Part shown: one piece after another, positions 1 through 64,000 of the stretch | Layout: the number at the start of each line of letters is the position of its first letter | How positions within the stretch are numbered: the stretch's first letter is position 1 | DNA from: Paramacrobiotus metropolitanus | Taxonomy: Eukaryota; Tardigrada; Eutardigrada; Parachela; Macrobiotidae | NCBI RefSeq assembly: GCF_019649055.1 | Contig: NW_026570262.1 | Location: forward strand, 248,001-312,000 | Length of the DNA stretch: 64,000 bases | Direction of reading: 5' to 3' | Program-made: the position numbers and the translations under genes | Notes under the pieces: generated by a model | What the model was told of the DNA's origin: nothing | The model's database searches: none | Seen by the model: the letters and a program-made list of their open reading frames with translations, nothing else

Positions 1-56
1 CAAAGGTCATGGATGACCACGTTTACAAAATTAGGAAATGAATTCATAAATGGAAA

Positions 57-620
57 TGGCTATTGTCACCCCCTTGCACCCCCTTTCGACTATTGTCACC
101 CCCTTTTTTTAAATAAATTAAACACCCCCTTTGACTATTGTCACTCCCTATAACACGGCCTTTAGGCTATTGCCACCACCATTAAATTTATTTTATAATT
201 TCGCCACCAGCGGGTCTTTTTCAATTCTGTTTCTGCCACCACCGGCAGGGAAAGGCGCCAAGCGAAGCTTATTAACACTTAATGCATCGCTTAGATGCGG
301 TCTCATTTTTTTGACATTAAATTTCGCATCTTCAGGATTTTTTTTACTAATGAGTTCCGCAGCAAAAGCGATAGCAAAAAGCCCGCAGTTATGTCCGTCT
401 CTCTGCTGCTGCGCGCGTGGAAAAAAAATTTCGGCGTCTCGGTTAAGTTTGTACAATAGCCAAAAAGGGGGTGACAATAGCCAAAAGGGGGGTGACAATA
501 GCCAAAAGGGGGGTGACAATAGCCAAAAGGGGGTGCAGGGGGGTGACAATAGCCAAAAGGGGGTGCAGGGGGGTGACAATAGTCAAAAGGGGGTGAGGGG
601 GGGTGACAATAGTCGCACCC
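57..620. repeat. Inverted minisatellite blocks enclosing a protease relic
   Basis: Copies of a short unit reading CTATTGTCACCCCC occur at 59-155. The same unit occurs in opposite orientation (GGGGGTGACAATAG) at about 456-618, at least six times. The two blocks face each other across about 300 bp, as expected for an element with repeat-built inverted ends. Long open frames across the right block come from repeat periodicity and are not taken as genes. No target duplication was recognised. Confidence 0.75.
193..450 (-). pseudogene. Ulp1/SENP-like (C48) cysteine protease fragment
   Basis: The minus frame contains QQQRDGHNCGLFAIAF followed about 25 residues later by MRPHL. This matches the C-terminal half of Ulp1/SENP-type SUMO or ubiquitin-like proteases, where a conserved Gln precedes the catalytic Cys of an N/D-C-G-L-F motif and an MR-HL helix follows. 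The catalytic His and Asp that lie upstream in the family are absent; the frame instead runs into the minisatellite. This is only the last 70 or so residues of a domain of about 200. Many eukaryotic DNA transposons carry such proteases, so it is probably a remnant of a mobile element. Confidence 0.6.
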
Positions 621-625
621 TTCAT

Positions 626-1379
626 AAATTGCACATTTTTTTATTTTTTGCTTGTGTATCATTATCGATGGATCTCCACGGCAGAACGGTCTCAATTATT
701 TAGACATCCTTCTCAATTTGTATGGGTTTTCTAACTCTCCATGATAAGGTTCGATCCCGCAAAGAGCCATTATAACACGACGTAATCACATAACGTAGAA
801 GATTAACTTCAGCTACGCAGTGCTTAATGTTTTAATTGCAGCCGGTGTTGTGTTCACTTTACCAGCTAGCCGATCGCACGATTTGTAATTACTACGAGTA
901 GTACTTGTAAAACGATGCCAAGCCGTACGTACCAGATTGCAGTGATGTGTACTTGTTAACTGTATTGCAGTACTTCCGGTGCCGATAAGATATCGCCATT
1001 CCACGAGTTTAAGTTACGAGAACGGACGATAAGCAAATAATGTGACGATGGTTTACCGTTTATGGACGACTGGTTTATGTAGGTTCACCAATTACCCATA
1101 TTATCGCACCCATGCTGTTTGAATACGAGAAATACTTGTCAATAGGGAACACAGTGTACTTGCAACTGTTTCTGTTCACCGCAAGTACTTGCTCACGATG
1201 CGTATCGCGCTTTACTTGCGAGCAGGCTTGCGATTTACCGTATTGTAGCTTGATAATATTTCGAGGAACTGAGCAGTCGAAAATTTGCATAATTTTGTTT
1301 GGTGTGCGACATGCAGCATTTCAAAACGGGAATGAATCGAGTTCGCAATACGGTCAGCGGCAATACGGCAATACGGTCA
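626..1379. other. Duplicated flank, no gene seen
   Basis: No convincing gene. From about 960 the sequence is a diverged copy of 3850-4190; for example CGGACGATAA followed by CAAATAAT occurs in both. It is the upstream part of a tandem duplication unit holding the two glycosylase-like genes. Confidence 0.5.
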
Positions 1380-2270
1380 GCCCTATTGCTACAGACTGGC
1401 GTTTTATCCTTGATAAAAGATATGACGAACAGCGCTGCTTCCTGTCCGATATCATCCTACGGCTGCTGTATGACAAGTACCATCCCCTAACGGGCGGCCC
1501 ACCAGTCCCCAATAGACGGAAATCTTTAGTTGGACGAGTGTCCACTGCACAAATTAAGCGCGGTAATCGTACTACGCAAACCGTTGAATCCACGCCATCC
1601 GTGCTTTCGCAGTACCGGCTACGCACTGGGTGTACAAGGTATCACATTCGCTGACCATCTTTGGAAAAATTATGGTTGTGGTCTTCCCACCATGCAAAAT
1701 TTCTGGAGTTTTTTGCACTTGATGTGACACCAAGTCGAGCAGTTTTTTTTTAAAAGGCAAATAACGCTGCTTCCATGCCCTTTATTTCCTGCCACACAGA
1801 AAACTATCGCCCTGGCATGGAGGTTTCACTTTGCATTAATGCATGAACTGGGAGTGCGGCATCCCGGTTTAGTTGTCTTTCAGTTGTACAATAACGATCT
1901 CCTGCAAAACGCATTCGAATCCTGGAGCAATAGCAACATCAGCTGTATGATTCGACCGCGCTTTATGGATGTAAGACGCCCGGGATCGAAGCACGTTGCG
2001 CGGTTCAATAATGCTAGCGAAGTTGAAGGTTACGTCATTGAGACACTAATTGCATTTAGCCGGTTCAGAAGAAGTATCGGAGCTATGCGGTTGGAATGCC
2101 GAGAAACAGAAGATAGGCTAAAGTTGCCTGTGTCTCTCACATTTGCCAATCTCGAGACGTTTGATGCCGAAAAACTTCTGCTGGCTGTGTTGGAGCGCAC
2201 GACATTGCGACAAATCGAGCAGATTACGACAGTCGCACCGACCTATGTGCGATTCTTGAGGGTTTTCTAG
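1380..2270 (+). pseudogene. Glycosylase-like gene, decayed copy A
   Basis: This is a diverged tandem copy of the gene at 4191-5272. Matching segments lie in different frames: DWRFILDKRYDEQ near 1395, LSAVIVLRKPLNPRHPCF near 1545-1600, YALGVQGITFADHLW near 1620-1665, and LVVFQLYNNDLLQ to the end at 1870-2270. Between about 1727 and 1839 most of the middle segment is missing and a T-rich stretch replaces it. Frame changes plus this deletion make it a pseudogene, although its last 143 codons remain open. The initiating segment is not recognisable. Confidence 0.65.
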
Positions 2271-2280
2271 ACTTTTTCAA

Positions 2281-3146
2281 CGCTGCGTGCCTTCAGTTTA
2301 AAAAGGTCACAATTGCTTGGTGGTCGCTTGGGTGTTGTGTCACTTGTGTGTGACAATGTACATTGGCGGCTCGATGGCAAATCATCTTCAAACTGTGTTT
2401 AATTTACAGTTGAATTAATTTTGCGTTTGCGGACTTGTGTCACTGGGTTAGCCATTTATTATTAGCAAGCCATTTATTTTTTATGACTTCAGTAATGTAA
2501 AATAGATCTGCGCACTGTCTTGAACAACTTGCCTAGGGGTCAGGTGGACGCGGCCTTGAAGGCGGGTAGAATGATGATGTTATCAATCGGTTAGATATTT
2601 ATTCTCTATCCCACTTAATTACTAAACCAGTGTCTTGTTCAGGCAACTTTTCAAGGAAAGTCAGAACTGCAGTTGATGACTACGAAATACATCGTCGAGA
2701 CGGTCAAACACGACGCATTTCGTGGGAAACATTTTTATCGTCGATGCAACTTAAAATACACTCGTACCGCAAGCGAGCAAGACTAAGAACATAATCTTCT
2801 TTTTATGGATGCAAGCGATTAAGAATTCAAAGGAGCGCAAAGCCTGAGAAGAGAGAATTTTGGCATCTTATAAAATAAAAAACTAACCGCACTCTCTGAA
2901 CTCAGTAGGATTTTACTGTATTGCCAAGACAATAATATTAAGGTCAGCATTTGTTTGTAGTATTTTGAAGTTATCGCTGAAAAGCTGCATTTTTTGCCAG
3001 GGCGAAATAGTAACAGTTTAAAAACCATTAACGTCAATTTTCCAACACTTCCTTGTTCCAAACTATACTTTCCACAACGGACCATGAAACAGCTCTAGTA
3101 ACTCAACCTACACAATTAGTAACTCAACCTACACACTGCTTAATTA
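2281..3146. other. Intergenic, no gene seen
   Basis: No supported gene. Two direct copies of GTAACTCAACCTACACA lie just before the fold-back element, at about 3098-3134. Confidence 0.4.
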
Positions 3147-3310
3147 CTGTAGCGGCTCCACCAAGTTATACCACAGAGTTTGTGTACGGGAAGACACTAC
3201 CCAGAGTGTGTGTATTATTTGTGCACGCGATGCATGGGCATACACACGCTGCGCGGGTGCAATTTTCCCGTATACAAACTCTGTGGTATAACTTGGTCGA
3301 GCCGCTACAG
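3147..3310. mobile_element. Short fold-back element (MITE) with TA target duplication
   Basis: Starting with CTGTAGCGGCTC and ending with GAGCCGCTACAG, the two ends are inverted copies over roughly 45 bp with few mismatches. Both ends share the CCAAGTTATACCACAGAG core. TA flanks each side (3145-3146 and 3311-3312). A TA target and short inverted ends fit a non-autonomous Tc1/mariner-type element. No transposase is encoded. Confidence 0.75.
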
Positions 3311-3312
3311 TA

Positions 3313-4190
3313 TATAATTCAGTTTGTGTTGCGTTCACGTTTCTTTGCCTATCGCATAATTCTTTGCGAACTGTTACTGCGCGATTTTATACGACTTAAT
3401 ACGACAAATCTTTCAAAAGATGGTCTACCAGAAGATTCACAGAAACTTCTCCACGAGATTGCGAGGCTGTGTTAGCCGGGAAGTGCTCATAACCGTACAT
3501 CACCCGGCAGTCACATTCTGCACTTGTATACCGCCGAATTGACCTTTACGGACAGGATGGAATGTCGGCCAGAGACAGCACCTCACCGCTGTCCAAGAAC
3601 CACAATTTGGTATATAAGTGAACGAAAGTGTATAGCAGAAGTCCGGGTATCCACCGGTCAGTGGTCGGGCTGGATGCCAGGACCACGGTTCGCTAGTTCG
3701 ACGAGTATACGGTTGCTACCTTGCTGTTATTACTAACCATGGTGAATCACTCACTTTCTTAACACTTGCCGTATGCTGATATACGTATTTGTATTTGTAT
3801 TTTATGGTAAAATACGTCTACTAGGTACAGAGTAGAAGTGCTGATTAGATATCGGCATTCCGCGAGCATATAAGCATTACTTGCACGTGGACATAACCAT
3901 GAACGGACGATAATCAAATAATCTAACGATGGTCAACGGACACAGAGCTGATGTAACGTTTACGATTACCGCATCGATGGTGTTAAGTGCCTCCTACCTA
4001 TTATTACGGAATAGGTTTACAGCCAGAGTATATTTACAGCTAGGGCCGTTTACAGCTATTTTGTTTAACTTATAGCCAGGTTCACGGTGCGTATCATGCT
4101 TAACGTGTGACCAGGCTGGTGCTTTACTTTAATGAAAGAAAAAAGAATATTAGAATTCGAATGTTATTATCATTTTATTCGGTGTGTACT
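3313..4190. other. Intergenic; upstream half of duplication unit B
   Basis: No gene supported. Sequence from about 3850 is homologous to about 960-1300 upstream of copy A, so it is the 5' flank carried with the duplicated glycosylase-like gene. Confidence 0.45.
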
Positions 4191-5272
4191 ATGGCGCAGC
4201 ATTTCACAAAGGAATGGATCCAATCCGTAATTAGCCGTATCGATACAGACTGGCGTTTTATCCTTGAATTAAAATATGACGAACAGCACCACTATCTGTC
4301 CGATATCATCTTACCTCTGCTCTACGACAAATACTATCCCCTCAGTGACGGCAACTGGACCGTTCCCACCAGTCCCAAATGGACGGAAATGTTTAACTGG
4401 ACGAACTGTCCACTGGACAAACTGAGCGCAGTGGTCATACTACGCGAACCACTTCAACCACGACATGCGTGTTTTCACAGTACCGGCTACGCATTAGGTG
4501 TTCAAGGTATCACGCTCGCTTCTAATATCTGGAGTGACTATGGGTATGGTGTTCCAACGGTTCAAAATTTCTTGAAAATACTACACTTGCTGTGGCACCA
4601 AGTGGAGCATTTTATGAACGAAACACACCACGATCCTTCCATGCCACTGGTTTCCTGCAGCGCTGAATATCATCGCACGGGCATGGAGATGTTCTGGAGC
4701 AATGGTTTCGATCCGGGAGATCTTTCGCAGCACGGAATCCTGTGTCTGAATATGGCGTTAACAAAACCGACAGTTACGAATTAGTGTGGGATGGCTTCAC
4801 GCTTCAGCTGCTTCGCGAATTAAGAATTCGGTATCCGGGTTTGGTTGTCTTTCAACTATACAATAACGAGCCCTTGCAGACACTGTTCGAATTCTGGAAT
4901 AACAGCAATATGTACTGTGTTATTCGACCGCGCTTTATGGATTTGGGATGCCCAGGATCGAAGCACGTTTCTTGGTTTAAGGAGGTTGAGATTAGAGATT
5001 ATGTGATGGAGATTCTAAATAAATTTAGGGGACTCAGTAGGAGGATTGAAGCTATGCGGCAAGAACATCGAGAAAGAGAAGACCGGCTCCAGATGCCGGT
5101 GCCTTTCACATTGTCAAATCTTGAAGCGTTTCATGCCGAAAAAATGCAGTTGGCTATATCCGAACGCATGACAACACAACACATCGAGTGGATAACAAAA
5201 GCCGAGCTTAATTATGTGCGATCCTTAATGGTTTTATTAGCTTTCTTTCAGCGTTGTATGCCTGTAGCCTGA
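4191..5272 (+). pseudogene. Uracil-DNA-glycosylase-like protein, copy B (one frame break)
   Basis: The start is ATG at 4191 (MAQHFTKEWIQ). Residue order recalls family 1 uracil-DNA glycosylases: a VVILREPLQPRHACF stretch where family members have their water-activating loop; QHGILCLNMALT like the Q-G-V-L-L-L-N segment; WDGFTLQLLREL like the G-W-E-x-F-T helix; and GLVVFQLYNN like the V-F-L-L-W-G strand. The usual catalytic Asp-Pro-Tyr and His-Pro-Ser motifs are replaced (EPL and RPRFMD), so glycosylase activity is unlikely. About 80 charged, coiled-coil-prone residues follow. The frame breaks near 4755, where the first frame stops at 4784 and the second runs to 5272; the change fits loss of one base. 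It is either a pseudogene or a frameshifted gene. The family assignment is a remote similarity judged by eye. Confidence 0.5.
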
Positions 5273-5413
5273 AAAGGTCACAGTTCCTTGATTGCTTCAT
5301 TGGTGGTTTTAATTCTGGTTGTGGGTTACCGATATCATGCGATATGCAAACAAGTTCTAACTTTACTGGAAACTATTTGCAGAAATCCGCATCGGGGTAA
5401 TTCGTAACCTGGA

Positions 5414-5419
5414 AATAAA
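5414..5419 (+). terminator. Candidate poly(A) signal for copy B
   Basis: AATAAA lies 142 bp after the stop of the glycosylase-like copy B. This is only a motif match. Confidence 0.3.
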
Positions 5420-5816
5420 AATAGCAAACAAAAGCGGTAAACGCTATACACAGATTGACTATTAAGCGATGCTCAAGCGACACTCATTGAGCTTAAACAT
5501 GTGATAAATCAGGAAAAGCTTCGTTAGCATAAAAGGTTTCGGTGCAAGTGGTGGCTGCATAGATATTGACAGTCTAGATTTGCTGGTAAATATGTAGCTA
5601 CTGTAATTAACTAATTGGCCACAACCGATAATCAGACTAAAAGGGAAATTCAAATTAAATTGTACAAGGTTTTAAAATGTTCTTACGCAATTGTTCAGTG
5701 TGAACACTGTATATTCTAGGCACCACAACGGCAAATAACATAGATTATTAGGATATTCAACTTCTCTTAAAGTTGAATTAATTTTGCGGCTGACTGGAGT
5801 CGTTGGGTTGAGAGGC

Positions 5817-6080
5817 AATTTAAGGAAGCGACCCGGTACATGGTACCAAACTGGTGTACATGCACGAACGCCCACTCCCTTACACTTTTTTGCACTGCTA
5901 TAAGACATTCTCTAGCCAAAGAGTTGCGTGAAACCGTTTGTGCGCGCATCAGTTATCGTTGCGGTTTTCGCGACAGAAGTGAAAGTCTCACCACGAATTC
6001 TTTTTTGTCTTCTGGCTGCAGATGAAAAGTTACAAGCTAATCAGGTACAAACTCAATCGCGGCAAAAGTTCATCTGGCCG
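5817..6080. repeat. Decayed single-arm copy of the TTAA fold-back family
   Basis: TTTAAGGAAGCGACCCGGTA and the following GCATGGTACCAAA-like and GTGTACATGCACGAA segments align with the left arms of the elements at 18120 and 40994. GAAACCGTTTGTGCGCGCA further in also matches. No matching inverted right arm was found, so this copy has lost one arm. The rest of 5420-6776 is AT-rich and shows no gene. Confidence 0.55.
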
Positions 6081-6116
6081 GCTCTTCGATCTGCCGATTA
6101 TCAAAACATACAGTTA

Positions 6117-6295
6117 TGAAATTACATTGGCAAATGTCGCGAACAGTTTCTCGTCTGGATCTTTTGCGTGGTTTCATCGTGCCATGTATGTGCTGAAATG
6201 ATGTAATGCGTGATGTTGTGCTCCATCAACGTTCATGTGAATATAATTAAGGAAAAGACGTTTTTGTGACCTTTGATATTAATTAGTAGCTTCTA
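6117..6295. repeat. First half of a segment duplicated at 12480-12660
   Basis: The string AAATGTCGCGAACA, then TCTGGATCTTT and GTTTCATCGTGCC, and the tail GTGACCTTTGATATTAATTA, occur in the same order at 12505-12662. The second half of the same segment is at 7815-8060 here but directly adjoins in the other copy. Confidence 0.7.
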
Positions 6296-6776
6296 CACTT
6301 CCGCTAAGTTATAATATACGGTACATGTGATATATTATAAATATTATAAATAAAATAAAATTTTTTAAGTGCCAGTGAGCCAAAAACCGTTCAGATGGCG
6401 TTTTTTCTGTCTGATTTTCAAAGAATCCGTTTCCCCGCAGTTTTTTACATCGGAAAACGGTTTTTGCGTAATTTTAAAAATTATGCTTCATAGTGATAAA
6501 ATTGGCGGGTTTGGAAAAATTGGCGGGTTCGAAATGATACATACATACTTCAAGTACATGTTCTGACAGATTATGCCGTAAATAAGTAGAGCCATAACAT
6601 TCGTCTTAAAATTAACAAACTTATTAATGAAATTATAAAATAAGCTCATTGTATAATTTTTAATTTACTTCGAAAAACATCCGCGCCGCATCAAAATTGA
6701 CACTGCACGTAATTAAGTAAAACGGTTACACGTACTTAAGACAAAATGCGCAACAAGTAGTTGTATCGAAAAATTC

Positions 6777-7216
6777 TTAAAGATATCGGAACTGCGCACC
6801 CACCGCATTGAAAGTAATGGCTTTCTCGCCACTAAACTTAACCAGAACACTAATGCCCAGTGAATGCTGAAGCTCCTTATTAACCGTCCAGGTGTTGGTG
6901 CTGCCGGCGGGAGTGGTCTGCGAATGGTACTGCTTCAGATTCAGGTAATCGTGCGAAGCTATCTTCGTGCGCCCATCCCAGACATGGACGCTCATTATAG
7001 TGCCCCCGTGCAGCTGGTACAAGAGGGTGATTTTATCTATGAAGGCATCTTTGCCATCGCGTTGCAGCGGCACAGGAATCGGCGCGTGGAACCAGCGTTC
7101 TTGCAGATTCGAACTGGTCAAGCGAAAGCGTGTACCCCATCCGTACACGACGGTTTCGAAGAAGCTGGCAATGTCTGGTACAAAACTGGTGCCGTGTAGA
7201 TAATGGGCATTGGTGG
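6777..7216 (-). CDS. Small bacterial-like domain protein (possibly DUF6623-like), last exon
   Basis: An open frame runs from a splice-acceptor-like CTTTGTAG (ends at 7217) to the stop at 6777, about 145 residues. It begins ATNAHYLHGTSF and includes YGWGTRFRL, WFHAPIPVP, VHVWDGRTKIA and LGISVLVKF. This pattern (N-A-x-x-x-H-G near the start, W-F-H-x-P-I-P, V-H-V-x-D-G, L-G-I-S-V) matches my memory of a bacterial single-domain beta-rich family, possibly DUF6623; the name is uncertain. In bacteria the first Ala would directly follow Met. Here a TAG sits in that place, so either an upstream intron and start exon exist (none found) or the start codon is lost. Function unknown. Horizontal acquisition is possible. 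Confidence 0.5.
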
Positions 7217-7814
7217 CCTACAAAGCGTGACAGTCGAATTAGCAATATTTGGGCACTGCTGCAAGGTGGAATAGTGTGCTGTACCAACACAAATATAAAA
7301 TCTGAGAGTAAATATGTGACCTTTCCCTCTACAGTAAAATATGTGACCTTTCCGTTTACATGACCGTACTGTGACTAACGCACGAACGTAATTAATAGCA
7401 TACGTATAATACAGTCCTACCGCTTCTCCGTTCCCTGCACAAGCTAAAACAGTTAGCGCTAACAGAATCGGGTATATTATTGAAATGTATCCAACACAGT
7501 TTAATATGGAGGAAGTAACTACAAAGCAGCGAGGCTAAGTACAGAAGTACAAAAATAAATTCCAGAGGCTAAATTGCAATGGAAAACAGAAATACAGCTT
7601 CCTTAAATACTTGCCTTGCGCGTACGAGGTATTTCCCATGGCGTATTGCAGTTATTGCTTTTTCTCTTCCATATCTGTCAACGATATCTATCTATCCGGT
7701 TGCGATAAGGTGCTTTCAAGCTGGGAAAGAGTGGAATGATTGTAACAGACTGCACTGCTGAAAGTTGATTACGATTTTGCCAAAACCTAGCTATCGTTTT
7801 TTGTAATCATATTA

Positions 7815-8060
7815 CCCAGTTTTTGGCTGATTACATGGTGGCGTGATGGCGCACCATGTTTCGCCGATCATTCGGGCTAGCAGATACATATCACTTATCA
7901 CTGTAGGCCTGCAGCAAACCCATGCAGAAAAACAGGAAGTTTGCCATTTATCCTTGATAGGAAGTCTCTGTCGATAACAACGCACGCGTCTTATCATGAT
8001 CATGACGCTAATTGTCGAAAATGCCGTTATGTGTACGTTATAACTGCATTTTATAAGCAC
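7815..8060. repeat. Second half of the segment duplicated at 12720-12960
   Basis: CATTCGGGCTAGCA, then CCATGCAGAAAA-CAGGAAGT and TTATCATGATC-TGACG, are shared with 12760-12905. The rest of 7217-8396 shows no supported gene, apart from two short copies of AAATATGTGACCTTTCC at about 7311-7352. Confidence 0.65.
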
Positions 8061-8396
8061 GTTTAACCAGGTTTGGAACTCGTAAAAGTATTAGGTATAC
8101 TTACTCTGCAGTAGATTTGCAAACTGATATTTATTTGATCCAAGGAATGCGGTACACTGTCAAATTACTTCACTATTATCCGAACAAAAAATCGAAGCTC
8201 ACGGACAACACGCACAATATAATAGAAATTTCACGGAACCGCGGAAGAGTACCCAAATACTGTAACTTCATGCCAGGACCGCGTTAACTACAATGCCGGC
8301 CTGTTGCAACCCGGTTTAAAATAATTTGAATTTTGCTGTTGACGATGCATACGTTGGTATTTCTAGATTGAATTTCAAATTACGCACCATTCGATT

Positions 8397-9024
8397 CTAC
8401 CAACAGAAAGCCCTGCTCAAACCGTTCGAAGATATGATCCATGAATGTCTGACTACCATCATTAATGTCAACGTCACCGAAAACATTTGGATAGACTTTT
8501 GTTCGGTGCGCTTTTGACTTCCAGCTACCCGGACATTAGAAAAGCCCCCGTCAGTAAAACGGGGGCTTTTCATATGACTGGTAATATCGTGGACCATATA
8601 ATTCCTCAGAACCAGACGCCGACAAATGGGAATGAGTCGGGTTAAACTGTCACACTTCCAAGCGCGATCCACAGCATAATATGGATGCGGTTCCGGCAAG
8701 TCGTGCACGTCAGGGCAGTTGGTACTTGGTAATACCACCGTATGAGCGACCATCTCCGATCAGGATATAGTCCAGCTGAATCCCTTTGACCGACAGAACC
8801 GTTGCTAATACTTTTGTGACGGCAGGCACGTTTGAGGACAGCAGACAATCGATCAGAGTAAGGCTTCTGGTGTCGGTGGTTACGGCCTGATATACGGCCC
8901 AGCTGAAGTCATAAACGTTGTGGCAGGAAAGCCAGGAGTTGGATAAATTCGTCGGCTTCAATATCGAGCTATCGATGGCAATGTGTCGGCTGGTGTGGTG
9001 ATCGGATAAAATCTGATGCCACAA
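8397..9024 (-). pseudogene. Decayed unrecognised gene fragment
   Basis: Two overlapping minus frames read as one protein interrupted once. The first (9024-8710) ends IGDGRSYGG and the second (8753-8397) continues NCPDVHDLPEPHPYYAVDR. Leucine-rich stretches such as SLTLIDCLL and LIPICRRLVL suggest a leucine-rich or F-box-associated protein, but I do not recognise the family. The frame break near 8720 makes it a probable pseudogene. No splice sites were found that would join the frames. Confidence 0.3.
8539..8571. other. Perfect 13-bp GC-rich hairpin
   Basis: GAAAAGCCCCCGT pairs perfectly with ACGGGGGCTTTTC across a 7-nt loop. The form is that of a bidirectional bacterial intrinsic terminator, although the surroundings are animal DNA. 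It follows the stop of a short plus-strand frame by 21 bp, with no evidence of a functional link. Confidence 0.7.
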
Positions 9025-9582
9025 TGCACAGACCCTAAAGAGGACACCATGCGATGTTGCCCGTGTGAGTATGAGTTTGAAAATGCAACTGAATTTTAAA
9101 TCTTATTGAGCATATTAAGAAAATTTCAGGGAAATCCGTTTTGTACTATGGCCTGCCATTTGTTTTACAGCCGTCAAGTACTCGTACACATACGAGGGTT
9201 GGTAGTTATGTTCTGTCGTTCGTATATTACCTTACCTTTTTGCTTTAGCTTGAGTGTGTAGGTCCAGGCAGAAGAGAACATCAACCATAACCGAAGACAC
9301 CACATCACCGATCCATCCGTCATGATCTACAATTCAACAGAGCACTTATCTAACAGAAAGTTGTACAGATATTAGCAGCATGGCTGTGACTTGTGGACCG
9401 TGGATTTTTCTCATTCTACGAATTCGATAGCGAGCCATTTGGAGTGACCCACAAGCAGACTACAGCCGTAAAACATGGATGGTGGTGATTCGCTAACGGT
9501 ATGGTGTCCCAGCGTATCTAGCCTTGCGCTATTTTGCAGCCGCGTGGGTGGCAGAATAGCCATGGTTTATATTTTACCGCAC

Positions 9583-9617
9583 CATTCATTCATTCATTCA
9601 TTCATTCATTCATTCAT
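9583..9617. repeat. (CATT)n microsatellite
   Basis: About eight uninterrupted CATT units. The flanking 9025-10003 holds no recognisable gene; 9780-9870 is A-rich with short AAGAAAA-type repeats. Confidence 0.9.
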
Positions 9618-10003
9618 GTATCAGGAGCAGACAACCCGGTAAACGGGACTTCAAAGTCCGGTCGGTAAAGAAAACAGCTAACTATTACCAAGGAGATTAT
9701 TAAAACAGATCAACAGTTTTCCAGTACCATACGTTACCAGACCTAAGAACTTTAGAAATATTCGTAATCTCTGTTTTTCTCATTTCAATAAGAAAATGAA
9801 GAGAAGTTAAGAATAACCTAAGAATAATCTAGAAAACCTAAAATAAATTAGAAAAGTTAAAGAGTTGAGAAAAAAATTAAGCTAAGAAAACTAAAATCCT
9901 CGAAAATCAGACTGCGGCAAATAAGGCTATTTTGGCGCGCAGTGTGTGGCTAAATAGTAAAAGGCTGTTTTGCCGACCATAGTGCGGTAAAATAGCTACT
10001 CGA

Positions 10004-10852
10004 TTAAATTAATGTCAGCTTACCGAGAACTAGTCCTTGCTGTGCGAAATTCCTCATAAAATCATAAAACTGTGGCGCATCCGAAGGAGGGTAGAACCTG
10101 GCAAAGGCCTGTGTAAGAGCATGGACATCCCATTCGGCCCGCATGGTATCTTGACGGTCATGGAGCTGGGCGCAAATAAAACTGAGGCAATCCCCAGTAA
10201 CATTAACGTAGATTCGGTATGCGACACACATGTTACAACAGACAGATCCTCCGGGTTTACTCGCCGACGGGGCTTGTCCGGCTTTATATAAGCAGTCACG
10301 CAAGGCCAACGCATCCAGCTTCCTAATCTTGCTAGCATTCCCATACGGCACGGTGAATTTGCGAAAGTACAGTCCGGTGGTTTGGTTGTGCAGCGGTGGC
10401 GCATCGAAGGCGGGAGCAACAGCGACGGCAATCTGAAACAGGTGGACCGGAAAAGGCTGTCGCGCATTACCGTCATCGAGCTGAACGAAGAACAAACCCA
10501 TTTGATTCGTAGATGTAACGAGTCGAGCCGGACGAAAAACGTGTGGTCCATTCTGTGAATTGCGTAGTGCCACTTGCACGGCAAAACTGCCTTTTGTTGC
10601 GACGTATTTGTCCAATGAGTCCCGCAGATTATCACTTAAAAATCGTTGAGCGCGGACGTAGCGTGATTGTATCCAGTCGGCGGGAGCCGTTGTGGAAGCG
10701 AAATTCACAAGCATGAGGTCCTCATCGATATCCTGCACGTATCCGAGCCACCGTTCCCCGTTCTCGCGTTGAACCATCACCGTATTCCCGAAATTTATTT
10801 CGCGCAGCCCGCATGCAAGACTCCGAAAATGATACGGTGTAACGGTGTCCAT
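10004..10852 (-). CDS. Uncharacterised 282-residue protein, possible Tudor/Agenet-like N-terminus
   Basis: A single uninterrupted frame starts at ATG 10852 (MDTVTPYHF), the first ATG in a frame that stays open upstream only from a TTG. Residues 20-70 (FGNTVMVQ, RWLGYVQDIDEDLMLVNF, then DWIQSRYVRAQ) alternate short strands and tryptophans in the manner of Tudor or Agenet-like barrels. The middle carries CCNMC, and the C-terminal third is mostly helical (WDVHALTQAFARFYPP). There is no signal peptide or membrane segment, so it is probably intracellular. Length, intact frame and codon regularity support a real gene. I recall similar proteins in tardigrades but cannot confirm it. Function unknown. 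Confidence 0.6.
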   Translation of the reverse strand: MDTVTPYHFRSLACGLREINFGNTVMVQRENGERWLGYVQDIDEDLMLVNFASTTAPADWIQSRYVRAQRFLSDNLRDSLDKYVATKGSFAVQVALRNSQNGPHVFRPARLVTSTNQMGLFFVQLDDGNARQPFPVHLFQIAVAVAPAFDAPPLHNQTTGLYFRKFTVPYGNASKIRKLDALALRDCLYKAGQAPSASKPGGSVCCNMCVAYRIYVNVTGDCLSFICAQLHDRQDTMRAEWDVHALTQAFARFYPPSDAPQFYDFMRNFAQQGLVLGKLTLI

Positions 10853-12480
10853 GGCGGCGAAAGTTTTCAAGTCAATAAGAAACCCGACAGGCAGCAGTGA
10901 TGAGGTGTTGATCAGGCGCGTTGGTCTTTCACTCTTTCTTTCGGCTTGAAATTCAAGCCTCAGGGCGCAGATATCTTGTAAATGAATCAAATATTGCCTT
11001 ACTTAAAAGTTAAAATGGACTCGAAAGAGCTACTTCCTATCCCCATATGCCGCGATACGAAAGACAAGGATCTAAATGGGACGACATAAATCACTTGTGC
11101 GAAAGATTTCCAGACCAACAATATGCATTTCGTACTGAGTGCTATCCATACAAGTAATCCAGATGATTCTGCACTTTCACTTGCTAGTGGCTAGTGGCTA
11201 CACAAAACACAGGTAACTTTCATCACAGAGCGCATGCCTTCACGAACACGAACGAACCTAAACGACGAGTAAACGTAAGCTCTTGTGTGACGCATAGTCA
11301 TGTATAGACTATAGAGTGTTGCTCGTTGGGCCGTTGGCGTAAATAGGTGTTTATGCAGTGTAGAATTTTAATCTCTCAATATGTATACAGCGAGCTTCGC
11401 TCAATGATACGTACCAATCAAATGAAGAATTTGTCCCATTTTACATGAGAAGGGACTGTGCACAACACACTCATAGCATTACCACGCATAATCTCTAAGC
11501 TTAAACCATGAAACAAAAAACAAGTGGAGCGACTCTCGCCCGTCCTCATGAACAATTTTTTCCCAATCTCCTTTAACGAAACAATGCCGGCCTCACACCA
11601 AGTGCCAAATGCAGTTGTTGTGAGCTATCTTCACGCAGCTATCTGTGTCTAAAGACGTCCGTTTCTCTGCTTATTTCTCAGTGGTATTCTGAACGAAGTT
11701 GTGATTGAGCGATTTCATTAAGCATCGTGTGCGGCTGTAGTAAAGATCACTGATGGGATCATGGGATCCGACGGCTTTCTCTGTTGTGTATGGGATACAT
11801 GTTATAAGTACTGTATTGTACGTCATACAATACACATGTCTTGCGGTATTTACAAGTAAACCAATAAAGCGGTATCAATTATTACTTATTAGGATCCAGA
11901 CATCACAGAAATAATGTCTACCGTAGGGTTCGCATTGTTTCCGTTTTCTTTCCTTTCCATTATGATGCTTAAAACATAAGAAAACCGTTCCTGATCGGCA
12001 GACAAACCAGCTTGTTGTAGTGGTCTAAGCGCGAGGGTACGTTTTTCAGCTGCAGTACTGGATTGCCGATTGCGATTATTGTGCTTCATTCGGCAAATCT
12101 CGTGCTTTTAAAAGCTAATGTTTGAAGCTAATGTTTGCTAACTTGCTTACTTACTAGAATTCGTACTACGGAGACCGCATTCGAGGGCTGAGTGGTGAGC
12201 CTACTTATTAGGTTTCGTGACCTTAGTGACCTCACTTAATTTGGTTTCATCAGACTGGTAGCTCTTTCAAAGCGCACCAATTTACATTATCCTGAAACCG
12301 TTAGTAAATTCAAGATCGTAAATAATTTTGACTATGGCCATGGCTAACGAACACAGACGTTGCAAAAGTTCAATATTACCTGGTATTTACTGTTGACAAC
12401 CCGAATACCGATGGTTGTGGAATATATTGTGGTGCACACTACACAAACCTTAGCACTATTAAATCGTCGGGTATCAAACC
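10853..12480. other. Intergenic, no firm gene
   Basis: A 66-codon minus frame (12089-11889, starting MKHNNRNRQ) has an ATG but no family likeness and is not claimed as a gene. AT-rich sequence otherwise. Confidence 0.35.
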
Positions 12481-12960
12481 TTGTGGTTACGAAATTAAAT
12501 TTATAAATGTCGCGAACAATCTGTTGTCTGGATCTTTAGCATGGTTTCATCGTGCCGTGTACGGGCTGAAGTAATGCAATGCATACTGATTCTGTGCTTC
12601 GCCAACATTCATACGAATATAATTAAAGGATACGACGTTCTGTGACCTTTGATATTAATTAATATCAAGATCAAGATCGAATCCAGACGCTGGTAATTAA
12701 TGACGCCTGAATTTGTTCCTGATCTTGGCGCAATGCCGCACCGTGTTTCGCACCATCATTCGGGCTAGCATATATATAAGTACTGTACATGTACCCACTT
12801 ACCACTATATCAAATCCATGCAGAAAAGCAGGAAGTCCGCTATTTGTCCTTGTCGAAAAATCTTCATCGAAATCAGCAGACGTATATTTATCATGATCGT
12901 GACGTAGCTGCCGAACTCCAGATACGAGTACGGTATATCTGAAACATGTTACAAATGCAT
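12480..12960. repeat. Contiguous copy of the segments at 6117-6295 and 7815-8060
   Basis: Both halves of the duplicated segment lie next to each other here, whereas the other copy has about 1.5 kb, including the bacterial-like gene, between them. From 12960 to 13797 no gene is supported. Confidence 0.65.
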
Positions 12961-13797
12961 TTTGGAAGCAGGTGTATTGTACACATACTCGCATGTAGGT
13001 TGTAAACTGACTTTTAATCAATTAGAAGAGAAATGGTACAACGTCTGATTACTTTATTATCTTGCAAGAACTATGTGAATCGCAAAGGAATATACAAATG
13101 GCAGCTCACTTCGGGAACAGTGAAAATAAAACAGCCGGCTTATCTAGCTGTAAAGCCATGGTTTCAAATAACGGATATTTTTCATATATACGAGTACGTT
13201 ATACGCACATCGCTGATTTTTCCAAAGATTTTCTTCCGTAAGTTTTACAAAGGCTTTATTTTCATAAAATTATGGAAAAGAACGAGCACGTGTCAGTCAT
13301 GTTTGCAGTATGCTAATACAGATGCGAAAATATCTATCGAAGCGAATTCTCATTATTTGCATGACTAGATAGATGTGGTGGTTTTAAAACTGAGCATAAC
13401 CTTTAATTGTAATCTCTGGACTGCGGCTGTAATGATAAGACCGTAGGACGGACATGGACATAATTTGATTGTAAAGCGGCAATCTTCGGAAATTCGGCAT
13501 AATGGTACTGAGCTTAAACTAGGGATGAGTCATTCTACGCTTCGTCAGTAGTTTTGGCAAAAGTGGTGGTTGCCTAGATTTCTGCAATCTTGATTGCTGG
13601 TAAGCGGCTTATGACTCAAAAACGTAACAACTACAGTAGCAACCGATTCTCTCCGCGGTCTGTACTGTGCCTGTCCGCTCCCGAAATGACTCACGTCAAG
13701 TTCTACGTTCAACCAACATTGCGATACTATTAAAACAGCGTCCGCAAGGTTCAAGTTTCCACAAATAGTCTCACGTAAATAGCAGTCGGCCGAAGAG

Positions 13798-13803
13798 TAT
13801 AAA
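13798..13803 (+). promoter_or_regulatory. TATA box of the PARP-like gene
   Basis: TATAAA lies 50 bp before the ATG at 13853, leaving room for a start site about 30 bp downstream and a very short leader. This is a motif and spacing argument only. Confidence 0.45.
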
Positions 13804-13852
13804 GGTACCGCACATCAATAGCAAGTTTGTTTATAATTCTCAGTGTCTCACT

Positions 13853-14805
13853 ATGCCGCCACGGATTGATGCCACAGCAATCAATGAGAAACCTGGAGTG
13901 TACACCGCGGTCTACAAAGATTACGCTTTCGTCTTGAACCAGACCAACATTACCGACAACAACAACAAGTTTTATATCGGACAGATTCTCCGCCGCAACG
14001 ACAAGAGCTACGATGTCTTTACAAAATGGGGCCGCGTGGTAGGTTGACTACTTGACTAACAGAAAGCAGTGATCTTTAATTCAAACGATCTGGCTGCAGG
14101 GCGAAGAAGGGCGGTCACAGTTAGTATGCGACGGAGTGGATGCTGACACCGCGGTGGCCGAGTTCAAAGAGAAATTTCGTGATAAATCAGGAACCACCTG
14201 GGAAAAACGCGATTATGAACCAAAGTCGGGGAAACTGTACACGCTGTTAGAGATGGCCAGTGCCGGCGATGTGAGTTTGTTTTTGTTATTCCGCGTAGTC
14301 TAGTTGCTTGGTGTATTGTGACCTATAGAAACTACAAAGGACACTAGATATTTACAAAATAATTAGAACTGAAAACAGATGATTTTTGTTAGCATCTGGA
14401 CAAAGCGTTGCAAAATCTGAATCTGGATGCCACAAATTTACCGCTAGGCGCAATCTGCGCTAATCAGATTGTACGAGGACGCGAAATTCTGGACAAAGTC
14501 GAAGAAGCGTAAGTACTTGATACGAAGTTAATGTCACTCCACAGAACACCTTTTTTGAATGGGAACGATATTGTGATAGTTTCAAGAGAATTTTGCTCTT
14601 TGTCAAGCCCAACTTTTCAGTTACTCACGGCCTGCTTAACCTAAGTAGTGATCATATGCGTTGCAGATTGGATACACTGATTGACTTATCAGATCAGTAT
14701 TACTCACTCATTCCCCATGCTTTCAACCGATCAACAACTCCTCCCGTAATCAACACGATCCAATCTGTCCGCACCGAGCGCGACATGTTGCATAAGCTAA
14801 ACTAA
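13853..14805 (+). CDS. WGR-domain PARP-like protein lacking a catalytic domain (4 exons)
   Basis: Exons are 13853-14038, 14100-14270, 14393-14508 and 14667-14805. Each junction has GT/AG sites (GTAGGT, GTGAGT, GTAAGT donors) and the frame is kept, giving 203 residues. Residues 15-119 form a WGR domain: YIGQILRRND, KWGRV at 58-62, GEEGRSQL, and FKEKFRDKSGTTWEKR. This is the nucleic-acid-binding module of PARP1/2/3. Residues 125-203 match the start of the PARP helical regulatory domain (LPLGAICANQIVRGREIL, then LIDLSDQYYSLIPH). The protein stops where the regulatory domain would continue to the ADP-ribosyltransferase fold, so it cannot transfer ADP-ribose. AATAAA follows at 14867. It may bind DNA ends and act as a partner or competitor of full PARPs, or be a partial duplicate. 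The gene model is strong; the role is inferred. Confidence 0.85.
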
Positions 14806-14866
14806 GTTTCACGGTATTTTTATTTGGCGTTGTATGGATTGGTCAACCCTCTTGAACTTGTAAAAA

Positions 14867-14872
14867 AATAAA
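14867..14872 (+). terminator. Poly(A) signal of the PARP-like gene
   Basis: AATAAA in an A-rich run 62 bp after the stop. A perfect 8-bp hairpin (GCAGTGTC / GACACTGC) follows at about 14876-14896. Confidence 0.5.
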
Positions 14873-15099
14873 AAAGCAGTGTCATGGGACACTGCACTGA
14901 CCGTGTCCAGATAACGAACTATTTAACTGCTGACTCGATGAACCTCGTTGGAAAAACAAAAAGACAAGAACATATTTTATCTGTGATACAGTTCCCTGTC
15001 TAGTTCTTGTTTTTTTTTCGAGAAATGAGGCTAGAAAGGTCGGTTATGTAACCTGCAGTCTATGACCGTAATTGTCTAAAGTGCATTTGGCATTGAAGA

Positions 15100-15620
15100 G
15101 AGAAGAGCTGCCGATTTAAGCGGCTCCCGCGTCCGCTGCGCTTAGTCGTTCGAAAAGCGAGGAAAACACTTGTTTTCGCACGTGTTGCATTGCACCTGAC
15201 GGACTTCCTGCAAAGCAATTTAATCGACTTGCCCTAGTTGACAGTTTGGCGGTGACCGGTACGGTTGGCAATAGCAGACGATGCAAAAATCGGGGATCGG
15301 CGTGCACATTGAATAACAGACAGTATGCGGAAGTGTTTTGCTCAATAATTTCTAGTACAGTAAGCAGCAGCAGCTTCCTGCCAGATCTAGACCTTGCGGA
15401 AGTAAATCATGTGGCAACAAAATAAGGGGAACGGAAAACGGGAACGGAAACGCATATGGGTATGTCGAGCTTTTCGCGTCATACCACTGGAATTGATCAT
15501 CTATGAAAGGCCTATGAATTGATTATCTATGAATTGATTATCTATCTATGATTATCTATGAAGTTATCGAACCACTATTACTTCGACATTTCAAGCGCTT
15601 CGACCTTTAGAGCTTGAAGA
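15100..15620. repeat. Relic of the GPCR-array 5' flank
   Basis: CACGTGTTGCATTGCACCTG and AGCAGCAGCTTCCTGCCAGATCT-like strings match flank sequence near 17580, 20575, 21455 and 30840. This marks the left limit of the receptor duplication array. Short tandem copies of GATTATCTATGAATT occur at about 15495-15560. No gene is seen up to 16490 beyond this. Confidence 0.5.
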
Positions 15621-16564
15621 CACATAATCTTAATATTTTAATGTCTACCGTTATAAAATAAGGTATGTACGGGTCAAAACTGCGTACAACATTTGGTCTG
15701 CAATAAAAAATTGACATTGTAATATAATGTGTGGAAAGAAATTACGTACTTAACTGTAAAAATGATTTTTATGAAAGTGCTGTTTAAGGTAGTGCGTGGA
15801 CGGATTTGACACAGCATCGTGGCTTTCTCAAAGTACAACTCGCCGTAATGAGGAAGTATGTTGAATACAATTGCACTCATCCATTAATTGGTACAAGGAA
15901 GAACAGGGATGTCCGGTGGGGACTTTTGTCCCCAACGGAAATAAAGTATTCCAAAAAATAAAAGACGGAAAGTGTTTCACGGGATACGCATATTGAGGCC
16001 AAATCGCATTGGACCAATGGTACTTCTAACAAATTTTGCTCTTCAAAGCGTATTTTACAAGTGCGAAATTTATTACAGCAAAAATAATTATTTATTGTCA
16101 ATTATCGAAATACAGATATTCCTTGAACTGTAATTACGGTCATTATTATATTTTCTGTCATTTCGGATCGGGAATTGCAACCTATTCTAAAACTTTGGGA
16201 GGTTGGTTGCAAAGCAAGAACGACTGCTTTTCTAACTTGCTCAAATTGGAATAATACATACATACATACATTAAATGTACCTGTACAATTAATGTATGGT
16301 GAAGTGTTACGTTTTTGATGCTGCAGTATAACATCATACCAACGTTAAAGACAATTAATGTGATGCCAATAATTCTTGTTGTGCGAAGCTGGGAATCAGT
16401 ACAGATATACTGTTCATTGTAATAAGATGTAAATTGTTTTCACTTATGCGCACTACATACAGTATTTGCGATTATATTTAGGGTGCAGCTACTGCCACTG
16501 CGGCTTGACCTCACTACCTCGCGGCTTGACCTCGCGGCTTGACCTCACTACGTTTTCAAAATGA

Positions 16565-16845
16565 ATTTTATCACCGCTTTTTGACTGTTGTCCATCGCCT
16601 TCGCATACGATCTGTTGGCTGTTCTGGACGTTGCTGGCGAGGAGAACGATCATGTAGATGTCGAATGGTGTGGGTCGTCCTTTCAACAGTAGGCACAACA
16701 CAAAACCGTTCAGCAGCACTACAGCGACAATGGTAGCTATCGCATCGTGGGATGGACCTTCCACGGAGGTTGTATTGGTTGACTGCTGGAATCGCAGTGT
16801 TCCGTTTGCCGTAGCGTTCAAGATATGAATTTGCTGACACCATGG
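16565..16845 (-). pseudogene. GPCR copy 1, truncated after second membrane helix
   Basis: The minus frame reads ILNATANGTLRF, VVLLNGFVLCLLLKG and PFDIYMIVLLASN, matching the N-terminus, TM1 and TM2 of the intact receptor at 19075-20073. After LLASN the homology ends and the frame runs into tandem copies of CGGCTTGACCTC (16500-16550). The ATG equivalent to the intact start (CCATGG near 16843) is out of frame. Five of seven helices are missing, so it is a dead fragment. Confidence 0.85.
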
Positions 16846-17209
16846 CGAGCGCATCGGACGACTGAAGCCGAGATTTCAAGCCAACTAAAGCTGCATCTGA
16901 ACGTGTAACGCTGTGTTTTTTATACAAACAGCATTCGCTGCATGGCAGTTTGGCAAAGAATATGGAGCATCTGGGATCGACGCTGTATCCTGAACAGCTG
17001 ACACGGAAGCGCGTATCATTTCTAGTCAATAGCAAGAACAGCATCCTGCAAGATCTTGACCTTGCGGAAGTTTAAGTCCCGGCAGCGAATTATGAAAAGG
17101 AGGAACGGAAGCAAACTGTACGATAAAGTTTCGCGAAATACCACTCGATTTAAATTATGTACATCGGGTTATCTGGTACTGTAAGTATGTGTACGAGTAT
17201 AGACAGCCA

Positions 17210-17285
17210 GTCGAAAAATCCCCCGTATTAAGCACGATCCACTACAAAGCGCCAGGCGCGACATGTTTGATAAATATTGAAATTG
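17210..17285 (+). pseudogene. Relic of the last PARP-like exon
   Basis: CCCCCGTATTAAGCACGATC and GCGCGACATGTTTGATAAA align with the end of exon 4 of the gene at 14667-14805 (CCTCCCGTAATCAACACGATC and GCGCGACATGTTGCATAAG). It is short and has indels. Confidence 0.7.
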
Positions 17286-18115
17286 GAATAAATGCAAGAT
17301 CTAATATTAATTAACTCGAGTGGTATGTCGCGAAAAGTTTATCGTACCAGTTTGTTTTCGTTCCTGCTTTTTCCATATCCCGCTGGCAAGACATATACTT
17401 CCGCAAAGCGTAGATCCCGCAGGAAACGACTGTTGTTACTGATAAAAACGATTGGACAACCTACTTCCGGAAAGTATCAGCTATCCAATGTTCATCTCCA
17501 TTCCGTGCAGGCAAGACAATAATCGCGGCTTTTGCTACAGCGCAGGGGATCTACCTGCGAACAGCCGTTTGGAGATACTAATTGTATTCGCACGTGTTGT
17601 ACTGTACCTGTAGCCTTCCTGAAAAACAATTTACTCGTAATAGGCCTGTTCTTGTTTGCAGCTTGGCATGCGGTTTCGATTATGAACTGAGGACACCAAC
17701 AAAGCTGTTGTGACGACAATTATTGGAACTGCAGTAGCAGTCTAGCATAAGAATCAACGAGATATGACTTGTTGCAATGAACGTGTGAACTTTGACATCC
17801 TGACTTAAGGAACAACTGCCTAGCTTCGTGTTTTTATCAGTTTACTGTCTGCCATAACCAGGACAACCCTGCACGAGGTGATAGACTACCACAGAAGAAT
17901 GTGTTTTCAAACCAACGAAACACCACGTTTACGTTATGATATGTGTACTAAATTAAACCCTTCTTCCATAAGGCGCAAATGAGAATGGCTTTGTACCTGT
18001 ACGTACAGATACTGTACTGCAGATATTCCCATCCTACCATTTGCTGCATTAAAACTCCAAAACAGCGAGCAATAATGTATCTATAATTTTTTATCCAAAG
18101 GGTTTTTAAAACGCA
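17286..18115. other. GPCR-array flank, no gene
   Basis: 17530-17760 matches 30790-30980 (GCACGTGTTGTACTG-ACCTG, then GGCCTGTTCTTGTTT and GGACACCAACAAA). It is non-coding duplicated flank. Nothing recognisable from 17760 to 18115. Confidence 0.5.
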
Positions 18116-18119
18116 TTAA

Positions 18120-18746
18120 GGGAAGTGGGCCGGTGCATGGTACCAAATTCGTGTACTTGCACGAGAACTTTCACTATCGCGCACTCCCAAACACATTTTT
18201 GTTTCGGTTTATCACGTTCCGTACCCAGAAGATTCAAATACACAAGTGTTCGCAAATCCAAAAGTTTAAATGCATTCAGGTGTACCAAAAGTCTGATTAT
18301 GGACCGATCTCTCTCAAATTTTGCATGTAAATGCACATGGCCATGAAGATTGTTTTTACACCGATCCAGACTTCCACGATTGTTTTCAGATTTTAAAATG
18401 AATTTAAAAATTTTTGAAATTCATTTTAAAATTTGAAAAACATGCTCGAACAGTGGATCGGTGTACAAACGTTCTTCGTGGTTGTATGCATTTATATGCA
18501 AAATTCGAGATCGCTCCATAATCAGACTTTTGGTACACCTGAATGCATTTAAACTTTTTGGAATTTTCTAACAGCCATAACTCCCGAACCGGATGTTGCG
18601 CGCACAAACGGTTTTCGCGCCAGTGTATACAACTCTTCTGGCTACAGAATGTCATAAACCGAAACAAAACTGTATTTGGGAGTGCGCGAAAGTTAAAGTT
18701 TTCGTGCATGCACACGAATTTGGTACCATTTACCGGCCCACTTCCC
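18120..18746. mobile_element. TTAA-flanked fold-back element, copy 1
   Basis: Starts GGGAAGTGGGCCGGTGCATG and ends with the inverted equivalent, ACCGGCCCACTTCCC. TTAA flanks both sides (18116-18119 and 18747-18750). The arms are inverted copies for most of their length, including GTACCAAATTCGTGTAC and CAGAATGTCATAAACCGAAAC. No transposase is encoded. TTAA target duplication is typical of piggyBac-type elements, although these ends start with GGG rather than CCC. Confidence 0.85.
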
Positions 18747-18750
18747 TTAA

Positions 18751-19074
18751 GAAACCAGAATATGTCAATAGTGATAATAATTATGTGGCAGCGCTTGTTA
18801 CGAGATGACCTTCATGTGATTACGGGGACGCTTTCTCTTTTTTTCCGGTCTGGATTATTTTCTGTTGCCCTTACAAAACATGCATGTTTAGTATGGAAAA
18901 CGATGCATGTCACACGTTTTTCCTGAGTATCCAAGGTGAACTCAGGTTAAAGAAATCGGCTACCGTTAGGAAATTTTTTAGAGCAAGTTTGACATCTGTA
19001 CACACGTTCGTTCAATGGTCAGTCGGAGGAGGCGTAGAATTAAACAGATGTGAAACGAGGAAGCTAATCATGGT
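18751..19074. other. 3' flank shared between GPCR copies
   Basis: ACACGTTCGTTCA, AGATGTGAAACGAGGAAGCTAATCATGGTC-like sequence at 18995-19075 has a counterpart at 33480-33555. No gene. Confidence 0.5.
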
Positions 19075-20073
19075 CTATTTTCCGCAGCTGACGCGCACTC
19101 GATTCCACTGCGACACAATATAATCTGGCAGTTTCCTCAGGCTGGCCAGTACATACAGCGGATCTAGTAAAACTTGCAGCGAAAATAACAGCGTCACCCA
19201 CGGACCAAAAATTCTCCTCTGGGCTATTGGGATGGTCATCACCATCTCGATGTTGTGGAAAATCAAGCCCGGAAACCAACATACCAGGGAGGATAGGGCA
19301 AATAAACTGACGATGAGGAAAGGTCGCGTTCTGCCGCGGTGTGAATGTGCCGAAACCGGACCGGGGTGTCCGGTACGTTGAGTTAACGAAAGATGATTTG
19401 AGTCCGCAGAATCCTCCACCACTCGTCTCCGGCGCAACAGCTTCCACACCACGAACAGATACGACAGGGGGACCAAGATTTTCGGCAGGTCAAACGCGAT
19501 GATCCGGGCGACTTCGCCGTAAATCGGCCGTACGGAGGGATTCAACCAGCACCCGCTCTGCAGCGGTAGACGGTGATAAAGGTCATCGAGGATAACCAAT
19601 GGCACGAATAGAATGTGCACATACACCGCAATCATCAAGCACAGCAGCCATGCGACCCGCGTCGTATGACGTTCCCGGTAGGAGACCGGCCATAGAATGG
19701 CCCAAGCACGGTTGACCACAATGAGCAGATGGATGTGCAGGATGATCGGGGTACCGGTTCGTGCTACATAGATTGCAAAAGTGCAGTTGGGACGCGCAGT
19801 GTTTTGGCGCAGGCTGTACCATAAGCCCAGCAGGATGCGCGGGTGGAGCGCCGTGAAGATGATGTTGCTACCGAGGAGTGCGATGATGTAGACGTCGAAG
19901 GCTGCCGGTCGTCCTTTCCACAGTATGCACAACACAAAACCGTTAAGCAGCAGTGCAGCAGCGGTTATAGCTATCGCATCGGGGGATGGAACGTCTGCAC
20001 TGGTTGTATTTGTTGATAGTGGAAATCTGCGTGTTGCGTTTGCCGAAGCGTTCAAAATGTGTTGTAGTGCCAT
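19075..20073 (-). CDS. Class A GPCR, intact copy 2 of the array
   Basis: The chosen start is ATG 20073 (MALQHILNASANAT), matching the starts of the other intact copies, and gives 332 residues without introns. The N-terminus has glycosylation sites (NAS, NAT, NTT). Seven helices lie at about 33-53, 59-77, 97-126, 139-161, 187-212, 251-272 and 291-311. The N1.50-type Asn is in LLLNGF. Cys97 and Cys175 can form the conserved disulfide. The DRY position reads N-R-A (121-123), TM6 has CWFP (265-268), and TM7 has DPLYV in place of NPxxY. The third loop is short and basic (KLLRRRR). It acts as a plasma-membrane receptor of unknown ligand. It belongs to a lineage-specific family with at least seven relatives here. 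Function is inferred from fold only. Confidence 0.9.
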   Translation of the reverse strand: MALQHILNASANATRRFPLSTNTTSADVPSPDAIAITAAALLLNGFVLCILWKGRPAAFDVYIIALLGSNIIFTALHPRILLGLWYSLRQNTARPNCTFAIYVARTGTPIILHIHLLIVVNRAWAILWPVSYRERHTTRVAWLLCLMIAVYVHILFVPLVILDDLYHRLPLQSGCWLNPSVRPIYGEVARIIAFDLPKILVPLSYLFVVWKLLRRRRVVEDSADSNHLSLTQRTGHPGPVSAHSHRGRTRPFLIVSLFALSSLVCWFPGLIFHNIEMVMTIPIAQRRIFGPWVTLLFSLQVLLDPLYVLASLRKLPDYIVSQWNRVRVSCGK

Positions 20074-20714
20074 GGCGGTTAGTATTGTGGGTCTTTGACA
20101 ACTGATGCCAAGATTTAAGCCAACCAATACTGCATCTGAGAATGTACATATATATGTTGTGTCCAACTGCATTTCCCGTAAACAGCATTCGCTGCATCAT
20201 CAAAATCAATCACGATCCTCATCGAAGCGTAATAATTACGACTAACGTGTATTACAAAAGTGTGCCAGCTAAAATAATTATGCTACGCTTAGTTGTGCAG
20301 CTCGTTATGCCGCTAAATGCATCCACATGGAAACCTTGAGACACTCAAGCTGACACTTTAGTGGTGACATTTTAGCTGCTCAGATTTAATGCGGTGGTTG
20401 TAAAAGGATATTTTGATGAATTTTCTTCGCTTCAGTTACAGTTTCTAATCATTTTTCCGCGGAATGGTTAGCAAAAGGTATGAATTATGGAGCAACTGGG
20501 ATCGGCACTGTATACAGTACGGAATAGCTGGCACTTTACGGAAGAGCGTTGCTTGTTCGTTCCTAGTCAGTAACAACAGCAGCTTCCTTCAGGATCTTGA
20601 CCTTACAGAGATGCAATCCTGGCAGCAAGGTAATAAAAGCAGGAACGGACACATATAACCCATATCACTCGAATTGTTGACATCTGGCGAACGGTTTGCA
20701 GAGACAGTCATCTG
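20074..20714. other. 5' flank of GPCR copy 2
   Basis: Non-coding but shared with other units; for example CATTCGCTGCATCAT and ATCACGA-CCT-ATCGAAGCG recur near 40310, and CGGAATGGTTAGCAAAA recurs near 28360 and 35130. It probably holds the promoter. Confidence 0.5.
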
Positions 20715-20850
20715 CAACGATGATAGGATGAATTATTGGATCAGTATTACTAACTTGTTTCACATACTTTCGGCCTCTCAATGGCTCCTTCGGTAATCAA
20801 CACGATCCAGACCCTACGCGCTGAGCGCGACATGTTGATGAACTGAATTA
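20715..20850 (+). pseudogene. Second relic of the last PARP-like exon
   Basis: GATCAGTATTACT near 20740, GTAATCAACACGATCCAGAC near 20793 and GAGCGCGACATGTTG near 20823 match exon 4 of the gene at 13853-14805, including the stop shortly after. Frame is interrupted in the first half. Confidence 0.8.
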
Positions 20851-21924
20851 CACCTGAATTTTACCGACGACAGCTAATCGCAGGACGATGGGTTGCAGAC
20901 GCTTTGCCGCAAATATAACTCGAAGCGAGAAGCGCTATGGTACGGTTGCTCAACCGCACGAGGTGGCTGTATGCAGTGGCCACGCCTACAGATACGGTAC
21001 GCGAAGCCACCTCGCGAGGTGGAGTTGCTGTATCGCAACGAGATTCGCTTTGAATTCGGGACGAGGCCGAACCTTAGTCGAACCTTTAAACCTTAGTCGA
21101 CATCTATGCGGCATGAGGTAGTCTCAATGTCGTATCGATGTGGAGCTCGTCGAAGAAAACTGCTCTTCGAAAAAACTAATGATTCCTTAATCCTTGTGGG
21201 ACCAAAAGAATTACGCAGACAAGAAAAACTTCAGCTCTTGAAATCCGTTGTAAATAAATTCTTTTGTCCTTTTGTGGAAAAACAGCGCTTTTGTAATGTT
21301 AACTCGCAACTGGCGCTCTGTGTCCCAAAGCGCTAAAAGCGTATTTCGATTTAACAGGACGGAATAATAGCTTGTTCTGTCTGAAAGCGGCTTTTGTATT
21401 AGTTGCAGCTCGAATGCGTACAGCCAGTTAATTGGAACACCCAGTGCTTCATTCGCACGTGCTGGGCTGCACCTACAGCTTTTCCTGCACAACAGTTTTA
21501 ATAAGCTAATTACTTCTTGTAGGACGATGCAGTTTACATTGTGAGTTGAAGAGACATTCACAAAATTAATTAGAGCAACGATTGCCGGAACTCGAATGAG
21601 AAAGGAAATGATAATATCATAGTGACGTCTGTTGGCTTTTTATTGCGCTTTAAACCTTAGAGCACAGATAACTATGTACTGTGGATTAGCGTAGTTCCAG
21701 AATTTTAATGGGATAATGGTACGATGGCAGCATGCGTAGGTACTGTATCTGCAATTTTTATTCCGTCTGTTTGAAATGAATTCCGGACATCCAGTTTACG
21801 TGGCAATTACTCAAATGATAAAGCACGATACAGTGTTCTGAATCACACTTCATACATGCTGTTCAACGTGAAAAACAGTGCAAATCAAATAATTCTCTTG
21901 AGAAAAGGTGCAACGTTATTGTGG
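20851..21924. other. Intergenic with array flank relic
   Basis: 21440-21600 resembles the flank sequence at 15180-15300 and 17580-17740. A perfect 16-bp palindrome CCACCTCGCGAGGTGG lies at about 21007-21022. No gene is supported. Confidence 0.45.
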
Positions 21925-22439
21925 AGTATGTAGTGGCTATAGTAGTGACGTTGCGCAAACACGCTTCTCGTCGCAGTTGGGCAGCGTTCAAATATTACGT
22001 AACGGCAATGGGTGGGGGGGGGGGTGGTCTAACAAAAGTGTTACACTTTGTTACATGGGGCAGGGGGTCCAAAAATTTTTGTTACGTGCGGGCCGAATCC
22101 CCATAAAAAAACTAAAAAAACTAATATATTTTAATTGCATTTTTATAGGGGATGGTTGGACTCTTCGTTACGTATGCAGCTGGGGGGTTGAAAATTTTGT
22201 TATGTGGTGTTACAAGGGGTGGGGGTGGTCAAAAATCACGAAAACTCGCGTTACGTAATATTTGAACGCTGCCTTGCTGGTAGCTCGTAGCTTTTATGAG
22301 TTTTATCCTGTCAGTGCTCTATCTACAGTAGATGATAAACACAGCACAGACAGGATAAAACTCATACATGCTACGAGCTACCAGCAACTGCGACGAGGGG
22401 CGTGTCTGCGCAACGTCACCAGTGAAAATACACCATACT
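21925..22439. repeat. Fold-back element, left arm split by a nested MITE
   Basis: The left arm contains GACGTTGCGCAAACACGCTT and TCGTCGCAGTTG, then continues after an insertion with CTGGTAGCTCGTAGC and TGAGTTTTATCCTGTC. The right arm (22355-22439) is the inverse of the rejoined left arm. Removing 21980-22273 plus one TTG restores an unbroken left arm. Confidence 0.8.
21980..22273. mobile_element. MITE with TTG target duplication, GGGGGTG-rich
   Basis: Ends are GGCAGCGTTCAAATATTACG and its inverse (CGTAATATTTGAACGCTGCC), at least 25 bp perfect inverted repeat. TTG is directly repeated at 21977-21979 and 22274-22276. The inside has G-rich TGGGGGGGGG and GGGGTGGTC motifs next to TTACGTAA, a layout common in animal non-autonomous DNA elements. 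Confidence 0.85.
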
Positions 22440-22454
22440 TATGCTCAAGATGAA

Positions 22455-22790
22455 ATCATTTTAGGGAAATGGCCTGTGACATGGAACCAGTTTCGTATAC
22501 GTCCACTAAAACTTTTGCTTTCACCCACTACGAAATACGTTTCATTGAAATTTACGCCATTTTTTAGTCGGATGGTTGGGGCAGGCCAGACCGTTGGGTG
22601 CAGCATCCAGCGACCGAGACATAGTGATTTAAAATGGATAAAACGTTTATTTACATTGTCGTGCGCCAAAAACGTCGTTATTTTCCAATCTTCTTGAATT
22701 TTAGCTGTAAAAGACACATGACAATGAAGTTAAATTTAAACCAAAATTAAAAGTTTACACTTATACGTAGCGTCTGTTTGGAATTTCACA
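22455..22790. repeat. Repeat related to 40830-40985
   Basis: GATTTAAAATGGATAAAACG, CCAATCTTCT and GACACATGAC-ATGAA occur in order at both sites. The left end (TTTAGGGAAATGGCCTGTGAC) resembles the end of the TTAA fold-back family, so it may be a distant member. Confidence 0.5.
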
Positions 22791-22910
22791 AAGAATTCAA
22801 AAATTTTCCCTCAAACTGAATGGGTTGCCCATCTTCTACAGCTTCTCTCAGTACCAGTTTCCAAGCTCTGGCTCGACGAAATGCGTAGACATAGGGAGAT
22901 GTGTAATACT

Positions 22911-23900
22911 CTATTTTTGGCAGCTGCTGCGCAGTCGATTCCACAACTTCGCAACGTACACGGTCAGTTTTGTCAGACTGGCCAGCACAAACAGCGGATC
23001 CAGTATGACTTGGAACGAAAACAGTTGGGTCACCAATGGGCCGTAAATTCTCATCTGCATTGGTGAAATGCCGATCGATTTTTGAATATCGTAGAGAACC
23101 AATCCTGGAAGCCAACAAATAAGAGCGGAGAGCGCAAACAGACTCATGATGAGGAAGGGTCGCATTCTGCGGCGCTGGGAGTGTGCGGATACCGTGCCAG
23201 AAGGCCCAGTGGGCAGAGAGGCCGTAGGATGCCCTGACACATTCTGCGCCAGTGCTCTCCGTCTTCGCACCAGCTTCCAAACCACGAACAGGTACGCCGA
23301 GGGGACCAGAATTTTTGGCGCGTCGAACGCGATTGTACCGGCGACTACGTAGTAAATCGACTGGGCCAAAGGATTCAACCCGCATCCCTTTTCCAGCGGT
23401 AGACGGTAGTATAGGTCATCCAAGATAATCATTGGCACATACAAGACATGCGCGTACACCGCGATAATCAGGCACAACAGCCATGCGACCTGTGTCGTAT
23501 GACGTTCTCGGTAGGAGACAGGCCACAGAATGGCCCAACTACGATTGAGCACAATCAGCAGATGGATGTGCAGGATGATCGGGCCGCCGATCCATTGCAG
23601 ATAGATCACAAGGGTGCAGCTTGGACGATAAATGAACTGGCTATACCATAAGCCCAGCAGACGGCGTGGCTCCAGCGCCGTGAATGTGATATTGCTGCCG
23701 AGGAGAGCGACGATGTAAATGTCAAAAGGCGCCGGTCGTCCTTTCAACAGTATGCACAGCACAAAACCGTTAAGTAAAAGGGCAGCGACGGTTGAAGCTA
23801 TTATTCCGGGAGTTGGAACCGCCACGCTGGACGTGTTGGCTGACCGTTGGACTTCCAGCGTGGCATTTGCCGAAGCGTTGAAGAAATCTAGGAATGTCAT
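22911..23900 (-). CDS. Class A GPCR, intact copy 3 of the array
   Basis: Start chosen at ATG 23900 (MTFLDFFNASANAT); the frame is open upstream only from a GTG. It gives 329 residues, intronless. Helices follow the same plan as copy 2: LLLNGFVLCILLKG (TM1), DIYIVALLGSN (TM2), TM3 ending VLNRSWAILWPV in place of DRY, TM5 with DAPKILVPSAYLF, TM6 with CWLPG, TM7 with DPLFV. Conserved Cys residues flank TM3 and lie in the second outer loop (GCGLNP). The C-tail is short and basic. Compared with copy 5 it is similar throughout, but 116 bp over the N-terminus and TM1 are identical. Plasma-membrane receptor, ligand unknown. Confidence 0.9.
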   Translation of the reverse strand: MTFLDFFNASANATLEVQRSANTSSVAVPTPGIIASTVAALLLNGFVLCILLKGRPAPFDIYIVALLGSNITFTALEPRRLLGLWYSQFIYRPSCTLVIYLQWIGGPIILHIHLLIVLNRSWAILWPVSYRERHTTQVAWLLCLIIAVYAHVLYVPMIILDDLYYRLPLEKGCGLNPLAQSIYYVVAGTIAFDAPKILVPSAYLFVVWKLVRRRRALAQNVSGHPTASLPTGPSGTVSAHSQRRRMRPFLIMSLFALSALICWLPGLVLYDIQKSIGISPMQMRIYGPLVTQLFSFQVILDPLFVLASLTKLTVYVAKLWNRLRSSCQK

Positions 23901-24072
23901 GACTGTAATCACGTTTTTGGAAGCTGCTGTCGAAATAAATTGTGACTGCGTCTAGGAGCCTCTATTCGCAAGCATGAAATACGATTATAGCCCCATGACT
24001 GGTTTGCGGCTGTAATGCGGTTTTGGTAAGTACAAACCGCTGATAAATGCGTCGTTAATCGTTATCGTATGT

Positions 24073-24081
24073 TGCATTCTC
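24073..24081. repeat. Left 9-bp target duplication (TGCATTCTC)
   Basis: TGCATTCTC here is repeated exactly at 28154-28162, immediately outside the inverted ends of the 4.07-kb element. The flanking receptor-array sequence continues across if the element is removed. Confidence 0.9.
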
Positions 24082-24184
24082 GGCAGGGTGTAAAAGGTGG
24101 CGGTGGCACCTGCCACTGGCATTTGCCACCGGCAATGGCATATGCCATTTCGCGACTGGCAAGCGGTAAAAGATGGCAGATGGC

Positions 24185-25213
24185 AATTGGCAAATGCCAG
24201 TCTACAGAATGTGCATATACATGCTTTCTTATGCAGTAAAGAAGCCTATTAGACTGCCCACGCAAGGATACCGAAAGCGCCGTTTTTTTCTTTAACGTCG
24301 ATTAACAACTCATACACTGGGTACATGGGCCGCGCCAAACCAGTCAATCGGAAAATTACAAAAAACACAATAATTACAAAGGAAAAGCTTATTGTGAGAA
24401 TATATTGGAAACAAATACCAAAAAAGGTTGGAAATTTAAAAGTGTGGGAACTTACCAAATCAGCCTCAGCCACAAATGCTTTTCGTGATCAGTTTATAAA
24501 TTTTCACACCAAACAGTTACTCAGCGACTATGAATGTCAGCTACTCAAAACGTGAGGAAGTCTACGTGATTATGCTACTTCGAAATGGAAACATTTCATC
24601 AGGTGCTGTCGATGGACTGGCTCAAGCTGACTTCTAATATCCGGAAGAAAAAATATGTCTTTGGCGTCGAACTCCGGCAGCTCTTTCGTAACGTATCGGC
24701 TGGAAATGTGGAAGTAGGCGGTGCCTATATTGCCGGTAACCAGCTCGCCGCTTGTTCTGGTTCTGAATGTGCGTGGAATGCGCGACACCTGGAAAACGAA
24801 CAAGGCCCAACTGCGTTTTATTTACGGAAGAGTCTTAATCTTGCAGAAGAAAGAAAGCAATGCTCGTATTTTAAACGCTCCCAGTTGTAGTTGTCATACG
24901 CATCACTAACAAGTTCGATACTCTTAATTTGCAATTATCAGTTGGGCGTTACTCTTGAACCTGAAATTGACACATGCGTATCTTGCGTTTACAAGAGATA
25001 AGTTTAAACAATGGAGACTAATATTTCTGGGAGAATGTACCAGTTTTACTTTAACGCTAATGAAGTTTTTTTGGAGGATAAATATTAGGCACGAAATTAT
25101 TAGTATGATACTGTTAGCAACATAAGACATTAACATTAACGCATGAAGCGGCTGCATCAAGCTACTTCTAAACGCACCTGTCGTGTATAAGCGTTCACAC
25201 CGGTTAAGGTTCC
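24185..25213. other. Element interior, unrecognised short frames
   Basis: A plus frame at 24325-24555 (MGRAKPVNRKITK) and one at 24585-24890 (METFHQVLSM), and a minus frame at 24803-24570 (containing ELPEFDAKDIFFLPDIR), have no family likeness. Whether any is coding is unclear. Confidence 0.25.
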
Positions 25214-25933
25214 ATGAACAATCAGTCTACTCCGGAAGCTGGCATCTGGTTGAATGCCCTACCCTCGGCACACATCGGCAACCTTCTGGACGACGATACG
25301 GTCAAGATATCAGTAGGTCTAAGACTGGGCGTAACCATCTGTGAGCCTCATCCATGTGCTAAGTGCAATAAACCTGTTGACGTGTATGGCCACCACGGCT
25401 TATCATGTTCTTTTTCTGCTGGGAGACACGCACGCCACGGCGGCCTGAATAGCATTGTGTGCAGATCGTTAGTTTCGGCAGGGATCCCAGCAAGGCTGGA
25501 GCCCCGTGGAACGTCACACACTTCGGCTCGCCGCCCCGATGGATGCACCACATTTGCCTGGAAACGCGGGATGTGCCTTGCATGGGATGTGACCTGCGTG
25601 GACATTGTTGCTTTGTCCCACCGGAAATCCACGTCGGTCACCGCAGGTTCCGCTGCCGCGCAAGCCGAGGACAAGAAAGTGCGTCTGTATGTGTATCTGA
25701 ATGGCAGATACATTTTCGTACCGCTAGCGTTCGAAACACTTGGCCCATGGGGAAAGTCAGCTACCATATTGGTAAAAGAAATCGGCAAGCGACTACAACT
25801 TCACACAGGTGAACCTCGCTCCCATGAATTCCTTCGTCAACGGCTGTCGCTGGAGATTCAGCGAGGTAACGCCGCTTCCGTACTCGGAACAATGGAGGGA
25901 GCGATATCGTTAAATGAGATTTTGTTACTGTGA
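25214..25933 (+). pseudogene. C-terminal fragment of RLE-like non-LTR retrotransposon
   Basis: The 239-codon frame matches only the C-terminus of the reverse transcriptase ORF at 50192-52651. It has CAKCNKPVDVYGHHGLSC (zinc-binding C-x2-C...H-H...C), a following Arg-rich GRHARHGG, ARRPDGCTT, LAWDVTCVD, PLAFETLGPWG and FLRQRLSLEIQRGNAASVLG. RPDG and WDVT recall the PD-(D/E)xK-like nuclease of R2-type elements. The reverse transcriptase domain is absent (5' truncation), so the copy cannot move. AATAAA lies at 25982-25987. Confidence 0.8.
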
Positions 25934-25987
25934 TTAACTGTTTTTGATCTGTGTTCAGTGTATCGTACCGGTATTTTATGAAATAAA

Positions 25988-28053
25988 GCGCAATGATCTT
26001 TACTCTTCCACGCCTGTATATGTCAGTCGGTAGGTAACTCTTATCTCAAACTGTAACAGCTAAATCGTGGTGGAATCAGGAAACACTCAGGAACACAGGA
26101 ACTCAGGAATCCCTAAGCAGGAAAACTCTAACTACAACTTCCGGTCGTGGATACTATGAGGATCTGTAAAGAGCTAGGACGATTGTGTCACGAGCAAACC
26201 TGTATTCTATGCAATAATCCGGGAACGATCATGTACATCAGAAGGAACAAGTATTGCTGTCTCTTTATCTAATGCACAACATAGCCCGCAACGCAAAGAA
26301 ATTATCGTTCGAAACAGTCTCAAGAAGTGAATCGTAAGACTGCCGATATCGATATTAGTGACAACAAGAACTTATATAGACTCTGTGTTATGACATCACA
26401 TACACCGCTAGTAAAAGAGAACAGCAAATCACAGCATTGATTGACTAGATTATCCGTTATGTTGCAGGTGGAAGGCGGACAGTCATCATCCGTACGTACA
26501 TCCAGGGCGTGTGATGATCCTACTCCCACACGTCACACCGGCAAACTGCTGCACGCGCTGGATAAGTCAGTTTTCGACCGCTTTATTCACAACTTTTGCA
26601 CTATCTTTCGTTTCATTTACGATCTTATCCTTGCACTATCTTTTACCACATTCCGACTTTTACCGGCCAGTCAAAAACGTAGTTTAATATCGTTTAACTC
26701 AACTTCCGCTTGACCTACTTGTCTAAAAAACCCGGCTGGACCCGCCTAACTGGGGCTCGCTAGAAGAGCTTTGGTTACGCGGGAAACTTGGGCAGACTGT
26801 ATTTCTACTGCAGAGAATTTCGTATCGGATAATAACCGTAAACTATATTGCAGATGCTAGATAGGTACTGACTACTGTCATGTTGAGATGCTATACCTAG
26901 AACAACGTTAACGACGTCTGGAGGACAACAACATATATGGCCGTAGCATCCCACTTGCCTGCAGCGGTGCGTAGAAACACTCATCAAAGTTAAACTGCAC
27001 TGGTGCATTATGGAACTACCGACCACAAAGCAGTATCATGAGCATCGCTGTCTTTTACATTGTAGCTTCCTAAAGCTACAAGAAAATATGAAAACCACCA
27101 TCCGATGATATGTTGGAACGGTTATAACCCCGATTATTTAGTGAACAATTTGCACGCATTAGTTGCATGTGTGCGTTGGAACCGTAATTATTTTTATATA
27201 ACAAAATTAACCGCTAACGATTATTACAAATTATTCTATTGATTACTAACGCCGGCGTTCAAAACTACGGCGTTAAAACTCTCATCGACACCTTTAGAGG
27301 TTATCAGGTAAGTACACTATAGGTATACCAGCAAAGACGTCCATATAAAAACAATAAATTTTTCCAATTTCCAATCATGCTAACAACTGTAAGCGCTAAG
27401 CGGCACTATTATACGCTAAGTGGCAAGTACTACTGTATCTGATAAGCAACGAATTAGTTCCGGTAGCTGATGATAGCATTGATGATACCTTACAGTTTAC
27501 ATGTACAGATATCTGGTGCACCAGGGAAACTGCAAGCCTACGACAAGTACGGGCTTTACCACCGCATAGTTATCGGAAATCAAAGGATAATCGTTCAGAC
27601 TTTCAAAGCCTACGCAAAATATAATACGTAGGTATTATGCAAAACAATCGAACGCATTGCGGCAGCGAGAATATTTAAATAAGGTCAAAATCGGGATCAT
27701 CTGTTCTTAAGAGCCATGTTAGTTTTCGACGGCCAGAGTGCCGGAGCCTGACGCTTGGGTCCTACTAGCCTAATAATTAGATTTATTGCAATCACAATCG
27801 CAAAATTCAGTTCAAGATTACAACGGTAGTAGTTGTAGCTCTTATTTTACTGTACATATTGCCATCGGAGTTGTTGCAGATTGCAAAGTACAACCTGGTA
27901 TTGCAACTTGCAAATTACAATTTAGCAATTAACAAAAGTGCACCGACCGACGCCACCGCGCGCAACTTTAAATTTTGAGCTGCAGCAAGTATCTGTACAA
28001 CCTGCTATTGATTAGGTTGCTTAGGTGTACAAACTGCCAACTGCATTTCTGAA
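25988..28053. other. Element interior, no gene
   Basis: No supported gene or RNA. AT-rich. Confidence 0.4.
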
Positions 28054-28153
28054 ATCTGCCATGTTTTACCGCTTGCCAGTCGCGAAATGGCATATGCCAT
28101 TGCCGGTGGCAAATGCCAGTGGCAGGTGCCACTGCCACCTTTTACACCCTGCC

Positions 28154-28162
28154 TGCATTCTC
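28154..28162. repeat. Right 9-bp target duplication (TGCATTCTC)
   Basis: Exact copy of 24073-24081. Confidence 0.9.
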
Positions 28163-29690
28163 CACAAATTTAATTCGCATGATCCTACTTGTAGTGGTGA
28201 CACGATGCATCCACATGGAAAACTTTCAGACCAGAAAGCGCATTGAATATCCGGCGTCTTTATTCAGGTGGAAGAATTTTTAATTGCTCGCGATTGTTGC
28301 AGTATACCGGTATCATAAGAACTGGTTACACAGATCATCGCTAAATCATCCTGCTGCGGAATGGTAAGCAAAAGATGTCGAGCAATCATGAATCGGCTGC
28401 TCGACCAGCAAAGGATGACAGCACATTATTTTTTAGACCAACCCGCAAAAGAGTAGCCGAATCGTTTGAGGGGGAGAACTTTGGGTACAGACTATAGAGT
28501 GTACCATTCCTAGGATTACCATTTGATTGTCATCGGCTCTGATCAACAGCATCCATGTTCTGGCAACTTGAAGTGATTCAGACCAAATAAAGAGAATCTG
28601 TCAGAGTCTTAGAGACGACATACAGAAATGACAGACTCGCAAATAATCGCAACCACTGTGGTAGCGGGGGATGTAATTATTAGGACCTGGTCACCTATTG
28701 CGTTTACCATATTGGGACCTGTGTCCTGGCTAAGTAAACACCCATTTGTTGAGAACGGGCGGAATAAAAATTACTCGACTGCATGCAAACCTGCCAATCT
28801 CCATCGTGCCATTTAATATCGCATTAAACGTTCCAAGTCGGGGCAATTTATATAATTTTTATCTATAGGGTGGTACGTTATATCTGCGCTCGTACTTTGA
28901 CGAAAAAACATGTTGTAACGGGATTCGGAAGATAAGCGCTGTCACGGTTACAAAATTTTCTTGTCTTAGAGACTCAGAAACATGAACGCACCTGTCACTT
29001 TAGTTCAGCTTATTCCACATATCACGCTCTCAGAACTACTTTAGGATCGTGATGATTGCGGGACGAGTTGCCGATTAGTGCCGAGGTGCTTCAGCTTTCC
29101 ATTAAATGGTTGTCGGTGCGAATACTTATCCGACGCATGCACGTAATTAATTTCAGCGGCATCGCGCGAAAAGATTACCTTAATACCAGCTGATGTTTTC
29201 ATTTCTGCTTAAATGTGTCTAACCTCCTCCTACCAGGAAAGGCGCTTCCGCAAGAACTAGATCTACTGACAAGAAACGCTCAAGCAACGTACGAGTACTT
29301 CCGCAAAGTGTCAGATATTCATCGTAGAGCGCCGCCGATCCCAGTTGCTCCACATCTTTTGCTAAATATTCCGTGGCAACTCGTATATGTAATCAGCTGC
29401 AGTAAATATAGAAGCGCAGGAGACTGCCGCACTAATTTCCAGCAGCTAAAATTCCGTACCGGTACAGACGTGTATCAAAATTATTATGTTCTTAATGTTA
29501 CAATAAAGCTGTATGATGTCCGGCTGTTGCTGTAAAAATTTGTGCTGCGTGATGCCAAACAGGATTTCTAAAATTATAAGGTACGACGAGAATAGGTAGA
29601 TGCTTAACACACGTAAGTAAAGTGCAAGTAGTAATGCAAATGTGCGCTACTATTTTATTTGTGACCCACTGAATTTCTTTCAGTTTGTAC
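28163..29690. repeat. 5' flank of GPCR copy 3, continuing beyond the insertion
   Basis: Homologous to 42600-43200 and, beyond that copy's own insertion, to 47620-48300. Shared strings include CAGACCAAATAAAGAGAA (28573 and 42877), TAAACACCCATTT (28734 and 43091) and CATATCACGCTC (29017 and 47714). Non-coding. Confidence 0.6.
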
Positions 29691-29699
29691 CGGAAAACA

Positions 29700-29800
29700 T
29701 CGGTCAATGAATTTCTTCGTCAGCGACTTTCGCTGGAGATACAGCAAGGAAACGCGGCATCATTGGCTGGTACAGTGGAAGGATGTTGCAATGTTAGCTT
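29700..29800 (+). pseudogene. Tiny 3' relic of the RLE-like retrotransposon
   Basis: The frame NEFLRQRLSLEIQQGNAAS matches the last 35 or so codons of the elements at 25214-25933 and 50192-52651. Nothing else of the element remains. Confidence 0.75.
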
Positions 29801-30092
29801 TGGTTTGTTTTGTCTCAGACTGCATCGTTTTAAAATGGATAAAGCACAAACAACTACAGTTTGTAAGACTGTCGTGTGACGCAGGTGTATTTATTGCACG
29901 CCTTCTATTCATTTAATTATAAATTTCATTTCTGAACTGTGGACCGACTGGCCAATTTCTACATGTTTTTGTCATACATTGTTCATAAAAAAATCTTCGC
30001 AACCGCTTCTTTAATTAATGCATACCGATACACAAATTTAAATTTACTACAAGAAAGAGCACAAAAAAATTGTACATTCTGGAGATGGCAAA

Positions 30093-30785
30093 GTACGAGT
30101 AACAGCAGAGTCACCCATGGGCCAATAATTCTCCTCTGCGCCAATGGACCCACATTTGGATGTCGTGGTAAATCATACCGGGAAACCAACACACGAGGGC
30201 GGATAGCGCAAACAAACTCATGATAAGGAAAGGTCGCGTTTTGGCGCGCTGATAATGCGACGGACCAGATGTTCCGCTACGTTGTCCTGATGTAGGATGC
30301 CCTGAGGAACCATGCGCCAGTGTTTTCCGTCCGCGCACGAGTTTCCACACCACAAACACATACGACACAGGGACCAAAATTTTCGGCACGTCAAACCCTA
30401 TAATACCGGCGATGGTGTAGTGCTGCGTCATTTAATCAGCAACCATATTCTAGCGGTAGGCGGTAGAAAAGGTCATCCAGGATAATCATGGGCATATACA
30501 GAATATGCGCATACACCGCAATAATCGGGCACATTGACGCCGCTACTCACACCGTATGCCGATCCCGGTAGGAAATGGGTCACATAATGGCCCAACCATG
30601 ATTGACCACAATCATCAGATGAATGTGCAGGATGATGGGGGTGCCGATCCAGGTTGAGTAGTTTAGCAGAATACAGCTGAACGATAAATATACTGACTAT
30701 ACCATGCGCTCAACAGACTGCGTGGGTCCAGTGCCGTGAAGATGATGTTGCCGCCGAGGAGAGCGACGATATAAATACCAAAAGG
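30093..30785 (-). pseudogene. GPCR copy 4, broken at both ends
   Basis: DVPKILVPVSYVFVVWKL (TM5), PFLIMSLFALSALVCWFPG (TM6) and a damaged TM7 start lie in one frame (30431-30111). TM2-TM4 sequence lies in other frames up to 30785. The N-terminus and TM1 are missing: homology stops at a GGCGC junction near 30788 and array flank follows. At the other end the gene stops inside TM7. Confidence 0.85.
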
Positions 30786-31600
30786 CGCAAAGCGCATGGG
30801 ATCTACTGGCGGCACCCGTTTGGAAATCTAATTGGTCTCGCACGTGTTGTACTGCACCTGAAGAATCTAACAATTTAACAGGCTTGTTCTTGTTTACAGT
30901 TTGGCGTACGGCTTACGTTGTAAATTAAGGACACCAACAAAATTATTATGACGACAGTTGTTAAGAGCTACAGTTCCTGTCTGGCACAAGAATCGAGGAA
31001 TTATCACTACTGACGTCTCCGGGTTTCTGTATGCGTTTTAAAAACATTATCGCTTGCTGGTTGGGGGGTTTGGTACAGCAGATGGTAGGATGGCAGGATG
31101 TCTGTAAAATCCGCTTGATCTTGGATATAACATCCTTTTTTTGCATGAAAATTTGTGTGTGTTTTCCATCTTCTCTGTCTTAGCTTAATGGGGGCAATGC
31201 TCCGTAGCGAAGGACAATAAATTCCGTTATGTTACTCGTATTATTAAGTACAAGATCTATACTACGCGCGGCGCCCCATAGTTTTGAGATCTCTATAACC
31301 ATAAAACTTCTGGAAAAACGGACAACGCCATTAGATCCGGGATAGTTCAGAAGTGGCCGGCATGTGTTTTTTTTATGAAAATATCGAGCCGGCATCAAGC
31401 TGGCATCAAGACCAGATACAATACAAAATACCAATTGACATAATTATCACACTAATTAAACCGAAAAATAAATAAATTATTGTACTTATTCAAACACTCG
31501 CGTTATTCAAACATTGCTGCCGGTGTTGCCGAGCTCGAAACACGTTTAAAATCAACCGATATAAAATGTAAAAATATCAAATATAAAATCAATACGAAAA
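30786..31600. other. Array flank, no gene
   Basis: 30800-31000 is homologous to 17530-17760. No coding evidence further right. Confidence 0.45.
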
Positions 31601-31604
31601 ATCA

Positions 31605-32760
31605 CTGGACGAGTGAGTGACCGAAACACTATCATCGACCACTGAGCGGAATCTCTAGATGAATGGGTGACCGAGCTACCACCACTGACCAGTAAGAAAA
31701 ATCACTAGCCAAGTAAGTGACCGAAACACCATAACTGCCCACTAAGCGGAATTTCTAGGTGAGTGAGTCATCGAGCGGGCTTTGCTCTTGCTCACTTAAC
31801 GGGCTCTGTGCACTGGATAGTAGTTGTAGCAGGGTCACATCCTCACCTAGCGATTTTTCTCCTTACCTAGCGATATTTCTTACTGGACAGGTTGAGCTCG
31901 GTCAGTCACTCACCTAGTGATTGAGTGCGTCAAAAAATCGCTAGGTGAGTACGTGACCGAGCTACCACCACTGTCCAGTGCCCAGAACCCGTTAGGTGAA
32001 AGAGTACCGAGATACCACTACTGTCCAGTGCACAAACTCCGTTAAGTGATCTAGTGACCGAGCTACCACTACTGTCCAGTGCATAGATCCCGTTAGGAAG
32101 ATGGGTGACCGAGCTACCAATACTGCCCAGCGCACAGAGCCCGTTAGGTGAACGCGTGACCGAGCTACCACCACTGTCCAGTGCCCAGAACCCGTTAGGT
32201 GAAAGAGTACCGAGATACCACTACTGTCCAGTGCACAAACTCCGTTAAGTGATCTAGTGACCGAGCTACCACTACTGTCTAGTGCATAGATCCCGTTAGG
32301 TAGATGGGTGACCGAGCTACCAATACTGTCCAGTGCACAGAGCCCGTTAGGTAGATGGGTGACCGAGCTGCCGATACTGTCCAGTGCATGGATCCCGTTA
32401 GGTAGATGGGTGACCGAGCTACCAATACTGTCCAGTACACAGAGCCCGTTAGGTGAACGCGTGACCGAGCTACCACTACTGTCCAGTGCACGAACTCCGT
32501 TAAGTGATCTAGTGACCGAGCTACCACTACTGTCCAGTGCATAGATCCCGTTAGGTAGATGGGTAACCAAGCTACCAAAACTGTCCAGTGCACAGAGCCC
32601 GTTTGGTGAACGCGTGACCGAGCTACCACTACTGTTCAGTGCACAGATCCCGTTAGGTGAAGGTATGACCAAACTGCAATATTACTGAGCAAAATAGAGC
32701 AGGGCCTGCTAAGTTCTTAATGGGTGACCTATCTAGCACCACTGTCCAGTCTTAGCGTCC
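31605..32760. repeat. 51-bp-unit minisatellite
   Basis: Units such as GTGACCGAGCTACCAATACT followed by GTCCAGTGCACAGAGCCC repeat every 51 bp, regular from about 31930 to 32670 and degenerate on both sides. Because 51 is a multiple of 3, frames on both strands stay open (for example 31992-32672, minus). I read these as repeat artefacts and not as proteins. Confidence 0.9.
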
Positions 32761-33539
32761 TTTTAGTTTGTAATGTGATACTCTCGTGGGTGATTAGATT
32801 CGGATGGTTTTTCGCTAAGAAAATTTAACAAAAAATGTTCTGTAAAGTCAAAGTAATTGCGTTCGACAGCACAAAACCAAAACATCCATTTTGTTATAAA
32901 ATTTTTGTTATCGGGCTCTTCAGATTTATCCGTTCTAAGTTACAATCCGTAAACCGGCCAAGGAGTTTAGAACCCAAGAAACGCGGAGGCGAAGCCGAGG
33001 CTGTTTCTTGTTATTATATAATATTGGTATTACACTACACTTAAAGTCACAGCCTCACAGGTACAACGCCATCGTTGTGCATTATGGGAAACGTGTTTAC
33101 GGTCAGTGACTCAGTGGTTAGTGTGGTACATGCAACTAATTACTTGGGCTTGTGCATAATTAAATATGGCACAATTTACATGTTCATTGCAACGAGTAAT
33201 TATGTAACAGCGATTGTTGCATATGTACTATTAATATTACCGCACAAGCGCACACAGCCATCATGAAATCACTAATCACTGGACTTTTTCTCTTTCTTTG
33301 GTGCGGACTCACAAAACTAAACAAAAATGAGCTGTATTTACAAAGCATGCATGTTCAATCTTGCAAACAATGCAAATTAAACGCTTTTCGTGAGTAAAGG
33401 TCACTTTGTATCTAAGACGAGCCGAGGTTAAGGATACTGTTAGGAAATTTCTCAAAGTAAGTTGCAAAACTCTATCCGCAGACACGTTCGTTCAGTTGTC
33501 TGCCGGCACGAGGTGTAGGTTAACTAGATGTGTAACAGG
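32761..33539. other. Intergenic, shared 3' flank from 33420
   Basis: No gene. 33420-33550 matches 18950-19075, the 3' flank of GPCR copy 2. Confidence 0.45.
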
Positions 33540-33645
33540 GAAACTAATCATGGTCCATTTCCCGAAACTGACGCTCACTCGATTCCACAGTGACGCAATG
33601 TATGTAGTTGACAAGTTTGCAGGTCCTGGCACAGGTTTGTGGAAA
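33540..33645 (-). pseudogene. GPCR C-terminal relic
   Basis: AACTAATCATGGTCCATTTC and CGCTCACTCGATTCCAC align with the stop region and C-terminal codons of copy 2 (19064-19125). It lies just downstream of intact copy 5, so two receptor 3' ends are stacked. Confidence 0.65.
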
Positions 33646-33689
33646 TATCTCTTGCCAGCATGCGTAAGCACAATTAGATGCTTAACAAC

Positions 33690-34679
33690 CTATCTTGGAC
33701 AGCTGAAGCGCAATCGGTTCCACAGCGACACAACGTACTCGGTCAGTTTCGTCAGACTGGCCAGCACAAAGAGCGGATCCAGTAAGATTTGCAAAGCAAA
33801 CAATTGGGTTAACCATGGGCCGAAAAGTTTCATCTGCAATGTTGGAATCCCGATCATCATATGAATATCGTAGAAAATCATGCCCGGAAGCCAACAAACG
33901 GTGGCGGATAGCGCAAACAAACTTATGATGAGGAAGGGTCGCGTTCTAACGCGCTGGGAGTGTGTGTGCACCGGGCCAATAGGTCCGCTGGGCAGAGAAG
34001 TCGAAGGGTGCCCTGAAGTTACTGGCGCCCTTGCTCTCCGTCTTTGCATCAGCTTCCAAACCACGAACAGGTACGATACCGGGACCAGGATTTTTGGCAG
34101 ATCGAAAGCGACAATACCGGCGACCTCGATGTAAACCGACTGGACCAAAGGATTCACCGAACATCCCTTTTCAAGCGGTAAACGGTAGTAAAGATCATCC
34201 AGTACAATCAGTGGCACAAACAAGACATGCGCGTACACCACAATAACCAGGCACAGCAGCCAAGCGACCCATGTCGTGTGACGATCCCGGTAGGATACGG
34301 GCCGCAGAATGGCCCAACCACGACTGATTACAATGAGCAGATGGATGTGCAGAATGATCGGGACGCCGATCCACGTCAAATAGATTGTAAGAGTGCATAT
34401 TGGGCGATAAACGAACTGGCTGAACCAAAAGCCCAGCAGATGGCGTGGGTCCAGCGCCGTGTATATGAAGTTGCTGCCGAGGAGAACGATGATATAAATA
34501 TCGAAAGGTGTGCGTCGTCCTCTCAACAGTATGCCTAACACAAAGCCGTTAAGTAAAAGGGCAGCGACGGTTGAAGCTATTATTCCGGGAGTTGGAACCG
34601 CCACGCTGGACGTGTTGGCTGACCGTTGGACTTCCAGCGTGGCATTTGCCGAAGCGTTGAAAAAATTTGGAAATACCAT
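33690..34679 (-). CDS. Class A GPCR, intact copy 5 of the array
   Basis: ATG 34679 (MVFPNFFNASANAT) is the first ATG in frame; 329 residues, intronless. The N-terminus is glycosylation-prone. Helices: LLLNGFVLGILLRG (TM1), DIYIIVLLGSN (TM2), TM3 ending VISRGWAILRPV where others have NR at the DRY position, TM4 LLCLVIVVYAHVLFVPL, TM5 DLPKILVPVSYLF, TM6 CWLPG, TM7 DPLFV. Loss of the Asn before Arg in TM3 is particular to this copy. The C-tail is short. Receptor for an unknown ligand at the plasma membrane. Its first 116 coding-region bases are identical to copy 3. Confidence 0.9.
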   Translation of the reverse strand: MVFPNFFNASANATLEVQRSANTSSVAVPTPGIIASTVAALLLNGFVLGILLRGRRTPFDIYIIVLLGSNFIYTALDPRHLLGFWFSQFVYRPICTLTIYLTWIGVPIILHIHLLIVISRGWAILRPVSYRDRHTTWVAWLLCLVIVVYAHVLFVPLIVLDDLYYRLPLEKGCSVNPLVQSVYIEVAGIVAFDLPKILVPVSYLFVVWKLMQRRRARAPVTSGHPSTSLPSGPIGPVHTHSQRVRTRPFLIISLFALSATVCWLPGMIFYDIHMMIGIPTLQMKLFGPWLTQLFALQILLDPLFVLASLTKLTEYVVSLWNRLRFSCPR

Positions 34680-35301
34680 GACCGTAATCACGCTTTTGGC
34701 AACTGCAGCCGATATGGGGAGCTAACGAAAGTCGAAATAACTTTCGTTCTATGTGACTGGTATGAGCCTCTACTCGCAAGCATGAAGTCGAATTAAAGCT
34801 CATTGACTTGTTTTCGGCTGCAGTGCTACGCTTTTTGTTAGTACAAACCGCAAATAACTGCCTTAATAATTGCTATCCACATGCTGCATTCGTTACATAT
34901 ACGCGTACAATAGTTGAAGTTCGCATAATCCTGCTTGTAATGGTGAGTGGCGACGCGAGTCACGCGATGTATCCAAATGGAAAACTTCCAGTCGAGAAAG
35001 CGTAATGGATATCCGGCCTTGCTATTGAGGTGTACGCAATTTTAATTGCTCAGAATTATTTGCCGGAGTGTAAAAGAACTGGGTAAACAGATCTTCGCTC
35101 CGATTATTAAACTGCTAAACTATCCTGCCGCGGAATGTTTAACAAAAGATGAGGATTGTGGAGCAATCAGGTATCGGCTACTACACCGGCCAAGACAAAG
35201 GACGACAAAGGCATACTGTAGGTCTACCCATATAAGAGTACTGATCCGATCATAATTGATCCTTCCTAATGACTGTCTGTGCAAGTGAGTACTTGCCGGA
35301 T
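34680..35301. other. 5' flank of GPCR copy 5
   Basis: Shared array flank. ATGTATCCAAATGGAAAACTTCC near 34967 parallels 28205 and 42670, and AATGACTGTCTGTGCAAGTGAGTACTTGCC near 35268 parallels 47824-47873. Homology stops at about 35301, where the DIRS-type element begins. Confidence 0.5.
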
Positions 35302-35487
35302 GTTATTTATTTGATTTGATTTATTTTCTTGTGCAACGGGGCAGCGTCACTGCGCGCTCGGCAACCAAGTGTTAAAATCCGTGGTGAGCGAGTGCCGGTA
35401 ATGGGATGGGAAACCGAGAAGGAGGCCAGAGCGGACAGATGTCGCCGTTTCGATTAGGAGGTCGAAGACGCGCGCCCATTGCTCCCC

Positions 35488-36492
35488 CTAGCCTTCCTTC
35501 TGGCCACTTGCCCCCAAACAAGACGTTCCGTACAGGTTTACTTGACTGGGATTGGTCTTTCGGATGTAGCGACGCACACAGGTGCTCTTCCACCGTCCGG
35601 CTCGCATGATATCCGGCTCAGGAATGTTTCCTTCGGCTGCGGTAGTGGCTGCTCCAATGCGAAGGCTGTGCGTGTTTAGGCGGTCGCGTTCGGGGTGGAC
35701 CCAGAGCAGCTTCCGGATGTGGTGCAGCACGGATGCTCGTGTGAGGTGTTGACCCGAGCGAAAGGAGAAGAATGGACTGTCCGCTCGGGCTCTGGTGGTG
35801 CGGCTATGGATGTAGCGTTCGTATGCTCGCACCGGACAAACCGAGCGGTTAGTCGCAGTCAAGCGAAGTACAACGCCACTTCCGAGTTGGTCGGTTTTTG
35901 AACGTTTGATGTGCACTGTAATGGCGTCGTCTTCCGTCTCCACGTCGCGCGACAGCAGAGTGCGGTGGCGGTCATGAGACGTCGGTGATGGTGAGACGAG
36001 CTCGCTTATGCGCATGAAACCGAAGAATGCCATGGTGAAGGCACACCACAGCATACTGATATCAGAGACGTCCAGTGCGCTGAGACGCAGGCGGTCCTTC
36101 AGTTTGCGCATCAGTGGCATGGTGATCGGAAGTCGTTTCTCTGATTTGGACGCTGACAGTCGGACGAAGCCACTGATCGTGCGCTTGACGATGTCAGCGT
36201 TGGCTGGGCTATCAGCATCGGCTTCGCGATGCAGGTTGTGGATGGCGGCCACGTAGACTTTGGCGGTGCTTACGCTGGCGCCTCCATCGTGTAGGCTGGC
36301 GATAAACCGGGCCACGGTAGTTGGCTCCGCTGGCAGTGGTGTAAGACGGCGAGCAGTGCAGAAGTTGATGAAGCGCGTTGCTCCTACCCGGTATGTGGAC
36401 CGTGTGGATGTTGCGATGTGGGCTTCCAGGAGACGGCTCAGCGATGGGGATGCTCGTAGGTTAGGCGGAGATCGTTGAAGATATTCGGGCAC
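35488..36492 (-). CDS. Tyrosine recombinase of the DIRS-type element
   Basis: The frame starts inside the 3' end of the reverse transcriptase ORF (about 55-bp overlap) without an ATG nearby, so it is probably expressed from the shared transcript. The N-terminal core-binding part has STRSTYRVGATRF. Catalytic residues are visible: Arg in FFGFMRISEL, Lys/Arg in the KRSKTDQ strand, His-x-x-Arg in HSLRIGAATTAA, Trp in GRWKS, and Tyr in RRYIR. This is the R-H-R-Y set of phage-integrase-type recombinases, which inserts the circular cDNA without making target duplications. The frame is intact to the stop. Confidence 0.85.
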   Translation of the reverse strand: MPEYLQRSPPNLRASPSLSRLLEAHIATSTRSTYRVGATRFINFCTARRLTPLPAEPTTVARFIASLHDGGASVSTAKVYVAAIHNLHREADADSPANADIVKRTISGFVRLSASKSEKRLPITMPLMRKLKDRLRLSALDVSDISMLWCAFTMAFFGFMRISELVSPSPTSHDRHRTLLSRDVETEDDAITVHIKRSKTDQLGSGVVLRLTATNRSVCPVRAYERYIHSRTTRARADSPFFSFRSGQHLTRASVLHHIRKLLWVHPERDRLNTHSLRIGAATTAAEGNIPEPDIMRAGRWKSTCVRRYIRKTNPSQVNLYGTSCLGASGQKEG

Positions 36493-38035
36493 GGCGTTGG
36501 AAGTGCATCCGCTAGCGGTGCGAGACGTCGAAAACGCAATACCTGGAAACGAGATAGTGCATCAGCTATGCCGTTGTCCACGCCTCTAACATGTTTGAGC
36601 GTAAAGGTCATGTTGTTATCCGCGGCTGCAGCCGTCATGCGACGCATGAGATCTAACACGTCTGGATTCTTTGACCGAAGACTCTCCCACGCTCGTGTTG
36701 CGCCTTCGTTGTCGGTGTGGAAGATGATCTTCCAGCACCACAACCGCTTCCCCCAAACAAGCATTGCTAATAGAATCGGAACCATTTCGAGGTATTCAAT
36801 GGGAACCGATAGCTCGTGAATCCAAGACGGCCAACGCTGATGGAACCATTCACCATTGAAGTACGCTCCCAGACCGATTGTGCCGGAAGCATCCGTGTAC
36901 AGGTGGAGGATGTCGGAGGTGCTCCACGATGGCTTTATGAAGGAGGCGGTCCCGTTCCACTTCGGGAGGAAGGTGCGCCACCAGTCAATGTCGCGGTGAA
37001 AGTCCGTATTGAGGTATATCGTGCGTTGGCCATGTTGTTCTGACAAAAGTCGGATGAGCCGGCGGGTGAAAAGCCGGCTGGTGGGGACACATTTTGATGC
37101 AAATTGCAGTGTGCCGATCAAGCTTTGGAGCTCTGATGCACTGCATTGTGTGCGGTTTGACCAAGACTGAAGGGCGTCTAGGATCTCTTGGTGCTTACCG
37201 GGAGGTAAACTTACTGTGTGGGCAACAGTGTCTAGGACAATGCCGAGGAATGTCAACCGAGTTGCGGGTCCTTCGGTTTTGTCTTCAGCGAGAGGGACCC
37301 CAAGCTCGTTGCACGTCTCGCGCATTGAATGCATTAGCGTTGCACACTGTCCCGTTCTCGGGCGGCCGAGGAACAAGAAGTCGTCAACGTAATGCAAGAT
37401 TGATGACAAGCCGCAGCTTCTGGAGACCGCCCAGTAGACGGCCTCCGCGAACTGTTCGAAAAGGTAGGGAGCTGAGCGATACCCAAATGGCAAAACTATG
37501 TCGAAATAGTAATTACCGTCATGGCAGTATCCAAGGAGGTTCCAATCTTCTCGGCGGACGGGAATGTGGCGGAAGGCGGATTTGATGTCCATCTTTGCCA
37601 TTTCTGTAGACGGTCCGAGGTCAAGGATGATCCGAATGGCATCGTCGACGGAGCAGTACTGCAGTGGCATGTTGTCCGTTGAGATGGAATCATTGACGCT
37701 TTGACCCACTGGTTGTGATAGATCCACGATGGTTCGGATCTCCCCGTTTTCTTTTCGCGGACGCCCAAGGCGTTTACGACAAAGTTTTCCAGAGGCGGTT
37801 GCGTGAATGGGCCGGCAGTGTGTCCCCGGGCGACCTCTTTCTGGATGCTGGTTCCCAGAGCGCGGTGGTGTTTCCGGGCTGTGTGTGAGTTTGTGAGTTG
37901 GGAGTGTGGCGGGAAAACTGTGGTCCGCGGTAGCCAAGATCGACGCCGGTTATTAAGGAAGAAACAATAAAAGAAACAAAACGTGGGTTAGGATGGTCAG
38001 CCAGCAGTCTCGCAAAGGCCTCTGGTCGCAGGGGT
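36438..38035 (-). pseudogene. Reverse transcriptase/RNase H of the DIRS-type element, two frame breaks
   Basis: Three frames together give one polymerase. The first part (ARLLADHPNPRFV, LGYRGPQF; about 38030-37900), a second (IQKEVARGHTAGPF, NALGVRE; about 37865-37755) and a third (IVDLSQPVGQSVND onward, 37740-36438). The third contains MDIKSAFRHIPV, LPFGYRSAPYLF and the catalytic YVDD (about 37361-37350), then RNase H with LYTDASGTIGLGAYF and FHTDNEGA. Both changes fit single-base losses. It copies element RNA into DNA in intact relatives. Here it is broken unless the breaks are assembly errors. Confidence 0.85.
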
Positions 38036-38065
38036 GTCGTGACCTTTGCTGGCACTGTGGCAATG

Positions 38066-39487
38066 TCAGTTGGCGTTGCGACACTGCGGAGCCTTGTGGC
38101 CGGCCCCTCCACAGGTGAGGCAGACGTGCTTGAACTGCCGCTTACATGGCTCGGTGCAGTTGGTGAAGTTGTAGTTCTTGCAGATATTGTTGCCGTCTGC
38201 GGCGGTGCTTGTCCGAAAGGGCTGCTGTTGGTGACCCGGGAATCCTTTGCGTGGTACCGGGCACTGCGCGATGAAATGACCACTGGATCCGCAGTTTCTG
38301 CAGGTGTCGCGCTCGTTGGGGGCCCTCTGGTTCCGGTCGCGCACGTGGAGTTCCGACGTCGCTTCCCGGTGACCGTTTTGGATGGTGTCGGCGTAGGTGT
38401 CGTCGTGCTGGTGTCCCCATAGATCAAAGTTGTATGGGTGAGCCGTCATGTACGTTCGGAACTGCTTGTCGTAATCAAGCCATTGATCTACTGGGATACC
38501 ACGGTCGGCGTATCCAGCCATCAAGTCTTGATACTTCAGAAGAGGAATGGTCAGTTCAGGAATGACAGACGTCCGATATGCAGCGAATACGGTAAAAGCG
38601 CGGATCCATGCCGGAAATGAGTCTACTGTGACGTGTCCATCATGCGGTTTCAAAATGACATGACCTTTGCTGATCACCATTTTCGATGCTCCGTCCCTGG
38701 GCTTCTCCACCCGATTCTTTGGCAGGAGGCTGTCAAAGTCGACATATCGGGTCGGATCCAGCAGTTTGGAGCGGACTTTCTCGGGTACAGCCGGCAGATG
38801 GCGTGATTGACGATAGTGGGTATCTGCCAAGTCACCCAGTCTGCTGAATACGTCACGGCGGCCAAGTCTGTCTTTGAGAGTGCGGCGAGGGGGAGAGTCT
38901 TCGGAACGTGAGCTGGATTGCGACGTGCTCTTACCTCGATCGTTGCGGTGTCTTCCATGGCTTCTGGAGCGTTTCCGGTGTGGTCGCGGGTTGCTCTCGC
39001 TCGTAATATGACGCTGGTCATTGTCGCCGATGCGGACCCGGAGATGTGGACCCGTGTCCGATGACGGGGACATACGAGCGTCCGGGTGGGGATTCAGCAT
39101 TTGCAGTATGCTGTCGATCTGCTGCTGCTGCTTTGCCTGCTGCTGAATCAGGGTTCTGATGTCTGACTGCTGTGATGCCGGCAGTACAACCTGAACCTCC
39201 GAGTTGACGGCAGGCGGTGGCGGTGTTCCGGGTCCTACGCGCTTTGTCGTGGCAGCGCCTGCGGCGGGGGTTGGGTTGAGGATGTGCAGGATACTGTCCA
39301 ATTGTTGCTGCTGCTTGGCCTGCTGCTCAATCAGAGTTCTCAAGTCTGGCTGCTGAGATGCCGGTTGCACAACGTGAACTACTGAGTTGACGGCAGGTGG
39401 CGGTGGTGTCGCAGGCCTCCCGCGTTTTCTCGGTGGCCGGCTGGCTGGTGGTGCGGGATTGTTCTTGGGATCCTTCTTCGGTGGCAT
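38066..39487 (-). CDS. Gag-like nucleic-acid-binding protein of the DIRS-type element
   Basis: 473 residues from ATG 39487. The N-terminal third has two imperfect copies of a Gln-rich coiled stretch (LRTLIEQQAKQQQQLDSIL and IRTLIQQQAKQQQQIDSIL), separated by Pro-rich linkers. A basic, Arg/Ser-rich region follows (about 170-215). Near the C-terminus are a CCHC knuckle (396-409, CRNC...GH...C), a CCCH-like finger (436-454) and a second CCHC knuckle (456-469, CLTC...GH...C). It would coat element RNA and multimerise through the coiled stretches. The frame is complete. Confidence 0.85.
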   Translation of the reverse strand: MPPKKDPKNNPAPPASRPPRKRGRPATPPPPAVNSVVHVVQPASQQPDLRTLIEQQAKQQQQLDSILHILNPTPAAGAATTKRVGPGTPPPPAVNSEVQVVLPASQQSDIRTLIQQQAKQQQQIDSILQMLNPHPDARMSPSSDTGPHLRVRIGDNDQRHITSESNPRPHRKRSRSHGRHRNDRGKSTSQSSSRSEDSPPRRTLKDRLGRRDVFSRLGDLADTHYRQSRHLPAVPEKVRSKLLDPTRYVDFDSLLPKNRVEKPRDGASKMVISKGHVILKPHDGHVTVDSFPAWIRAFTVFAAYRTSVIPELTIPLLKYQDLMAGYADRGIPVDQWLDYDKQFRTYMTAHPYNFDLWGHQHDDTYADTIQNGHREATSELHVRDRNQRAPNERDTCRNCGSSGHFIAQCPVPRKGFPGHQQQPFRTSTAADGNNICKNYNFTNCTEPCKRQFKHVCLTCGGAGHKAPQCRNAN

Positions 39488-39700
39488 TGTGGGGTAGTTG
39501 GATGCGGGGAGATAATTTTTGAAGAGGAGATTATGGAAAGGTCACTCGTATCAGTTGTCAGTTTAGCACACGCACGCACCGCTGTTCAAGCACGTAACAG
39601 AAAAACTGCACACGTTAACAGTCGTCAGTTTAGCAAAATATTCAAGCTTAGCTAGTGGCAATAATCGAGAATGAGTTCTGCATTCAGTCAGCTTAGCATG

Positions 39701-40160
39701 ATAAGAACATCGTATCCGGGAAAGTAATATAATAGGTCAGCAAGACAAAGACAGCCAGAGAGCAAAAACAGGTCACCCGGATTTTAACTCTAGTTAATGA
39801 ATTAACTAACACTTAAACAAACCGGCAAGCAGTTATTGCATTAAGGCATAGTAATGTCCAAGAGAAGCATGGCCAGATCAAAGGAGCAAATATAACAAGG
39901 AAACGATAGAAATTCAACAACAGTAAATTGAATTGTTATGAACATTATCAGAGGAGGTGCTGACATTATCACGAGTACAGATATATACTGTACCAGTGTA
40001 CCTAGTTTAAACCATTTTGTTAGTGACTAACACTACTCTGGCGCACTCAGACCGGAAACGTTCTAACCGATGATTCAGATTGACCCCTGTTGCAAAAACA
40101 AAAAATTTACAACTTTCTTTATTTTTGGCATGTAGCTGCTAAATTATGTTTTGTTGTTTT
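39701..40160. other. Between DIRS element and next GPCR relic
   Basis: No gene seen. May include the uncertain left end of the DIRS-type element. Confidence 0.35.
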
Positions 40161-40164
40161 GATA

Positions 40165-40215
40165 TAGTGTTCCGTTGCCCGTAGCGTTCCAAATAGGTGG
40201 TAATACCATGACAAT
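40165..40215 (-). pseudogene. GPCR copy 6, only the first codons remain
   Basis: The minus strand reads ATG-V-L-P-P-I-W-NATGNGT, matching the glycosylation-rich starts of the other receptors. Upstream (40215-40680) it keeps the usual array flank. The receptor body is gone. Confidence 0.7.
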
Positions 40216-40685
40216 AACTACTGGCGACCTCTGACAACTGGAGCCATGATTTTAAGCCAAGAAATCTGCATTTGAACCTGTAAGGCGTTTTGTGCAAACA
40301 ACATTCGCTGCATCATAAAAATCGATCACGAGGCCTATCGAAGCGGAATATTGTAATTATCCCACGCATTCAGTAAACATTACAGTACTTATTCTACCTG
40401 TAGTGGTGTATTTCGTTACGCCTCATACAAGTTCATGCAACCATGTAGAAAACGTGCAAGTAAATGAAGCATATTAAAATGAAATTTTGTTCGCTGGGAT
40501 TGATTTCAGCTGCTAGTCACCCGATCCAGCTGCAGAGTGGGTAGCAAAAGAATTGGAGCGGCTGGGTATTCTGGGTTCGGCGCTATTTGTACACTGAATG
40601 GCTGATACTTTGCAGCCGTATGGTCACAATCCAGTTTTATGACCGGAGCAGTGCATGGAAGATGTGACGTGCGAAATCGAGTTCC
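40216..40685. repeat. 5' flank of lost GPCR copy 6
   Basis: CATTCGCTGCATCATAAAAATCGATCACGA and TCGAAGCG match 20185-20230, and GTAGCAAAAGAATTGGAGCG matches the region at 20470. Non-coding. Confidence 0.6.
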
Positions 40686-40829
40686 CCTTCTACAGTATAT
40701 ATCCCGGGCTTGCACCCCCTAGGGAATCAGATTTCGTAACGATTTATGTCGTCGTATATATAGCCATATGGTTTGTATACATTGCTTTGAAAACCGCTTG
40801 TGGGCGCACATCATTTTGCCCGTTGCCGA

Positions 40830-40985
40830 AATATAACGATTTAAATGGGACAAAAAGTTGAAACGCACTTTCGTGTACATTACAAAAGTGTCGTTAGTAT
40901 CCAATCTTCTGGGAACTTTGCTGTAAACGACACATGACTATGAAATCAAATCTGAACCAAAGATGAACATTGTAGCGTTTGTCTG
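40830..40985. repeat. Repeat related to 22620-22790
   Basis: CGATTTAAATGGGACAAAA, CCAATCTTCTGGGA and GACACATGACTATGAA match in order. It directly abuts the TTAA element that starts at 40994. Confidence 0.55.
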
Positions 40986-40993
40986 GAATTTAA

Positions 40994-41671
40994 GGGCAGT
41001 GGGCCGGTACATGGTGCCAAATTCGTGTACATGCACGAAAAGTTACACTTTTGCGCAATCGGAAACACATTTTTGTTGCGGTTTATGACATTCTGTAGCC
41101 AGAAGATTTGTATACACTGGTGTGAAAACCGTTTGTGCGCGCAACATCCGGTTCGGGAGTTAAGGTGTTAGAAAATTCCAAAAAGTTTAAATGCATACAA
41201 GTGTACCAAAAGTCTCATTATGGACCGATCTCCTTCAAATTTTGCAAGTAAATGCACATGGCCATGAAGATCGTTTTTACACCGATCCGGACTTCCATGA
41301 TTTTTTTCAAATTTTGAAATGAATTTTTAAATTTTTGAAATTCATTTTAAAATTCGAAAAACAGGCTAAAACAGTGCATCGGTGTAAAAACGTCCTTCGT
41401 GGTTATGTGCATTTACGTGAAAAATTTGAAGGAGATCAGCCCATAATGAGACTTTTGGTACACCTGAATGCATTTAAACTTTTCGGAATTTTCTAACAGC
41501 CATAACTCCCGAACCGGGTGTTGCGCGAACAAACGGTTTTCACACCAGTGTATACAAATCTTCTGGTTACAGAATGTCATAAACCGAAACAACAATGTGT
41601 TTGGAAGTGCGCGAAAGTTTAAGTTTTTGTGTATGTACACGAATTTGGTACCATGTGCCGGTCCACTTCCC
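40994..41671. mobile_element. TTAA-flanked fold-back element, copy 2
   Basis: Starts GGGCAGTGGGCCGGTACATG and ends CCGGTCCACTTCCC. TTAA is at 40990-40993 and 41672-41675. The arms are inverted copies and are closely similar to the element at 18120-18746, including AACATCCGGTTCGGGAGTTA near the centre of the left arm. Non-coding. Confidence 0.85.
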
Positions 41672-41804
41672 TTAAATGATTTCCTAAAATTTCCCCCTTA
41701 CATAGACTCGATTGAATTCCTTCTATAAGTTCCTTCAAAAGCACTGTGGGACGGTTTAACGAAATGTTTCTTGTCCGGATGCGTAGATAAAGGTATGTAA
41801 TTTT

Positions 41805-42415
41805 TTATTTTTGGCAGCAGATGCGCAACCGATTCCACAGACACAACGTACTCGGCCAGTTTCGTCAGACTGGCCAGCACAAAGAGCGGATTTAGTAGGA
41901 CTTGCAACGAAAACAGTTGGGTCATCACAGGGCCGTAAATTTTATTTGCTTGGCTGGAATGCCGGTGACCTTTTGAATGTCGGAAAGAATCATACCTGGC
42001 AGCCAAAAAACCAGGGCGGACAACGCAAACAAAATCATAACCACGATTGACCACAATCAGCAGATGGATATGCAGGATGATCGGGACGGCGATCCATGGC
42101 AAATAAATGACAAGAGTGAGCTGGAATGTTAAACGGAATGGCTGTACCAAAAGCCCAGCAGATGGCGTGGATCCAGCGCCGTATAGAGGAAGTTGCTGCC
42201 CTGGAGAACGACCATGTAGATGTCAAATGGTGGAGACTGTCCTTTCAACAGTATGCAGAACACAAAACCGTTAAGAAGCAGAGCTGCGACGGTTGTGGCT
42301 ATCATACCGGGAGTTGGAATCTTTATATGGGTGGTGTTAGGCTGTTAGCAGACTGTGGGAATTTCAGTGTGGCATTTGTTGAAGCATTGGAAACGTTTGG
42401 AAATGTCATGACGGT
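41805..42415 (-). pseudogene. GPCR copy 7 with internal deletion
   Basis: TM1-TM2 sequence lies at 42415-42165. TM3 (PIILHIHLLIVVNRG) joins directly near 42045 to sequence from the end of TM6, skipping TM4, TM5 and most of TM6. TM7 (LLNPLFVLASLTKL, here with the canonical NP) follows to about 41810. Additional frame changes separate the pieces. It cannot form a seven-helix receptor. Confidence 0.85.
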
Positions 42416-42935
42416 TATCACTCGGGGACTCGTTTTTGGCATCTGCAGCCGACTTGTGGAGCGAACTGAAATCTAAATAAATTTAAACCCGTTCTATGTG
42501 ATTGTGATATGTGCGTCTACTCATAAGCATGATATGAAATTTCAGCTGCGGAGTATTTGATTGATCTGCGGATGCGATGCTACGTTTTCCGAAGTGAAAA
42601 CCGCAACAACGGCGCTGCACACACTGCATTCGCGACATATACAATAATGTTCTGCATAATCCACCTTGCGATGCATTCACCTGGAAAACTTCCAGATGGA
42701 CAAGCGTACCGAGTATCCGGCGTCTTCATTCAGGAGGATGAAATTTTAATTTCTCGGGATTGCTGCGGTATTGTACAAGCAACTGGTTTAACATATCATA
42801 GGAAAAGAAGGTTCTTATCATCGGTTTTCACAATGCATTTAGCAGCATGCATGTTTGCGCCAACTTAAAGTGATCCAGACCAAATAAAGAGAAACTCCGG
42901 TGAAAGGGCTGGACTAGGCTCGCACAGCCACTCGC
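42416..42935. repeat. 5' flank of GPCR copy 7
   Basis: Homologous to 28060-28600 and 34760-35020 (for example GCATTCACCTGGAAAACTTCCAG). Non-coding. Confidence 0.5.
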
Positions 42936-42941
42936 AAAAAA
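42936..42941 (-). terminator. RNA polymerase III-type T6 terminator
   Basis: Six T residues on the minus strand, two bases after the tRNA-like sequence. Confidence 0.5.
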
Positions 42942-42943
42942 CC

Positions 42944-43014
42944 TGCCGATTGAGGGAATCGAACCCACAACCTCCATACTCTAAGGCCGAGAGAGGCACC
43001 ACTAGGCTATCGGC
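42944..43014 (-). tRNA. tRNA-like sequence (degenerate tRNA or SINE head)
   Basis: The minus strand has a perfect A box (TAGCCTAGTGG) and B box (GGTTCGATTCC) spaced as in tRNAs. GCCGAT at the 5' end pairs with ATCGGC at the 3' end. The T arm forms with one mismatch, and a T6 run follows. The D and anticodon arms do not fold well, so I do not assign an amino acid. It is absent from the homologous flank at 28590-28680, so it was inserted after duplication and may be the head of a tRNA-derived SINE. Confidence 0.5.
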
Positions 43015-43356
43015 AAAGCATACAAAATGTATTGAAATATTCTATCGAACGATCCTATAGAGAGCGGATGCCGCTCTGACACCGGCCTATGTAAACACCC
43101 ATTTTTTCTAATGAGTGGAGAAGATTACTCGTACAAGAGCAGGGATTACGAGTGCACCCAACTCGTTTGGTCAAGACCGAGTTAATCTTTGGCGTTAGTG
43201 TATGATACGGTGAAATTATTAATAAAGGTTTAATTCATTAACGTCCGCACACAATCTGGGTTCAAACCCAATTCGGGGTAGCAGACACGCCATAAGTAAA
43301 AAAAGAGAAGCATAGAACAACATAGAACAACAACAGGTCAGCATTTCCGCAAGTAT

Positions 43357-46300
43357 TTACATTTCCAGTAAAATCACATGTTCAGAGTGGTAAAACCTTT
43401 TCAAGGACACGACAGATTTCCAGTTAACTCGATTCAAAACTGCAGAAAATCTACCAAAACTTTGATAAGCTTCTGCCGGAATCTCCAAATCATTCCATAT
43501 TCTCGCCATCCGGTAAGCAAACGATCTGTCCGATGGGGGCAGTTGGTGGCCGCCGAAATTTGATCCAGTGGCACGAATCGGGCAGGGGTGTTTGACCATC
43601 CGTTGTTGAAGACGCGTTTCACCTGCAACACCAGAACGCACGGCAGTATCTTTACAAAATAACTTGTTACCATAAGGAATTAAGTTGTACATGAACTTGT
43701 AAGTGAGCTGTAGGCTGCGCTTTAGATTTCGCAGTATGATCGGCTCCCATTCTAGTTCTTTTAGTCTTCCAATATAGTTGTTACTTTCGCTTTTAAGATT
43801 CAACGACTTCACGAATCTTTTTTGAACGTTTTCAATATTATCGATTAGACCCTTCTGAGTGGAGAATGTTACGGAAGCACAATAATCAGAGACAGAAAGA
43901 ACAAGACTGGTATACAATACACAGCGTGCCGACAAATCACGAGCAGGAAACAATGTGTTTAAGTATCTTAAGCGCTTCAGCATTCTGCTAGACACATTTT
44001 CGGACTGCAACTTCCACTTGTGGCTACGGTCTAAATAGATGCCCAAATACTTGGCCGACTCTACTACAGGCACACTCTTCCCGTTAACCTGATAGGACTG
44101 AGGAACTTTCACGCGAGATGAGAGCTTAATACACACCGACTTTGTCGCATTGAAAATCAAGTTATGATTACGTGCCCATTCAGTGATTGCATCAAGATCT
44201 TTCTGAAATGCCACCTCATCAACATCTGACTCAATAATCTTACATGCCATTACATCGTCAGCAAATATCATCATATCAGTGCCATGGACACAAACGTTAG
44301 GTAAGTCATAAAGCATACAATTGAACGCAGTTGGTCCGACACGGGAACCCTGGGGCACCCCACTTGTGGCCGGTAAGAACGTAGATTTTACGTTATTCAC
44401 AACAACTGACTGAATCCGATTTGACAAGTAATCACTCACAAGATTCACAACATCTGACGTGACATTTAGCCTGGATAACTTTTCAAGCAAAATTGAGTGG
44501 TCAACTTTGTCAAATGCTTTACTGCAATCTAGCAAGACAACATCAACACGCTTATTACGAGCTCTTGCATCTGCTAATTTTTGACAAAATAAAGTTAAAA
44601 GCAGCTCGGTTGAGTGCTTCTCGCGATAAGCAAACTGTTTATCCGTGAGGTCACCAACTTGTGCGAACAAAATTTTACAAATACATTTCTCCAACAGTTT
44701 TGACAGGGGATGCAACATCGCTATTGGTCGCCAGTTCGCAGGGTTAGTTTGGTCAGCAGCTTGCTTAGCAACAGGGGTCACGAAAAACGTTTTCCACAGA
44801 GCAGGGAATTTACTAGTTTTTAAGCAAGTATTAAATAAAATTTTTAGAGGAACAACAAGTGCGGCTCCACAAGCTTTAATTAGGTCTAATGTAAGGTCAT
44901 ATGGTCCACTAGATTTTCTGCAGTTTATGGTACGCAAGACATCCCAAACGTCACTTTCATTAATAAATGCATTGCATGTGGTTAAACGCTTTGGTTCACA
45001 ACTAGAAGCTGCACAGTGTGCGGGGCACTTGTTGTACACGTTCGCATACTGTTCATTTAAACACTGAGCTTTTTCAGCATCACTTACCGCATACAGACCA
45101 TTCGACAATTTTAGGGAAGGCATATTAGGGCGGTCAACAGCAGATTTTACAAACCGCCAGAATTTCTTGCTGTCATACCGAGACACTGATGCAATTTTCA
45201 TTGTCTGGGTGCGGTAATACGCCTTGAGTATCTTCTCAGCGACTCTAGATTTTCTTAGCCATATCTGACGCAATCTATCTTTCTTTACTTCATCTTTTTC
45301 ACGCTTAAAACGCTCAAACGCAATGTTCCGTCTTCTCACTTCATTACGGATGTTAAGAGGGTACTCAGATTCGGACAACCTGCACCTAGTTACCTTTAAC
45401 TGAAAGAACTTGTTAGCTATAGCAAGGATCGTTTTTTCAATCAGTAACGCTTGCTCATCCGGACCTTCATTGTGCAACATACTAAGCCAGTCAGTTTCGT
45501 ATAAAGCATTACGAAACTGCAAGCATTTTTCTTCGTTAATAATCCAACGCTTTCTCTGTACTTTAGGATCAGCACGTTTTTGCCTAGAAAATTTAACAAT
45601 AACTCCATTGTGGTCATTTGTAGCCGCTGGCGGACATACACTCTCCGGTACAGTTGTCAACCATACGGTTGGAACAATACACAAGTCTAAAATATTATCT
45701 TTGCGCGTTGGACAACGAACGGTTTGCTTTAAATTAAATTCTTTCAGACATCTTACAAATTCACGACCAGTTTTACTTATTGCACAGTTTCTCACCCAAT
45801 CAATATCAGGAAGGTTAAAATCACCAACAAGTAACAGTCTTGAGAAATTCACATGCGGAATAGTTCTCAGATGTTCGATTAACAGAGGGATATCTGTTGT
45901 GACACGTGATGGTGCAGAATAGAATGCCGCTGCTAAAACATTTATCTTCGGTATTTCAACTATTATTAATTCGAGATCAATATTTTCAAAATCTGTTCGC
46001 CTTACTGCATTCAAACTTTTTCGTATAACAAAAGTCACACCGCCATGAGGATCAGTACTTCTTGGTCGTCTAAAAACATTAAAATTTCTTAAATCAGCAA
46101 ACACTGAATCAGGATATTCTGGTCGATCCCAGGTTTCAAATAGACCAACAATGTCAGTGTCTTTACAGAACTGTTTTACCGAAGCAGATTTAGAGAGTAT
46201 TCCATTTATGTTACAAAATTTTAATGTTATATTAGTATGCGCTGAAAATTTAGTTTTAACGATAAACTGTTTCGACCCTGATTTGTCACAATCGTGCGAG

Positions 46301-46365
46301 TTTTTCAGAGCTGACTGCGATGAAAAACTCGCGGTTTCACGTTTCCCGTCTGCGTGGCAGGAGAT
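43357..46365 (-). CDS. ORF2: endonuclease and reverse transcriptase
   Basis: The open frame starts after a TAA at 46366-46368 and spans about 1000 codons with no ATG in the endonuclease part. Endonuclease (exonuclease-endonuclease-phosphatase fold): FCNINGI at the N-terminus, GLFETWD, GDFNLPDIDW, and a TNDHNGV stretch near the SDH motif. Reverse transcriptase: NWRPIAMLHPLSKLLEK, LLDCSKAFDKVDH, TSGVPQGSRVGP and the catalytic FADD (FADDVMACK). The C-terminal region has NYIGRLKELEWEPI typical of CR1/Jockey elements. It nicks target DNA and primes cDNA synthesis there. The frame lies at -1 relative to ORF1 and overlaps it by 61 bp, so translation may use -1 shifting or reinitiation. The frame is intact, so the copy could be young. 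Confidence 0.9.
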   Translation of the reverse strand: MSCHADGKRETASFSSQSALKNSHDCDKSGSKQFIVKTKFSAHTNITLKFCNINGILSKSASVKQFCKDTDIVGLFETWDRPEYPDSVFADLRNFNVFRRPRSTDPHGGVTFVIRKSLNAVRRTDFENIDLELIIVEIPKINVLAAAFYSAPSRVTTDIPLLIEHLRTIPHVNFSRLLLVGDFNLPDIDWVRNCAISKTGREFVRCLKEFNLKQTVRCPTRKDNILDLCIVPTVWLTTVPESVCPPAATNDHNGVIVKFSRQKRADPKVQRKRWIINEEKCLQFRNALYETDWLSMLHNEGPDEQALLIEKTILAIANKFFQLKVTRCRLSESEYPLNIRNEVRRRNIAFERFKREKDEVKKDRLRQIWLRKSRVAEKILKAYYRTQTMKIASVSRYDSKKFWRFVKSAVDRPNMPSLKLSNGLYAVSDAEKAQCLNEQYANVYNKCPAHCAASSCEPKRLTTCNAFINESDVWDVLRTINCRKSSGPYDLTLDLIKACGAALVVPLKILFNTCLKTSKFPALWKTFFVTPVAKQAADQTNPANWRPIAMLHPLSKLLEKCICKILFAQVGDLTDKQFAYREKHSTELLLTLFCQKLADARARNKRVDVVLLDCSKAFDKVDHSILLEKLSRLNVTSDVVNLVSDYLSNRIQSVVVNNVKSTFLPATSGVPQGSRVGPTAFNCMLYDLPNVCVHGTDMMIFADDVMACKIIESDVDEVAFQKDLDAITEWARNHNLIFNATKSVCIKLSSRVKVPQSYQVNGKSVPVVESAKYLGIYLDRSHKWKLQSENVSSRMLKRLRYLNTLFPARDLSARCVLYTSLVLSVSDYCASVTFSTQKGLIDNIENVQKRFVKSLNLKSESNNYIGRLKELEWEPIILRNLKRSLQLTYKFMYNLIPYGNKLFCKDTAVRSGVAGETRLQQRMVKHPCPIRATGSNFGGHQLPPSDRSFAYRMARIWNDLEIPAEAYQSFGRFSAVLNRVNWKSVVSLKRFYHSEHVILLEM

Positions 46366-47150
46366 TTATACTCCCAGCGCCGTAATGATACATTAGTAGG
46401 CCACATATCAGCAGCCATTAATGCTGCTTCACATTCAACGAAAGTACCAATTCGTGCGCATGTCGTGCTACGCCTATCGCCTTCCCTTCGCTCAAAAACT
46501 TTGACAAATCGCACGTTTACACCAAGATCAGTTAGGCTAGACTTCAGATCGTTTGCATATTCTTCTGTATTCGCGTAACCCGCATTGTTTGTAAGCGGAA
46601 TTCCCATTACACACACATCTACATGGGCCTTGCGTTGCAGACTTAGCTTTTTTGCCAGGTTGTGCCGCGGATCTGGGTCATCTGATCCTCCAGGCTGGTG
46701 TTTTCCCTTGACAATATTTCGACGAGTGACGGTGGTCCATTCGGGAGTTACAACATTAACAATTTCAGGATCATCATCAGAGGACTTGTCGTTTGACTTT
46801 ACGGGCTTGTTCGGTTTGGTAATGGTTGGTTGCTGGCGCACCACAGGATTAGTCAATACGATTTGCTTAGTCGCCATCTTGGATTCCACTTGATCGACTC
46901 GTGCTGTCAACTCCGGCAGTTCTTCTTCCACAATTCGTTGCATAGTCGTTCCTAATCCATTAACGTCGGTCTCCAGTTGTTCCATGCCACGTTGCAGCTG
47001 TTGTCCTTCAAGTGTGTCCACTCTTTTCCGTAGCTGTTGATTCTCTTCCAGCAGTTTGTACAGTATAGGCGCAATGAGGTTCATGCCTTTCGTCGTCGTC
47101 TTCTTGGCTTCCACTTCCAGTTCCGCCAAGAGCTTTCGGAGTTCATCCAT
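46305..47150 (-). CDS. ORF1: coiled-coil RNA-binding protein of the LINE
   Basis: ATG 47150 (MDELRKLLAELEVEAKK), 281 residues. Residues 1-100 are a heptad-rich coiled coil (LLEENQQLRKRVDTLEGQQ, TARVDQVESK). A charged linker follows, then a C-terminal RRM-like fold (VDVCVMGIPLTN, DLGVNVRFVKVFERRE, CARIGTF). This is the architecture of L1/Jockey ORF1 proteins, which coat element RNA as trimers. It ends 61 bp inside ORF2. Confidence 0.85.
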   Translation of the reverse strand: MDELRKLLAELEVEAKKTTTKGMNLIAPILYKLLEENQQLRKRVDTLEGQQLQRGMEQLETDVNGLGTTMQRIVEEELPELTARVDQVESKMATKQIVLTNPVVRQQPTITKPNKPVKSNDKSSDDDPEIVNVVTPEWTTVTRRNIVKGKHQPGGSDDPDPRHNLAKKLSLQRKAHVDVCVMGIPLTNNAGYANTEEYANDLKSSLTDLGVNVRFVKVFERREGDRRSTTCARIGTFVECEAALMAADMWPTNVSLRRWEYKSPATQTGNVKPRVFHRSQL

Positions 47151-47225
47151 TCCGATGGAGAACCAGGTAATCCAACAGTAATTCCACGGGAGTAAAAGAT
47201 AAAAATGCCAGGAGATCACGAAAGG

Positions 47226-48555
47226 TCACAGTTTTTGCTGTTACAGACAATAACCCGGATACATGTAATCGCACTAGTAAAAAATATTCAAAAATAAGGT
47301 CCGTCTCTGAAGTGATATTGCAGCATTAATTGCATAGCTGCAGCGCTCGGTAACTTGTCTATTTATATTGCTTGAAGTTAGATTCTTGTTTTATCATGTT
47401 TACAAATTTGTGGTATTAAACTGTCAAAGATTTATAAACTCAATTTTATCCAAAATAACTCTATTTTATCCAAAATAGCGTGGTTGTGCTCGTTATCCCC
47501 GCCCTTGTACTGCATGCCCCCTGCCTGCCTGCCATTGTGCCATTATCGCATCACATCTTTTCGCGTAACAAAGAATAAACACATAACAAAATAAATAAAA
47601 GTTTACTTCATTTTACCTGTAGGTTTTTATCTAATGGGGGTACAGTACATGTGCGCTATTTCGACCAAAGAACATATTATAACGGAATACAAAACATATC
47701 AGTTGAACAAACATATCACGCTCACAACGACGGACTCATTCGTGCTGATTGCGGGAGCAGTTGTCGAAAGGTTGAAGACCTGTGAATGAGATACCGGTAT
47801 AGTAATCCGATAGTCTTACTTTCCAAATGACTGTCTCCAAATGACTTTGCAAATGAGTGCTTGCCAGGTATAGATACTCATTAATCCCAGTGATATGGCT
47901 GGAATCGTGCAGAAAAGACTGCATTATCAGTACGAGTATACTTTTTCATTTCTGCGTAAATGGTTTTATTCTCCTGCTGCCAGGAAAGACACTTCCGCAA
48001 GGTCCAGATCTTGCAGGAAGCAGCTGTTGATAACTTGGCACTGACAAGAAACGATCAAGCAACGCGCGTTCGCAATGTGTCAGCTGTTTATTGTATCTAC
48101 GGTGTACAATACAATGCCACCGGTCCCAGTTGCTGCTACATCCTCTGCTAACCATTCTGCGGCAAGTATGATTAGCTGCTGTAAATGACGCGCAGGTGAT
48201 CTGCCGAACCAATCCACATCGCAATAATTTTCACCTACTAAAATTCCATCACAGCGCTTTAATCTGACAGTATTCCAAATGATGCATTTAGCGGTACCAT
48301 GAAATGCGCCACTGCAGGACTTGGATCGTTGACGGTAATTCAATTCATTTTTTAACGGCAAATCAACGGAACAGGCTTCTGAAACGGTTTTAACGGTAAA
48401 TTGAGACGATGGCGATATTCACAGCGTCAAAGACAGAGGCCAAATTAAAAAGGGCAAACTGATTTATTACCCTCTTCTTCAACCTCCCTCAAAATGTGTT
48501 CGCAAACTCTGGCACAGGCTTGCCGAAATGTCTCACATACAGACAGATGTGCAAT
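47226..48555. repeat. Array flank between LINE and GPCR copy 8
   Basis: 47620-48300 continues the flank of copy 7 (homologous to 28840-29560). CTTCCGCAAGGTCCAGATCTTGCAGGAAGCAGC at 47992 recurs in other units. No gene. Confidence 0.5.
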
Positions 48556-48559
48556 AATA

Positions 48560-49452
48560 GTCATACACATAATGTCTATTTTTGGCAACGAATCCTTAAT
48601 CGATTCCACAGCGATACAATGTACTCGGTCAGCTTCGTCAGGCTGGCCAACACAAACAGCGGATCCAGTAGGACTTGCAACGAATACAGCAGAGTCACCC
48701 ATGGGCCGATAATTCTTCTCTGCGCTGCTGGTATGCCGACCCACATCTGGATGTCGTAGTAAATCATACCGGGAAACCAACAAACCAGGGCGGACAGCGC
48801 AAACAAACTCATGATAACAAAAGGCCGCGTTTTGGCACGTTGGGAGTGTGCAAACGCCGAGGTAGGATGTCATGAGGGATTCTGCGCCAGCGCTCTTCGT
48901 CTGCGCACCAGCTTCCACACTACGCACAGATATGACACAGGGACCAAGACTTTCGGCAGGTCAAATCCTATAATACCGGCGATTGTGTAGTATAGATGCT
49001 GTGCTGCGTCATTCAACCCGCATCCATATTCCAACGGAAGACGGTAATAAAGGTCATCTAGGATAATCATGGGCACATATGTACAGGGTATGCGCATACA
49101 CCGCAATAATCAAAGCACAACGACATTGCCACCAGCACTGTATGCCGATTCCGGTAAGAAATCGGTCACATAATGGCCCAAGCACGATTGACCACGATGA
49201 GAAGATGGATGTGCAGGATGGTCGGGGTGCCGATCCATGTGGAGTAGTTCAGCAGAATACAGCTGGGACGATAAACATTCTGGCTGTACCACAAACTCAG
49301 CAGGCTACGTGGGTCCAGCGCCGTGAAGATGATGTTGCTGCCGAGGAGGACAATTATGTAAATGTCAAATGGTGCCGGTCGTCCTTTCAGCAGTATGGAC
49401 ATCACAAAACCGTTAAGCAAAAAGGCAGCGAAGGTTGTGGCTATTATACCGG
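48560..49452 (-). pseudogene. GPCR copy 8, main part, split by a 4.09-kb insertion
   Basis: TM1 end to TM3 (LLGSNIIFTALDPR, ILHIHLLIVVNRAWAIM) is in the frame 49420-49166. TM4 end to TM5 (DLPKVLVPVSYLCVVWKL) is in another frame, 49106-48870, which ends at a TGA where intact copies read Gly-His. TM6-TM7 and an intact C-terminus (FPGMIYYDIQ, LDPLFVLASLTKL) lie at 48812-48576. The N-terminal coding piece lies 4.1 kb away at 53549-53615 beyond the inserted element. Confidence 0.9.
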
Positions 49453-50191
49453 CAGCCCGAATCGGCCCGCGCTGAGGCGCTGAGTCTGAGTCTGACCACT
49501 AAAGGGCTGAGTCTGACTGATAAAGGACTGAGTCTGACTACTAAAAGGCTGAGTCTGACTAGTAAAAGGCTGAGTCCGGAAAGGAGTGCTGGGGTGAAAC
49601 CTGTGAGATACTCCACCGGAAATATCGGCAGAAGTCTTCACGACGTCCCGTAATTCGTCCAACATTTATCAAACTACACTGCACCAGAATTAGTCTGACA
49701 ACGATCAACGCCGTAAATACGGGGCGTTAAAAACAGCCGCAATTATAATACAAGCTATTGTCACTTTTAGCGAGACTTTTTAAAAACGACGTAAAAAGAA
49801 AAATACATAGCATTCTTTCTACACAAATAAAGCGAGGTGAGTACATTATAATGAGATAAACTGCTAAGGTGCCGCATGCGTGATGCAATTATGTGACGGA
49901 AAGCCAACATGCGAGAGGCGGTGAGAGACTGGTTGTTTATATTAAATTTCGATTACCGAGTCATATTCCAGTGTTCGCTCATTTCTAATCAGGTGGCTGT
50001 TGCCAATTAAGTCGTTGCAGCCAAGTAGTCTTGCGGATGGTGGGACACATACATGTACGGGTAGCTCGTATTATCCGGCATTTTTATTGTGCTGTGCACC
50101 CCATCAATAGTAAACATACGAATCATTGTAATATAGATAAGATAACCAAAACCACAGCAAAGCTGCCATGAAAAACAACATCGGGTACAAA

Positions 50192-52651
50192 TTATTCCCG
50201 ATCAGCCAATCTAAAAGCTAAAAAAACATCTTCGCTGTCTCTCATGTCACTAAATGTTCCGAGGACAGACACTGCACTTCCACGTTGGATCTCAATACTG
50301 ATTCTCTGACGCAAAAACTCTCCCGACCGAGGGTTACCACTACATTCGCAAATCTTTCTGGACAATTCCTTGAAGAATTTCTTTGTGCGCGGTCCGAAAG
50401 TTCCCGTGGTTTCAAATGCCAAGGGTTGCACTATGTATCGATCCGCCAGTCCATCGTATTTCTCAAGCTTTCGATTCTCTCTTATTTCCGCTGCACTTCC
50501 TGGAACACGTGAGGTCTGGCCAATGTAGGTTTGGGCAAACGTGTCGGCAACAGTAACGTCCCAAACCATCGGTTTCCCATTGCGCCAAGGAAAAGCGGTT
50601 ACACCGTCTGGCCGTTTGCCATCTCCTCTATCCAGTCCCGGTGGCTCAAGCGTCGACGGCACTCTGGCAGAATTTAGGGCCCGTTTTGTCGCGGCGTTCA
50701 ACACGGCATGAGTACCGTGTCTTCCTTTGGCCAGCTTACATACAAGTCCATGATGACCGAGACTGTCTACTGTGACTCCGCAGCGACATACATGTTGCTG
50801 GCATACTGGGGCTCCCAATCGTCGAGCCACGGCTATGCGTAAATGGGCATCTTCCAATAAGTTACCAAAAATTGTGACTGGTAATGCAGCAAGCCATGCC
50901 CGCGATTCCGATGAGGATGCAGCCAACAAACGAGCTGAGGTAATTACGTCGGCATTCTCCATCATGCGGGTCGCAGTCCTGGTGTGCTGCACTGCTGTCC
51001 AAGCAGACTGGAACTGGCGGTTTTCTATCCGGGGAGCTTCCGTCGAATAGTGTTCCGTCCATAATTCGGTGAGGCGCGTGCATTTTTCTGAGATTGCGTC
51101 ACTGCCTATTATATTGCGTACGACGTTGGCCACTCCATGCAGCGACGAGGCATAAGCAGCGAGCGCCACATCTGCTGCTTTTACCATTCCCAATCCCCCA
51201 AACTTCGTTGGTAGCGTAGCTTGCTCCCATACCGTTTCGGTCATTGCAACGTTCGTTAGCTGTTCCGCCTTGGTCCGAATCATTTCGTCGAATTTATGCA
51301 GCGCATCCGGGAACTGCCAACACTCAGCTGTCCTAAGGAGGTATAACAACTTCGGCAGCGACAAGCAATTTTTCAACAAAAATAGTGCTTGATGTGTAGG
51401 CAATATACCGAGCTGGTCGGCCAGCACTTGTGCTTGACCGACCTTCTTCATCAACGCGCTCTCGACCGCTTCCGCCAATAATGGAGATCCCAACAGCTCC
51501 AGCCTTTCCGCTGTGACAACGTGTGTATCCGGTGCCACATCCATGAACATTCGGACCACTTCCGCACGCTCGCAGGCTGTTCCTCCGTCTACGTATAGTT
51601 CGCATTTCTTCGTGTTTAGCTCCAAGCCTATTTCAGCGGCCGCTCCGCGGAGTTCCAAAAAGGCGTCGCGAACTGTCGGCGGGCTACCTGCACTCACTCC
51701 GTCGTCTAGATACCACAGATTAATGATCGTTTTTAACAGTGAACAAGGCGCTAGAGTTAGTAAACCATATAACATAGGAGCACTGGGATCGCCCTGCTGC
51801 ACACCACTGTCTGACGAAAGGGTAACTCCAGTGCTAGGGGAAACGCAGAACAACGTTGTTGCTTCTCCATACGCCGAACAAAAGAACCTGTAGTACTCGG
51901 GTATGCGCTCCTTCACTATTTTCAAAATCTTGTCTCGTCTGACGGTGTTGAAAGCGTTAGAAAAGTCAAACTTCAGAAAGGCTCGTGCTTCAGTCGATGG
52001 CGTCTGTAGAAACTCTCTTGCACAATGCACCACCGTTTCCGCTCCTTTCTTCGTCCCAAACCCAAACTGTACTGGGCGGAAATAGTCTCCCATATCTGCT
52101 GACAAACGGAAACACACAATCTTGGCGATTAAACGACGTAGCGTACAACCAGAGGCTATAGGGCGAATGCCTCCATCGGGCTTTAAGAACGGGAAGAGAT
52201 TAGCTCCGAAAAACACATCTCTGGCTTCTGCGGGAATTTCGTGATGTAGTAAATGGTTAGCAAACTTCACCAAGGCGTCCAACAGCTTTCGACGGGTCTC
52301 TCCTTGCGCAGACAACAAGTCTTTGAGGTGATCAGCGCGTAGACCATCCGGTCCTGGACAGGTACCTACATCAAACGACTCAAGGGCAGCTATCAGTTCT
52401 CTGGAAGTTACATCAGCAGCGACCGCATCCACATTACCCACCGGTGCATCCAGGTCAGCGGGCCGACCTGGATGTTTTTCCTTTAACATCGCAATGACTT
52501 CATCGGTTAATGGTGCGATGGTCTCTTGTGATACCAAGGCGTTCAACGCGCGTCCAATGGCACCACACTCCAGATGCGCATTAACCCGTTTCGCTTTAGC
52601 TGCTGTTATATAAGATAAGATAAGATAATATCGGTACATCTGTTTAGACAT
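50192..52651 (-). CDS. Reverse transcriptase with C-terminal restriction-like endonuclease
   Basis: First ATG in frame is 52651 (MSKQMYRYYL); the frame is uninterrupted for 819 codons. N-terminal: GTCPGPDGLRADHLKD. Reverse transcriptase: IRPIASGCTLRRLIAK, FLKFDFSNAFNTVRRD, SGVQQGDPSAPMLYGL and catalytic YLDDG. C-terminal: CQQHVCRCGVTVDSLGHHG (zinc-binding), RHGTHAVLN, GKRPDGVTAFPW and VWDVTVADT, resembling the PD-(D/E)xK-like nuclease of R2-type elements. It ends FLRQRISIEIQRGSAVSVLG, shared with the fragments at 25214 and 29700. Such proteins are common in cnidarians and molluscs as non-LTR elements. It lacks the N-terminal DNA-binding fingers expected of R2 relatives, so it may be 5'-truncated. 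An 18-bp GATAA microsatellite lies at the start. Confidence 0.85.
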   Translation of the reverse strand: MSKQMYRYYLILSYITAAKAKRVNAHLECGAIGRALNALVSQETIAPLTDEVIAMLKEKHPGRPADLDAPVGNVDAVAADVTSRELIAALESFDVGTCPGPDGLRADHLKDLLSAQGETRRKLLDALVKFANHLLHHEIPAEARDVFFGANLFPFLKPDGGIRPIASGCTLRRLIAKIVCFRLSADMGDYFRPVQFGFGTKKGAETVVHCAREFLQTPSTEARAFLKFDFSNAFNTVRRDKILKIVKERIPEYYRFFCSAYGEATTLFCVSPSTGVTLSSDSGVQQGDPSAPMLYGLLTLAPCSLLKTIINLWYLDDGVSAGSPPTVRDAFLELRGAAAEIGLELNTKKCELYVDGGTACERAEVVRMFMDVAPDTHVVTAERLELLGSPLLAEAVESALMKKVGQAQVLADQLGILPTHQALFLLKNCLSLPKLLYLLRTAECWQFPDALHKFDEMIRTKAEQLTNVAMTETVWEQATLPTKFGGLGMVKAADVALAAYASSLHGVANVVRNIIGSDAISEKCTRLTELWTEHYSTEAPRIENRQFQSAWTAVQHTRTATRMMENADVITSARLLAASSSESRAWLAALPVTIFGNLLEDAHLRIAVARRLGAPVCQQHVCRCGVTVDSLGHHGLVCKLAKGRHGTHAVLNAATKRALNSARVPSTLEPPGLDRGDGKRPDGVTAFPWRNGKPMVWDVTVADTFAQTYIGQTSRVPGSAAEIRENRKLEKYDGLADRYIVQPLAFETTGTFGPRTKKFFKELSRKICECSGNPRSGEFLRQRISIEIQRGSAVSVLGTFSDMRDSEDVFLAFRLADRE

Positions 52652-53099
52652 TAACTCATAGGGGAGACATACGGACCAATTCAGGGCTAACGTTAAGCTC
52701 CACAAGTGGCGCGCAACGGCACACTATTTACTACGATCTTTAGGCATTTGGCATGGCTGATGCTTGCCAAATAACTACCTACGTAAACTATAAACTGTCG
52801 ATATAAATTATAAGTATTAACTTTGTCCTTTATGATTATCTTAAATGTTGAGAAGAGCAAAATTTGCCATTGTGGTCGAAGTGTACTGGCAGAAATTTTA
52901 AGCTAAAATTTTGCGCTAAATACAGAGTACGTGCGATCTACAGTATATGGTTACCACGGAAATTACGGGAGAAGCTTGTAGTACATCAAAGCGCTAATTT
53001 GCAGTAAATGAAACAATATAGTTCGTAATATGAATTAGATTTCCGCATACGACAGAGCTGCCGAGCGAACAAAAATTTGGTTTTAAAAGAAAATATGCT

Positions 53100-53340
53100 C
53101 ACTTATTGATAAAATCCGCGCGGAGCGCGGAAAATTTTATGTTTTTGGAGCTCGTATGCTGCATTTTTACGTGCTTCTAGCCTGAAAAACCGGTTAAAAT
53201 ATCAACTTTTTCTGTTTTTATTTGTCTTCTTGGTCCCATCCCATCTTTCAACAATCCCAGCCCATCTCACCTCATCTGCAGCTCTTTCCCATCTCATCCT
53301 CATTTTCACCTAAAAGATGAGATGGGCTGGGAAAAATAGG
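53100..53340. repeat. Hairpins in the element's right part
   Basis: CCAGCCCATCTCACCTCATC (about 53268) is the inverse of GATGAGATGGGCTGG (about 53317), forming a long hairpin. A smaller one (AAAATCCGCGC / GCGCGGAAAATTTT) is at about 53109-53138. From 52652 to 53500 no gene is recognised. Confidence 0.6.
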
Positions 53341-53548
53341 GAAAATTTTCACCTCACCCAAAAGATGGGCAAAGTCTGCTGCGTATACGTTTATCAATCG
53401 AAAATTAATATCAAAGTCATCAAACTAACGACAGCGATCATATATATTGGTGCTTTAGTCATATTCTTGATTCATTCATAATAATATTTAAGCACTGTAA
53501 TGCTAATTAAATTAGTCTGACTCAGACTCAGCGCCTCAGCGCGGGCCG

Positions 53549-53615
53549 TTAACCGGCTGTTGGAATTCCAGCGTGGCATTTGTCGAAGCGTTAGAAATAT
53601 TTTGAAAAATCATGA
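53549..53615 (-). pseudogene. N-terminal piece of GPCR copy 8
   Basis: The minus strand reads MIFQNISNASTNATLEFQQPV, matching the start of intact copies (FFNASANATLEVQRS). It is separated from the rest of copy 8 by the 4.09-kb element. Confidence 0.85.
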
Positions 53616-55680
53616 CGGGTTATAAGTATGAGGAGTTCTTTTCGGCAATTGCAGCTGAAATTCGGAAAAATTGAAATCGAAAAAGATTTGAACGATTTTT
53701 AGGCGATATCAGCATTTGCAGCTTACGAAGCAGTTGCAGTACCATGACTGTGAATCTGTGATTTGCGGATGTACAATTAATGCTGGGCTTTTTATAACGA
53801 CAATCAGCAAACCGCTGCATCATTCATCGTCAACCAGTGAAGCGCAATAATTATGATCAAACGCTGCACTGGCTGTTATACAATAATTTGCACAATCTTA
53901 CGTTGCAGCAGCGATAGATATCGGGCAACTTTATTCAGATGGATGGAATTAATTTTTAATGGCTTGGTATTACTGCAACCTTATAATTGTATACGGATTA
54001 GTTAAGCAAATCTTGGATCTTCGATTATTAAACTGCTAAATCATCCTGCCGCGGAGTGAGAACGAAAGAACTGGAATAATCCGGGAGCGGCATGCTATAA
54101 CAGATATTTTACAGTAACATTCTGCGGAAGTGCGTTACGCTTGTTACTAGTTCGACCAGATCCCTATAGAAATCTATATGTGGTGTGCAAGTGAAATGTC
54201 ATTATAAACAGTTTCATATTTAGTGAATTCTTCCCGTGTTTCATTCCGAGGGCCGTACTTCCTGGCGTCCATTTACTGCTACGTTCGTCGAAATTTGGAC
54301 TTCAACCGGCCTTCCCTCGTCATGAGTGAGCCCCTCTGGTAAGCACACCGTACCTCATTAACGCCAATACCGGCGTTCAGTACATCAAGATTCAAGGTAC
54401 GCATGGATAACGCCACCGTCGCCTCTCGGACCAACAGCGGTCAAGTCGACATGTACCGTACAAATCATGCTCTACCGATCGACCGGCCTGGTACCGTACA
54501 GTAATATCCGATTGTACGACAACGACCTTTTTCAGTTTGCACGGCATGGCTAATCTTTCTTGGCGTTTGTTCGCTATAAAAGTTGCAATGATTTCCTTGA
54601 CCAGTGATGACCACTGGTACACTCTAGCAGTCGAATTCGGTTACGCAAAAGTGTAGAAATTCGTTGTTTCTCCAACACGGCTTTTCTTTTAATCGGGTAT
54701 TGCAATCGAAAATTATATCTAACACGGACAGTAATCCATTTTATCAAACATGTTGACAATACCATTGCCACCGTCAGATATAAATTTGTAGGTATACGGT
54801 CAAATGTGAATAATTATATTATAATATACAAGCAATAATTATATATAGATACGAGCACGTTTACTTCGTACTTCTAAGTACACGTATACCACGGTTCAAC
54901 TGCACTTTTGACTGCTACTGGCCACCAGCTGAAATGGTGTTGCCTGATTGATCATCAATTGTTTTATTGTGGTTACAATTTGGGCTGATTTCCCATATCC
55001 ATGAAGAACATCGAATATGCTAGGCTAGCAAAGTCAACAAAAACACAACCAAACACCAGTAATTACCACACTTCGTTAAACGCGAGAAAAGCGACCGTAA
55101 AGACGCAACACATCTCATATCTGCTATAGGCTGTTGGACCAGGCAATCCTTTCACTGGCTCTAGCGGGTTCCTGTGGTGCCTTGTAGAGCCGTACTGGCC
55201 ACTGGCGAAGAGCGCGATCAACGGGACGGTGACCGGGTGTACTCTGTAGAAGGAAATCCCCGGAAAACGCAACTCCGAAGCCGCAAGTTCGGGCCAACGA
55301 AGCGCCGCGAATGGCATGAAAGTTGTTCCTACAGAGCAAATTTACGAGTAAAACTGCTGAAGGCGCAAAGGCCGGCTGCCACCAAACCTGGAGACGCGGA
55401 TTCACTGGGTGAATCGGTGGAGCAGCAGAATGCCGTGGAGTTCAGAATCCCCGAACGACCAAACACGGCTTCAGCAAGGAACTCCACGGCTCTCTCCTGC
55501 TCCACCGATCCACCAGCGTGTCTAGTAGAGCGGTTTTTTGGTGGGCGTTCGTTTTCCGAAATGACTCTAGCTTAACAGCCTCCGCATTCCGTCCACTCGA
55601 CTTCTTCCGCAGTCCTTCACTCACTACCGGCATTATACCGACCGGTTATAATGCTGGGGCCGTTGCACCGCCACCAGCAC
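53616..55680. other. 5' flank of GPCR copy 8 and intergenic
   Basis: 53616-54180 is array flank (GCATCATTCATCGTCAACCAGTGAAGCG; TAAATCATCCTGCCGCGGA). 54200-55400 shows no gene. 55410-55512 forms a hairpin: GAATCGGTGGAGCAGCAGAA and GCCGTGGAGTTC are mirrored by GAACTCCACGG and CTGCTCCACCGATCC. Confidence 0.5.
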
Positions 55681-56340
55681 GACATCCCGCCTGACGGAAT
55701 ACTGTCAATGAGCTTCCTTCAACCGGGTTAGCACCTGCTAAAGTGTCCCTTACTATTGATTCCTTTCAGTCACTGAGCTACCCTCAACCAGGTCAGCACC
55801 AGCTAACGTGTCCGTTACTGTTGATTCGTTTCAGGCATCCCGCCTGACGGAATACTCTGTCACTGAGCTACCCTCAACCAGGTCAGCACCAGCTAACGTG
55901 TCCGTTACTGTTGATTCGTTTCAGGCATCCCGCCTGACGGAATACTCTGTCACTGAGCTACCCTCAACCAGGTCAGCACCAGCTAACGTATCCGTTACTG
56001 TTGATTCGTTTCAGGCATCCCGCCTGAGAAAAATACTCGGTCACTGAGCTACCCTCAACCGGGTCAGCACCAGCTAACGTGTCCGTTACTGTTGATTCGT
56101 TTCAGGCATCCCGCCTGACGGAATACTCTGTCACTGAGCTACCCTCAACCAGGTCAGCACCAGCTAACGTGTCCGTTACTGTTGATTCGTTTCAGGCATC
56201 CCGCCTGACGAAAATACTCGGTCACTGAGCTACCCTCAACCGGGTCAGCACCAGCTGACGTATCCGTTACCGTTGATCCGTTTCAGGAATCCTGCCCGTG
56301 AGGGATACATCTGTCGCTCAGCCACCCTTGACCGGGTCAG
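55681..56340. repeat. 90-bp-unit minisatellite, about seven units
   Basis: CACTGAGCTACCCTCAACC recurs at 55771, 55861, 55951, 56042, 56132 and 56222. The unit is 90 bp (one 91), with a degenerate first and last copy. A plus frame reads SVTVDSFQASRLTEYSVTEL repeatedly. I regard it as non-coding unless transcripts show otherwise. Confidence 0.9.
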
Positions 56341-57665
56341 GTCTAGGACAGCTGAAAGCTCGAAAGCATGTTTCTGTATTGTAATGCAGGCTTTATTCCA
56401 GCAGCTTACAATACATACTACTAATAATGTTTTTCACACACTCGTTTATATACCGTTAACCTCCCCTTATCGTCAACAACATCAGCTGGCTAATTTATCT
56501 GCTCATCGTACATTGGGCTAAGTCCAGGGAACACAGCTCATGCGCTCAACACATGTAGTAAACATGCAGCTGTGGCATGGCACAGTCTATGTTGCCGCCG
56601 CCTTCATAATCACGCACCGCAATTATGAACCTTGTATCCGCACACACTCACGGTGTCTTAATGTCCCATGATTTCCTTGGCACATTGTTGAGATAGAGTT
56701 TTGAGTGATCGATATTTGGCACGGCTTAGTACATAGCCGACACAAAAAAAGAGGAAAACAAAATCGTTACCGCTATTCTATGGAGAAAGAGTCGAAATTT
56801 GACATCAATTAAGCACTAACAGCAGTGCTTGTTTTGTTCGTGACATGCACTTTTGCAAACACGTTTCTAAGCGAGTGTGAGAAATAAGCATTTTCTACTA
56901 ATGTGCTTGCAATAAGACATTACTGAACATCAGCACTTCCTGGATACTTTCGCACACAAAGCGAAGCTCCTCTCTGTAACGTTGTGGCTTGCTGCTAAAT
57001 ACTATACTATACTACAAACAGTGACCGTTTGTGCGGGCCGTTTCCCTTGAATTTCTAATGGCAGTTTGGATATAAAAGAAACTATTCTGAGCAATTGAGA
57101 GACGTTTGTATTTGTACTGCGTAAACCAATTCTTGGTGCGTTAGGCCTACGGCACTCATGACGTTAAAACGCCCTGTGTACTTGGTATCATATTGGTGAA
57201 CAAATGCTCCCAAGTCCCAACAGCCTAGCAATATCGGACCTGCCTGGCATGAAAGTGATACCTTGTGTATGACATACGAGACTTAGAGTAGGCACTCTGA
57301 TGGCAGTTGTAAACGTAATACGACGCTCAAGTTGGAATGTAACGTTGCAGGAATGTACGTTGTGGAACTGAATGTTGCGAGTGTTGTAATCAAATACTGA
57401 AACAATCGTTGCAGCATCACTCGAACACCGGATATAACGAAAGAAACAGTGCTGTCTATAGCCATTGCCGTTATCGAAGTATTTCAGGACCATTTCTGTG
57501 TGGGAGGGCACGTACCGCCGATGCAGGGACGCATCATAATGCAAAATTAAAGAGGCTGAAAATTGTATTGCAGTATAAATTTCATATCCTTTTCGTGCAA
57601 ACTGCAATAACATCTACTGAAATCCCTACAAGGAAGGAAATCTCTTTGACTGTTTCTGGAAAGTG
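56341..57665. other. Intergenic, no gene seen
   Basis: No supported gene on either strand. It probably contains regulatory DNA of the receptor at 57752. Confidence 0.4.
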
Positions 57666-57671
57666 TATAAA
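57666..57671 (+). promoter_or_regulatory. Candidate TATA box of the two-exon GPCR
   Basis: TATAAA lies 81 bp before the ATG at 57752. Motif and spacing only. Confidence 0.35.
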
Positions 57672-57751
57672 TGCAGATTGCTTTTATGTACTGACATGAT
57701 CGAGCCATTGTCTAGGTCCCCTAGTAATCATTTTTCTGGATTAAAAGTAAA

Positions 57752-59236
57752 ATGAATAAGTCACTCTCAGCAGCGTTTAATGGTAATTCTTCAAACGCGA
57801 GCCATGTTCCACTAAGTCTTGCAAATACGATTCCGGTCGGTTGGCTACTGGGTGCAGTGGAATTCTGCAGTATACTAGCCAATGTGACCCTGATATGCGT
57901 ATACTGCCGAACGCCTAGTCTTCGCACACCCTTCGGGGTTTATGTAATCAGCTTAGCGGTCGTGGATACCGTGCAGTCCTCCACTCTATCCCTCGAATAC
58001 ATCGCCAACTTCCTGCAAATTCCCTGGCCCTTTGGAGCGTTCTACTGTTCCCTCGTTCTGTATCTCGGCTGGGTCCTGATTGGAATGATACTGTATATTC
58101 ATCTACTGATTACATTCAACCGGTTGTGGGCCGTGACCTTTCCCAATAGTTATCGTATTCGCCATAATAAAGCGTTTGCTTGCTGCGCCGTTGCCGGCGT
58201 GTTCTTGTTTATCCAGATTATGGTCCTGCCGGGAGCCATTGTGTATGAAGTACGGTTTGGGCAATCTCGACCGCCGTATGCCTGTACGTACGATCTTCAC
58301 TTGATGATGGCGTCTAGTGTAATAAATTCGGTGATACTGACGACGCTGCCTAATGTGGCCATACTTATTATTTATCCGGTGATCTACTTCAAAGTCCGCA
58401 ATCGCGTGCCGGATGCCAAAGTATCCTTGCCGCTCAATCACACCAATAATCCGAATTCCAATGCTGCATTTTCCAAAACAAGGGGTACTTCGACGTTTTT
58501 CGCTTTCCGGACATTTGCTTAAAATGGATTCATGTACCGGGCAGCAGAGACACGATATTCTTCGCACTATTTCACATTAGAAAACTTGATGATATTTTTT
58601 AGTAATCTAGTGTATAAGTTTATAAAAACAATAATTGTCACGTACTCAATTTTCGAAAGTTTTTGTCATGTGGAGCTGGAGAATACCGTGTTTCTGTTGT
58701 CCGGTACTCGTATTTATATTGTGGAAACGTCCGGAATGCGAAAAGCGTTCAAGCAGTTACTAGCTTATAGGTTATTAGGTACTTCATGTACTCTGTATAA
58801 ATTATTTAGTACTACAGATAAGTGCATTAAGTTTTTCCACAATAATGAAAATACCGTAAGCGATGTGTAAGTACAGTAACGTTTAGGTGCTCCAGATGAA
58901 CCCACGCTTACCGTTAACGACACCGCTAACGAACTCTCGGCAACCGACATGGATATTGAGAAGCGACAGCATAGCACCAAAGCAAAACCGCAAAAAGCCG
59001 GAAAAGAGCACAGTACGCGCCGGCATTTCGCCATTCTGACCGCGCTGGTGATCAGTGCGGTATTCTGCTCGACACCCATCAATGTGGTTTACACCATGCT
59101 GCTTTTCGATGTATTCAGCCTGGAAGCACTGGCTGCTACCAGTTTCATTTTTTATTTTAATGCATTATTGAACCCGTTGATGTATTTCCTGGCATCACAA
59201 GAATGGCGAGACGCCTTTAAAAGATTATTCTGTTGA
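57752..59236 (+). CDS. Class A GPCR, two exons, distinct from the array
   Basis: Exon 1 is 57752-58484 and exon 2 is 58887-59236. A phase-1 intron of 402 bp has GTACTT donor and TTTAG acceptor, and joining keeps the frame, giving 360 residues. The N-terminus has NSS and NAS glycosylation sites. Helices at about 30-52, 61-86, 97-125, 142-164, 185-214, 292-316 and 326-348. Cys99 and Cys178 can form the conserved disulfide. The DRY site reads N-R-L (123-125), and TM7 has a canonical NPLMY (340-344). The third loop, where the intron falls, is long and polar (215-290). It shares HIHLL(I)-x2-NR-WA in TM3 with the array receptors, so it is probably a distant, older relative. Ligand unknown. The intronic open frame at 58532-58870 is not taken as coding. 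Confidence 0.88.
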
Positions 59237-59811
59237 CTGTCTGTCCGCCTTACCGGGCGTCGCGTATCGGGACAGAAAAACTGTGAGAGCGAAGTACAAC
59301 GTCCTGAAAATGCTATCTATTGATTTTTTAAATAATTTTTGTTTGATTTTTTGTTTTCTATTCGATGGCTCCAGTGTATAATGGACAGTGTACATAATAT
59401 TCACGATCAGTCGATACTCGATGCTATTGTACAGTAACTAACCAGCTACTCGTAGGTACAGTCACCGTACATATATGTAACACAGAACAAGCGCCATGAG
59501 TCAAGCAGTTTATGATTGGCGTGGTGCAGCAGTAAGTGCCAAACTTGCAGCTAGTAAAAACATGGATGCCAATAACTGATCCCAAGTACATCATAAAGAA
59601 ACTTGAAAAAAATGTAAAATTTAAGGTGAAACTCTACCACAACATTTATTTCCGCTGCGGTTATCAAACGATTAGAGTAGAGCTTTTGGGGCGGCGGCTA
59701 CGTGTCTCCATATCTCACTTGCGCCACTGCGCTCAGCTGTCGTAAAATCAGCACGCAGTCAACATGATCGAATTTAAAAACAAAAACATCATCGTAAGAC
59801 TTTGGCACCCT
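59237..59811. other. Intergenic, no gene seen
   Basis: 3' flank of the receptor. No further gene recognised. Confidence 0.4.
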
Positions 59812-60663
59812 ATCATTTCGGAAATCATTCATTTCGGAAACCATTCATTTCGGAAACCATTCATTTCGGAAATCGTTCATTTCGGAAACCAAGCATTTCG
59901 AAAACAATTAAGTAAACAAACGAAAAGATAAGATTACATAAGAAAACATAAAAAAGTATAACGTAAGAAAGCATAAAAACATAAGAAAACTTTAGAAACA
60001 ATTACCAAAACTAAGAAAACCTGAGAAACTTAATACAAAACAAGAATAACATACAGAAACCTAAGAAAACTATTTAATTACGAAACCTAATTAAGAAACC
60101 TAATTAAGAAACTTAATTAAGAACTTAAGAAAACCTAAGAAACAGAAGAAAACATTTAAATAATACCACATCATGAAAAAAAACCACGTAATTAAGAACC
60201 TTAATTAAGAAACTTAATTAAGAAATTAAGAAAACCTAAGAAATCTAAGAAACCTAAGAAAACATTTGAATACCAAGAAAACCACCTAATTAAGAACCCT
60301 AATTATGAAACCTAATTAGGAACTTAGTAAAGCTAAGAAACCTTAGAGTCATCTACAGCTTAGGACAAAATGGTCGCATACCCAACATCTCCACATTCAG
60401 TACGAATGCAGCGCAGTGCACTGTACGACTGAGTTCAAAATATCCGTTTCGTACAAGTGCACTGCACCGCTTGCGTACAGAATACTGGGTATGGGGCTAT
60501 GCGACCATTTAGTCCTACATTGTAAATAGTATAAGAAAGCATAAGAAACACCGAAAAACATACTCGTATTTCAAAATGAACGGTTTCCGAAATGAACGGT
60601 TTCCGAAATGAATGGTTTCCGAAATGAATGGTTTCCGAAATGAATGGTTTCCGAAATGAATGG
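59812..60663. mobile_element. Fold-back element made of inverted 18-bp repeats
   Basis: The left block (59812-59900) repeats CATTTCGGAAACCATT five or six times. The right block (60574-60663) repeats the inverse, AATGGTTTCCGAAATG. Between them is A-rich sequence with AAGAAACCTAATT-type repeats, and a nested element at 60363. The outermost bases (GACTTTGG on the left, CCAAGACTTTTG on the right) are only partly symmetrical and no target duplication is clear. Confidence 0.7.
60363..60515. mobile_element. Nested MITE with TA target duplication
   Basis: GGACAAAATGGTCGCATA at the left is the inverse of TATG-CGACCATTTAGTCC at the right, and inner parts (GTGCACTG and CAGTGCAC) also pair. TA flanks both sides (60361-60362, 60516-60517). 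It lies inside the repeat-ended element. Confidence 0.7.
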
Positions 60664-60885
60664 ACACCAAGACTTTTGCATGCTTTCGATTTATTATTTT
60701 GATATTTTCCTAGGTTTACTTTGAGCTTGGTCCTAGAAAATTTTGTTGAAGCGTTTTTTTGCAATACTGATTAGGAGAACGATGTAGGCTGCAGTGCATT
60801 GTATGCGCCTGTTGGAATCTTGAAGACGAGACGAGTTGAGACTTCTTGAATCTTGAAACAGGATTGCAGACTCCCCATCACCATC

Positions 60886-63800
60886 ATGAGCTCCCTCAGC
60901 CAGCTGCAGAAACGCCTCTTCTTCAAGCTGCCCCTGGACCGCCACTGCACTCTCCACCTGTGCCCCGCAGGGGACGCCCTGTGCTGCCTCACCGCGGCGG
61001 GGGAGCTGTACTACGCTCCGCTGACGGGACGCCAGCTCAAACTGGTCCGACCCAGTGTGGCCGAGTTCCTGTGGCTGGACGCCCGCCGTTGTGTGCTGCT
61101 GGACGGGGCGACGCACGAACTCCTCTTCTACCTGCTGGACACGCAGGACACCGTCAAGTTTGTGGTGCTGATGCAGTTCAGCTTCCCCTTTGTGGCCAGT
61201 GCGCTGGCGGACCATGGACTGGTGTTGCAGTTGGATGATGCGCTGCAGCTGCTGAAATTCCATACCTTTACGCTGCGTGAGTCCGTCTGATCGAAAATTG
61301 CTTCCGGAATTTTATCAGATTTTTCTTTTCACATGTTATTACGTATTTCCATATATTTTTATTTATTTCAGTTTTACAAATTCATATTAATTTTTCTTTT
61401 AAGTTATGATATTATTTTCGTGTTTTTATTTTTCAGTTTTTCTTAATAATTTTCAGTTTTAATTTCTCATATTTTCCTTTTATTTTTCCGCTTTACTGTC
61501 CTATTCAGATTCAGCTTTTTTCCGACTCAAAACTGACGGGTAGTGTGTGTAGTTTTATAATTTATTTGTCTGCAGTTGCCGTAAATTTTTATTACAGTAC
61601 GTACATGTTTTTATAGAAGCGAATTTGTATTTTCAGATGTATGAAATATTGCTCAGCTTTTTGCGTATTTTTTTGAGAGTGGAATTTTTTATCGTCAGGA
61701 GTTTTCACGAAAAGAATCGCATAAGAGAAAAGTACGTTTTGGGTTTTTTTAGACTTCTATATTTTGGTATTTGAATTCAACAGGTAGTAGATTCTCTTAC
61801 ACTAAATAAAACATGCACGTTTTTTTGTTTTGCAGTACATTTTTTGCTAGTGAAGTTCTCATTTCAGCAGTCTTTTTCCTTGGTATTTTTTCCAGTGTTT
61901 TTACGGCGCTCTTCTGGTGTCTCTGTAATTTCGATTTTCGCTGGCTTTCGTAGTACATGGGCAACGGTGTTAGATTCCAGTAATTGTATGTGGTATGTAC
62001 TCGCTCTCTGTTTTCTATCCAGTAATCTTAGACTCGTCGGAATTCTCGTTTGATTAAATAAATCGAATGTTAAATTAATTTTTTTATTTGATTGTTTTCA
62101 ATGTTCATTGTGAAATTTGTCATTTCTTGTGTGTTCGAAAATTTAAATTAAATGCCAAGTAAGAAAAGCCAAAGCGCGGATAGTTGAAAGTTTTAACAGT
62201 ACAAAAAGAAGCCAAAGTGTCTGTTTTTGTTATTTTTAAGATATTCTGTTTGCAGCTGGCGATATGGGACGAGGCGGGGAATCGGTGAAAGAGCTGTTCT
62301 GCACGGCGAAATCGGAGCATCTCCTGCGCTTCCACGTGCAGACCTCCACCCGCACCCTGCAGCTGACCTCCTGCCTGAAACTGGCCCGCGGGGGCGTGGC
62401 CACCGCCTGCGGCGATGTGTGCCTCTTCTACGCTCCGCTATCCCGCAACCTCTTCATCGTCTCGGCCGTGGAGAGAGAGTTTCTCGTCGTGGCGTCACTA
62501 AAGAAAATCCTCTCACCCCGCACCTCCGCCAAGATCCATTTGATCGCGCTGTCACCCGATGGCAGGTGGCTGGTGCTGGTCACGTCGGATCTGGATGTCC
62601 ATCAGGTGCAATTCGCCGCGGTAAGGATTACGTCTACATAGTAAACTGTATTTTCGTTCGAAATAAATATTACGACAATAGGAAAGTGTAGATTTTCCAT
62701 TGAATTGTAAATTATCGGAATTGTGCACGAATACGATGGGAAAAATGGACGTATTTATTGATTTTCGTAGTGTAGTGTCTCCTGCAATGTAAAAGGGTTT
62801 AGTCTTCTGTCAGGGCGATTGTGAAAGACCCTTATCATTATGAGAATTTTGCGAATGCTTCCCATTTTTTCAAAAAGAATTATTCATGTAGCAGTGTCTC
62901 CGCGCTAAATATTTTGTACTTGGGTCGCTACTCTTCTATTACTTGGTAAAATTCTGCATTTTTCCGAAAGGTTTTTCTCTAGTAATGGGCTGGCCACTGC
63001 CTGTTGTACTACAGCAGGCGCAGTAACCTGCAAATTACATAGTACGGATGATTTGATTTGGAAAATGTTTTTGTGTGCTTTATTAAAACGGTTATTGTCG
63101 CCATGGTCCATTGGCTGCATTGCATTTCATGCATTGCAGTTGAACGAGGACAGTGTGATGAGTAAAGGCTCCATCTTCTCCTGCCAGACCGGCCGCTACC
63201 TGGAGGAAGACTACCAGCCGGATATCGCTGCCCGCCGGCCCAGCCGTCGCATGAACACCGTCTGGGAGCGGGAAGTGGCGCAGTTGGTGGCTAAAAACCA
63301 CGCCAAGGAGCACTACACCACCACCGGCTGGATCTTCCCGCCGATGGACGCTGCCGCGCCGGTCAACATGCCGTGGCGGGCGCCGGAAGAGTTCGAGGGA
63401 TTCGTCCCGCAGGCGCTGCACTGCACCCCCACCGAGACCTATGTCCTGGCCAAGAATTTCGAGCACATCCTGCTTCTTGGTGAGTTTCTGAGGGATAACG
63501 CTCTGCAAAATAAAATATTTTTTTAAGGTTTAGCCGTATTTATTGAATTTAGATATTTTACGTGTTTTAAAATGATCGACTATTTGCATAATACAGTTAA
63601 ACTGAAATATAGTTGATTGTTATTTATATTGCGTAGGTTTACATAGATCAGCATTCTCCGCAAAAAAATGCATTTTCCGTTACGATTTTAAAATTAATGA
63701 CCTTCATTTTACTTTTTTACTGGCGAAGTTGTAACGTGCAGAGTTACATGTGAAGATCTCGTAGTGTAATGGATCATTGGTGTACTGCTGTATACCTCTA

Positions 63801-64000
63801 TGTAAATTGAGCGTCTAATAATATATTCAAGGGACAGGCAATAATTTGGTTTAATGCCTCAGGGAGCGTCGCTTTTTTTTTGCGTTTTTCGGGCTTCTCG
63901 TTGTTGCTGAATAGCTACCTAGTACCTACGGTCACTGGTGTTTTTCTTGCTACCGGTAGGCGTGAAGAAGCTGACCGGTCCCGAGGGTGTGTGGATGTCG
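60886..64000 (+). CDS. Unrecognised GC-rich multi-exon gene, first four exons
   Basis: Exon 1 60886-61276 (ATG, MSSLSQLQKRLFFKL), exon 2 62256-62620, exon 3 63140-63479, exon 4 from 63960 past the window end. Donors are GTGAGT, GTAAGG and GTGAGT; acceptors TGCAG, TGCAG and GGTAG. Phases 1, 0 and 1 all keep the frame, giving over 380 residues. Exons are GC-rich and introns (979, 519 and 480 bp) AT-rich. The sequence consists of short hydrophobic strands with turns (HCTLHLCPAGDALCCLTAAG, IHLIALSPDGRWLVLVTSD), resembling beta-propeller repeats. Exon 3 adds a charged helical part (TVWEREVAQLVAKNH). No signal peptide or membrane helix. It may be a WD-like scaffold or trafficking protein. Family not identified. 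Confidence 0.8.

What the first reader, a model, noticed from the sequence alone, without database searches (positions are those of the whole stretch)
49463..53548. 34-bp inverted ends bracket a reverse transcriptase ORF inside a receptor gene
Non-LTR elements do not have terminal inverted repeats, yet the only large ORF between these GC-rich inverted ends is a reverse transcriptase with a nuclease-like C-terminus. Either the retroelement jumped into a non-autonomous DNA element, or the two travel as a unit. The receptor coding sequence lies directly outside both ends, so the insertion edges are well fixed.
Basis: partly seen in the sequence, partly recalled or inferred. Interest (0 to 1): 0.75.

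Follow-up and report, generated by a model that had tools for sequence, protein, structure and literature searches.

The report
Retroelement nested inside a DNA transposon
A shortened copy of an ordinary reverse-transcriptase element landed inside an older DNA transposon sitting in a dead receptor gene; the two do not travel together, so this is common nested repeat DNA.

Summary
In detail: 34-nt inverted arms enclose an RT ORF inside a receptor pseudogene. The arms belong to a family with 47 ends in the genome, 17 facing pairs 0.65-30 kb apart. 14 of 17 pairs carry a target duplication (exactly 9 bp in 9). Of 15 pairs read whole, only the window's holds this RT subfamily; one other (L008) holds a distant RT fragment. 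The RT element (about 50142-52605, minus) is a 5'-truncated copy of an abundant, dispersed non-LTR family whose full frame is about 970 codons (C2H2-like finger, RT, CCHC-like knuckle, restriction-like-endonuclease motifs). TAATAT stands on both sides of it, and three other loci (C32, C36, C52) show the site unoccupied, with a 6-nt overlap in C32 and C36. It is a nested insertion, not a composite element. Still open: the window copy of the outer element lacks a 9-bp duplication, and the receptor is about 14 nt short there; the outer family's transposase was not found. By duplication length and tandem-repeat ends the outer family resembles Foldback/Mutator-like elements. New member of known kinds; low interest.

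The parts
49464..53547 (.). outer inverted-end (Foldback-like) element, non-autonomous, 4084 nt
   Evidence: edges by comparison with other copies
49463..49496 (+). left inverted arm
   Evidence: 47 family ends
53515..53548 (-). right inverted arm
49486..49576 (+). 21-bp tandem units inside the left end, 4.3 copies
   Evidence: same kind of units in other copies
49582..50134 (+). left interior shared with the C32 member (84%)
50129..50134 (+). TAATAT, left copy of the RT element's 6-bp target duplication
   Evidence: 6-nt overlap of the left and right matches in C32 and C36
50142..52605 (-). 5'-truncated RLE-type non-LTR retrotransposon (3' edge uncertain by a few nt)
   Evidence: limits of homology to other copies
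50192..52605 (-). RT coding part with RT, CCHC-like knuckle and endonuclease motifs
52606..52625 (+). AGATA-type repeats between RT 5' edge and right duplication; a shorter run (from 50135) lies at the other edge
   Evidence: sequence; origin not decided
52626..52631 (+). TAATAT, right copy of the duplication
52678..53039 (.). stretch with dispersed ~70% identical copies elsewhere
53040..53380 (.). ~340-bp dispersed repeat nested in the outer element
   Evidence: 39 further places of 40 scored, 91 candidates
49169..49463 (-). receptor (GPCR-like) pseudogene, part after the insertion
53548..53613 (-). receptor pseudogene, first 22 codons

Best explanation
Nested mobile elements. A non-autonomous DNA element of a Foldback-like family with 9-bp target duplications lies in the start of one member of a tandem receptor array. 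Later an RLE-type non-LTR retrotransposon was inserted into it with 5' truncation and a 6-bp duplication (TAATAT). A ~340-bp dispersed repeat is nested in it as well. Shown: the family of ends, the RT family, the truncation, the TAATAT copies and the unoccupied sites. Inferred: target-primed reverse transcription as the mechanism; mobilisation of the outer family by a transposase acting in trans; the order relative to the 340-bp repeat and to the death of the receptor.
For: C32 member: 84% identical over 49582-50134, then straight on into sequence matching 52626-52671 (91%, 46 nt), the two matches overlapping by 6 nt; C36 the same with 36 nt (89%) and 53 nt (77%), also 6 nt overlap; C52 reads through the same GTAATATCGGTACA, with a BLAST match only to the right side (77%); C32, C36 and C52 also match each other across the site. 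None of the 14 other whole-read pairs has this RT subfamily. RT copies begin at many different query positions, and no shared 3' flank was seen by eye in 14 and 20 other copies. RT-family fragments are common: 7 protein matches in 203 kb of fetched sequence, 4 of them elsewhere in this window.
Against: The outer copy has no 9-bp duplication (1 of 9 bases) and about 14 receptor nt are missing, so it may not be one simple insertion. The right half beyond 52678 matches no outer member examined and looks like a patchwork of other repeats. The short right-hand piece 52626-52678 also occurs at loci not fetched (C203, C15, C94, C56, C31), so it may be an older repeat rather than outer-family backbone.
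Confidence: 0.96

Rival explanations
1. The ends and the RT form one composite element that moves as a unit.
For: RT is the only large ORF between the ends; a second pair (L008) also holds an RT-family fragment, and RT-family fragments lie within 80 bp outside the right ends of L001 and L007.
Against: Unoccupied sites; the L008 fragment is only 42-44% identical; none of the other 14 whole-read pairs has this subfamily; RT-family fragments are common in this neighbourhood.
Confidence: 0.02
2. The two arms come from two different insertions or were brought together by recombination or a deletion next to one end, so the outer 'element' is a hybrid; the RT is still a later insertion.
For: No 9-bp duplication, receptor about 14 nt short, left end with 4.3 tandem units against a short right end, right interior without match in other members. 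L009 and C80 also lack a duplication.
Against: The arms are 33 of 34 paired and lie against receptor sequence from the same gene; a single insertion with target deletion would look the same.
Confidence: 0.45
3. The outer family is autonomous through a transposase it carries elsewhere in the genome (C7 or C9 type).
For: C7 and C9 copies contain transposase-like ORFs.
Against: Those ORFs lie inside separately bounded nested elements: C7 2716-10053 with its own ~290-bp ends, and C9 447-4916 with its own 119-bp ends.
Confidence: 0.05

Closest known systems
Foldback / Mutator-like elements, e.g. Tm1 of root-knot nematodes (PMC3169594; passages read)
   Same: composite inverted ends with tandem repeats of variable number, 9-bp target duplications, non-autonomous copies of variable size, nested insertions reported
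   Different: different end sequence and repeat unit (21 bp here, about 14 bp in Tm1); no transposase found here; spans up to 30 kb between ends here
RLE-type (R2-like) non-LTR retrotransposons (PMC5678591, passages; PMC7650587, passages)
   Same: single-ORF order: N-terminal finger, RT, CCHC knuckle, PD...WDVT endonuclease motif, RH and KX2KY motifs present in the window copy; 5' truncation; best PDB matches are R2 proteins, E 1.1e-6
   Different: dispersed rather than at a fixed target; knuckle spacing CX1C in the window copy against CX2-3C in the paper (CX2C in L085 and L086); LINE-1 ORF2p matches almost as well (E 6e-5); clade not tested by a tree

Membership tests
Foldback / Mutator-like element | 9-bp (8-10) target duplication | tested here: met
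   exact 9 bp in 9 of 17 pairs, 8 of 9 in 3, imperfect by eye in 2, none in 3; not met by the window copy itself (1 of 9)
Foldback / Mutator-like element | inverted ends with tandem repeats | tested here: met
   21-bp units and the same kind of units in most other ends
Foldback / Mutator-like element | Mutator-type transposase in an autonomous member | tested here: inconclusive
   none in the 15 pairs read except on separately bounded nested elements; ~30-kb pairs not read inside
RLE-type non-LTR retrotransposon | non-LTR-type reverse transcriptase | tested here: met
   RVT_1; PDB matches R2 and LINE-1 ORF2p
RLE-type non-LTR retrotransposon | C-terminal CCHC knuckle and restriction-like endonuclease | tested here: inconclusive
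   motifs conserved in the alignment and fit PMC5678591 except the first knuckle spacing, but no Pfam or PDB match covers this part and no fold was predicted
[quoted passage not shown]
   truncation and 6-bp duplication seen; the mechanism itself is inferred
R2 clade | 28S rDNA target | tested here: not met
   no shared 3' flank in 34 other copies viewed by eye (14, 20); not searched against rDNA
Composite RT-TIR element | RT regularly enclosed by the ends | tested here: not met
   1 of 15 whole-read pairs, plus one distant fragment

The most novel reading that the evidence does not exclude
The GGCCC-ended family is a Foldback-like lineage moved by a so far unidentified transposase, not one of the known Mutator-type enzymes, and keeps its target duplications at spans up to about 30 kb.
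Probability: 0.08. Interest if true: 0.4.

Novelty: new member of a known kind. Interest (0 to 1): 0.13.

Why it matters
An apparent exception to the rule that non-LTR elements lack inverted ends is resolved by unoccupied sites. The dispersed RLE-type family and the Foldback-like family are useful entries for a repeat library of this genome; nothing further is changed by it.

Tried and rejected
Composite element: rejected by unoccupied sites and the contents of the 14 other whole-read pairs. C7 as autonomous parent: first entertained because of DDE/SWIM-like exons (that motif reading is by eye and recalled, Pfam gave no family for the four exons); dropped when copies on C57 and C32 showed that C7 2716-10053 is a separate element with ~290-bp ends, flanked by what I read by eye as a 9-bp duplication. 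C9 as autonomous parent: its THAP, DDE_Tnp_4, YqaJ and SWIM ORFs lie between own 119-bp ends. Target preference of the RT: no shared 3' flank seen. Link between RT and outer ends through the RT fragments beside L001 and L007: not pursued, since 7 RT-family protein matches turned up in 203 kb of fetched sequence (8 places counting L007, seen only at DNA level), 4 of them elsewhere in this window; that sequence is no random sample, so this is a rough background only. No structure prediction, fold search or tree was run. Not read inside: the C19:791-821 kb and C59:209-238 kb pairs; of the 13 unpaired ends, four were read for 2.5-6 kb and nine for about 400 bp.

Full report
What was checked. The window is G000:C42:248001-312000 of a 170-Mb, 533-contig assembly; its organism is not given and I do not name it. 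The 34-nt arms are as described, with the RT frame on the minus strand between them.

The ends. A 22-nt core with up to 3 mismatches finds 47 ends against 0 for the reversed pattern. I pair them, by position, into 17 facing pairs (0.65-30 kb) and 13 unpaired ends. Fourteen other pairs were read whole, and the two ~30-kb pairs only at their ends. Copies start at GGCCC[GA]CGCTGA[A/G]GCGCTGAG (one of them GGCCCGCGCTC), and most continue with 21-bp tandem units. Target duplications: exact 9 bp in 9 of 17 (L002, L003, L004, L006, L007, L008, C7, C36, C9); 8 of 9 in 3 (L001, L005, C59); imperfect in 2, read by eye (C52 with 7 bp; C19:791 kb with a one-base gap; at fixed positions the script gave 2 and 5 of 9); none in 3 (window, L009, C80). 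L003 scored 1 of 9 until its start was set to the outer GGCCC. C80 is atypical: its arms run on as a perfect inverted repeat for at least 195 bp outward.

The RT element. The last 559 nt match 40 scored places of 189 first-look candidates, the closest 97% (C235) and 95% (C122), beginning at many different query positions; that query was cut at 50142, so it says nothing on the 3' edge, which rests on L024 and is uncertain by a few nt. At protein level 54 places were scored of 3369 first-look candidates; by my count 26 of the 54 rows show an open frame of 860 codons or more and no stop. Open frames of 975 and 968 codons (L016, L017) begin with a C2H2-like finger; the window copy lacks about 170 codons at the front. 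Homology with L016, L017 and L067 ends at window 52605; the two closest copies, L065 and L066, gave no match in that stretch and do not inform the boundary. RT motifs and the endonuclease motifs (RH, RPDG...WDVT, KX2KY) are present in the window copy. The knuckle reads CX1CX8HX4C, against CX2-3CX7-8HX4C in PMC5678591 (passages). Pfam and PDB cover only the RT part, so the endonuclease label rests on motifs.

The nesting. The C32 member (L036) is 84% identical to the window over 49582-50134 and goes straight on into sequence matching 52626-52671 (91%, 46 nt). C36 matches 50099-50134 (89%) and 52626-52678 (77%). In both, the two matches overlap by 6 nt, and TAATAT stands on both sides of the RT in the window. 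C52 matches 52626-52678 (77%) and reads through the same GTAATATCGGTACA; its left side is aligned but gave no BLAST match of its own. C32, C36 and C52 match each other across the site (77-83%). At both RT junctions lie AGATA-type repeats; tail of the element or microsatellite of the target cannot be told apart. The 46-53-nt right piece also occurs at other loci not fetched, so it may be an older repeat; C32 carries it next to the family end and the shared left interior, which is why the argument stands.

Other contents. Among the 15 pairs read, identified foreign elements are: window (RT; ~340-bp repeat); L008 (RT-family fragment, 44% to the window RT); C7 (7.3-kb element with own ends); C9 (THAP / DDE_Tnp_4 / YqaJ / SWIM element with own ends; recalled as ISL2EU-like, no call names it); C52 (RT plus integrase SAM-like domain; recalled as DIRS-like). 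RT-family fragments also lie just outside L001 and L007. In 203 kb of fetched sequence, not a random sample, 7 RT-family protein matches appear, 4 of them elsewhere in the window. The RT is therefore nothing special to these ends.

The receptor. Three open paralogues (343, 346 and 373 codons stop to stop) and three fragments lie in the window. Two paralogues read ...NATLEVQRSAN-TSSVAVPTP-GIIA; the window copy reads ...NATLEFQQPVN, element, IRAA-GIIA, which is 13 nt where they have 27. With no 9-bp duplication, either the insertion removed about 14 nt, or a later event at one end did, or two insertions are involved, or the gene was already shorter; not decided.

Verdict. An ordinary nested insertion. 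Literature: one search on Foldback/Mutator terms and one on RLE elements, with passages of three papers read. I did not search for these exact families in print and claim nothing about their absence there.

Noticed in passing
window 16492-49498 (minus): Tandem array of GPCR-like genes: open frames at 20196-19078, 23951-22914 and 34721-33693, with fragments near 16.6, 30.6 and 42.1 kb and the pseudogene at 49.2-53.6 kb.
   Followed up: partly
window 8353-8493, 11454-11609, 25223-25930, 29706-29810: Four more fragments of the same broad RT family; the one at 25223-25930 is 90% identical to L086 over 236 aa.
   Followed up: partly
L012+L013 (C7) 2716-10053; similar on C57 and C32: 7.3-kb element with ~290-bp ends holding tandem repeats, apparently 9-bp duplications (by eye), and DDE/SWIM-like exons that Pfam does not recognise.
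   Followed up: partly
L068 (C9) 447-4916: Element with 119-bp inverted ends and THAP, DDE_Tnp_4, YqaJ and SWIM ORFs, nested in a GGCCC-ended pair with an exact 9-bp duplication.
   Followed up: partly
L010/L011 (C80:493121-507688): The GGCCC ends sit inside a longer perfect inverted repeat (at least 195 bp outward); inverted duplication or assembly effect not decided.
   Followed up: no
window 53040-53380: ~340-bp dispersed repeat, 39 further places of 40 scored, 80-95% identical; class not determined.
   Followed up: no
L074/L075 (C59:208.8-237.8 kb): Facing ends 29 kb apart with 8 of 9 duplication bases matching: a very large element or heavy nesting; inside not read.
   Followed up: no
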